NCBI GenBank assembly: GCA_946803715.1
Contig: CAMPET010000022.1
Location: 162,775-219,957, forward strand
Reading direction: 5' to 3'
Length of the DNA: 57,183 nt
Source of the DNA: Beroe ovata
Lineage: Eukaryota; Ctenophora; Nuda; Beroida; Beroidae
The notes under the pieces were generated by a model. The model saw nothing but the letters and a program-made list of their open reading frames with translations. It searched no databases and was not told the DNA's origin. Below are positions 1 through 57,183 of the stretch, piece by piece. Positions within the stretch are counted from its first letter, which is position 1. Each line of letters starts with the position of its first letter. The position numbers and the translations under genes are program-made.

Positions 1-36
1 CAGTTATCCTTCCTAACACCCCCCCCCCTTTTTCAG

Positions 37-3000
37 GACAAAACATGGTTGTGCATCATGTCTGAAGACAGTTCTGGAATCACTGCGCTAGGAGACCTCA
101 CGCCTATCCAGTGTTGTAGCAAGGCTGACTCAATAGAATGCAGGTGGGTTTGGTGTTGGTTTCAGATTCACTTCGACACAGTAACCGAGATTTAATGTTT
201 TATTTTTCGAAAATCCATATCATCTTGAATGATTTTGCCTAGAATTCAGGGCTTATTCTCGAAACTCGAGATTGTTTTTAAGAATAGTAAATTGTAGCTT
301 CACGTCATGTAACATATGTGTGCTTCTCAATTACACAATTACTGCACAATAGCATAATATCACGGCCATCAACGAGACTTTGCGTGTGATAATGGAGATG
401 AAAGACTCATCTTTGAGATAATATGCTATTGTGTGTTTATGAGTGTGTATGTGTGTATGTGTGTGTGTGTGTGTGGGATTTGTCATTGGGTGATGCCCTG
501 AATTATGGTATTTTCAACTTCAAGTTGGGTGCCTTATGGAGGCGCCATAACAACAGAAAAAAGCTCGATAATACCCAACAAACACGTGCTCTGTGACAGT
601 CACGTGTACTACACGTGTTATCACAGGAACCTGTGTCTGGGACTCTATCGAGACTGGCTGAATCACGATTTGTGGGACAGGTTCAGTAGGAGATGTCAAT
701 ACCAGCCCATCGAGGAAGAGATGACTAACTGTCTACTGGATGGTGAGTAGAACCTGAATGGAAGGAGGAATTTCTCTACCTACGATTTACTTTTAGGGAT
801 CTAAACTCACTTTTTCCAGTTTCCGAACCATGCACTCTGGGCTGTGATCATCTTTCTTTCTGTGAGAATCTAAACAACAGGTGAGCGATCGACTGGCATG
901 CGTTTTTATCTACTGCTATAATATCCTTCATGCTCTGCCTCTTCTTCATCAAAGTTTCCCTCATGTTCTCACTTTCCCCCATGTGCTCACATTTAGCTCT
1001 CATCACATCCCCTCTGCCCGCTTCCAGACCGTTCGATCTGTTCCGTACGTGCTCCGCAACATACGACAAGGGTGCGGAGCTAGACTACGAGTTGTGGTCG
1101 ACACAAGGTCTCATAACGACCCCACTGGTCAACATCACCGTACTGGACATCAACACGTGCAAACCTGATGTCTGGAAGGTAGGGTTTCATTGATTTACTT
1201 TGAAGGTATCATTAAAATCTCAAAATACCACTTTTATTCTACTTCATTCTTTTGCCCTGACCCTCACTGGATTGTATTTTTGGGAGATTCCTATTTGCTC
1301 CCAGGCGATTGCATGTGTGATTCATACCAAACCATGCCATGCTAAGTCACACAGTAACAAGATATGCAACAGCGTGTGTACTGATCTCCTGGACTCTTGT
1401 CTTGACCGAAACCGGTAAGAATAAACGGAATTTCCTCCACGGTTCCCTTCCCACTCGATCTATACAATTATCTGATTTTTGATTGCAGTTTATATCTGAC
1501 TCTATCAGCTAATTGGATAATTGAATGAATACTTTCTGTACGATAACAATAAATCTGAAATTATTTTGTAGATCACATCGAACGGTCGAAGAGATCTGTG
1601 CAATACTTGCACCCAACCATGACCCTGATCTATGCATCTCCTTGGATCACTACATGGGTAAGGAAGGAATTTACGAGTTTTAATTCACAAAAACGCTTCC
1701 CTCCACAAAGTTATAATACTCCTCGCCATAGTTACGACCATCCTCTGCAAAATGATCATCCTCCTTTGCAAAGTTATTACGGTTCCCTGTTATGTCATCC
1801 TTGTGTGACAGTCCCAGGTATCCCTGATGACGAAGGACGGGTCACACACCCCTGTCAGCCAAGTCCCTGTTCCAGCACTCAGCAGTGTGTACTGGACAGA
1901 AACTTGATGTCTGATGACATCACTCACTGATGACTGATGACATCACTCACTGATGTCTGATGACATCACCTCCCCTCATCGCAGGTTGTAGTATTGGAGC
2001 TCTCCGAGATTACCAAGTCGAGGTGGGGAGCTGGGTTCGGATCCCTGTAGTCGAGGATTCCGACTGTTACAAAGTCTGCACGTGCGACAGTAACAAGAAA
2101 CTGTCCGGTTGTCAGGATCTCCAATGCCCGGGCAACACGCAGTGCCGGATTGCTGCCGACCAATCCTACGCGCACAACTCGCACTTCGACTACGAGTGTA
2201 ACCTCTGTGTATGTTACTCTGGTCTGGTCACGTGCACCAAGAGGAATTGTGCGGATGATAACATGGTGATCAGGGCGGTTACGCCGTTACCAGGGGGTTG
2301 CTCGCCCTATTACTCACCGGTGTGTGGGATCAATGGCGCTAGCTACCTCAACCCCTGCATTGCCAGGTTATATGTCACAATGTGTTACTATTACAATGTT
2401 GTTGATTTTCCATGACGTGTCAGTAATAATTACCCCTCAATCACCCATTCTCACAGAACATTCAACATGAAGGAATCCCAGCTACACTATCAGTCGTGTA
2501 ACAGTTTGGATGTGTGTGCTAACTCTCAGTGTCCCGAGGGCCAGGTGTGTCGACCAAACCGACAAACATGTCTTGATCTCAGGTACATGACCATTCCAGA
2601 ACCAAGCTTTTCAATCCGGTTTTTCCGATTTCCCATAACTTCTGTGTTTGAAAAAGAACGGAATCACAGACCCTGCCCCCTCCCGCTCAGATTATCATGT
2701 CCCCAATTTGAGTGCGAGTCCCCGACAATTAACTGCGAGGGAGAGGATTTGGAGCCGGTGTGTGACACAAACAATGTGCAGCACCCGCACATGTGCTCCC
2801 TGGTACAACACCAGCGCACTCTCGCTCACCGGGGCTACTGTGTCGGCAGTTGTAATGCTACGACTGGGAGTGTGTGCGGTGCTAACGGTATGTGATATCT
2901 GATCAACCTAGACTCACTCTTTTCCCGATCACTCTTTTCCCGATCAATCTACTTCTCATACCGTGCAAAACTACCGGCAACTTAACGCGACGTGTTCGTG

Positions 3001-5494
3001 AACGCTATTCCCCCTCCTCGAACATGAAAACCTAACAGGACGTACGTATGCGAGTGCGTGCACAGCAGAAAGTGACTTCATGATTGTGGACTACATTGGG
3101 GAGTGCCAGCCTCCCACGGACGAGGACCTTGCTGAGGTAATGATTTGTTGTGCAATTATCGATAGTTGTGTAATTATCGATTAGTTGTACTTGTGTAATT
3201 AATATTATCGATTTTCAATTTAGATCACTCACTAAATTTTGGTCAGTTTGGAGGCATGTAATTGTAAATCCTCATGAAGAACAAAAAGTGGCTTGATTTT
3301 AAACTTGCAAATTCACAATTAACATCTGATTTTCGGACCATACATAAAAACTGTTAGTCAAACGATAGAAAATTATCATCATATCTCATCGCGTTAGTAA
3401 AGTCTAGTTATCAAGAAATCCCAGAAATTCTCCCACTTTCAGGAACAATTCTTTAGCTTTTTCCGTTTCCATGGCAACTTCCTCGTCACTCATATCAGGG
3501 ATGCTCCTCTCCTGCAGGTAGAAAATCCCCTCTCCCTCTTCATTTGTGATGATATCATCTGCTGATCTCTTGACATAGAAGATGCCATCCCCTGACTCAT
3601 TCTCAATGGCTCGCTTCGCGTAGAAAATCCCCTCTCCCTCAGAGTTTCTCTCAACTACATCATCAAGGTAGAATATCCCGTCCTTGCCCTCCGCAGACCT
3701 CTTGACGTAGAAGATCCCGTCTCCCTCTTCATTCTCCACAACCTGCTCTTGTCGGTTGTTAACGTAGAATATCGCTTCCCCCGCTGAATCGAACATGATG
3801 TCCTCGTTGTCACTCGATCTCCTAGTTCGGGCGTAGAATATGGCATCTCCCTCCTCATTGAGGATGAGGTTGTTGTCAGCGGCACGTTTGGCGTAGAAAA
3901 TAGCGTCTCCCGCTTCATTGAGAATGGTGTTGTCGGCTGCTCTCTTTGCGTAGAATATCGCATTTCCCTCCTCATCGACAATTGTTGATCTCCGGTTAAC
4001 GGCAGCTGATAGGAATACTGGGATGAGCCAAGCAACGAGGAGAAGTGGTGTCTGAGTTGTTCTCATCTTGAGCTGCACTGGTTGATGATCACTGCTATTA
4101 TTATAGTAACACTGAATCTACCCAGACACCATACCCTTCTTATATATACCCACTCTTCCTTGCCTCGCATAACTGTCATTTGGAAGGTAAATTATATCAT
4201 TATGTCCAGTGCCAAGGGCAAGTTGTTGGGAAACACATGTCCGCCAATCCGCCATACTGCATGATTATGAGGGTGTTGATGAGGGTGTGATGTTTGATGA
4301 CAGAGTGTGATTCGAGAGAGCTATATTTCGTGATTCTACTGCAGAAGGTGTAAAGTGCTCAGCCTGATTTGGTTTCGAGGTTCACGGACTGCCGTCATGC
4401 GTGGGATAATTAGACATCTGGTGGTTATTTATACGTGTCCGGCGTCCGCCCCCGTTCTGTGAAATAGTCCGGTATTACGAGGTGTGATTTTGCACACACA
4501 ATTATACAATTAAAATATGACCGATCATGTCCGAAAAATCATGAAATCATGGGCTAAATCATTTGATATTTTACTGCATCTAAAACAAGCCTAAATTAAC
4601 ATTCCATTCTGAGAAAACTGCAATCCCATGCCATCCCTCATAAAATCTCATCCCAATACCACCTCATCCCTCATCCCGTGGAATCGCATTCTCTTTCTCT
4701 CAGGGTCGGTTCTGTAGCAGGAAGGTGGAGTGTCCCCGGCTGCCCAGTATCTGTGTGGGTAACCACGTGCCTGGCATGTGTTGTCCGGTGTGTGCTGCGG
4801 TAGTGTCAGTGTTACCGAGTCAGGTGCTCGTGGCTATCAACGAGATGTACCTCTCCTCGGAGAAGCTGACTGTTTCCTTGCTGTGCAGGAAACTCAACAG
4901 TCTCCTCAGCTTGGTGAGTTGTCACTCGAATACCATGCATGTTACCACTCGCAATGTTACCACTCTCACTGGTCAAGGTGGTAAAACTAATTGTTACCAC
5001 TCTGATCGTTGCCACCACCCTAGTCGGAGTGCCTGGTCCAGTGCAATCTTGGACTCTATGGGGATGTAGTTGCTCTGGTATACACAACAATGCCCTCCCC
5101 ATCATGGGTACAGGTCAGTACGATCGCATGCCTCGATCTTCACGGCATTCTTCACAGAATCATGGATATTGCTATCATCATTCTCCAATGAGAGTGTGCA
5201 GATACAATAACATCCATTAAAACAGCCACTTTTTTATAACGGATAATCCTATCGCAGATTGAAGCGTGCAACAACGAAGCAATCCGTTTAGAGACAATGA
5301 TTTCAATAAAACACGTGCGAATTCAGGCAGACTTAGTGCTAAGCACAGCGCTTGGTGCACGTGCGGTTACAGCTAATATCACAGGGTCACGTAGTGGTGA
5401 CACAGTGACAGTTTACCATTCCACGCTTGGGTTTGCCTTGTTGTTGTGGTGGTACTTTTATCAGTTATTATTTACACGATTTTTTGATATATGA
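37..5494 (+). CDS. RECK: RECK orthologue, 5'-truncated by the window edge
   Basis: RECK is a GPI-anchored extracellular protein with cysteine-knot repeats, a Frizzled-like cysteine-rich region and Kazal-like motifs; in vertebrates it restrains metalloproteases and works with GPR124 in Wnt7 signalling. Exons read: 37-143, 525-742, 820-880, 1028-1178, 1305-1414, 1572-1657, 1812-~1886, 1985-2366, 2457-2582, 2691-2887, 3039-3136, 4704-4913, 5024-5113, 5258-5494; phases agree throughout. Seen: CC-x-KAD cysteine knot, then NITVLDINTCKPDVWKAIAC, KPCHAKS, VTHPCQPSPC, Kazal-like PVCGINGASYLNPC and SVCGANG-RTYASAC, and a C-terminal hydrophobic tail (LLLWWYFYQLLFT) fitting a GPI signal. These align along vertebrate RECK as I remember it. 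The signal peptide and first knots lie before the window. The donor of the 1812 exon is uncertain, next to a 23-bp minisatellite. The 3137-4703 intron contains an antisense gene. Confidence 0.93.
1906..1973. repeat. 23-bp minisatellite at a RECK exon-intron junction
   Basis: About three copies of TGATGTCTGATGACATCACTCAC-like units (two of them with small changes) lie between the RECK exon starting at 1812 and the acceptor at 1984. Human RECK has roughly 15 further residues, including a CLPYFC-type segment, at the matching place, and I cannot find them here. Confidence 0.7.
3404..4066 (-). CDS. Secreted IFY-repeat propeptide precursor, nested antisense in a RECK intron
   Basis: Single exon of 220 aa. 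The first ATG in frame is at 4066; codons upstream of it lack ATG. Residues ~1-24 form a signal peptide (MRTTQTPLLLVAWLIPVFLS). The rest is an acidic precursor with nine copies of G-[NDE]-[AG]-I-F-Y or the variant KDGIFY. The tripeptide is followed by A, V or L and, in most copies, by a basic processing site (AKR, VKR, ARTRR) or a single R (VNNR, DDVVER, LQER). Spacers are 8-20 residues, rich in Glu, Asp and Asn. The last ~33 residues (after LQER) lack the repeat and end in an amphipathic KAKELFLKVGEFLGFLDN. I do not recognise the family. The layout is that of a prepropeptide with many copies of one product: neuropeptide-like or RiPP-like. No Gly precedes the KR, so C-terminal amidation is not predicted. 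A TATA box lies 75 bp upstream. Confidence 0.8.
   Translation of the reverse strand: MRTTQTPLLLVAWLIPVFLSAAVNRRSTIVDEEGNAIFYAKRAADNTILNEAGDAIFYAKRAADNNLILNEEGDAIFYARTRRSSDNEDIMFDSAGEAIFYVNNRQEQVVENEEGDGIFYVKRSAEGKDGIFYLDDVVERNSEGEGIFYAKRAIENESGDGIFYVKRSADDIITNEEGEGIFYLQERSIPDMSDEEVAMETEKAKELFLKVGEFLGFLDN
4141..4148 (-). promoter_or_regulatory. TATA box of the IFY precursor gene
   Basis: On the minus strand this reads GGTATATATAAG, 75 bp before the ATG at 4066. The spacing leaves a 5' UTR of about 40-50 nt. It supports an independent transcription unit rather than a random ORF. Confidence 0.6.
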
Positions 5495-5548
5495 TGATGA
5501 TTATGATGTAACTGTATTTACTATTGTGATAAACTAAAATGCTACAGT

Positions 5549-5554
5549 ATTAAA
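5549..5554 (+). terminator. Probable RECK polyadenylation signal (ATTAAA)
   Basis: ATTAAA lies 55 bp after the RECK stop codon in AT-rich sequence. It is the only good signal close to the stop. Confidence 0.4.
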
Positions 5555-6115
5555 GATGATTTAATTCGCTGTTTTAGATGAACGTTCATAAGTTAAATTA
5601 TTCTTTAAGTTTTACCTTACTTTATTTGAATATCCCGCGATCTGATCTATGTTTTGTATCCAGTAGCATTTTGGGAGATTTTCTACAAGCAAAGTATATC
5701 AAACTCAATACTTTCATGTTGATAACCACGACAATCTTATTCTTAACAATTTGAAAATATTATAATTAATCCCATTTCCATCTTGGATATTCATATTTCA
5801 TCAAATTCAAAATGCATCAGCATATGGCCATATGCTGATGCAGCAACATCATGATGAATAATTGGTAGTGGTACTACTCGATTATGCATAATCATATGAT
5901 CATCGTTATACTTCATCAGTTCATTTTATAGTTATAGATTATGTTTATACACACAACCCAACAAAATAACATACTTGACAGAATATTCATTATTCTTACT
6001 GCTGCTGTTTCACTTTTAATTTTATAGACTGTGGTCTTTGTAAGTTGCTGGATGTTTATAAGACGCTGCGCGTGCGCACTATAGGCACCCCCGGACAACA
6101 ACACGCAGAATTCAT

Positions 6116-6212
6116 GTCAGATTTTATCTGACCTCTGAATTTCTCGCGTGCGGCCGAAACCTTCGATGAAGGCGCGGCGCGCGCGAGTAACAGAGGTCAG
6201 ATAAAAACTGAC
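6116..6212. mobile_element. GC-rich foldback/MITE-like element, copy 1
   Basis: Terminal inverted repeats of 22 bp (GTCAGATTTTATCTGACCTCTG and its near-perfect complement) enclose a GC-rich core with TTTCTCGCG, CCTTCGATGAAGG and GCGCGCGAG. The sequence AGAATTC occurs just outside both ends and may be a target-site remnant. Related copies are at 27616-27711 and 36586-36697. Confidence 0.65.
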
Positions 6213-6736
6213 AACAGAATTCGGCGCGCGACGTATGAGCATGATTTGCACGCATCGACTAATTTGGGAATGCGATTACGCGTAGCGCCGCGCATATTCA
6301 ATATTGATGATCAGAAAAAGCTTGGATGCGAGTATTATAAAATTACATGTGGGGAGTGCTTCAGATGATTGAACATTGTAGACAGTGATACAAAGTCAAT
6401 TGAATCAAACCCACACACTTTTTCACCACAAATCTACTGACAGTTTCAAGACATTATAGTCTCTTCTTCAGGATCTCCACAAAGTGTGGCCCTCGCTTCT
6501 GAGATTAGATGAAAATGATATGATGATGAAAATGATATGAGATGAAAATGATGAGATTATAGATGAATTAGGAACATATAAATTTAAAATACCAACTCTT
6601 GTGAATTTAAAATACTCCAATGACAATCAAACCCCTGAGACATTAAAAATTAAAACCGAAGCCGAAATCCTACTGAAAATAAAAGCTCTGAAATTTAATG
6701 AAAAACAGTAATTAAAGCATTAGTCTGAATTAGNAA

Positions 6737-6900
6737 ACTTTGAACTTGCAGTCTGACAGGCGTCGAGGGCCAAGAATTCTGAAAATGTCTTGATTACGTA
6801 ATCAAGGTCAAAACCCCCCCTCCCCCCTCCGTAATCAAGCGTAATCATTTGGAAACCCCCTCCCCCCTCGGCTGATTACGTAATATGTGAACGGTCCCTT
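6737..6900. repeat. Dispersed C-rich repeat, copy 1
   Basis: Shares an ordered run of motifs with 28840-29002: GTCTGACAGG-GTCGAG-GCCAAGAAT, a C-rich stretch, GTAATCAAGCG-AATC, GGAAACC, a second C-rich stretch, CTGAT-ACGT, ATATGTGAACG. The palindromic GATTACGTAATC is present here. No protein-coding signal. Confidence 0.6.
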
Positions 6901-7691
6901 ATTGCCAGAAATTGTGATTTGAGAGAGTTGAACGGATTGAAAAGCAAGGGCTGGGCTCAAAAAGTGTGACACCCGAATTTCCCCGGAATATGCCGAAGTT
7001 ATAAGGTTGGTGGTTAAAGCAAAATTGCCAGCTACTCTTTTGTTCAAACTCAACAATATAAATAGACCATGGAAATAAAAAATGAATTTTTCTCCAAGCT
7101 AACATCCAAGGATTCAAGCCGATTGAGATTTTAGAAGTTTAGTTCTTAGAAGTCAAGTTATTATGGTTCAATTTCGTCCATAACTCAGCTCAGGAATGAT
7201 GTAGAACAAATCTGAAAACTGCATCTTGCAACAATTTATCTCACGCATGTGGGTGTGAAGTTCATTATTTGATGTATATGTTGTATTCCACCGCTCAAAA
7301 GGACTCGAAGATAGAGATTTCAACTTGTGGATAAAACCCTATTGCATGTTCCCTTCAAGTTATCAGGCTGAAATTTTGAGAGTTGATAGATAACCATGAT
7401 ATCAACAAATAAAGTTGAAAATTAGCTTTTTGATGATCCTACTGGCTACTGATAATATTTCCAAACCCCAGGGGGAGCTGGTCTTATTGTGACCATCGGA
7501 TTAAGGTTTATAATCAAACCGTAATCCATATTACTGACAGCCTACTATCACTGCTATGATTAATTTTGAAACCTAATTCCGAGGAAAACAAGTAAATAGA
7601 TTTATAATTCAATTTTATTGCATTTCGAATATAGTTTGAAAAGCTCAGAACACTGATACACCTGAAGAACTTACTGGATCACAATAGGTAG

Positions 7692-8368
7692 TCAATTGCA
7701 GTGAGTGGCTCGGATAGGTCTAGCAGATGATATGTTACTATCAAGACCCAACTCTGCTAGTTCACTCTGGTTGTACTCTTGTCCTGGGCACACTATTGTA
7801 CTACTCCCTTTGAAGTATGCATCAGAGAATACCTCCCAAGCGTGTTTCTCAGCTCGTATGGACGATACCACGTCGTTGAATCCTATCTTCGCAAAGTCGT
7901 CCACCATCCCAGAGAGACCGATAGTATTCCCGGTTTTGTTATCACTATCCCACACATCGAGGCGGCAGGGTGAAGTTATCTTGTGCAGTGATGATATCCC
8001 CTTGTACAGACCAGCTGAGTGAAGCTCCGTGTAGCCAAGCGTGATTCCAGGGCAGACATCAACATAGGTTCCACTGAACCAGCCATCTGCATACAGTCTC
8101 CACGCATAATTCGTGCTGGTAACAACCTCTGCTGCATCATTGATGTTCAGGTTGGCCAAGTTATGTTGTCTCCTAGTGATATCACTAATGCCCCTGCTGT
8201 GGTAAATTTTCAGCCCTCCTGAAATGTCAACACATTAATATAAGATGGTGCTGGAAAAAGTGTAAAGTGTGATGAATTAAAAGAATGCAATAAGAATTAA
8301 GAAAAATGCTCTGACTCACCCTCAACGGACGAAAATAATGCCAATACAATGAGAATCTGCTGATGCAT
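7692..8368 (-). CDS. Secreted beta/gamma-crystallin, two domains
   Basis: Two exons, 8368-8320 and 8218-7692, give 191 aa. Exon 1 is a signal peptide (MHQQILIVLALFSSVEG). Exon 2 holds four Greek-key units, i.e. two beta/gamma domains. Seen: aromatic-x4-F-x-G hallmarks in YADGWFSGTY and FSDAYFKGSS, each followed by CPG; the canonical calcium motif NDVVSS in unit three; a relaxed form, DSNISS, in unit four. The family includes vertebrate lens crystallins and invertebrate calcium-binding proteins, known also from sponges. A secreted, calcium-binding structural or matrix role is an inference. Start chosen because the upstream exon supplies a clean signal peptide and the junction phase (1) fits. 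Confidence 0.9.
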
Positions 8369-10998
8369 TGTTATTGTGGTTTGTTGTACAGCTAGAGATG
8401 GTATGGGTGAGTAACGGTAATTGAGGCACTTTGGTCAAGCTGTAGATTCTTATACCCGGATAAGCCAGTATGGTCACAGGTTAGCCGTTAGATGGGTGTA
8501 CTTTACCTACGTAAAAGCATAATACAGAAAAAAACAGGAAGTCCGACCAAATCAATGTGAGATAGACTTATAAAGATAGCACTGATATCTCTATTATATA
8601 ACTAATTGATTCAGTCACCAGAAACAACTTCACCGGCACGTCTGATACAATTGACAAAGTGATGGACATTGGAGTGGAGTATCGAACAATAGGGAAACAG
8701 TCTTATCAAACCTCTTTGTCCTCGGGCTACTATTCCTCCACCTGTTCATTAATAAGAGGAATTCACAACCTTCACTCTGATTCCATGAAATACTGATGAG
8801 ATGGATGCTGAGGAAGCAGGTGGTGTCAGGAAATTTGACGTGTCTTTGTGCAACAGTGCTATTCTCATTTGTGATTGACTGCTGCCCGCTTATTCATCAG
8901 CACATCAGGTGACGTATTATAGCAAGTTATCATGTCTTGTTAGCACGTGATGTGATACACTCTCTAACGTGAATTCTGTAAAGTGTAAAAGCCTCGTGTT
9001 TTTCCAGGAATCATGTAGCTGATTCCTAGAAATTTGCGGAACATAGATTCTGTTACTTGTTCACTGTCTTCGACTAAAATTGGCACAAACTATAGACAAA
9101 AATTAGAAATTTACTTGCTTATTCGATACTATGGTTTCAAGGCATAGAAATCTCTTGACAATTATAATTTGGTAAGGACTGAAATGTCTGATTGTCCGCG
9201 TCTTTCATGTCTTTGTAGATGTGTAGACTGGCGTCTTTCGTGACTTGGTAGATAAAAATAACAAACAGCGATTCGACGATCTGCACGCGTTACTATGGTA
9301 GCATAGAAACTGCACGTGCACCAGATAGATACTGGTAGTGGTTAATGACGTGTTACTGTCGTTTTAGAGTTTTGTCCTGCTGCCGTATCCAATGATTGGT
9401 GTATCACGCCCACTTGACAGGTTTTCTAGTGTCTATGTAACTATAAATATAAACGCAATGAACATAGTGTTCATATCAAAGTTAAGAAAAATCGGACTCA
9501 TCTGTTAAATGCGCTCTCTAAAGAGTTGAGTCACCGAAAGAAAAACTCCTGTGTGGCTTGTAATAGGAGGAAAAACCAAGCCTTCGTTGGGTAAAATTTT
9601 ACGTCACACTCCGGTTAATTTCATTCTGAGAAGCCAGGATTCGATTCAGCAAGTCTCCATGTCACACTAAATTTGGTTGTACATGTAGCGCGCCAAAACA
9701 TTCCATTGCATTGCGCGCGCGAAATTCTTTAAACATGCTTGCTTTAATTTCGATCATGATTGTTGATCGAATATAATATCGATAGCTGTTGGTGGATAGC
9801 ATCTGCTATCCACTACTGGATGACATCGATATTATTTACAGGGCATCATTCGTTCGTGAAGAAATGGATCAAATTCAAACATCAAAAGAATCATCCAATT
9901 CTCCGTCTTTCTCCGATATCCATGCGTTTGACAATGACCAACAATGTGCGAGGGAATATGCTATATACTCCCTTAGTCGGATTTCTCCTTCTGCTGCAGA
10001 ACAAGTTGCCGCAATTAGGACAATGTCTCATGGTCATGAGACCAGATATAATTGATGACGTAAGCGAGAGACACAGCTCAGTATTTCAGTACCCCCGAGT
10101 CACAGACCCTCTCCCATCATTTTGAACTGCACGGCTAGCTAGCTTGTGTGTGTATAAAGCTCTTGTTAGTGAGCAGTTTTGGTTTATTGTAATTTATAAT
10201 ATCCTGCGACCTAAATTTTATCTGCCAACTTGTATGTTCATTTCGTATGTGCGGTCAGCGCGCGCGCGCTACTCTATGATACGGTAAATATGAAACATCG
10301 TGTTTTTTGTATTCATTTGTAGCAGCGCCTTCCAAAAGTAGGTAATAACCCCCGAATTGGAACAAATTTGCCACCGAATGGAAGTATCTATTGGAGCATC
10401 TATTGGAGCACTGAATCTTGGTTCATCGAGTGCCAAATATCCAGTTATCTCGCAGAGGCATCTTATTCAAATATTCAAAATTTCCATCGACCTCCTGATC
10501 ATCCATCGCCTTCCATCGACTTCCTGGTATTTGAACGTCATGCTTAATATTGACCATCCCTGTCCAGATTCGCAACGCGAAAAAATGAATTGAGCTACAA
10601 ATAGTCAAAATGTGTTGTATAGACATAAATTTTAGATCAATTATTTGTACACCATATCAGGACCTCAGAAAATTAAAAGCGTTTTTCGAAATATACCTTT
10701 CCATGAAGTATGTAGTAAAGTGAAAATATCATAAATTAAAAAACAGAAATAATCCCATGAATAGCTGAATTAATAGGAAGTCCAACGTTGAATCTTTTAT
10801 CAGACCTTTCGATGAATCAGAGACCTCTACTTGTAGTTTCGTCCGAACTACTCATTTTTCTCAATCACAATCCAGATCCTAGGAACAAACAAAGTAGGAA
10901 AAGGTTCTCATATTTTGGAAAATCGTGAACCCGTTTTTAATGAACTAATGAAATCACTATTGAAGTAATGAACTTGACTTCCATCTTCCTCAACTTAC
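8369..10998. other. 2.6 kb without a convincing gene
   Basis: AT-rich spacer between the crystallin gene and the last TSP1 exon seen. It contains a TATAAATATAAA motif near 9442 followed by stem-loop-rich sequence (separate entry), GCGCGC tracts near 9711 and 10260, and ORFs without ATG starts at 9760-10125. A minus-strand acceptor near 10600 could begin a short last TSP1 exon, but this is not proven. Confidence 0.5.
9440..9610 (+). ncRNA. Possible structured non-coding transcript behind a TATA motif
   Basis: TATAAATATAAA is followed by sequence with several short stems: GACTCA/TGAGTC enclosing CTCT/AGAG, CTCCT/AGGAG and CCAA/TTGG. There is no long ORF. No known RNA family is recognised; chance structure is quite possible. 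Confidence 0.2.
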
Positions 10999-13900
10999 CT
11001 TTCTCCTGCATCTTCTCGACCTCTTTTCCTTCCTACAAATCCCATTGCGGTTAACAATGCGTTGCGCTGTTGTTCTCTTTGACTGACAATCACAATCACT
11101 CCACCCACTCCACTCTGTCTCGGTACACTTGTTGGGACACTCGCGCGGTTTACACTGTCGCGTGTGCGTTGTTGACGGACACGCGACATGCTCCGTGTTG
11201 GAGATGACAGTTCGGAGTCGTGTTCTGTGGCGGGAATTACCACATCGCGGGTCACATCCCGACCAGTCGGCCCACGCACCAACCTCACAGGGTACTGTCT
11301 CCTGCGGAGAGGGGGGAATGTACATTGTACATTATCACATTGTACAATGTAAATTGTCACATTGTACAATGTAAATTGTACATTGTCATGAGTCATGTAC
11401 AATGTCACGAGTCATGTACAATGTACATTGTCATGAGTCATGTACATTGTACATTGTGACGAGTCATGTACATTGTGACGAGTCATGTATATTGTACATT
11501 GTGACGAGTCATGTACATTGTACATTGTCACGAGTGATGTACAAAGAACAAGCCAGGTACAATAGTACATTCACATTGCACATGAGGTAAGGATAAGAGA
11601 TTCCCAGATAAGGGGCAGGAGAGTCTGGAATTGAACTACGGATAGGGATTGCCTAATGAGGGAATGAGGGGAGTGGCACTCCCCGGGAGTGCCTACCTGC
11701 TTGCAATCCCGTAAGATACAGGGGCGTTTGTTCATCTGCTTCTTGCAGTTATTTTTAACGGATCGTGTCCGTGATCTTGTCTGTTCACCGTATCCACATG
11801 TCTTATCACAGGGGGACCACTCCGTCCAGTCAGTGTTCTGAACTCACGCGCATAATTAGTTAATTACTCGAGTACTGAGTTTAGAAGTAATGGGTGACCT
11901 CATGAATTGAATGTGTCATAACATGATTAATTGAAAGTGGATAATGCGATAATACGACAATGGACTCGGAGGAGCACTAGATAACACCATTATCAATGTG
12001 ACCCAATTATCCAGTATCAACACAACTGCAAAGCTGTAAGGGTGTACCTCGCATGTAGGACAGACCGGCAACCAGTGACAGTGGGATGACTGCTCCAAGA
12101 GAGGCTCCACACAGATATCTTCGTAACCTATCGAGAGTACATCATTATACATGAGTACCTAGTTCTTGATGGAATATCAATTAAGTCATAACGATGTGAT
12201 TACTAAATAAAAGTCGATTAATTCCTGTATACCTAGGTACATTATAGTCAAAAACAATTGAAATTGTTTGGGTTTCNAATGTTGAAATACAGCGGTAACA
12301 GTAGCGTTCGTTCCAAATTCTGCGTCGGGAAATATGGCCAAATACTCAGATACACACCTCACAGATGCGAAGTTACTCGATATCATATATTATCATACCC
12401 GTATGTATTTGTCGAGTTCGCGTCTGTGTGGGGTGAACGGAGAATGGCCCGATACAGTCGGCGGAACAGGCCCCGTACTCCGACCACTCGGTATATTGAC
12501 ACGCCAGATCACATTCTTCTACCGAACAATCACGAAACTGAGAGAGAAAGAGATGGGGAATTGATAGGGGTCATTCATAAAAAGGAGCCGATCCAACTTA
12601 AGGAACAGAACATATAGGAACAAGAGATATACAACCATTAGAAATCGAGACATGCTGTCACGTGAATGAAATCATCTGTGACCCCTCCCACCCAGTAACA
12701 CTATTCTGCTGCCTACCTCAATAAGGTCTGGACACTCGTGGGCGCTGTGCTGAGACACAACCACAATCACCCTCTCCCTCATCATGACGTAGTCAGAATT
12801 GTGTCCCCCTGTCAATCTCCATTCTCCCCATTCACTCACCTGTGGGCGAGGAGAGAAGGGGGGAGTGAGGAGTGAGGAGTGAGGAGAGAGGAGTAAGGAG
12901 TGAGGAGTGAGGGAGGGAAGGAGGAGAGAGAGAGGAGTGAGGGAGTGAGGTGTGAGGAGAGAGGAGTGAGGAGACAAGGAGTGAGGAGTGAGGGAGGGAG
13001 GAGAGAGGGAAAGGTGAGCGTACGGCAACAGCTAGTATTTTCCGAGAAGATTGGAGGAATGGAAAAAGGTGCAGATGAAAAAGGTGACGCTGACAGCTGC
13101 CCGAACTTCTGTTTCAACAGTTTGTACTACAGCAGCGGAGTAATTATGATGAGAACCACAACTTTTCCAGTTAGAGGAATTAGGTACCTGACATTTCTCC
13201 TCACAGACTGGGATGTCACAAGTTTCCGTCTCGCTAAGGCCTGGACAATCCTCGCCGCCTGTCAAATGAGCCTTTTTCTACAATACTATTGTAATATAGT
13301 TGCTGCATATTGACTGCTACAATTGAATCTGAAGAACTAACTTGCTTTTCGGTTGTATTCCATGCAAAAGATTACATTGGGCGGCGCTATTGACCGATCA
13401 TAGATTTACTATACAGTGGTGGAAGATCTTATACTACCATTTCTGGGTACGCGAACAATGCTCCTATCTCGGCGCCTAGTTGGCGCCTCCGCGTCTCCGT
13501 CGTAACAGGGCTGCGAACAGGAGGTCCATTCCTCCCAATCTGACACCTGACAGTCACTTGTACACTTGTCGCTGTCACCACATGACTCCCTCTGAAGTTA
13601 GGGGAGTATAGCAAATCAGTGTATCGGTTAAATGAGGGGCGAATGTGCAGTGCAAAATAACATAGAGTTTGTTATTTCACGAATTAATACCGAGCATGCA
13701 CTATTGCGCCAGTGCCGCTAGAATCACCAAATGGCGCAGTACTGTCGAATCCGGGGTCACTCAATCAGCCAGTAGGTTTTCTTACCTCAATCAAATTGGG
13801 GCACGGTTCGCCGTGTTTGTTAGGCACGTCCAGCACTTCCCTCGTCCGGTAGGCTGCATCACCCGAGACAAGCCACTCTGACCACGCCCCCACCTGACAG

Positions 13901-16900
13901 TTTATCACCTCACACACGACCCCTGTGATACACGTGTCCTCCTCGTACACACGTGGACAACTCTCGAGTTGTTCACGAGTCACGTGGCCCGTGATGACAC
14001 GTGACCTGTTAGTAGTGCCGCTACCGCATGCCACACTGCATGCCGACCAGTCAGACCATTCGGAAACCTAGGTAATTGAGATTTGAGAGACGTCATCAAA
14101 ATGAGAGAATCGCAAAAAGTTCGCCCAAATTTGGGTGCTTTCGATTGAGTGTCACTATTGAAAGTCGACAATATATAGGAAAAAAGAGAAGGGATCCTAT
14201 ATGAAGGGAGTCACCTCGCACTTGAAATTTTCACAAAGTGGAGGCGGTACATCGCAGCTTTTCTTCTCCTCCAATACTGGCTCCCGATCAAACGACGACA
14301 GCAGTATGATGGTCCTATGCCGGGTTGTGGCGTATGTAGAGTTCTCGGCTTGTAAACACCCTGGAATGCACGCTCCCCATTCCGACCAAGACGAGAGAAA
14401 TGCTTCTGCGGGCTCAGGCTGTAATGAGAAGTGTTAATAACTGGCATATATCCAACTCTGGAATGGCATCCCATAGAAGTTGGTTTATGAATATTCAAAC
14501 ATAATGATACCGATGAAACAGCCACCTAGCATTCGTTGAAATCATCAGTGAAAAGCATGGCGTGAGGCGTCTACTTACATCACAGAGGAACGCACACTTT
14601 GGATTCTCGATACCACTGAGATCGTATTGCTTCAGCTTCTGGCTGCAATCCTCAGGAGACCCGGCCGTGTACGAGCGAGATCTAACTCTGGGAAGTGAGA
14701 CGTCCTCTTTCCCGCACACGTCAACACAATCCTCAAACTTGCCCCATTCTGAAAACTCGCATTCGCCATATTCCTCCGTACTTTCCTCTTGTTCGTACCG
14801 ATTCGGTTTTATTTTCTCCTCCTGAGGAAGATCCTCATTTTCTTCATCCTCTCCATTCTCATCATCTTCTTCTTCTTCATCCTCAAATTCGATAACTTCA
14901 CTCTCGTCTTCATCATCAGCTTCATCCTCCTCAATGGGACAATGGGAGACACATTCTTGCTGTTCTGTCAGGGCAACATGACACGTCTTTGCATCGAGAA
15001 ACTGTAGGCTCCGGGTACGGGATCTAGTTGTGAGGGTGACAGGACAGATGTTTGGACAGGACGTCCATTCTGTCCATTCTGTGACGTCACAAGTTTCAGG
15101 ACAACTCTGAAGGTGGCAGTAGGTGGCTTCGAATTGGGCCGTGCAATGTTGAGATTCACCTTGCTCCAGTGCCCGACTCCTTGTCCTCACCCCATGTCCA
15201 CAGGACCGTGAACACATGCCCCACTCCCCCCACTCGCCGTAAGAACACAACTTACAACTGTCACCCAGTAAAGCACAACTACGCTTCAGCGCCTTCGGTG
15301 GACAACTTTCCATTCCCTCCACGATTTTGTATTGGAAAAGTTCCCCATCGCAGCATGATGTCCAGTTTGTTATGTCCTCCATATCGTCATCAGGACAATC
15401 ATCTGGGGACTGAAGCGGAGGCGGGGCTAGGACACACTTCCCCTGTTCGTCCACAGAACAGAATGTGCAATCCATGGTGGAATCGGAACACAGCTGTTTC
15501 TGTGCTCTTGGGGGGCAATTCTGATTCCCGGCATTTGCCACTACTCTGTATGAGTGTGTCTTCCCATCGCAGCACGCAGTCCAGTTACTAACCACTATCA
15601 AATCTTTCCCTGCATCATACCTACTACAGCCACGCTGTTCCAATATCTCGTTATCCATTATCAAGCGATTAATGTGGTTCCGTCTCGCTATTGTACCCTC
15701 CAATCCGGAACTCATTCCTTGGTATAATTTCTGGGAATTGTCGCCGATGTAAACGTAGTTGTCCATAAAGACAACATTTTCATCGTCCTTTTCTCGTCTT
15801 TCTTCTTCTTCTTCCATCCTCTGCTTTTCTTCCCTCTCCTTTTGTCGCCGTCGCTTCTCTTCTCTCATCTTTTTCCGCCGTCGCTTGGAAAACCTGCCTT
15901 TCCGACGGCCAAGCTCCCCGAGCAGTAGATCGTCACTAGCGCGTTCCAGGGTGTACTTCATGTTACATATCATCGTGTTGTCGTACTGTTGTGTCGGAGC
16001 TGCATCTGTATAGGATGTACTCGATCTGAAAATGTGTTTTGTCGTGAGTTTCAGTAATATCGCACTGCTCAACGATATATTGATCAATGATAGCACGCGG
16101 CTGTGTTGCAGGTTTCTCACTATATAAATTGCAGCTCGATTTTATGTCATTGGTTTTCGTGCTATGGTGGCTCAATTGGTAGAGCTATGGGCGCGATTTC
16201 TGAGGTTCCGGGTTTAAGTCAAGGACATATACTATTTTCCCAATTCAGTACCTACTTAATTTACATTGAATAATGAATGAGATCATGATCAATTGATCGC
16301 GATCTATTGATCATGATCTCATTCATTATTCAATGTTAATTTTTAAATGACCTCGACTTCCTGAATTATTGAATAGCATGAATACATTAAATGTTTACCT
16401 TTAATGGATGGAATATACAATAGAAATATGTTTAGGTACCTTATTAAATATAATATACCTTAAACCGCTTAAACTGAAAAGCGTGTCACAAATTCGATAG
16501 TTATTTGTTAACGAGAAAATCATCAACTTGAACAAAAAACTGCAGATGACTGCACAATCACAATCAGGAATGAGGTCTGACATCCTCTGTACAGTATATG
16601 CCCTGTTCCATATAGTTCTTCATGAGTTCAATCCCTCTTTCCAGGGGCTGAATCTGAGTCACTATGATGTAATCACTCCTGTCCTTCTTACACCCATACC
16701 CCACCTCCTTCACTTCCGTCATGGTGATTTTACCCGCCGATAAGAATACAAGGATACCGATATGAGCATCGTCCAGCCCGACAACCAGCTCTCTTCCTTC
16801 CCGCCATATGCGGGTTATTTCCTCAACCGAATCGCGGGAGAAGATTAAACCAGTTCCGAGGCAGAAGGGAGGGTATTGCCGTGGACTCCACTCCTCCACC

Positions 16901-19017
16901 CTTACAGCCCATGTACCTGCCCTGTTTGCAGGTCTGACAAAACAGTTGACACCCCCGTAGAAATAGCGGTCCTTCTCCTCAGCGATCAACTGGTTCAAAT
17001 ACTCGTCAAGTTTCTTTACATTGACCATCGTGTCCTCACTCTGGACTATGAGGAATGAGAAACGGTAGTCACGGAGGATGATTTTCATTCCCTCCAACAG
17101 CTTGTATGTCATTCTGGTATACCCGTCCAGGCTGGGAGCTATCAGAATGTCCCCGTGAGTTGCATTTTCCGTCATGATGTTGGAGACGGGATAATCAATA
17201 GTCAAGCCGAGGAGAAAGAAGTGTCTCCAGGATATATCCCGTCCTTGCTCGTCTGTCCAGGTGTATGACATCCAACTCTTTTCTCTGAGCAAGTTTCGAG
17301 CATTGAGGCTGTCCGGAGCTGACTTTGTTATTATGATTATTTTGTATTCTGCCTGCGGGCTATTTCGTGGTGTGGAATTACTTGTATCCCAACCGCCGCT
17401 CTCAAGAAGATCCACCCGAGGAAATTTTTTATGGAGTTCATAGCGAGATGAGATGAAAACTTCAAGCAAGAGACAGGTTGCCAATATGAGAAACAGGAAC
17501 CACAGCAAGTGAGGTTTCATGCCTGAAGCTTGGACAAGTAACATTGATGTTGAGAGACTATTATAGGGAGGTGAAGTGAAACGGATCTTATCATGATCTC
17601 AACCTGGATGAAATACCGGCTACCGAAATAGGAAAGTGTTTGATAATACGACAAAAGTAAAAGATCATAGGGAAAAAGGAATAATTTACTATTCATCGTT
17701 GCATATTGCATAAGTGAAGACTCTTTATAACGATGCATAGGATATCATACTCTTTACTAAAGAGTCCGTCTCAAATGTGCTCAACTATCGGAGTTGTTGG
17801 CCAAGCCGCGAAACAACTTACTCACCTCGAAACAGTGATATACATTCTACACAATATTATAGACATTACAAGTACAATTTCGCGCAGTATTGTTCAAAAG
17901 ATCGTAGTGCTTGTTATGAAAGCACAAGCTCGCATGTTCAGCAATTCTTTTCCTGCCAAAATTACAAATCGGCTTGTTTTTATCACGTAACTCTCTCTCA
18001 CTCTCTCTCTCTCTCTCTTATCAATATCACCTCTATAACACATCTTCTTGCTTTTCAAATCATTGTCACGAATTATTGTGGCAAATTTATCATTATGTAA
18101 CTCATGAGGATGTCCCAAAAGTTATAATGTTGAAATGTAGCGGTAACAGTAGCATGCTTTCCAATCGTTCAATTTCCCTCGGCTTCGAGTCGAGATATAT
18201 GGCCAAATACTCAAATAGGTATTAGGTACGCACCTCATAGGTGTGATGTAACAATAAATTATGCGATGTAAGAGAAGTGTTGTACCGAATCTTACTCACT
18301 CTGGTATGAGCGTAGAATAGTCATCAACTCCGCCCTGTTCTGTGCTTATCATTCCTGTCCAATCCTCATTCTCGAAAATTGACGATGGGCCCTCGTCCGT
18401 GTCAACGTCGTCTTGTGAGGTTGGTGATACGTCAGTCGGCTGACTGTCACCGTCTGTGACGGCAGGATTCAGAGTTGGCACCAGTTTGCTCTTGTCGAAC
18501 TCAGTCACACTCCTCATGGGACATGATTCAGCACAATTCCTCTCTTCACTTTCAACCGAGCAGGAGCTACGAACTCGATTCCTCCTTGAGACTCCACTCA
18601 TTTGACAATCACAATCACCCCATTCCGACCAGGCAGATTCCTCGCATGAATTCTGGAACATGGCCGAACCGTGAACTTCCTTAATGACTAAAGTACTCGG
18701 ATCACCGTTGTTAGAAGGTGAACCCTGCAAAACAGACGATCTGAGCGATTCTGCTTCGTTGACATCGCACAAACAGTGCTCCGATTGTGTCAGTTCGGGG
18801 CATGGGCCACTGTCACGATGTCGAGTTCTGACATTGGTGACACAATTGCAGGACGACCACTCGCTCCACTGTCCACAACGACAGGACTCGCAGATCTGCG
18901 TGTCTGTGAGAGTTGTGCAGAGGGGGAGAGAGGGGGAAAGAGGGATGATATCTCTAGATTGTAAACAGTTGGCACATTCACTCCACTCACTCCACTCTCC
19001 GGGATCACATACCCGTC
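10999..19017 (-). CDS. Large thrombospondin type-1 repeat protein, THSD7-like, both ends open
   Basis: Eleven exons join in consistent phase: 19017-18300, 16025-14579, 14418-14215, 14067-13786, 13591-13438, 13258-13188, 12839-12717, 12537-12399, 12127-12048, 11837-11697, 11301-10999, about 1,220 aa in all. They hold ~17 TSP1-like repeats with W-x-x-W-x-x-C cores (GEWSEWSEC, SDWSACSVACGSG, DWTEWSPCDKTCGYG). Some repeats are degenerate (NWTACC, NWTSCC). Repeats ending CPNLIE or CPDLIE resemble THSD7A/B. The 16025 exon also has a basic coiled-coil-like stretch (RRKKMREEKRRRQKEREEK) and a long Glu/Asp run. TSP1 proteins are secreted or cell-surface adhesion or guidance molecules. I could not place the signal-peptide exon (>19017) or the 3' end (<10999). 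Introns carry repeats and a nested glycosyltransferase gene. Confidence 0.82.
11320..11541. repeat. Palindromic TGTACA minisatellite in a TSP1-gene intron
   Basis: About ten degenerate units of the form GTACATTGTACATTGTSACGAGTCAT, each containing the self-complementary TGTACA and TGTACAATGTACA-type palindromes. It ends just before the 11301 exon acceptor on the minus strand. Confidence 0.8.
12841..13015. repeat. Purine/pyrimidine minisatellite forming a very long polypyrimidine tract
   Basis: Plus strand reads as GAGGAGTGAGGAGTGAGG repeats; on the transcribed minus strand this is ~170 nt of almost pure pyrimidine that runs into the acceptor of the 12839 TSP1 exon. Apparent ORFs here are low complexity. 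Confidence 0.75.
16161..16232 (+). repeat. tRNA-like fragment, probably a decayed tRNA or SINE head
   Basis: TGGCTCAATTGGTAGAGC is a textbook D-arm/A-box, and GGTTTAAGTC sits at B-box distance. The anticodon and T stems do not pair and the acceptor arms do not match, so this is not a working tRNA. Confidence 0.35.
16264..16335. repeat. 30-bp perfect inverted repeat with 12-nt loop
   Basis: Arms 16264-16293 and 16306-16335 are exact reverse complements around the loop TGATCGCGATCT. It lies between the 16025 TSP1 exon and the stop of the nested glycosyltransferase. Confidence 0.9.
16564..17544 (-). CDS. GT31-like (beta-1,3) glycosyltransferase, intronless, type II membrane
   Basis: A single exon of 326 aa (start at 17544, or 17520 at M9). 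Residues ~12-32 form a signal anchor (LLWFLFLILATCLLLEVF), so a Golgi type II enzyme is expected. Family-like motifs in order: NLLREKSW (83-90), HFFLLG (108-113), HGDILIAPSLDGY (130-142), SEDTMVN (169-175, the place of the DDD/DxD metal motif), YPPFCLGTG (224-232) and GLDDAHIG (256-263, the place of E-D-V-x-x-G). The metal motif is weak: S-E-D rather than D-D-D, so activity is uncertain. It sits on the same strand inside what appears to be the 18299-16026 intron of the TSP1 gene. The substrate cannot be read. Confidence 0.78.
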   Translation of the reverse strand: MLLVQASGMKPHLLWFLFLILATCLLLEVFISSRYELHKKFPRVDLLESGGWDTSNSTPRNSPQAEYKIIIITKSAPDSLNARNLLREKSWMSYTWTDEQGRDISWRHFFLLGLTIDYPVSNIMTENATHGDILIAPSLDGYTRMTYKLLEGMKIILRDYRFSFLIVQSEDTMVNVKKLDEYLNQLIAEEKDRYFYGGVNCFVRPANRAGTWAVRVEEWSPRQYPPFCLGTGLIFSRDSVEEITRIWREGRELVVGLDDAHIGILVFLSAGKITMTEVKEVGYGCKKDRSDYIIVTQIQPLERGIELMKNYMEQGIYCTEDVRPHS

Positions 19018-19868
19018 CTGAAAATAGGCCCAGGTTATATGAACTTATGAAAACAGGCTCATGGGTCACAATTGAGCTTGGGTACAGGGCGTGCATTGCC
19101 AGGGTGTGTATTGCCTAGGGTTGAAATGGTAGGTATTTCAGTTAGATAATGGAAAAAGTTCGGCTCGGAGTCATTAGAAAAGACATTCTCACTTTTATTT
19201 TGAAATTTGCCAGAATCGGCGATTGATTTCCTCACCTAAAATCGGTGAGAATGTGGAAATGAGAACAAAAACTGTGAATGAGGAGTGAAGTGTCAGTGAG
19301 TATTCATTTCCAGAGGACATCTGCTAAGTCAGGGAACTCAAAATGTTACCTACACATTGCTACGCTGCTCTACTGAAAGAGGATCAGAGGAATCAAGTGA
19401 AGAACGTGTCAGAAGAAAATGTAATAGTACGTGGTTAAAACAATTGTGAATTAGGATTATTACAACTCTGAAAGGACAAGACTTCATAAACTCCATTTAT
19501 CAAACTGATATGATATTGAACATCGAAATAGGATTCAATCAATCATCGAAAACGTCAATGGCGGTATCTTATTCAACGACGTTATCTTAGTCAATGACCT
19601 TATCTTATTCAACGACGTTATCTTAGTCAACTGAAGAAATTTTCGAAACATTCCGTGGAATGTTCGGTCGAGTTTGGCTGGGCCATCAATCATATTATCA
19701 TAGTGGAATGTCAAGGATCCTTCTTGGGCAACTCCTGTTCATATCCCTTGCAAACTCCCCAATGTGAAGGTATCAATCTGAAGGATGCTATTTTGACATG
19801 GCACTTGCTAATTGCTATCTTAAATTGACACTGACCAACTTAAATTTCAAATTCTTAACTTATCAATG
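19018..19868. other. Spacer between the TSP1 gene and MEIOB
   Basis: The 5' exon(s) of the TSP1 gene should lie here or further up, but no signal-peptide exon was found. It holds a duplicated 30-bp sequence, TATCTTATTCAACGACGTTA..., at 19565-19594 and 19601-19630 (period 36 bp). Confidence 0.5.
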
Positions 19869-22800
19869 TTACAGAGTGAAGAAACTTGTCACAGGTACCT
19901 GCTGAACTTGTAACCAGAAGCCAGAGCCCATGGTGAAAGTGGTGAAGTACACTTTGTATCTCTCCAACATAATTCTGTCCATACACTCTGCCTTTTCATC
20001 GCAATCCCACCCTGATAATTTGTGTCTTGGTGCGGGGAATACCGCAGAGGTCAGGGTACAATACAATTGTACCCTGATTGTGATAATAGTTTATCAACAG
20101 TTGAAGATTGTCTACCTATAATTGTGGCACCACAAACCTTCAAACATTGGAACTGGAACTCCGATGAGTTTTTCTGCAGACTCGCCAGTTAACTTCACAT
20201 TTTTAATCGTGCCTGAAAGCATGAAATCAATTATCAACCACTGGCACGACTGCCGACCGGTACCACAAAAAAGTCTCCAATTAGTTGCAGGATGACCAGC
20301 TGTACCTGTCACAAAACCTCACCTGTGTGGTCTGTGAGTGACACCACGAAATCGTAGAATGACACCACGTCCTTGCCAAAACACTCAGGCTTAGCACACA
20401 GTCCGGGCACCTTCTTACTGCAGCCCGTGCACCGCTTCGAGACACACCTCTTCATGTCCGTGCAGTCAAATGAAGTGAGGACTGCCACCACAATCCCATA
20501 CTCTGGCTCAGCTTCCCATACCTCCTCCACTGTCATCTCCTGCGTGATGGAGCTGAGGGGAACCTTGGCGGCGTTGCTCCGGGAAACTCGTTTTATGGAC
20601 GGCTGCAGCACGTCATCGGGGAGTTTCTGTGCGAAGCTCCACAGTGAGTGAGCAGATGGGATGTCAGGGTTAACTGTGATCACAGACTTTGTGTTAGCTT
20701 CCAGAGTGAGTGTTTCAGTGAAGTTGTCCATCTTCACCTTGACATCAGTAAGGAAGAGGATGGTCTGCTTGGGGATTAGTCCGTAAGTAAGATCTGCGAG
20801 GGATTCCAACCACATGACCAACCGGAGGACTGCCTTGCTATTGTCCATTACTTCAAACTCGCAGCAGGTCACACTCCTCTCAGCCTTGGTTACGATTTTC
20901 CGCTTACTTGGAGCAGTTTTGATGATAACCAAACAGTTAACAAACCTCCCTACATACATAGACTGAGCTGAGACCAACTTGTCCAACGACACAATGTCAC
21001 CTTCGTCGGAAACTGGTTTCTGTTGGAGTGACAGGAAGTTTTCTATGCCATAGGTTACTTGTTCGATCTTGGACGTTTTCTGATCGATCTGAGAGTCGTA
21101 TATGTGTGAGTTGGAGTCAAATACGAATTGAATGATCAGATCGGTCGAAGACAAAAGATGCAATGTCCTATTCTATGTATTATTCGATTAGGTAGGTAAT
21201 AACTATCAGCACTCGGGAGTCCAATCTGTTTTTCTTACCGAAATCCTGAAATCAACATTAGTTGTGGGCGTGAACAATTTCTGCTGATCTGTATCCTGCT
21301 TCTCGATAACATTACAGTTTGTGATCTTCAAAACGTCATTTATATGAAACCTGAAGGAGTTTTCATGGTTCATAAACCAAAACATTTCATACCATTTTGT
21401 ACGGTCTCGTTCTTACAGTGGTGATTTTAGGGAAGTGAGATGAGGAAATTAATCGCGAAATTTCGGTATTGAGGATTAATTCTTCAGTACTACCACCCAA
21501 TGTTATCATTGGGTATTCAAATCCATGTGGAGGGCTGGTGGAAATTTGGCATTTAGTAATGTGAGTTTGACCGAGTGCGATTCTTCGGAAAGGAAGTGGT
21601 CCAGGAAACGCGACTGCTGCTAATTCAGCAGTTTGAGAGCCCTGTTGTACGGAGGAAGACCGAAGAGGTTAATATAAATCATTAATCACTAGCCCCACCC
21701 CTTGGGTACCTAAACCAGTACCCAAATTTTATTCGAAATGTCCTTATTCCCATTTCCCTTTTCAAAAAGGTACTTAACAACAAGAATAGGCACTCAAAGG
21801 ACACGGTAACCAAGAAATCCTACTATCCACAATAAAAATTCATCATTCTGGAGCGTGGTTGTTGAATAGAAGTGATATTCAAATTTTACAAACACAATTT
21901 AATATTCATTACATTTTACAACTATATATGCATTCAAGTTCCAACGCTCAATACAATACTTGTAGCCGAAATTCACAGCCAATAATGCAACAACAGCATG
22001 CAAACAACAGCATGCAAACAACAACATAATTGTCAATGATTATCAAGACCGAAATATCAGGGAATCAAATCAGTTATTTCGATATCATTATTGTTAAAAT
22101 TCATCTCATGGGACTGAGCAAAAGTTTTTGCGCGTCAGTTTTTGCGCGTCAGTTTTTGCTTTTATCATCAACTTGCAATAATGTTTCTCATCCAACGGCT
22201 AACGCAATCAATATCAAAATCTTAATGCTCCACTCTCCGAGTCCCTCCCACATATGGGTAGTGGGTACGTCTCAATACCAGATCTACTCATGTTGATTGA
22301 CAAACCCCTGTTCGGAGGACACGGCCCTCTGTTTGCCGTCACCAGCTTGGGAAAGACAAGAGACGAGCGATGTGAAGAGTCTCTCCATCCTCGTGAAGTG
22401 TTCCTTCTCCTGATGGAACATCTTCTCTTGTGTCTCCATGACCCATTTCATCTTCCTCTCCTCCTGGTCAAGTGAGTGTTTGATCGTGTTGTTCAGATCG
22501 GCCATGTTGTTGGTGATCTGAGCTACACTTCCCAACAACAGGACTCTGTCGGTCGTTGCTTCCTCGTTGTCAAGGAGAAGTTTCCTCCTTTTGTTAGGTG
22601 GTGTCATGGAGTCAGTGATGTCACCATCAGGTTTCGTGTCATGAGGAGAGGTTGGGCTGTGCAGAGTGCTTTTTTGCAGATCAACAGACATCCCAGAAAG
22701 GCATGTTGACACCAGTGTGTTGATCATCTCATTACCCTCCTCCAACTTCACACTAGCGTCATCTTGGTCCTTCACACTCTCCCCTTCATCTAATGTTACA

Positions 22801-25800
22801 GCTCCTAGTTCTCTTGGTCTACCAGCTTCACCAACTAAACTGGATAGCACACGTTTTATCAACTTGTTCTGCTCTCCCATCATGTCTTCCAGTTTATCAG
22901 CCGGTAGCTTCAGACCTCCACTGGCAACCTTGCCATACGCAGAAGTGTCCATGTACTTGGGAATGGGTTTAGGTAGGATTTGTATCATTCCATTCTGGCT
23001 CATCCGGTCAATATCGTTCGAGAATGTTAAAGGGTAGAGAGAGGTGATGCTGGAATTGATTGACGAGCTAGGTGGAGAAGAGTTTTCAAGCTCATGTCTC
23101 CGTACCCAGTTCTTCCCTAGGACTGCATCAAGCTGTCGGTAGAAAGGGCATTCCTTCTCTGCTTCGGGACCACTCAGTCCATACTTCTTCGCCCGATTGT
23201 ACCTAATCTTGAGTGTGTGTATCCGGGTTTTGCATTGCTCGCCCGTTCTGTTGAATTTCTTGTAAAGGTTCATTTTCTCGGCTACCTGCTCCCAAACCGG
23301 TCGGTTGCGTGCCATGAGTGTTAGTTGGGTCTGTATGGAATCCTGCTGCCAGATATCAAGAAGGGCCTGGGTCTCCGGGTAGGTCCACGACTTGCAAGAC
23401 ATGTTGGTCATCGGGGCTGGAAACTGAAGCATTATTGATCAAAAATAGGAGGAATTATTAAGTGGTTGGGAGCAAGCCATTCATATGAAAAGTTACCAAA
23501 CTCAGAAATGTGATAAAATTCACAATGAGGGACAGAGAACTATCACCCTACTTATCAAGGAGTTTGAAGATCAAAGTTCTGTCAGGCTTCACAAAGATAT
23601 TGGATGTTAAAAATGATTAGGCTCAGCTCTGAGTCTAACAAAAACAACGGTAAGATGACAGTTATAATAGATTGAGATCACTGTGTGACCTTTTATATTG
23701 CAACGCAATGGTATCTTAGTGGAGTTGCATTAACTTATATCTTTAATGTTTTACTGTTTATTCGGCCGCCACGTCTTTACTGACGACAGAGAAATGGAGT
23801 TGACACGTGTCAAAGATTTGGGGAAAACCCTTTTTACAGTTTACTTCTTAGACATTAACGTGAGTAGGCATGATAAAATTATATAGGTGCAAACATCAAA
23901 CACATAGACATTAAGCATTGAGAACACTCCCACTTAAATTCGTACTACTATTGGCATGTGCCCTAATGTCAATTATGAAAGTGTGCAGACAATCAATTCT
24001 GGGGGAATCGCTAAACTTCTTAGAGGGTGATCTAGACATTACGTACACAATTTACCGTTACTCCCGCTCTCGGCCCTCTAGGAGAGGTCTTGCACGATTT
24101 ATGTCTCAGTTTTCGTAAGATGATTTAAGCCCCTTACGACGGTTTCATTTCATTTCAAACAATAGAAGCACGCAAAACGAAATCGAAGCAGGAAACAAGC
24201 ATAAAATAATTGCATTATTATCTTATTCAGTACACCTCGCGATGGAAACGGTCACTCAAACAAAAAACCTAATACCTACTGACCAGAATAGTAATTGACC
24301 GGAATAGCAATTGAGTTAATATGCCCAGGGTCAAGCGCCATGTTTTCGTTCACCTTCTTTTAATCTTAAACCGAGAAATCCCTACTAAGCGTCCAAGTTT
24401 CGTTAAATCACTTTTAAAGAAACTAAATTACAATAGATGGAATTTCATTTCTTAATGAATCAATGCTGTTCAAGGACCAATTTAATAGGAGGTACCAATC
24501 ACGTTCTCTGATGATCGCCCATGATTAAAACAGGTTTTTTTAAACCATGGCTTTAGTAGGAATATCTCATGGATGATCAAATTCATGTGACTCAAATATG
24601 ATGAGGTAGTGTTGAGTGACTTATCACATACAGAGCAATCAGAAATACCGTGATGTCGTTATTTTGAGAAAAGGATTAAAGTCGGAGTTACTGAAACAGT
24701 TAGGAGACGCTATTCAAGCGAGAGGAAACGCAACGGTTTGAAGCCGGAATTGAGGGCTTCACAAACTTTCTCACGACTAAACTTGTGATCAAAATTGATG
24801 ATAAACAACAGCTTTCTCGGGCAATCAGTAAATCAAGTAGTCCCACGGAACCAATAGAAATAAACAAAAACAAAGCACGTGTTTGGCAAGGTCCAATAAA
24901 AAGCTTTTGAATTGATCTCGTTACATGTGTTCACCCACGTGATACACAGCAGGAGAGAAGCTAAACAGATTTTAAGTGCTAATTTAGCTGAGACAGGTTC
25001 TCCCAGCGCTGTAAATCTATATCACATAGTGGAATGAAGAGCAGCATGTGATAGATATTTGAACGAAAAGCACAGCTGTGTTGTAATGAAACGATCCCAA
25101 CAGATGTTCTGTGATTGAGATTCGTTCTAACAAGCAATCTGTTATGGGAAGATGGTTTAAGTCAACAGAGCATCGGAGTGGAAGGTATAGGTGCTCTGCT
25201 GGTGACTCACAGTTATTTTGATTTCATATCACATGAAGTCAACTGTCGAGTGAGTGGTATCAGTAGTTCCTAACTTGAGTGTTGGTATCTATTATGATGT
25301 ATAAAGGGCCTATACTATTTCGGACTCAACAGTCATCTTTGCAGCCTCTTACTGCTAATTAGGTAGTTAGTTATAGGGTATTCCTGATGCTGGTTATTGA
25401 TTCACTGATGTCCCAATTCGGTAACTGCTTTCGGGTGCTAGAGATGTTTGGCATTACGGCAAGCAGGAGATAGTAATCCTGTAACATTACACTTTCTCGT
25501 GCCATGGAAAGCATGACTTTTTCATGATGATATGTATTACGTATATAGATAATAGAACCTATCTTATATCAAGGTACATATAACTATATTATGAACAAAG
25601 GCATTAGGCACTTGGAAATATTTTCACTCTTAACTGTTATTTTACAAATTTTCACAGGATGTCAACGCCAATTAAATGAAAATCAACATAGTATAGAGTC
25701 AAAAATCACTACCAAGAGTCACAAATCACATTTGTATTGCCTGTCGAAGCGAGATATATGATCCAATTCATGATATCATGTGCAAAAAACATGAAATTAT

Positions 25801-27114
25801 ACCTATGTATGCTGATAAGCATATATGGCCTTGCAAAGTATTCTTTACCAACTTGGTTTCGGTGTTGATGGCCTGTTAAATCTTCTCCCGTTAAATCAAC
25901 TCCAATTAATATCTGGCGCTGATATTGGGATCAATGCCTCAACCTTGTAATTGTCGGTTATTGGTAAAGATTATAATCATTGGCACATAGTTCACAATGC
26001 TGCCTGAATATCAAAAAAGCTAACGTGTAGCTAGGTACAAAACTATACTGGGAATAACATGGCTCATGGAGAATCATCATGCATCTTTTCACGTCTTATC
26101 ATTCATGAATACAAGTAATTACTAGCCCAACTAATATCAAAACCTGGACAACGATGGATAGGCATTACCTATTAAGTAATAGGTTCCTATGCCCAATTAC
26201 ATGCGGAAGAGAAAACTAGTCCTTACCACTAGAAGACAATGAACATTCTACAAAAACTGGATTTGAGTACCATTAAAATAGGTTACCTTAGGTGTGGCAG
26301 ATATTTGACCTAGTGTGAGGATTAACAATGATTATCATTTTCCGATTACTTATCTGCGATGACTTTCACAATTATACAATGTTTTAGGTATTGATAAAAG
26401 TAACTCCAATAAACTAATCATTTAACTTCAAAATGTAGTCATGCATAATAATATTTTACTGATATTATTGATACTAACATTCCTAAACCACTAAACAGAT
26501 TTTTGATTTGTTACCACAAGCTTGAAGGACTGACAAAATGCATTACTGAAATCATTTGACAAAAAGAAGAGATCCCTACCCTGAAAGGACCCAATTGCAG
26601 TCAAGAAAAATAATAGAGACACCAAGCTTTGATTTGAGAACTTCATTTCCTTGAAATACTCAATCAAAGTAATGCAAACTACTCAAAAATTAATTTTCAT
26701 CGCAGAAAGGCTTCTGAGGCTCTGGAGCTCCACAGCCTACTCATAAGCAAATCTCTTTGTGTGCCTTTGTTTCTTGGATATTAGATAACATGAACTATAC
26801 TCAACCTTGTATCGACCGAATACCTCAATCCTCTCAAACCATCCTGGATCATATCATGAGGGAATCATGTGACAAGGAAGTAAAAGGGAGAATGATGGAG
26901 AGAGCTCTCTGTTACTCAAATTAAGGAAGCAGTGTATACCTTTGTGAGAATTGCTGAATATACTGTGTTGTTCCCCAGCATGCCACATTCACAATTCCTG
27001 TCTCATCCCTGAGTGTAAAAGACTGAGCACCTCTTTCTTGATTATCTTTTGATGGCACAGATCTGAAGTCCTGTTTTGCAACCAAAATTCCAACTGTAAC
27101 TTGGCCAGAAACAC
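19869..27114 (-). CDS. MEIOB: MEIOB orthologue (meiosis-specific OB-fold protein), 5' exon not found
   Basis: MEIOB is an RPA70-like single-strand DNA-binding protein that acts with SPATA22 in meiotic recombination. Exons: 27114-26940, 21350-21239, 21172-20323, 20212-20138, 20011-19869; phases 2, 0, 1 and 1 agree across the four junctions. Matches to vertebrate MEIOB as I recall it: first OB fold GQVTVGILVAKQDF...SFTLRDETG; ITVNPDIPSAHSLWSF (human ITTNPDIPEANILLNF); cysteine pairs CTGCSKKVPGLCAKPEC; LTDHTGTIKNVKLTG; and the end RIMLERYKVYF. The start-codon exon should encode ~20 residues and end in phase 1 upstream of 27114. The 5.6-kb intron (26939-21351) encloses a trihelix gene. Expected expression: germ line. 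Confidence 0.9.
22284..23432 (-). CDS. Myb/SANT-like (trihelix) DNA-binding protein, intronless, inside a MEIOB intron
   Basis: Single exon, 382 aa, ATG at 23432. Residues ~14-105 form a Myb/SANT-like domain: spaced Trp/aromatic residues (KSWTYPETQALLDIW, VWEQVAEKM, GEQCKTRIHTLKIRYNRAKK). The centre is Ser/Pro-rich and low in structure; a basic PPNKRRKLL near residue 285 is a probable nuclear signal; the C-terminal ~90 residues are a likely coiled coil (MKWVMETQEKMFHQEKEHFTRMERLF). This is the layout of MSANTD/trihelix regulators and of the Myb-like partner protein of PIF/Harbinger transposons. No transposase or clear terminal repeats were seen nearby. Target genes unknown. Confidence 0.85.
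   Translation of the reverse strand: MLQFPAPMTNMSCKSWTYPETQALLDIWQQDSIQTQLTLMARNRPVWEQVAEKMNLYKKFNRTGEQCKTRIHTLKIRYNRAKKYGLSGPEAEKECPFYRQLDAVLGKNWVRRHELENSSPPSSSINSSITSLYPLTFSNDIDRMSQNGMIQILPKPIPKYMDTSAYGKVASGGLKLPADKLEDMMGEQNKLIKRVLSSLVGEAGRPRELGAVTLDEGESVKDQDDASVKLEEGNEMINTLVSTCLSGMSVDLQKSTLHSPTSPHDTKPDGDITDSMTPPNKRRKLLLDNEEATTDRVLLLGSVAQITNNMADLNNTIKHSLDQEERKMKWVMETQEKMFHQEKEHFTRMERLFTSLVSCLSQAGDGKQRAVSSEQGFVNQHE
23433..26939. other. Rest of the long MEIOB intron, no gene seen
   Basis: AT-rich. At 23877 there is TTATATAGG, followed at 23918 by a frame encoding a signal-peptide-like stretch (LPLKFVLLLACALMS) and a basic tail but with no ATG before it. No other coding signal, RNA gene or repeat array is evident. 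Confidence 0.5.
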
Positions 27115-27615
27115 CTGTAAATTGGTTTTCTTTAATGTTGCACACCAAATTTTAGATAATTCATTCTACAAACATATTACAATCTAAAAGCCTTTGATGA
27201 TACTGGCAGTCAACCCAGCTTACAATCAATCAAAAATCTTTGATCTTTTACAGGAATATCAAGAACTTGTTCTGCAAGATTCGGCTTACAATACTACAAT
27301 ACAATACAGGGGCAAGTAGGCTGTATATTTCATAAATATGAACTAGGGAGCTTAAGAAGAACTAGGTCAGTTGAACCTGATTTCAGACTTGAAATTGCAG
27401 TAATTGAGCCAAACAATTGCTGATTCTCATTCCACATTCCTTTAGAAACGTGATTGAACTACAGATCTTTATTGAATTGAGTAAATATATAATATTGTAA
27501 ATTTACACTTATGATCAACATTCGCCACCAGTATTATATACCATTTGCGTGCAAAGGGTTGTAGTTATTGAGAGTTAGCGGCGCGCGCGAAACCCGGACC
27601 CTTCGTAGCAAAATT

Positions 27616-27711
27616 GTCAGATTTTATCTGACCTCTGTTTCTCGCGCGCGCGCCTTTATCGAAGGCCGAACTTGCTTTATGTTTCGGCCTTCGATGATCC
27701 GCGCGCGCGAG
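27616..27711. mobile_element. GC-rich foldback element, copy 2 (right end lost)
   Basis: Begins with the same GTCAGATTTTATCTGACCTCTG end as 6116, then TTTCTCGCGCGCGCG, CGAAGGCCGAA, GGCCTTCGATGA and CGCGCGCGAGAA. The matching right terminal repeat is absent. Confidence 0.6.
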
Positions 27712-28109
27712 AATGGACTGCACTGGTTGAACTCTGAAAGTGGGTCATAACACTCGCTGCCCGCTGGGAGAATTTTATTCGTCGGCGCGGGCCGCGGGCT
27801 GAATTGAGATTGTGTGGCCATGGCGCCGACAGCTTGAGCTACAGTAGAGAAAACCTTACATTTACAAACTACAAAGCTAAAGTAAGTTAAAGTAAGTCTG
27901 AAGTCATCTGCTGTGATCGGTAGTTATTCGGTCTCCGTTGCCTGGCGATGCTAGCCTGAGGCCCAGCTCAGCTGCAGCTGTCTGAGAATAATTTGGGCCG
28001 GCGCGCGCGCAATGAAATTCTCGACAGGGGCTAGTACATACTATCATCGACAGCCAAAGTCTCCGGTTTAGCCTCCCCGTCATTTAGACTATAGTCGGCT
28101 TCCTAATTA

Positions 28110-28470
28110 GTTTAGATGCGCTCAGTGCCTCAGTAGAGAGGGGGCAGAATGAGTTCAAGGCTCAAGCGATATAGGTACCTACATTGACATTTGACATAAA
28201 CGCTCAGTAAGATGGAGCTCAGTTAGTGCAAGAAACATAGATAGTGAGTTCCTATATACTCAATAGAAGAGAGCTCAGTGAGAAGTAAAGAATATTAACA
28301 GCCATAAAAAATAAACAGTGGGTAAACGCTCATTAGAAGGGAGAACAGTGATTGCTTGCGATATACAGTAAATATACGGCATACGCTCGGTAGAAGGGAG
28401 CAAAGTTAGTGCTAGCGATATAAAGTGAGTATACGCTCAGTTACGCTAATAGAGATTAGAGCTTAGTTGC
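28110..28470. repeat. Degenerate ~60-bp tandem repeat
   Basis: Five or six diverged units of the pattern ACGCTCAGTAGAAGGGAGC-AGTTAGTGC-AGCGATATA-AGTGAGTATA. No ORF is kept. Confidence 0.6.
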
Positions 28471-28702
28471 TTACAACTTTGATGAAGCCGCCAGTATGAA
28501 ACTTGTGTTCAAGGCTTGAAATTGTGTTTCGAACTGGCTCGAATTCGTGTTTCAAATTGGTGTTAATAACCATTTTCATAATCCCATTATGCAGCACTGA
28601 AGTTCCATGTGATCTGATAAGTACACACTACACCCGTGATATACCAAGTGACCCTCAGGAGGAATAAACACATACACCATACACTAGAGTCTAGACCTAA
28701 TC

Positions 28703-28814
28703 CAGTGGTGCAAATCCGTCTTTTTCATTGGGGGGTATAATTCGTTCTTAGGGGCATATTTTTGACATTTTCTAAANCCCCCCCCCCCCATCCCCCCCTG
28801 GATTTGCACCACTG
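28703..28814. mobile_element. 112-bp non-autonomous hAT-type MITE with 8-bp target duplication
   Basis: Perfect 15-bp terminal inverted repeats CAGTGGTGCAAATCC / GGATTTGCACCACTG. They are flanked on both sides by the direct 8-bp duplication ACCTAATC (28695-28702 and 28815-28822). CAG-starting ends and an 8-bp duplication are the hallmark of hAT elements. The centre has a poly-C run with an N at 28777. Confidence 0.88.
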
Positions 28815-28839
28815 ACCTAATCGGAGAAAATGATGCATT

Positions 28840-29002
28840 TCAAACCTTTGAATTGGAGTCTGACAGGTGTCGAGTGCCAAGAATCTTAACATCCTTTTGA
28901 TTAGGTTATCAATGGCATAGTCCCTCCCCGCCCCTCTGTAATCAAGCGCAATCGTTAGGAAACCACACCCCCTCAACTGATCACGTGATCATATGTGAAC
29001 GT
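28840..29002. repeat. Dispersed C-rich repeat, copy 2
   Basis: Counterpart of 6737-6900 with the same motif order (GTCTGACAGG, GTCGAG-GCCAAGAAT, GTAATCAAGCG, GGAAACC, ATATGTGAACG). The GATTACGTAATC palindrome has become TGATCACGTGATCA here. Confidence 0.6.
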
Positions 29003-30646
29003 GCGGTCGCGCGTCCGTCGCGCGCGTTCCTAACTGTCTATAGGACGCGCACATTCCTCTTTTCACTAATTGGCGCCTTCCATTACTGCACAAAACATGT
29101 GCAATCTGCCACCGAAATCGTGGATACGTCTAAGAACTGATACTCACTTTTGAGAAGTCAGCCACTAAGAATTAAAGCCGATCTCAAGGTTATCACAAAG
29201 ACTTCATTCTCACATTGGGTTAATGCGTACCCCCAAGGTCGAAATATCTGAGTATATGGAAAGTGAGAAGAATGTGAGATCTGAAGAAAGTAGAATTATA
29301 TTTTGGAACATTTCTGAGGGAGATGAAAACGAATCAGAATGTAGAATGAGATGCCAGTTTCTAACCTCTTCAGTTCAATCATGATAGATATTCCCCGGTC
29401 TAGCGAGATTTTCTTGCAAAATGTGACCCCGACTATACCACATACTATCACCATGTGTCATGAAGAAATTATTGGTATCTTTTACAGTAATTGTCGCAAA
29501 TCAGTAACCACACCCAAATATGTAGATGACCAATCCATTTTTCCCGAATCTTGGGTGTTTATCATTTCTTGCTGTATCAAGGCCCCTTAAACTTCAGGGG
29601 TTGTTACATTGATTTTCCATCAATCCATATTAGAACTAACTGCTAGCATAAGTATTGGTAAATGAAAAGACAAACAAGTGAACTGAAAATTATAAGAGAA
29701 CATTAATTCAAGTAGGTACCACAGATCGATTTCGACCTGATATCAGCGCTTAAAATGAAGGATCAAGCACCTTTAAAACAGTGAAACACAGTGAATTGAA
29801 GAAAGGAATCCACAAACACAGTAACATCAGAAAAACAGTGTATTTCTACAGGCACCACTGAGTAATAAGTTAAGTAATAAGTTGAGTAATAAGTTAAGTA
29901 ATAAGCTGATTAAGGCACCACTCCCGCTTTGTGATATACTTATAGGGGTGAGAATTTCTCTGAAGAAATAGCGGGGATAATATACACAAACCCATGATAC
30001 GGGAGCCTATCACGTTTATATGTCGTTGTCTAACAACACAACTCATTTGGCCCAGTCTTATTCAATTTGTCCATCATTTATCTGGAGTTAATTCAATAGC
30101 TACTCCATTTCGTCCCGACTTTCTCATTGTATGATAAGAATAAGCAGATGATATCAATTTTCACTCTACCTAGGCTGTCGGAATTTGATCTTATTCCTGA
30201 TTTAAATTTTTCTTGGCCCGGCATCTTATTTTATCATCTGAGTCATCGTTCACTTAAACGGACTTTTCAACAAAATGTAATTTTCCCTTAGAAATTGACG
30301 ATAAGATGCCGGTTTGCGGTTGATCGTTTGCATATTTTTCACGACAAGCGTTGCATTGAGAATTATCCCAAATATGTTGGAGCATGAACAGGGATGCTGT
30401 CCGCTGTCTCATAATATTGAGATGCTTACCGCTTTCCTATTGGCGACTTTTCCTATCATAAGCTCATAGTTACACCATCAAGCAATCACCTTATTGACAA
30501 CATCCCTTGAAAGAGCATGAAAATAATCACCATGTTTGATGAAAAATATCTTGATGAACCAAATCCCCAATCAAATGTGAAACAATAACAAACTGTGCTG
30601 TGCTAGGACATGGATCTTCACATGCTACTCCACACCCAACCACGAA

Positions 30647-30720
30647 CACAAACACAAACACACACACACACACACACATACACACACATACACAAACACA
30701 CACACATACACACACACACA
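30647..30720. repeat. (AC)n microsatellite
   Basis: Imperfect CA/ACAT dinucleotide run of about 75 bp. ORFs across it on both strands are simple-sequence artefacts. Confidence 0.95.
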
Positions 30721-31372
30721 GATTTTCGCAAGCTGGAAGTGGCTGTCACTGGGCAATGGAGGTCTTTTACTTGATACCAATCTGTTATTGTACGACGAAC
30801 TTCACGCTTGATCCCACATTAACCGTGAATAGTGTCCCCTCATTTGACTTTTGACATATTTCTTTGATATCGCGCCAGAGCACTAGCCTATCCTCCCTTG
30901 CCACGCATTATAGATATTTTACGGATCTATTGAGAATGGTATTGTTGGGACAGGTCCAAAATGAAAGCGTTTCTTGATTTTCGTAGGTTGAATCTGAGTT
31001 CTCATTGGTCAACTGCTGTCACATGACTGAATAAATTGGGGACCACTCCACAAGAAAACCATTCTCTAGTAACTCCGTTAAAAATCGCGGTGCTCCACAT
31101 TTCCTCATACGATGATATGACAACACAATAAGTTACAGAATTATTCATGAATGATATTCTGAGTCATGATTTTACTCTTTATAATCATTCACTTATACAG
31201 CTCAAACACATATATCATATTCTGCCGATATACCACATCGGCACATCGTAAAATGTACATCGTAATTCAATGATATGCAATATCATGAGAGAAGCTGAGT
31301 AGGAGATCCTATCACTTCAGTTTTAATTTGTTCTGATTTGTTCTCTTCACAAGGAATCCGACTCAAGGGAGC

Positions 31373-34300
31373 ATGAGATTGCTTCACAGTATGTTGGTTC
31401 TATCAGGGCTGCTGACTCTGGGATACTCTCTGGGAGAGAGTGTCGGCCAGTGTAAGAGTAGGGAGGAGTTGAGTGAGTGGGAGAGAGGAGTGCTGGATGA
31501 ACACAACAAACTGAGGAGACAACACACCGACACTCCCGACCTGTGTTACGCTGCTGCACACCCGGGGGGAGAGGGGGAGGAGGGGGGAGTGGGGTTTACA
31601 GCACAGGTGTGGGCCACACACCTCGCACACACGGACACCTTCTCACACAGTACAGACCGCGGGGAGTACATTGGGGAGAACATAGCTTATGGGAGTAGTA
31701 GTGGTCACCTACCAGACAAGATTACCACCACCAACTCCTCTATTCACAGGTACTACCAGTGTGTGTGTCTATTATAGAACAACACTTACTCTATAATATT
31801 ATAGAGTAAGTGTTGGTCTACCTTATATAATCAACCCCTTAATAAACTTCTCCTTACCAATTACCTATCTGACTAGAAATCTGATTAGAAATGCCACGTC
31901 TCTCCATAAACCCTCTGACTGCTTACAGGTGGTATAAAGAGATAGAGGGGTGGAATTTCGAGAGTAACACGGCGTGCCCTGGGAAGATCACGTCACACTT
32001 CACAGCCATGGTGTGGCGGGAGACTAGACTACTGAACTGTGGGCACGCCACAGCCACACTCCCCAACAAGAACAAGTACTTCGTGGTGTGCCAGTATTTT
32101 GTGAGGGGTAACTTCGGGGGAGCTGAAGATTACGAGAAACAAGTGGGGGATCCTGTAGTGGGGCGCACTGTTAACAGTTGTAGTGTGGTGACACCACGCC
32201 CTGACAACACCCAGGAGAGCGGCGGAGAAACAGATGCTGACACTGACAGAGAAGCGAGTGTCGGCCAGTGTAAGAGTAGGGAGGAGTTGAGTGAGTGGGA
32301 GAGAGGAGTGCTGGATGAACACAACAAACTGAGGAGACAACACACCGACACTCCCGACCTGTGTTACGCTGCTGCACACCCGGGGGGAGAGGGAGAGGAG
32401 GGGGGAGTGGGGTTTACAGCACAGGTGTGGGCCACACACCTCGCACACACGGACACCTTCTCACACAGTACAGACCGCGGAGAGTACATTGGGGAGAACA
32501 TAGCTTATGGGAGTAGTAGTGGACACCTACCAGACAAGATTACCACCACCAACTCCTCTATTCACAGGTACTACCAGTGTGTGTGTCTATTATAGAACAA
32601 CACTTACTCTATAATATTATAGAGTAAGTGTTGGTCTACCTTATATAATCAACCCCTTAATAAACTTCTCCTTACCAATTACCTATCTGACTAGAAATCT
32701 GATTAGAAATGCCACGTCTCTCCATAAACCCTCTGACTGCTTACAGGTGGTATAAAGAGATAGAGGGGTGGAATTTCGAGAGTAACACGGCGTGCCCTGG
32801 GAAGATCACGTCACACTTCACAGCCATGGTGTGGCGGGAGACTAGACTACTGAACTGTGGGCACGCCACAGCCACACTCCCCAACAAGAACAAGTACTTC
32901 GTGGTGTGCCAGTATTTTGTGAGGGGTAACTTCGGGGGAGCTGAAGATTACGAGAAACAAGTGGGGGATCCTGTAGTGGGGCGCACTGTTAACAGTTGTA
33001 GTGTGGTGACACCACGCCCTGACAACACCCAGGAGAGCGGCGGAGAAACAGATGCTGACACTGACAGAGAAGCGAGTGTCGGCCAGTGTAAGAGTAGGGA
33101 GGAGTTGAGTGAGTGGGAGAGAGGAGTGCTGGATGAACACAACAAACTGAGGAGACAACACACCGACACTCCCGACCTGTGTTACGCTGCTGCACACCCG
33201 GGGGGAGAGGGAGAGGAGGGGGGAGTGGGGTTTACAGCACAGGTGTGGGCCACACACCTCGCACACACGGACACCTTCTCACACAGTACAGACCGCGGAG
33301 AGTACATTGGGGAGAACATAGCTTATGGGAGTAGTAGTGGACACCTACCAGACAAGATTACCACCACCAACTCCTCTATTCACAGGTACTACCAGTGTGT
33401 GTGTGTCTTTTATAGAACAACACTTACTCTATAATATTATAGAGTGGGTGTTGGTCTACCTTATATCAACCCCTTAAAGTTAATAAGCTACTCCTTTAGA
33501 AACTTATTCAATCCATGGAGCCATGCCGTCCCTTTTATTACCTTCATGACCCATGGATAACCCAACTAATGAAACAGTTACCTACTACCTATCTGACTAG
33601 AAATCTGACTAGAAATGCCACGTCTCTCCATAATCCCTCTGACTGCTTACAGGTGGTATAACGAGATAGAGGGGTGGAATTTCGAGAGTAACACAGCGTG
33701 CCCTGGGAAGATCACGTCACACTTCACAGCCATGGTGTGGCGGGAGACTAGACTACTGAACTGTGGGCACGCCACAGCCACACTCCCCAACAAGAACAAG
33801 TACTTCGTGGTGTGCCAGTATTTTGTGAGGGGTAACTTCGGGGGAGCTGAAGATTACGAGAAACAAGTGGGGGATCCTGTAGTGGGGCGCACTGTTAACA
33901 GTTGTAGTGTGGTGACACCACGCCCTGACAACACCCAGGAGAGCGGCGGAGAGAATGAAACAGATGATGGAAAAAGTGACACAGAAGACAAAGGAATTGA
34001 TCAGCCTGACAGCAATGTTAACACTGACACCAACACAAACGATGCCGCAGCTGAGTCGCATAACGAATCAAGTTCAGAGACAGAATCTAAAACTGACACC
34101 AATTCCGCGGACAAAGATCCCACCCCAGATGTTGACACCCAAGATAGTTCTGATACAACAACTGAGCTACCGGCATGTGACTGCTGGACACCGCAGTGCG
34201 GATTCTGTGATGATCTTCGGTGTTCGGTCAAATTCAACATCTCCTCCTCACGACATGGTATCACTGTCCGATCTCACCTCAAATGGAAACCCCTCAACTC

Positions 34301-34661
34301 AGTGGTGTTCTATAACAGTCACGGAAGGAGGATTGGAAGATTCCGGTTCTCCCTGTCCCGGATATATCTGACAGGGTGCATGGCATATAGGACAAGGCCA
34401 CACTTCTGGAAGCTACGGGCACAAAAAGCGAGGAGATTGGAGTGGAATCTCAGCTTCCATAACTCAGTTCTGCTACTGAAGATCGAGGGGGAACGGATGT
34501 TCCGACAAAAGTTGATTGGTGAATGTGCGGATCATTATGCGGACATCCAATTCTTCGCTTTTGATCACACCAACTGCCAGAAGACATTCATCTTAGCCAG
34601 TGATATGGAGTTGGGAATGGGCGTTGGTGAAAAGTGTGAGAGAAAATGTACTAATGTATGA
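31373..34661 (+). CDS. Secreted protein with three CAP (SCP/PR-1) domains and a novel C-terminal domain
   Basis: Exons 31373-31749, 31929-32567, 32747-33385, 33653-34661 join in frame to 887 aa. Residues 1-20 form a signal peptide (MRLLHSMLVLSGLLTLGYS). Then come three CAP domains with almost the same sequence; each is split by an intron at the same codon (SSIH-R/WY). CAP hallmarks: LDEHNKLRRQH, YIGENIAYGSS, HFTAMVW, VVCQYFVRGN; the His and Glu of the conserved cavity are present. An acidic Asn/Asp/Thr-rich linker (~120 aa after CAP3) leads to a C-terminal domain of ~160 aa (CDCWTPQCGFCDDLRC...) that I do not recognise; it looks beta-rich and has about eight Cys. Possible roles (immune, matrix, reproduction) are inference. 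Confidence 0.88.
31750..33385 (+). repeat. Two back-to-back 818-bp copies (intron plus exon) in the CAP gene
   Basis: 31750-32567 and 32568-33385 look identical or nearly so, introns included. Partial third copies flank them: exon 1 matches the second half of the unit, and 33653 onward matches the first half of its coding part. Exon 1 differs from them only at a few bases. Confidence 0.9.
31781..31814. repeat. Perfect 34-bp palindrome in CAP intron 1 (repeated in introns 2 and 3)
   Basis: AACACTTACTCTATAAT and its exact complement, with no loop, 30 bp after the splice donor. The same palindrome lies at 32599-32632, and a form with one arm changed (GAGTGGGTGTT) in intron 3. Confidence 0.9.
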
Positions 34662-34763
34662 GAGATTGAAAGAGTAGATGTACCTATCCAAAGTTCAAAG
34701 CTCAATTTCTGTTAAAACTGTGAATTGTTTATCAATGGAACTTTTGTAGTATAGCAAAACATT

Positions 34764-34769
34764 AATAAA
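34764..34769 (+). terminator. AATAAA polyadenylation signal of the CAP gene
   Basis: Canonical AATAAA 103 bp after the stop codon at 34661, in AT-rich sequence. Confidence 0.55.
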
Positions 34770-35530
34770 TAGTATCAATTAATTTAACTATTCAAATATT
34801 TAACTTATAGCTATTCAACTATCTCGAAGCCTCTTCATTGTTGTCGAGACAAGATCCTGAATTTAGAAGTATAGTGATTGTGAAAGCTAATACTTTTATA
34901 GTAACAGGATCATCACACAAGATCGTTTCTCAGCTTCCATTTTTCTGAAATTCATTGTGCAAAGCTTCCATCATCAGTAGAGATAAGGAAATCAGATTAT
35001 ATACTGAAGAGGGTCAATAAGGTTTCATGAAATGTTAGCATATCTGTTATCACTGCAGAAGATCATTGAAAATACCAATAAGAAAAGGGAGACACAGGTC
35101 ACATGTTCCCATGATATGTAGAATGTTGGATGTGTGGAATGAAATTCAATACCATGAAATCATACAAATCATCTCACCTGATAACTTGATAAGGAATGAA
35201 CAGTCTTCATCACATTATCAACATTAAACATTATATTGTAGCTCTTCACACTTATTTTCTGTAAGTTAGTAGAAAATTAGACTTTATATCATAATTGGGT
35301 ATTCTATCCATCTTGTGAGTTGTGCACTACAGCATGCATGTTGCCATCACAATCATTTTCAATCTGAATTACATCTGCAAGAGTGGAGTTATGGAAGAGG
35401 TAAGTACCTATATACTATATAGTCTGATACATGAAATGAGTTGATCCTGTTTTCAAACTTTTATCTGAATCCTAGAGCAAATACTATCCAAAGCTTTTAA
35501 TCACTAATTACAGATAAATCCTATGTAGTT
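34770..35530. other. Spacer between the two CAP genes
   Basis: AT-rich, no ORF with coding features. It should hold the promoter of the second CAP gene; no clear TATA box is seen near 35480-35530. Confidence 0.5.
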
Positions 35531-36199
35531 ATGTCTACCAAGGACAACTTGCTCATTTTACTGTGTGTCGCTACCCTGACAAGTGTTGCAGGAGTGTGCA
35601 AGACAGGAAGCCTCACTGAGGCAGAGCAAACTGTACTGGATGAACACAACAAACTACGAAGACAACACTTGGATACCCCTGCCCTTTGTTATGCTGAGAG
35701 TGGGGAAGATGTGATTTTCATATCACAGGCATGGGCAGAGGAATTAGCTTTGACAGGAGACTTTGAGCACAGCAAGGGAAATTATGGAGAGAATATTGCA
35801 TATCGGAGAACATCTGGAGATTTACCTGACATCAATGGTGCCTATTTAGGTTCAACAAACAGCTGGTATAATGAGACAAAGGACTGGGACTTTTTCCACA
35901 ATGAAGGATGTCCTGGAAAGGTTACAAGCCACTTTACTCAACTGGTTTGGAAAAGCTCCACACAGTTAAATTGTGGACATGCCACTTCAGTGAATGAAGA
36001 GGACCAGAAAACTTACTATGTTGTCTGCCAGTACTTTGTCAAGGGGAACATGGGAGGAAAAGAAGACTACAATTTGGAAGTTGGAAATCCTATTGTAGGT
36101 CACACTGTGCAAGTGGATCCTTGTGATCATTCCTTTCACAATGTTGGCAGCTCTCTACTCATTACACTGGCATCAATGCTACAGCTTCTTTCCACTTGA
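35531..36199 (+). CDS. Single-domain CAP protein, intronless, probably GPI-anchored
   Basis: Single exon, 222 aa. Signal peptide MSTKDNLLILLCVATLTSVAG, then one CAP domain (LDEHNKLRRQHLDTPALCYAE, NYGENIAYRR, HFTQLVW, YVVCQYFVKGN). The C-terminal tail ends in a hydrophobic run (SSLLITLASMLQLLS) with no residues after it, as in GPI-anchor signals. It is clearly a paralogue of the upstream three-domain protein but lacks the conserved intron after the SSIH position and the acidic tail. Codon choice is more AT-rich than its neighbour. Likely an older duplicate or a retrocopy. Confidence 0.9.
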   Translation: MSTKDNLLILLCVATLTSVAGVCKTGSLTEAEQTVLDEHNKLRRQHLDTPALCYAESGEDVIFISQAWAEELALTGDFEHSKGNYGENIAYRRTSGDLPDINGAYLGSTNSWYNETKDWDFFHNEGCPGKVTSHFTQLVWKSSTQLNCGHATSVNEEDQKTYYVVCQYFVKGNMGGKEDYNLEVGNPIVGHTVQVDPCDHSFHNVGSSLLITLASMLQLLST

Positions 36200-37155
36200 A
36201 TAGCAAAGGCATACATACAATAATACATTATTTTGTACCTTGTAGTTGTATTTGATCTTTTGTTGATTAAGTGATCCTGAAATCAAAAAATACATGTCAG
36301 CTCTTATGACTGAAATCGAAATTGCATTGTTGCAATCGTTGAATGCCATGTTCGCGCGGTGACCAAATACAAAACGTACACACGCTGCACTGCGCGGCTC
36401 CTCCTTCTTACGACATTTCAGATCATAGAGTAGAATAAAGGGCGCTTTTTTGCTGACCATGACGCGTCATGGTTGCAGCGCGAGCAACTTTAAAATTTAT
36501 TTCCAGGCCAAATTTGCTTTGCTGGATGTTATCTGTCCAATTTTTTGCGCGCGCGCAAGAAACAGTGGACAGATAACATCCGGCAATTTATCTGACCTTG
36601 AGCATTGTTTCTCGCGCGCGCCTTCATCGAACTCGAAGGCCGAAACAGGCCTTCGATGAAGGCCAGGGCCCGCGCGCGAGAAACAGGTCAGGGTCAGGTA
36701 ACACTAACATGACATCTGACAACGGTGAAGGCTGAAGGCACACGCGTGGAAAACAAGGGTCAATGTCCGATAAAATCTGTAATCCGACTAACGCAATTAC
36801 AATATGAATATGGAATCTCAACCAAAATTGCGCATTGCGGCAGCCGGCGATGCAATGCAGAGCGGAATTGCATTGCCAGGGATGAAATCCCGCCAGCGAG
36901 GGTACTGGTAGGGTAATCCTACAAGATATCATTATCAATATCACAGAATTAAGCATATCATTATGATTATCAACCCTGTAAGTATAAGTAAAAAGCACAG
37001 TGCACACCAATCCATACGGCATACAATCTTTAAATTCTACTTGAATTTTGTTCCCGAGTAGCTTCAACCTTTGTACTAATTTCCCAGTCACCGCGCCTAA
37101 AAAGCTGTTTTACTCTAACAAAGTGCAGACTAAGTGAAAGAGGGTTCACTCTGAC
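36200..37155. other. Spacer with GC-rich palindromes, no gene
   Basis: Between the convergent CAP and mitoguardin genes. It holds the GC-rich hairpins at 36524-36697. ORFs across it are formed by the GC-rich repeats and show no family features. Confidence 0.6.
36524..36697. mobile_element. Two adjacent GC-rich foldback elements (copy 3 and a relative)
   Basis: 36524-36581: perfect 16-bp inverted repeats GGATGTTATCTGTCCA / TGGACAGATAACATCC around TTTTTTGCGCGCGCGCAAG. 36586-36697: ATCTGACC, TTTCTCGCGCGCG, CCTTCATCGAA, then a central GGCC-GAAACA-GGCC hairpin and the mirrored CTTCGATGAAGG, CGCGCGCGAGAAACAGGTCAG. The second shares its motifs with the elements at 6116 and 27616. Confidence 0.65.
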
Positions 37156-40100
37156 TCAGGTTACGGCTCGATCCAACTGTTCTGTCAACCGTGTTGCTGA
37201 TCTCTTCAGAGAGTTGTATAAGTCATCCGCCAAGTTATCAAGTGTGGAGTAATCTGTTTTCATCTCATCGAATATCTGGTTCAGTGTGAAGTTTATTAGT
37301 TTTAATAATGGGTATGGCATCTTTCCAACTAAACATTTAATGTAAAATGCTCATAGATAACAGCTATATGTTGGAATTTCAAATTCAAGAAAGGTCATAG
37401 TCATACCGTGGTGAGAGATTCCTCCAGATCTGACCTGATCATGGCACATATTGGTTGAAGTATGACGTCATCACCCAGGAAACCCCATGCTAGCGAGGGG
37501 GACAATTCGGCCATTATCTTGTAAAACCTGCCTACCATTGGATAAGTGGGTAAGTGCAGGGTTTAGGTAAGAAGTTACAAGAGAGAATCTCTCCATCCAT
37601 GAGCGGGAAAGGAGGTTAATTTGAATTTTTTGATGAATCAAGTTCATAAGTCTTATCTTTACATCCATTATAGTGAGGTGTGTTGGCATACTGCAAACAA
37701 AACACTATTTTGGAATCGATTTTCTAATTCAAGTTTTGACTCACTGAGGAAGCCGCCTGGGGACGCTTTCTTGCTCTTGTTGGATATCATGCCCCACACC
37801 GCAGTTGAGAGCGTTCGTTTCCGGAAACTTTGCGAAATCCAACTGTTCCCCAACACTGAGGTGACTGCTGCAGGTGGCTGGGATAGGGGGATAATGATAA
37901 GGTCGAGCTAGATAAGAGTTAACTCAAACAGATCATAAAGTTACTATAAAGCGATGGTGCAATAAGAGTAATTCCTACTTTAAGATATGTAATATGTATC
38001 CTACCATATCCAAATCGTCAAATGAGTCCAGCAGACAGAAGTCAATGACAATATCGAAGATATTGATACATGACACACGTCTCCCTCGCAACTCCTCCCT
38101 TATTTGCTGGAGATTTGCCAAGTCCCCCACATACTCCATCATATCCTGATACGCGGCACAAAATGCCGTGCTGTCCACACCGGCGATATTCAGCAATTTT
38201 GCGGTATTTTCCCGCCCAATTTCCACCATCCAGGACCGTTTTTCCGGACACTTCATAAGACGGTCAAATGCCATTCGGATACACTGAACCTGCGAAAATT
38301 TTCATAGCATATTATGCAGTGAAAAGGCGTGATACATTCTAAATTCACCCAGGATGTTTTACCTTGACAAGATATTCGCTAGGAGATCCCAATTTGAATT
38401 GCTGGAATCTGTTGGTCCGACAGGAAAACTCCTTGACCTTGTGAAGGAAAATCTGATCCTGTAAAGAAAGTTGTAGTGTAAAGAAAGTGATAGAGAGTTG
38501 TAGTGTAAAGAAAGTGATAGAAAGTTGTAGTGTAAAGAAAGTTGTAGTGAAAGAAAGTTGTAGTGAGGCCGAGGACTACAATCTACATACTTTCCGTCCG
38601 AATCTCGTAACAATTTTACCCAAATTTTGATCCGTACCCGATAAAATGGTGGGAAGCTATCATTTTCCACGTCATCGTCCAAGATATCGAAAGCCTCGTA
38701 GAAATCGGACATAGTTCCGGAGGATATGGAGTCAGACCGAGGTCTGGCCGGAGGGGAGAGAGGGATGGGCGTGGCGACATGGTGAGTGGGAGAGTCTGGA
38801 GAGGGTGGGGCGAGGGCGTGGTCACCTGCTTGCGGAGTGGTGGAGGTGGAGCGTAAACCTGAGAGGGAGTTTAGTAATGAAACAGCAGGCAAGCATGAGA
38901 TCACAGGGGGTAGAATATGAGGAATTATGACAAACCGGAGTCCAGTTCTGAGAGGTTGTCATGGACTATTTCCCTGATAACATTGGACGCAGATCCCTCA
39001 ATCATGACACTGCTCCTCAAGTTAAACTCCTGCGGGGTTTGAATGTTATTGCGGTGTGATTTTGGGAGAAGAATAGGAACTCGACCAATAACACTTTTTG
39101 TACTCAGTATCATGTATAGAATGGATTCAGTGTATCATGGTATGTGGAGTTGTACATAACGCGCATTGTACATTGACTGTATTGATTGTATAACGTAGTG
39201 GACGCGTACCTCATCAATTTACGTGCACATAGTTTGCACAAATATAGTACTGTTCAACATCTAGCTCCCTCTCTAACGAGTGTCAAATCGTATCTTTCCC
39301 TCTGTTTTCAGACAACCCGGTCGATAGAAACCCCACCAGTAACTTGCTGATCGCCGCAGTGCAGCGAGACTATGCCATGCTAGTCCTCTACACTCTCCTC
39401 ATCTCTATCTCTCTCTCCCACCCCCTAACCCCACTCCACCCCTACGACACGACACCCCCCACTCCACAGCGCCTCATCTCATTTCCCCTCGTGTTTGCCT
39501 CGCAACGAGTGGGCGTCCAGCGCCTCATCACACTCCCGCAACGAATCGATCCCGTTACCAAGGTAACGTTCACCACGTGGCTATACCTCACTGGGTACTG
39601 CCCGGAACCTGGCAACCAGAGATGTGCTGTGCTCTGTCGGACAAACACACGTGGACAGGATGTGACACCGTCCATCTTCCTGACGGACACGGGACAGGTG
39701 GTGTTCGGTAGTCAGCTCACAGGTGGTAAACCCGCAGATTTGGTGCTATCAGGGTTCACACTGCCGCTCTACCAGTGGGTGTCACTACAACTCAATGTGT
39801 ACAAGAACCAGGTACAGATACTGGCGAGGGATAGGGATTTGGGGGAGATTGGGACATTGTTCTACACATTCGCCGAGGATATTGAGTTGAAGTACGGTGA
39901 GGTGGAGTGGAGTGTAGGAGGGAATCTGTGGCATCTGAGTGTGGCTGGAGCTGTGGGCATGACGGATATCTATGTGGACCAGCACGTCGATACAGGGTCT
40001 ATCAGTTGGCCCTCCCCTTCCCATGAGATGTTCAAACTAGGTAAGAATAAGTTGATATGAAAATATTTGTATCCAACTACCATCGTCCATCATTTGCCGA

Positions 40101-43100
40101 TTCTTTCAAAAACATAACCATTGGAAGGTTCCCGAATGGATAAATGTTGGGAAATATCCAACATTATTCTGGGAATAATGTTCCCTCCCTTCATAAACCC
40201 CTCCTAATCTCCCCACTCTCCCTCATGATACGGCTCTCTATCCACAGGTAATGGGACGACGTCCACCTGCAAGATGATGCGATACAACCTGTATGAACTC
40301 CTATACAAAGCCTCGGCAATCAAGAGTCCCACACACGAACTGACGTTCAACTCGGACAAGGAGAGACAGAGCTACGAGAGCACTGCTGTGAAGGTAGGAG
40401 AGCAGCTCATGAAGCAAGCCTACCCCTTGCTCGAGGCAGGAAGAGTGGTGGAGGGATACCGACTCCTGGTTCAGTCAGAGTGCTACGGAAACCACAATGG
40501 ATCCTACACCAAGGTTGTGATAGAGGGACCGGATAAGGTCCCTGATGGGACGGAATTCCTGCGGGCTTCCCTCGAGGGGCGTCATGTGCTGTCAGATCTC
40601 GCCCTCGCGTTCCGACACAGGTTCGCCACGGGCTCGGATATACCGGAGGATTGCGAATCGGCGCTGGTGTACTACGAGCGGCTGGCGCTGGAGGCGCATG
40701 AGACTATAAACAACATCACACTGCATAACGTGTGGGCGGAGACAGTGCGACTTAGCTCCGAAAAGGAGTTGTTTGACCAGGAGGGAGAGACGGGACTACA
40801 GCACAGACGGAACATAGAGCTGGCAGTGAGGGGAGACACAGAGGCAGCGAAGAAGCTGGGGACACAGCACTTGTACGGGTCTCAGGGTCGGACCAAGGAC
40901 CTCGACAAAGCGTACGAGTTCTACAAACGAGCGGCAGATGGCGGCGACTCTCAGGCCATGCACGAGGCGGCTCTCCTCATGATAGATGGACATGGGACAG
41001 AGAAGGACGAGAAGGGAGGAGTTGAGATGCTCATTCGTGCGGCTGAAGCGGGTTTCGTGGCGTCTCTCGGTGGTCTAGGGTGGTATCACAGTGAACGGGC
41101 AGGCAACCTGACGGCGGCCATTGACTATTACAAACAGGGCGTGGAGGCTGGGGATAGGAACTCCATATACTCGCTGGGGATGGTGTACATCCGACCTGAC
41201 TGCCCTGGTGGCATGCGATACAGAGAGGCACTGGTGCTGTTCGAGACAGCCGCCTCCATGGGGCACATGGGGGCCAGCATTGAGGCAGGTTCCCTCCACA
41301 AATTCGGGCTAGGGACACCGCGGAGTTGCAACCATGCTGTTCGGTACTACAGCTGGATAGCGATAAAACACGATCAGTTAGCACGCCTCACACGACAAGC
41401 GCTGGAGTTTTACTTTCAGAAGGAGTATCAAAAAGCATTCCTGACATACCAGTTGGCAGCTGAAGCAGGATGCGACACATCACAATACAACGCAGCGTAC
41501 ATCACAGAGAAAGAGAACAGCAAGACATTCCATCCTAACAGCTCCGCCACACTCTACTACTACCACCTCGCTACGCTACAGAACAACAAACAGGCAGAAC
41601 TCGCACTCAAACTCTACAACCTCAATCTAGAGCTCATCAACACGGAGGTACAGGAGACTATAGCCGCGTCCGGGAAACACAAGATCCGGACAGTATCAGC
41701 GGCTTCCGTCCAATTTCGGGGACATATCCACGAGATTGTGTTCGGACACACCGAGTATAACGTTTCTGTTCAGTACTCCTCTGCAGAGAGAATGGTAGTG
41801 GGGGTGGAGATTGTGTCGATAGATCCGGCCGATAAGAGTAAAACCCTGAAAACATGGTCACAGAAACTCCTCCTGTCCACCAAGAATAGCTACAAGACGA
41901 GAGTGAAAGTGTCGCTTCCCCTGCCCATCGCGCTACTCCAGCTCCCTGACAGAGAGTACAACGTGCTGGGGAACACGGTACAGTTACGATGCTGGATATC
42001 ACACATAGACACGTGGGCTACGGATGAAGGTCACGTGTACGATTATGCTCGGGATAGGAATGAGATTGAGATTATAGGACCGTGGACTCCCGAGCAGAAG
42101 TTTGAGGAGCTGACAATGTGTCCGTCGGTATTGGCGGAATTGCTCGCGTTTGCGGAGGATAAGTCACAACAGTGTCCGGTGAAGAAAACCTGGGTGGAAC
42201 GGGGGTATCCGTTCATCATGAACGGGGAAAAGTGCGGGATAGAAGCCGAGACAGAGGGGAGGTATGTGTCGGTGAACGAGGGAACGGCGACGTTTAGTCT
42301 GTGGTTTAAACTCATGAACAGGTGTAAAGCTGAGCAATGCAGCATTATTTACAGGTAAGGGAAATGTTTTCATCCTATCTTATCCAAGTCAAAACTGACA
42401 CCTATCAACATTGAGTTACAATTCCGTACATCTACAGGTATGAAGTAGGAGGACCCTACAGATCGCCGCACGTAACAGTGGACAACAAATCTAAACTCCA
42501 CATCACCGTTTTCTTTGCTAATGAGGGCCGAATAGCGACTATCGACGAACCTGTACCCCTAGGTCAATGGGTCCATCTCGCATTCTCGTTCAAAGACACC
42601 ACACTTGTGAGTTGTGTGAGTGTAAGTAAAGCCAGCATGGAACCCAAATGTCAGTATTGGCGTTTCAACGACCCCATTTTGTACGATGAAAACGACGGCA
42701 TTTGGAGTCTGGGAGGGAACTATCTTATTCCGGGTCCGACTGGGTATTTTGGGAGTTTGCGTGTTTACCGGGACCAGTTCTATGATACAGACAGACTGAT
42801 GAAAGCAGTGGATGAGGTACCAGAGGGTATTTGGGATACGAACTCTCGGAAAGGCTATTCAACCTGTATCAAAGCTAAATGATGAACTATATTATGTTGA
42901 ATTAATCATCTATTCATGTTTTTGCTTCAATATCCACACTTTGACTTCTCTTCCACAGTGAGATCATTCTTATTCACACATGACACAGTTTTCCGACAGA
43001 AAAACATCATATTTAACACCATGACACATTTAACACTATGATACATTTAACACCATGACACAGTTTTCAGACAAAACAACATCACAGACACACTAAGTAC

Positions 43101-43655
43101 CTGTCTGTGATACATGAAAAACATGACAGCAGCTGTCTACTTACATCGGGGGAGAGAATGGCTTGTATCTCATACGCTCGTAGCAGCATAGATCTGATCT
43201 GCATTCTCTGGGCTGTGTCGACACCTGATCGCTGCATATCAACCAGCGCTGACTCATAGTACTGTATAGCCTCTTCCAAACGTGCATTGCCTAGGGAGAA
43301 GTGGGATTGAGAGGTTTCAGAGTGAGTTTATATCTTGTGTCAGCATCATAGGGTGAGGTGTTTTACTGTGACTTACCTGTTTCTATCTTTGAGCTCACCC
43401 GAGGTAAAGAATCCTTAGATGATCCTAAGAAAAAGTGGGGATGTTTCACAATCGTGTTTCTTTTAAAGAAACACGATTCCTTATAGGAAATATCTAACAT
43501 ATGTTCCATCTCGCACACTTACCATTTTCCTGATCTCTAAGGTAGTAGTCAACAAGAAGAGCAAGGGCACCAGTTCCAGCGACAAGAAGTGTTAACGTCA
43601 CTCTATTATCTTTAGGGATTAGGAAAGATAGTCCAGACTGAACTAAGTCAGACAT
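37156..43655 (-). CDS. MIGA: Mitoguardin (MIGA/FAM73) orthologue with FFAT-like motif
   Basis: Mitoguardins are outer-mitochondrial-membrane proteins that bind VAP at ER contacts, carry lipid and promote mitochondrial fusion. Ten exons: 43655-43523, 43424-43377, 43290-43145, 39029-38936, 38858-38638, 38458-38363, 38289-38005, 37877-37745, 37531-37407, 37275-37156; all phases agree; 466 aa. Seen: N-terminal membrane segment (VTLTLLVAGTGALALLVDYY), a helical region with a predicted amphipathic repeat (LEEAIQYYESAL), the FFAT-like SDFYEAFD in a Ser/Pro-rich linker, and the conserved C-terminal lipid-binding domain (EELRGRRVSCINIFDIVIDF, SVLGNSWISQSF, GFLSRFYKIMAELSPSLAWGF). Shorter than human MIGA2 (~590 aa). 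One N-terminal membrane segment is visible where vertebrates have up to two. Intron 43144-39030 encloses a complete gene on the other strand. Confidence 0.92.
39377..42882 (+). CDS. SEL1L3-like secreted protein: LamG-like, Sel1 repeats, LamG-like; nested in mitoguardin
   Basis: Three exons, 39377-40040, 40248-42354, 42438-42882, give 1,071 aa. The ATG at 39377 opens a signal peptide (MLVLYTLLISISLSHP). An alternative upstream exon joined at the acceptor 39311 cannot be excluded. Order: LamG/concanavalin-like domain (FTTWLYLTGYC, TPSIFLTD; compare SEL1L3 FTVSLWLYLLHYC, TPSVFLTE), about five Sel1 repeats (AYEFYKRAADGGDSQAMHEA, LGGLGWYHSERAGN, SIYSLGMVYI), a beta-rich stretch, then a second LamG-like domain (TFSLWFKLMNRC, LGQWVHLAFSF). 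The second LamG-like domain and the lack of a C-terminal membrane segment differ from human SEL1L3. Sel1 repeats bind partner proteins, often in the ER; function here is unknown. Confidence 0.85.
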
Positions 43656-44106
43656 GCCATTGCTCTCTACTCCTTACATAGCTGTAGGAGGGTCCTGGGT
43701 TTTATTCAGAAATGTTGAGTGCAGCGTTATTTCGTCAATCGAGCCGATTTTTGGCTTTCTACCAAAAACTGCAGAGCCCGGTATAGTAAATGAATTGAAG
43801 TCTGTAGTGAGGACAGGAAATCTCCGATGTCAGAGCAATGAAAAGTGAGGTGATTGTGTTAAAATCAATAGTTGAAATGGGGTCTTTGTGAAAAACGCGC
43901 ACACAAAAGCGCGCGTAAAATTTATCAACGCGCGCGAAACTTAAAGTCAATCGCGCCGCGTAATCATTAGAAATCTTTTCGCGCCTTCCAAAAAAGATGA
44001 GATAGACCAGAATTTGCCATTTGTCACAATTTTGACTTACTAAATTGTGTAGTCGAATTTTGCAATTATCGGGTGAGATAATGTTTCGACGTCATTCACA
44101 ACCATT

Positions 44107-44124
44107 TAACCCTAACCCTAACCC
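44107..44124. repeat. Interstitial telomere-type repeat (TAACCC)3
   Basis: Three exact copies of TAACCC, i.e. TTAGGG on the other strand, the usual animal telomere unit. Too short to be a telomere. Confidence 0.8.
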
Positions 44125-44392
44125 ATTAACTATTGGGACAGATAGCGACGCGATAAATGAAATATGCTCGCTTTCAAAAACAAAAGCAAAACTACGATAT
44201 GCCTTATAGATTAAAGATATTCAATATAGCAATGGTTATTAAACCAGAATTTGATACTAAGTTCTGGTCGAACTACACACTTTTTCATTTATACAATTCA
44301 ACATCATAGGGATCATTATTCACGGTCATTTCGAAGCGTGTCCTTCTCGGTAATAAAGTCAAATAAAATTCAACACTTAATCTATACAACTG

Positions 44393-45981
44393 TTACGATA
44401 TGTACAAAGCACCACTAGCATAACTCACGCTGCTATCGCGCTTATTGAAACACTTACTAGACTGCGAGTAGTTGAGGAAGGAAAACTCGACTTCAGAGTT
44501 GGAGTTATTCTGACTGAACAGCTCAACTGTGGCCAAGAGTAGGAGGATGGGTCTACGGCCACATATAGTGTTCCGTGTCCTGTTGAGATATTCCTGGAAA
44601 TTGGTGGGCGACAGTGTTTCGATCGTGTCCATTCCTGCAGGGAGTTAGGCGTTCACTGCTGAACATACATTGTCTTATCATGGATCGAATAAGAGGCAAA
44701 AATCACAAAAAGAGCTAATCCTTTCTACACCAGTTATCATAGAATAAACTCAGACCCTTTTTTAAAATCCAAATCCCACAATCTTTTCCCAAATTTACTG
44801 ACCCTGCTTGTCAAGATTGGTGATGGCTTCCCAGATCGGCATATCATTCTGTCCATTCACGTTGCAGTAGCTGAAATTATTAACCCAGGGAAAAAACTGG
44901 CGGAGAAAATCCACAATTTGTGACAAATATTTTATTGTAGTAATAAACCGTTTCGTTTATAATCTTACTTGAATCTAGAGCCCCAGTGGCAGAAATCACT
45001 GGAAATAACGAATACAGTGTGAGGGTCGGCTAACAGCGGTTCAAAGACCGTGGCGTATTTCCGGGCGTGTTCAACGGAAAGATCGCCCACAATGACAGAG
45101 ACTATCTTGAAATTGTCCTTATAATCTTCCATAACCTGGGCGAGATAATAAGGGATTGAGGGTGAGGAAAGAGAAAGAGGGGGCTTCGACTTGGGAAAAT
45201 TGACTAATTTAGTGTGACTACGGCACCTACCGGCTACCAGCAGACAGCAGTACCTTGGCTATATAAGGGTACTGCGTCTATCAAATTACAGTGAACAGCA
45301 GTACCTTGGCTATATAAGGGTACTGCATCTCCAAACTGTGTTCATGCTCATCATCCCTCTCCTCGAAGTCGGAGAAAAGACCAGAACCGTGGAGCTTAGC
45401 GACAGTTTCATCGTCAGTAAAAAGGTTGTAGAGGGGGGTTTCAAACTTGCTACACTTACTGATCGCACAACCTGATTAGGTATGGTGTGTGGCGTGAGGG
45501 TGGTGAGAGGAGCGTGCGAAATGGTGAGTCGCAGCGTAACTCGGATACTAAAATCGATATTTCATGTTTAAAAATTTATGAATACTGGAGTTTGAGCTAA
45601 GACGTACCTTCCAAGTATTTCGAGTGGCTCGGTCCGAGCACAATTATCCGTGTTGTGGTCGCCGGGTTGATACTTTTGAACCCGTACGCGCCAGTAGCGC
45701 CACAATAGGAGTACCCGGCGTGCGGGCTGATTATGGCGCGTACAGCGGGAGGTGGCGCTGGTACAGTGGCATCGGACAGCCACTTTCCTAGCTCCTTGCC
45801 TGACGAGTGGTGGCATTATGTCGTGTGATATCGTAAACTATTCGAATAATGCGATATAATCTCCTCAATGAACTATCAGAATCAAATTAGGAGTTTAGCC
45901 CTGAGTTTTGCCACACTAACTGAGATGTTTGCTGTCGTCTGAGTACCACGAGCCGGCGTGGGTAGCACGCCGGAGAACCAT
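44393..45981 (-). CDS. MEMO1: MEMO1 orthologue
   Basis: MEMO1 is a dioxygenase-fold, metal-binding protein linked to ErbB2/IGF1R signalling to the cytoskeleton and to iron/redox balance. Six exons, 45981-45921, 45799-45608, 45471-45305, 45135-44969, 44870-44803, 44634-44393, all in phase, give 298 aa (human 297). Conserved along its length: RRATHAGSWY, AIISPHAGYSYCG, IVLGPSHSKY, DEHEHSLEMQYPY, VISSDFCHWGSRF, NTICGRRPILLLLATVEL, FSFLNYSQSS (here FSFLNYSQSSKC), DSSVSYASGAL. The metal-site residues (His in HAGY, His in DEHEHS, Cys in DFCHW) are present. The third donor is duplicated in the following intron. Confidence 0.96.
45248..45330. repeat. Duplicated MEMO1 exon-3/donor junction
   Basis: GCAGTACCTTGGCTATATAAGGGTACTGC occurs twice, 51 bp apart. 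The right copy contains the used donor at 45305/45304; the left copy lies in the intron and repeats ~20 bp of exon end with the same GT, after a stop codon in frame. Confidence 0.85.
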
Positions 45982-46293
45982 TGCAAAAACTAAGAGAGGG
46001 AGAGAAATTAGGTGCAGTGATGGTCTGAATAGGTATCATGTCGCTATCATTACAAAAGAGGATAATTGGCTTAGATGATTCCTACTGCTTCCGAATGAAG
46101 AACAAGCGAAATGATAAATAGAAATAATCGGCATATCAAGGTACAGAACACGAGTGTTCAACAGTGTAATCGTCAGAATTATCACAATCGAAACCTTCCA
46201 TATGCCCATGCAGATTTATACTTCTAAAATTCATATCCAACAAGAAGCTCATCATCACATCACGAATCATCATGTCAATTCTAGTCCCACGCC
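45982..46293. other. Spacer between MEMO1 and PIN1
   Basis: 312 bp, AT-rich. It should contain the MEMO1 promoter and the PIN1 3' UTR. No TATA box or other motif stands out. Confidence 0.5.
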
Positions 46294-47102
46294 CTACCCT
46301 GTTCTCAGGATGATATGAACCCCAGAGTCCGTGTCGACAGGACCGCTCATCTCACCCACTGCTAACCCGTACGTGGCTTCCTCAAACGGTTTCTGCATCT
46401 GACCTCGTCCGAATGGCCCAAGATCACCACCCCGCTTTGCAGAGCTACAGTCGCTATACTCGGACGCGAGGTCACTGAATGAGACACTTCCGCTCTCAAT
46501 CTGTCTTCTGTAACCTAGCAACGAGATTATGTTAGGGAAGACTTGTTTCTAATGAATCTGTAATATAGCATCATTTTCTACCCCTGAAAAGCAAGTGTAG
46601 TGGAAATACCGTCCAATATCTTGAGAGCTTCCTCTTTGGAGCGTGTGATATTCTCCTCCCTCCAACTACTGGGCCGTCTGCTGTCCCTGTGTTTCACTAG
46701 GAGATGACTAGCTCGTACTGTGGAGGGTGCACCGCCGCCTGGGTGCTCCCATACACTCTCCTGTGTCTGTGGGTGTGGCGGTAAGAGTGGGGTGTCCGAT
46801 GAGGGTGGGAGTGGGGAGTGGGAGTTGGATAGTTGGACGGGGGGTTGGAGAGTTGGGAGTGGGGATTGGAGTGGAGCTAGAGTGGGGAGCGGGGAGTGGC
46901 GGATGAAGAGTTGCCAGTTGGGAGTGTGGGTTGGAGTGGGGTGAGGAGCAGGAAGTGGGGCTAGAGTGGAGGTTGACACTCGACCGAAACCCCATGATGA
47001 TTTCACCCCCTCCCCCTCCACACTCACCTCTGTGTTGTAGTAGTACTCTTTCCCATGAGTATTGGAAACCTTCCTCACCCAGCCAGGGGGTAGTCCAGAC
47101 AT
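46294..47102 (-). CDS. PIN1: PIN1 orthologue, WW plus parvulin prolyl isomerase
   Basis: PIN1 isomerises phospho-Ser/Thr-Pro bonds in the nucleus and cytosol. Exons 47102-47028, 46766-46610, 46514-46294 give 150 aa. WW domain (LPPGWVRK...[14 protein letters not shown]) runs across intron 1; the acceptor at 46767 was chosen because it restores normal WW spacing. Parvulin domain: [20 protein letters not shown] with the phosphate-binding basic residues, the active-site Cys in [25 protein letters not shown] and the end [16 protein letters not shown]. The linker is shorter than in human PIN1. Intron 1 is a pyrimidine-rich minisatellite on the coding strand (CACTCCCCACTC-like), so ORFs across it are false. 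Confidence 0.96.
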
Positions 47103-47733
47103 TGTCTGTGGTATGTATTGGTTAGTAGATAACTGATTGTTATCAGCGGCAATTAATTACGGAAGTAATGCTCTCCATCGGTTTGATTTAATCCTCTTCA
47201 GGTACCTAACAAAGTCAGGACACAGTGAAAGAATAATTACTAACAAACAAACGTTCAGACATTAATTGAAATATGGCGAAACAGTATCAAGAGTGTATTA
47301 AGTTATTAAGCATCAATAGAATAAAAAAGTAAATGAAGTTAAACGTGAAAAAAGTCAGCCACTCAGCCACATAAATGAACGAATTTAAAAAGTAAAACTT
47401 AGATAATCACCAATACACTAATACAAAATGAATAGGTAGCGAATTAAAGCAGAATAATTGCAACATAAACAAAGTTAATTTTCGATTATCTATGGCGGAT
47501 TGGTAGCAAAATCGGAGGAGCACTAGGTTTGTTTCTTGAATTCATGAATTTCCGGGCCCAGGAACCGGGTCTTGTCAATCCCAAGGGCACTTTTCTGAGT
47601 TTCTTTCCAATTCAGTACTTGGTCACCGTCTCATTAAATTCAGTCGTCGATTTCAAATCAACAGTTCCTCTCCTGATCACATTTAAATGATGATTTATCA
47701 TCTTCACATCTTCAGCAGAGCAACCAGGACCAG
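47103..47733. other. Spacer upstream of PIN1, downstream of the SRCR gene
   Basis: AT-rich, A-rich on the plus strand (47270-47480). No gene or clear promoter motif seen. Confidence 0.5.
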
Positions 47734-48927
47734 CTAGAAACTACATCTCGTGAGTGAATTCATCACGTGAGGTGGGATTGTTCCACTTTCAGGCGGATAT
47801 GTCTCACTTGCAATTGGAATTGTTCCACACACCCCACTCTCAACAGTCCCACTAGTATCCCCTTCACCCAACATCACCTCATCGTACGTTGGACATGGCA
47901 CTATCACAGTGTCTTCATAATGTGGTGGACTGGCCGGGGTGTCAACTAGCAGAATGTCAGGCATTGCGGTGTCAAGGGCGGTGTCAGGAGTTGTGTCCGG
48001 GCAGAGAGGTACTGTGTCAATACTGTTCACACTCCGTGACACTCCAATTTGCACTCCCACATCACTTGTTCTGGAGGATTTAGTATTGACCCGCGTGGAG
48101 AGGGAGGGGGGTGTGGTTGAATGACTGTTATTAATGACAACCTGTGAATGAGCCTCATGTTCAGTGTGATATGGACGACATTTACGTCCGATGAAGTAAT
48201 ACAGCAACATTGATAACACCATCAGGAGTATCCCTGCTATTAAGCCTGCATTTTGGGGGCTGAGAATAGACGAATTTGAGTTTTCACAATCAATCTTATC
48301 AGCAATTCTCCATCTTGTACTATCATTAGTTACCATAGTTACATCAAGCTGTGACCCAAATTGAGTGGATTGTCCAATTATGAAGCATCTATCATTTCCT
48401 ATCAAAGCAGAACTGCACTTGCTACACATGTAACACCAAATGAGACAGTCTCGCTCACTGACAAATGGTTTCCAGTGTATGATGATGCTGGAAGGACGGG
48501 CAGCACCAATGTGATCCCTGTATCTGGGTACACACTTCTCAAACAGCTCTGGTATGGTGTTGACACAATTCACTATGAGATCTTGCTGGTGAGAACAGTG
48601 TTTGGTGCTGTTGCTGTAGGAGCAACTTGACCACTCATCAGATAGACAGGATATATATGTTACTGTTACTGGGAGATCTACATTAGTTCGTAACCCATGG
48701 ACGTCTGATAACATCCACCAGCGGCTTGCCCCCAAATCATATCCCATGGAATGGCAAATTGCCCCAGCCTCTCTAATACCGAATCTCGGGTGCACACAAA
48801 CAGTTGATCTGTCTTGGTATACAACAACTCCAAATCCATGGCTCCCCTCATCAGAGATAGAGAAAACCTTGTCTGTTGCAGCAGCTGGTGAACTGAACAT
48901 GATAAGTACGAGTAGTAATATGATCAT
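47734..48927 (-). CDS. SRCR-domain type I membrane protein with PPxY tail
   Basis: Single exon, 397 aa. Signal peptide MIILLLVLIMFSSPAAA; SRCR domain ~20-120 (GRVEV-like opening replaced by GFGVVVYQDRSTVCVHPRFG, then EAGAICHSMGYDLGA, CSYSNSTKHCSHQQDLIVNC). A second Cys-rich region follows, ~130-215 (CLIWCYMCSKCSSALIGNDRC), apple/PAN-like in spacing. One membrane helix ~232-252 (AGLIAGILLMVLSMLLYYFIG), stop-transfer GRKCR, then a Ser/Thr/Pro-rich tail of ~140 aa with PPHYED, a PPxY motif of the kind bound by NEDD4-type WW domains, and CPTYDEV. SRCR receptors bind microbial or self ligands in many animals; the ligand here is unknown. Intronless, unlike most SRCR genes. Confidence 0.85.
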   Translation of the reverse strand: MIILLLVLIMFSSPAAATDKVFSISDEGSHGFGVVVYQDRSTVCVHPRFGIREAGAICHSMGYDLGASRWWMLSDVHGLRTNVDLPVTVTYISCLSDEWSSCSYSNSTKHCSHQQDLIVNCVNTIPELFEKCVPRYRDHIGAARPSSIIIHWKPFVSERDCLIWCYMCSKCSSALIGNDRCFIIGQSTQFGSQLDVTMVTNDSTRWRIADKIDCENSNSSILSPQNAGLIAGILLMVLSMLLYYFIGRKCRPYHTEHEAHSQVVINNSHSTTPPSLSTRVNTKSSRTSDVGVQIGVSRSVNSIDTVPLCPDTTPDTALDTAMPDILLVDTPASPPHYEDTVIVPCPTYDEVMLGEGDTSGTVESGVCGTIPIASETYPPESGTIPPHVMNSLTRCSF

Positions 48928-50022
48928 TCTCCAACATGATAGTGGTCATATAGGTTCTTCTGTAGAGGTTGCAGTTTTGTGGTTATCTAAGTGGTGAATC
49001 ACCACTCGTAAGATGATGGTTAGTAACCACCAACCATAAAAACCATTCTGTAACCATTGGTTAATATTGGGGCATCTTCGTGATAATCATGAATAATTGG
49101 TTTCTTGATGTATCTACTGCAGTATACAGTGTATACTATACACCATGACCCATGGGATGCAGTGAAGCGCTGGATATTGTATGATGATTTTTGAACTTTC
49201 AAGGACGATCATAATACGATATTCTTCGGCTGAATATAAGATATTTAGTAAATTACAAGAGTTATTCTAAACATGGATGAAATTATCTAGCTTCATTACT
49301 CTTCATCATATTTTGTTCTTATTTCCCAAGATAACAACTGTTACATAGCATGTCATGCTAACATATTGAAACCAGTCTGCTATATGCGTCATGCAGATCG
49401 TAGAGAGTTGTTAACAAAACAATAATTTTGGGTAAGAATCTTGGGTCAACTGAAAAAGCGTTTTTGTTCATAACCATGCAAAACATCAGCAAACGAAGTC
49501 ATTTTCAAATTCAATTTTGTTCAATAGTCCGTACATGCATCAGTCAATATTGACATAATGATCAAAGATTCATCATAAGATTTTAAACAACCATCCAGAT
49601 TCTGGAATAAAATTATCGTTTACAAATACAATAGACAGTTGATACTAGAGTATGTCTGTCACCAATTGACAGAGTCGATACATGTCACGAATATACCCAC
49701 CACACTCGTATATCTATGAAAAACGCATCCCCTAGAGCATACTAGAGTATATTAGAGTATAGAAGAGTATACTAGAGTATACTAGTTTAGACACGTTAAT
49801 GATGACTCACTACCTATCTCACTTCCCACACTCAGGATCTATCATGTGTCCAGGGGCATTCTATCAAGGGTTTGTAGAAGACTACAGGTAACCCGGAACA
49901 AATGGATTGCCAAAAGGATTGCGATTATCTATTGAAATACCCTGTACAATGTAGTACATTGAATGTACCTATTATGGATAAAATATGTTCATTTCTCCCC
50001 GTTATTCCCCCACCCCAAATTC
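48928..50022. other. Spacer between the SRCR gene and AMFR
   Basis: AT-rich. A 10-bp minisatellite (ACTAGAGTAT and variants, five units) lies at 49741-49785. No gene seen. Confidence 0.5.
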
Positions 50023-51792
50023 TCACGGAACTCGTGGGAATTCCACCTGTCTCCTCTCTGCTGCCTCGAGAAGTCTCCGTCTCCGGAGCGATACATCATC
50101 ATGATCATGCCTCACCGTATCATGACTTATCGTTGTGACGTCACTCTCAAACATCGCATCATCAAGATCAGCTGCTTGGACTTCCTGGTTGCTATGCGGG
50201 TTGCTAGGTGCGTTGTTAGGAGGGTCTGATTCGTCCTCTGAAGCGCGGTGTAGGAGATTCTCGATGGTGAGGAGAGGGTTTACCGTTCTACGGAGATCCT
50301 GCTCGATAACACCACGGGAGATGTGTGGTAACACCTCCTGAACTTGGTCAATCTGACAGAGGGGGATCAGTCACTTACAATTTGCTATAATTATTACAAT
50401 TTGCTTCCCTTTTTTACTGAATTGAAAACTATGCTTTCAAACCAACTAATACTATCAACCACAGAAAAAGATCAGATGCACTCAACCCACCATACGAGTA
50501 TCAAAGTCTAGGTGTTGTGGCGATCTTATAACGTGGACACTAAAGTTGGGGAGCCAGCTAGCCCAGCGCGAGCCCCTAAACTGCCAAGCCATGTTCCTCC
50601 GAGCTGCTTGTGCATCCTCTTCCTGCTGAGCGCGCTAAAACATGTGCCGTGTTACTGTGTTAGCTGGCATGTTACTTACTTAGCAACCATATGCACGTTG
50701 CTATGCAACAACACGTCATAGTAACGCCGGACAATGTACAATTCCCTCACTCTCAGTCCCTTATTAGCTTATTAGGTAGGTACCTGATTAGGATGCGACA
50801 GCGCGTGTCTGCATGTTGGACAGCTCGTGTCATGCTCCAGCCAGCTTCTCAGGCAGGAAATATGGAACAGATGACCACATGGCAGTTTCCTGGCAGTGTC
50901 CATGCCTTCCCAGCATATGGCACAGTGGTCGTTATTAGCTAGGAGCTCCTCTGTGGTCGCCATCCGGAACTGCACATCCAAACTATCCATGATGGCACGG
51001 AAATTCTTGTGTCGAATCTGGCGTGAAATTTGGAATCGATCCAAATTACTAGAAAATCTTAATCACCATCAGTAAATTCAATTGAATTCCAACTCTCTCT
51101 TACCCATCGTTTCCGAATCTCGTTGTAGATGTGTTTGATGTGCATGCAGAGGACGAAACTACCCATGGATAGCAACACTCCACTGTACAGCAACATGTGA
51201 ACGTTGTGTACCATCTCCACGAGCAACATGGCAACGTCAAATGTGATCTCGGTGTAGTATCGGGTGACATCCTTGTTCTCCCATCTACTCGCGTACCTGG
51301 GACGAATGAACAACTTAATTTCATGTTGACAGTCACAGACACCGTTTCAAACTTCACTTGACACTCAAACTTCTACTCACATTTCATAGATGATGAGACC
51401 GAAGTTTGCCAGACTGTGCATTGTTTTGAGGTAGAAGAAAATGACATCAGCCAGAAGGAAACAAGTTATGTGTCTATCATTGCCTCGAGTATAAATCACC
51501 CCTGAAACAATTTGCTGCTAGTATCAGCAGGTAGGTACGATCTACATTATGGCTGTAACCATGTTATTAAGTAATTTGTTGCCTGATGGTCATGGCTTAA
51601 GACCACCAAGCAGGGAACGGTTAACAAGGAGTACCTAATCAGGCGATTTGTGAGGAATATCAAAATTTAAAACTTTCCCAAGTCGAGATGTCCTGGATGC
51701 TGCCTACCTACTTACCTACGAAGAGAAAGATGGTTGCAAGATGGAGGACTGAGGAGAGTATTATTCCGGGAAGATGGTGCTGAATCCGTGTA
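50023..51792 (-). CDS. AMFR: AMFR/gp78 ER ubiquitin ligase, N-terminal exons not found
   Basis: gp78 is a polytopic ER membrane E3 ligase for ER-associated degradation. Exons 51792-51716, 51501-51381, 51296-51104, 51017-50784, 50625-50491, 50352-50023, phases consistent. Seen in order: membrane segments (IILSSVLHLATIFLFVGG; DVAMLLVEMVHNVHMLLYSG with LSMGSFVLCMHI), RING-H2 (CAICWEGM, CGHLFHISCLRSWLEHDTSC), the SRWASWLPNFSVHV stretch (human SRIASWLPSFSVEV), a CUE domain (IDQVQEVLPHISRGVIEQDL) and a C-terminal p97-binding VIM (LRRRRLLEAAERRQ). About 200 N-terminal residues with the first membrane segments are missing and could lie beyond the satellite block or the window edge. The human acidic stretch between the CUE and VIM is shorter here. 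Confidence 0.93.
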
Positions 51793-51997
51793 CTAGGGGA
51801 ACAAACTGTCAGAGTTACCGGGGAAATGATTTCAGGTAAATGCTTGATAGTGCATTAGTGCATGATACATAAACAAAATATCCCCCGACCTACACTCCTA
51901 TACCCCTTTAGTTAGCAGTTGGAATCAAGATGTATTATTATTGATCGTCGCGATATTCGCAATGATAGACGTCAAGATTTTGCCGCATCAAAGTTAC

Positions 51998-53590
51998 GCC
52001 TCAGGCGAGCGAGATAGGGCCGAAATTCGATCGGTAATCGATTCAGCGTCCAAAAATACATGAAATTCGCTTGAATATGGGATAAACAAATTTCTTCGAA
52101 TTTCTGATCTGAGTATCGATAAAAATGAAGTGAGTGACTCCACACTTTTTTGCTTCATTTTCGAAGGTCTCTAATAAATGATGTCTTTACCGGCACTAAC
52201 GACACTAATTTTCCACCAAATCATCTCTCCTACTCTCACACTACAAATATCAATCTTCGTTACGATCATGTATAGTTCATACTCGCCGTGAAACCACGCC
52301 CAAATGACGATTTTTCTCCCCTGGGAAGCAAACAGTACAAAAACACGAAAATCAATGGCACACACAAATAGGCCAAAATCAGTTCTGCACGTGACATACT
52401 GAAAAATAGTGTTTCTTTTGACGAAGAATTCGAATCTGAAAGAATTAGAAAACTAGGTAGCTGATTGGGAAATTGGGGAAAATTCTTATTTCTTCTCAGA
52501 CATGAAGTTATGAGTCACATGATATACAGCTCCTCAGGAAAGCAAGATAGGGCCGAAATTCGATCGGGAATCGATTCAGCGTCCAAAAATACATGGGAAT
52601 TCATGGTCTTTGCTTGCATGTGCGAAAAAAAATTCTTCCAATTTCTGATCGGAGTAGGTATCGATAAAAATGAAGTGAGTGACTCCACACTTTTTTACTT
52701 CATTTTCGAAGGTCTCTAATTAAGTCTTTACCGGCACTTACGACACTTATTTTCCACCAAATCATCTCTCCTACTCTCACACTACAAATATCAATCCTCG
52801 TTACGATCATGTATAGTCCATACTCGCCGTGAAACCACGCCCAAATGACGATTTCTCTCCCCTGGGAAGCAAACAGTACAAAAACGCGAAAATCAATGGG
52901 ACACACAAATAGGCCAAAATCAGTTCTGCACGTGACATACTGAAAAATAGTGTTTCTGGCCTATTTTTTGACGTAGAATTCGAATCTGAAAGAATTAGAG
53001 AGCTAGCTGATTGGGAAATTGGGGAAAATTCTTATTTCTTCTCAGACATGAAGTTATGAGTCACATGATATACAGCTCCTCAGGGAAGCAAGATAGGGCC
53101 GAAATTCGATCGGGAATCGATTCAGCGTCCAAAAATACATGGGAATTCATGGTCTTTGCTTGCATGTGCGACAAAAAAATTTCTTCGAATTTCTGATCGG
53201 AGTATCGATAAAAAATGAAGTGAGTGACTCCACACTTTTTTACTTCATTTTCGAAGGTCTCTAATGAAGTCTTTACCGGCACTTACGACACTAATTTTCC
53301 ACCAAATCATCTCTCCTACTCTCACACTACAAATATCAATCCTCGTTACGATCATGTATAGTTCATACTCGCCGTGAAACCACGCCCAAATGACGATTTC
53401 TCTCCCTTGGGAAGCAAACAGTACAAAAACGCGAAAATCAATGGGACACACAAATAGGCCAAAATCAGTTCTGCACGTGACATACTGAAAAATAGTGTTT
53501 CTGGCCTATTTTTTGACGTAGAATTCGAATCTGAAAGAATTAGAGAGCTAGCTGATTGGGAAATTGGGGAAAATTCTTATTTCTTCTGAG
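51998..53590. repeat. Three tandem copies of a ~545-bp satellite
   Basis: Units start near 51998, 52540 and 53086, spaced ~541-545 bp and very alike. Each has GATAGGGCCGAAATTCGATCG, a middle with ACTTCATTTTCGAAGG, AATGACGATTTCTCTCCC and an end GGGAAATTGGGGAAAATTC. Each keeps the same minus-strand frame of about 65 codons (start MC[AP]IDFRVFVLFASQG). Copy 1 is the most diverged. No known repeat family is recognised. Confidence 0.88.
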
Positions 53591-54818
53591 GCATGATTAG
53601 AGAGGAATATAGGGAGGAATAGCAGTTGTTTACAAGTGAAATGGTAGAATGTAGACACGGTCAAAATGACAGAGTTTGGTTGACAGAAGGGCTGTCACCA
53701 GGAATAATTATAATAACACAACCCTAATAACACAAGAGGTCAATGTGTGGTAATTAGTGGAAAACACGGCTGCTAATTAGGGTAATTATTGCCTGGTCAT
53801 TCCTGTGGTGACATGTCCCAGTGAACTGTCACATATTTCTGTCATGGACAGGAATGTGGATAACACACCACCGCTCAAGCCCCGCCCTTCCGTGATAACA
53901 AACACAGGGAGGTTCTATAATGAATATGGGATTTCTGATATCAAACGATGGAGGGGGTGGCAAGGTTTATTAATGTGGACACTGGACACGGTTGTGATAA
54001 AAGTTTCAAATAATTGTCTGATCAAATTATCAGATAAGATATGGTAATTCCTGCAGTAATCAGTATAATTTTATGAGCTGTGAGATTAGGGCGAACGTGG
54101 GGGTAACAGGGCACGAGATATTTGCAAAATTGTAACAAAAATATAAATGTAACCTAGACTTTTGGCGATGTTTCAATTTGTCGATGAACAATTCCACAGA
54201 TTATCGCCGAATTCGCAATAAATATGGGAAATTGAATTAGCAAAAGTCTATCGTGCCTGGCATTATGTCGGAACCGCGAGGCAACGTCCATCATGTGGCA
54301 TAAAATTCCCCGACCAATAAAATGTTGGAAAAACTCCAAATTCTTACCCTTATCATACATAACATTGTCTCATAATTATACGGGCGTAATTGAATACGAA
54401 TGCCGAACATTTAACTCACACGGCTACCAAACGAACGCGCACCGCCCATCCGAGAAATCCCAACTTCACGAGTCTGTATTTGACGCGCTGGAATGCAGAA
54501 ATTCCACTTTCCTCAATATATCGCGACGAGCATTGAGGAATAGGACGGCTTCTTTCATTTGGAAGACCGATATTTTTCGACTGCATCTTCATTAGAGCTG
54601 AAACTTGATTGGAATATGAAGGATTGTTCGGTTCTAACCAGAGGTCCTAGTCAAAGATATAATATGGGCAAAACTGTCCAGAACTAATAGCATACCGCCA
54701 GAGTATATGGATTACAGCTGCAGTGGACAATCATAATGGAAGCCGGAGTAAATGAGAGAGCACTGTCGCGACACATGAACTGACAATGAACACTCCGTGA
54801 ATTACTCTCTTTGAGCAG

Positions 54819-55030
54819 CACTCTTCCGACCTCGTGATACTGCATTACAATGTGCGGTGCAGCAATTCAGATACCCTATTTTACCTCACGACGCCTGTTG
54901 TATTGACAAGTGTTACGGAGAAGCGAAACTTGAAGATGGTTGTTGATGAACAATTCCACAACAACTACCAGCACAATCTTAATGAATGGCTAGGCCATTA
55001 CTCAGAACTTCAGGAGTGCGTAAGAAAGAG
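54819..55030 (+). CDS. Possible internal exon of an unknown gene
   Basis: Open frame between an acceptor-like TACTCTCTTTGAGCAG and a donor-like GAG|GTAACC, reading HSSDLVILHYNVRCSNSD... and ending in HYSELQECVRKR. No family is recognised and no partner exons were found, so it may be chance. Confidence 0.22.
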
Positions 55031-55969
55031 GTAACCCTCTAGAATTTCAGACTCCCTGGCAAGTATAGCGAACAGCAGGCAATTCACTGCAAGAGCTGGC
55101 TCAACTACTCAACTCGCAAAACTATAGGTATAGAAGAAGATGAGAGAGACCCTCAAACGTGAGGTCAAAGACGTAGACAAATTCCCGTGAATTCCCACCC
55201 TGCAGATTTTAAAAAGGAGGGGGAGGGAAGTTTTAAACTTGGAACAAGGCTCGGTATTAAAACATTTGCAGGGCACACATATGGCAAGTCTTGTATAGTG
55301 CTGCAACCTGCATGCTTAGCAAGAGCGAGCGATGAAACCCGCAATAACCGGGGAAATTCGGGCCTCGGGTGTTCTAGAATGTTCTTATCAGTTAGGAAGT
55401 GGACACACAGAAATCAGGCACACTGACTGTCACCCCTGTCAATATATATAGTGTTGTTTAGAGTATAATAATATTCAAACAGAGCCGGCGTGTTAAAAGA
55501 GTGGGAGTCAGCCGTCAGCAAGATAATTGATATTCAGCACACCTTTTTTAAACCTGGCTAAACTCTGGATAACTTAACAATCTTGTTAAAAATTTTACAG
55601 ATCACAGTGTTATTACCAACACACAAAGTAGTTGATGGTACTGAGTTGTTGACAACAAACGGAGTTGTTAATAACACACAAATCATCTGTGTCCACTAGG
55701 TAGTCAAAAAAGATTAACGGTGTCTATAGACTCGTTGGAGAATTGATAATGCAAGGAAAGTGTAACGCACTAGTAACAAATCACTGTAACTGTCACAACG
55801 TCACACACTTACAATACACGTCCTTTCACTTACACTGTGAGCTCTATGAACAGTAACAACTATAACTGCAACCCGTAACTAACCGTTACCCGTAACAAAC
55901 TTAACTCGTAACAACTTACTGTAACCCGTAACATTGTAACAACAACAGTGACAACCGACAGTAGTAGCA

Positions 55970-56103
55970 GTAACAAGTAGTGGCTGTAACAAGTAGTGGC
56001 CGTAGCAAGCAGTGGCTGTAACAAGTAGTGGCTGTAACAAGTAGTGGCTGTAACAAGTAGTGGCTGTAACAATGAAGTAGTGGCTGTAACAAGTAGTGGC
56101 TAC
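55970..56103. repeat. 16-bp minisatellite
   Basis: About eight copies of GGCTGTAACAAGTAGT with few changes. Confidence 0.9.
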
Positions 56104-56222
56104 AACTACTAATACAACTACAGAGCTAGTTACAGGTTGTGGCTGTGTGTGTGACCTGATGACAGGGTAGTTTTGTACATGCCATCTCCTGTGACATGTA
56201 GATTGTACAAGAAGTATGACGT

Positions 56223-56459
56223 CTATACGGTATCTAGACTGATGAGGAAGTTTTGAGGGGCGTTATCGCTGCAGTTCCTGTCAACCATATATTGTGCTGA
56301 TATTTTTGAGGCTTGTATTTCGCAATGCACACGACTGTAGAAGCTTATCATCGAAATAATGGCAGCTAATTGAGGAACAGATACAAAATGTTGGGTTAAG
56401 ATAACGATCATTACCAACACCGAAAGTATCAGCAACAAAGCAACCTTGAAGCAGTACAT
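56223..56459 (-). CDS. Hypothetical 78-aa membrane or secreted peptide
   Basis: ATG at 56459 followed by a strongly hydrophobic N-terminus (MYCFKVALLLILSVLVMIVI), which fits a signal anchor or signal peptide, and a short polar tail ending SLDTV. It could be the first exon of a longer type II membrane protein or a chance ORF. No family recognised and no TATA box upstream. Confidence 0.28.
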   Translation of the reverse strand: MYCFKVALLLILSVLVMIVILTQHFVSVPQLAAIISMISFYSRVHCEIQASKISAQYMVDRNCSDNAPQNFLISLDTV

Positions 56460-57183
56460 AGTAAAACTAACACCAGTATTAATTTCTATGGTTCTACTCA
56501 GCTACTAGTGATCTTACATTAGTGATGTTAGAGTTTTCTTAAATCATAGAAATATTTTCAATGGCTTCTGAAAGGAGATGAGGTTTCGACACATGTGCAA
56601 GGATTCAAATCCCTTACATCTCATTGATAATCATGACGTCATGAAGGGAACTGTGACGTCATTATTCGAGGTGGGTATTACACCACACAGAGAGAAAGAT
56701 ACAAACCTTCGACTAAAATAATAAGCCAGATATACGATAGCTGGATAAGATTCAGGACTGAAATTAACTCTGAAACCACTGCCACAATGTAATTCTACTC
56801 TGACAAACGCCATGACTAGGGCATTACACAGAACGTTTAGATCACTACAGGAGCTATAACATTACTATAGAGAGTCCTATACTCCCCTCTCTCATCATCA
56901 ACAAAGGGGGGCGGGGGAATGATGAGTGATATCGCAGAATGAACTGTCTGCCCGGTGCTCACTGATAAGAACGAGAAAATGCCAGGTCGCAAAGTGAAGT
57001 GGTGCCGCAAGTTATGAGGCACTGAGCTACTATAGTGGCTGAATGACAGCAATAGCGCCAGAGTTTGGCTAGTGTCAGCTGAAAGGCGGGAGAAATGGCA
57101 AGTTTTAACAAGGTGAAATATATCAACGAGTCAGGATATTCTATCATACAACCATGCGTCAACACCACACACACACCCACACG

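Follow-up and report, generated by a model that had tools for sequence, protein, structure and literature searches.

A probable nine-unit peptide precursor gene within an intron

Does an open reading frame carrying nine IFY units encode the precursor of secreted peptides, and what would such peptides do in the animal that makes them? We examined this in a window of 57,183 nucleotides (the whole stretch of DNA analysed), in which the frame runs uninterrupted on the minus strand for 220 codons (220 aa), from an ATG at 4066 to a stop codon at 3406-3404; the plus strand of 3404-4066 contains stops within the frame shown. The original prediction had given the outer coordinates exactly, and its description of a single exon holds for the open frame as predicted; the strand is minus (Table 1).

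The gene lies antisense within a GT...AG intron of a RECK-like gene. The exons flanking this intron keep one frame across the join, and upstream plus-strand reading frames match RECK (8e-13) as well as Kazal models in Pfam. Neither AATAAA nor ATTAAA occurs within 700 bases past the IFY stop codon, and a scan of the whole window against Rfam returned no family at its gathering score.

Table 1. Features of the IFY precursor gene and its host gene, in window coordinates
Feature	Position	Strand	Basis or remark
IFY precursor gene	3404..4066	-	Open reading frame and translation; seven protein relatives
Intron (GT...AG) of RECK-like gene, holding the IFY gene antisense	3137..4703	+	Flanking exons, upstream models
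RECK-like gene, host of the IFY gene	1960-5100	+	RECK EGF1-like, FnI and Kazal matches
TATATA, possible TATA box	4143..4148	-	82 bases upstream of the IFY ATG; sequence only
Signal-peptide-like N-terminus, residues 1-22	4001..4066	-	Hydrophobicity peak at residues 9-19; basic pair at 25-26
Unit 1, GNAIFYA, then KR	3947..3967	-	
Unit 2, GDAIFYA, then KR	3890..3910	-	
Unit 3, GDAIFYA, then RTRR	3830..3850	-	
Unit 4, GEAIFYV, then NNR	3761..3781	-	
Unit 5, GDGIFYV, then KR	3704..3724	-	
Unit 6, KDGIFYL, then DDVVER	3665..3685	-	
Unit 7, GEGIFYA, then KR	3617..3637	-	
Unit 8, GDGIFYV, then KR	3572..3592	-	
Unit 9, GEGIFYL, then QER	3515..3535	-	Last unit in the family is [IL]FYLQE
C-terminal helix, residues 194-215, in conserved tail	3422..3487	-	AlphaFold block means 79, 85 and 71 over residues 191-220

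The protein supports the precursor architecture that had been proposed for it, namely a signal peptide followed by nine IFY units and dibasic sites. Its N-terminus resembles a signal peptide, a call made from hydrophobicity alone, and by the same measure no 19-residue window past residue 30 looks transmembrane. VNRR follows the hydrophobic stretch, ahead of the first unit. The units start at residues 37, 56, 76, 99, 118, 131, 147, 162 and 181; eight of the nine read G-[NDE]-[AG]-IFY and one reads K-D-G-IFY. After IFY-X, KR follows in five units, and RTRR (as AR-TRR), NNR, DDVVER and QER in one each. Past residue 22, the net charge is -23, and the protein contains no cysteine.

To judge these counts, we shuffled the same protein. 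The protein has nine IFY; 100,000 shuffles averaged 0.046 and never exceeded three. KR or RR occurs seven times past residue 24, where shuffles averaged 1.3 and none of 20,000 reached seven. With both so far above the shuffles, the repeat architecture is not due to chance.

A conserved family with an IFY core

Some 5.8 billion proteins were searched three times: the first search returned three relatives, the second seven and the third those seven again. In the second and third, scoring was confined to the 8000 candidates with most words in common. The seven share the layout of the window precursor, at E values, taken from whichever search first found each, of 6e-32 to 2.5e-5, and they retain conserved IFY cores, as the original prediction expected of orthologues. 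Four relatives bear the source label ena and three the label merc, which we take to be a marine eukaryote metatranscriptome catalogue; if so, the three merc relatives would count as evidence that the family is transcribed in other animals.

The similarity extends beyond the repeats. Four members, the window protein among them, retain the N-terminus, and in each of these the signal region is succeeded by a basic pair and then [SA]TI. The full tail, KAKELF..VGE.LGF, is found in four members (the window, P0002, P0004 and P0005), each of which has [IL]FYLQE in place of IFYAKR in its last unit; a fifth member, P0003, ends in a divergent TFFLKD.

Unit statistics were computed from 34 exact IFY units, nine from the window and 25 from the relatives. 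As only exact IFY was admitted, the core cannot vary among them; another two units, recognised by position, read TFF (P0003) and LFY (P0005). The consensus is N-E-[EA]-G-[ED]-A-I-F-Y-A-K-R. Upstream of the core, N or D occupies position -6 in 31/34 units, E position -5 in 25/34, G position -3 in 29/34, D or E position -2 in 27/34 and A or G position -1 in 32/34. The residue right after IFY is A, V or L in 33 units and E in the remaining one, and KR stands directly past IFY-X in 22 of the 34. Glycine never follows IFY in these units, and neither GKR nor GRR occurs in any of the eight sequences (window plus seven relatives), which upholds the earlier argument that a lack of Gly speaks against amidation.

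Compared pair by pair, the IFY codons of the nine window units differ in 34 places, every one a third position; over residues -5 to +5, by comparison, there are 222 third-position versus 212 first- and second-position differences. The restriction of IFY codon changes to third positions speaks for constraint on IFY at the protein level, and for the frame chosen. Within this one gene, the codon pattern is modest evidence of constraint, as the units share ancestry and as few as three silent changes would account for it.

Three relatives break off abruptly near the Gly in front of the [DE][AG]IFY core: P0001 and P0007 end there and P0006 begins there. Judged from protein sequence only, these may be genomic reads that run into introns, in which case other species may have an intron ahead of the core. 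The window gene has none at this point.

We also searched the assembly (77.8 Mb, 534 contigs). A protein search found a single place at E <= 1e-3, giving no paralogue. The pattern IFY[AV]KR matched six times, five of them within the IFY gene and the sixth in a 33-aa frame on contig C36 that reads IFYAKS. Collections of prokaryotes and viruses gave 146 and 57 stretches with the pattern, respectively, none of which was confirmed.

Host and processing enzymes

The role of such peptides depends on the animal, and the original prediction had raised a host without nerves, such as a sponge. The gene content of the assembly does not bear this out. Innexins gave 14 matches on 10 contigs, 13 of the 14 over the cut-off. 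Glutamate receptors gave five matches, a lower bound counted exon by exon. For two of these receptors, the first stretch of the ligand domain has its best PDB match in ML032222a, named in the manner of Mnemiopsis genes (135 and 111 bits), and the first is identical to it at 60 of 118 positions. The second closest match of both is 4zdm (97 and 83 bits), presumably a glutamate receptor of Pleurobrachia, and other receptors reached only 68 and 56 bits.

According to extracts of the published work, innexin-related genes are absent from Oopsacas, as in other sponge lineages (PMC10280926), and no innexins occur in Amphimedon, in available sponge transcriptomes or in Trichoplax (PMC4685580). For ctenophores, 12 innexins are tabulated (PMC10280926, PMC4685580) and 14 glutamate receptors reported (PMC4685580); the five receptor matches fall short of that number and so count somewhat against a ctenophore, although five is a lower bound. 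With sponges reported to lack innexins in these extracts, the 14 innexin matches lead us to reject a sponge (PMC10280926, PMC4685580). The innexins and the two Mnemiopsis-like receptors point instead to a ctenophore, and ctenophores do have nerves; on gene content and glutamate-receptor similarity we consider the host very probably to be one.

As regards a cnidarian or bilaterian host, Neur_chan_LBD (the Cys-loop ligand domain) and zf-C4 (the nuclear-receptor DNA-binding domain) had no match in the assembly, in searches run without a positive control and taken as supporting only; nuclear receptors from two ctenophores are described, in an extract of PMC3038971, as being without a zinc-finger DNA-binding domain. 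Homeodomains, which played no part in placing the host, matched 87 times, with the motif present in 26 of the 30 loci fetched. COX1 had no match in the assembly. The 18S gene (locus L013, G000:C1:669150-671200) is about 1,400 bases long, compared with 1,831 positions in the model, and holds an N; its shortness and the N may reflect a collapsed ribosomal repeat. For this gene, a plasmid collection yielded two records, at 83% and 86%.

The assembly also encodes enzymes of the kind that a multi-copy precursor would need. One convertase reading frame combines a pro-domain, a subtilase domain and a P-domain and scores 609 bits against furin in the PDB, a second has the same three domains plus furin-type repeats, and a third P-domain piece is present. 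The convertase frame at locus L003 (G000:C332) is at least 1056 codons long, has no introns and carries a long array of furin-type cysteine-rich repeats. Three pieces resembling peptidyl-glycine monooxygenase lie on contig C9. Amidation may thus be possible in this animal, yet the IFY precursor offers no amide donor.

Proposed processing and products

We propose that the IFY gene probably encodes a secreted, disordered, multi-copy precursor of free-acid peptides that act as messengers in a ctenophore. The architecture, the conserved family, the constraint on IFY and the convertase genes are the observations behind this reading; from them we infer cleavage, peptide ends, cell type and signalling role, and, more strongly, the host phylum.

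The signal peptide would direct the precursor into the secretory pathway, where a furin/kexin-type convertase would cut past KR, RR and some single R, and a carboxypeptidase would remove the basic residues from the cut ends. The products would be acidic peptides of about 10-17 residues that have ...N-E-[EA]-G-[DE]-[AG]-I-F-Y-[AV] in common and whose C-terminus is free, not amidated. Splitting at KR and RR alone would give seven pieces, including STIVDEEGNAIFYA, AADNTILNEAGDAIFYA and AIENESGDGIFYV, and two pieces would hold two units each. Acidic residues are also reported as major cleavage sites in Bolinopsis and Nematostella (PMC9525235, in extract). Given that D or E stands at -2 in most units, trimming at acidic residues could shorten the IFY products, at the extreme to [AG]IFY[AV]; as conserved positions reach to -6, a peptide of at least 10 residues is the more likely. 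The products would most likely be extracellular messengers released from neurons or neurosecretory cells.

Past the last unit, LQE is followed by the conserved helical tail (3407-3511, minus strand) in all four members with a full tail. This unit, IFYLQE, is apparently not split from the helical tail, and the two may form a sorting piece or a separate product.

Relation to known peptide systems

The ctenophore precursors of the VWYa, NPWa, FGLa, RWFa, WTGa and other peptides (PMC9525235, in extract) resemble the IFY precursor, whose host is probably a ctenophore too, in having a signal peptide, cores at basic sites and acidic neighbours. The peptides listed there are amidated, however, whereas the IFY units have no Gly after the core. 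That mass-spectrometry survey paid particular attention to amidated peptides, and its authors anticipated that non-amidated ones would yet be discovered. No IFY peptide is among those named in the extracted sections of PMC9525235.

Outside ctenophores, the LW-peptides of Hydra (PMC12440616, in extract) are non-amidated neuropeptides, as we propose for IFY, but they are cnidarian and the likeness is one of description. The phoenixin and nesfatin precursors (PMC9004410, in extract), compared likewise by description, are conserved and secreted in early-branching animals, as is proposed for the IFY precursor, but have no IFY repeats.

A full-text literature search for the letters of the IFY motif found no paper whose title points to such a precursor. 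We found no published description; this search did not extend to the lists of candidates from Mnemiopsis (30) and Pleurobrachia (72) named in PMC9525235, and the IFY gene may therefore already stand in one of them. The IFY precursor is most likely a conserved, so far unnamed precursor of peptide messengers, of a kind that searches for amidated peptides would miss. A broader possibility, which we hold tentatively and at somewhat below even chances, is that IFY peptides are ctenophore-wide free-acid transmitters or hormones, overlooked since surveys sought amides.

A conserved precursor with nine free-acid cores would supply synthetic peptides, an antibody target and the starting point of a receptor hunt, in animals that are already in laboratory culture. 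If the family is lineage-specific, it would lend further weight to the view that the neural messengers of comb jellies were assembled independently, as a set of their own.

Alternative explanations

The precursor could be secreted and multi-copy and its products still serve another purpose than messaging, such as defence, digestion or prey capture. The signal peptide, repeats and dibasic sites would serve such peptides too, and extracts of PMC9525235 report that digestive and epithelial clusters of Mnemiopsis also highly express peptide-processing genes. A short, acidic peptide with a near-invariant core would nevertheless make a better receptor ligand than a membrane-active peptide, and we regard a non-messenger role as unlikely, though it is the main rival.

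It is less probable still that the protein is secreted uncleaved, as a structural, adhesive or matrix protein in which the KR sites are incidental. Repeats are frequent in adhesive and matrix proteins, and 12 of the 34 units have no KR directly past IFY-X. KR and RR are, however, far more numerous than in shuffles and are kept across the relatives. The seven Pfam matches of the precursor all fall under the curated cut-offs (best E 0.0031), and a PDB sequence search found no match up to E 10. AlphaFold, run on an alignment of just eight sequences, gave a mean pLDDT of 43.1 and a pTM of 0.20, with pLDDT below 50 in 171 of the 220 residues, including 34-137 and 139-188; it showed no folded repeat in this cysteine-free protein, and the tail helix is its sole confident region. 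A disordered repeat region with only the tail confident is in keeping with a precursor rather than with a folded repeat protein. The better match to a structural repeat protein that the original prediction had named as its possible undoing was thus found neither over the Pfam cut-offs nor among PDB sequences nor in the AlphaFold model.

The least probable alternative, to which we give very little weight, is a ribosomal precursor whose Tyr core is crosslinked or cyclised, as the original prediction had suggested, or supplies a small molecule such as an imidazopyrazinone luciferin. A short, invariant aromatic core flanked by kexin-type sites would fit, and fungal dikaritin precursors have a signal peptide and many short Tyr cores ahead of KR sites; those fungi use dedicated oxidases, whereas the IFY host is an animal and Pfam recognised no such modifying enzyme among the 16 other reading frames scanned in the window, which leaves crosslinking or cyclisation with no positive evidence. 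Conservation out to -6 also suits a longer linear peptide better. As for a luciferin, ctenophore coelenterazine has been proposed to originate from a Phe-Tyr-Tyr tripeptide (PMC4488382, in extract), but the core here is IFY and not FYY, the next residue being A, V or L in all units but the one with E.

Other genes of the window

Further along the window, a protein with a beta/gamma-crystallin domain is encoded at 7692-8159 on the minus strand (Pfam, E 1e-9). Pieces of a gene for a CAP (cysteine-rich secretory) protein form a tandem array at 31435-33877 on the plus strand, in which 300-base stretches recur three times with 98-100% identity at a spacing of 818 bases (906 once). The array either arose by recent duplication or is an artefact of the assembly.
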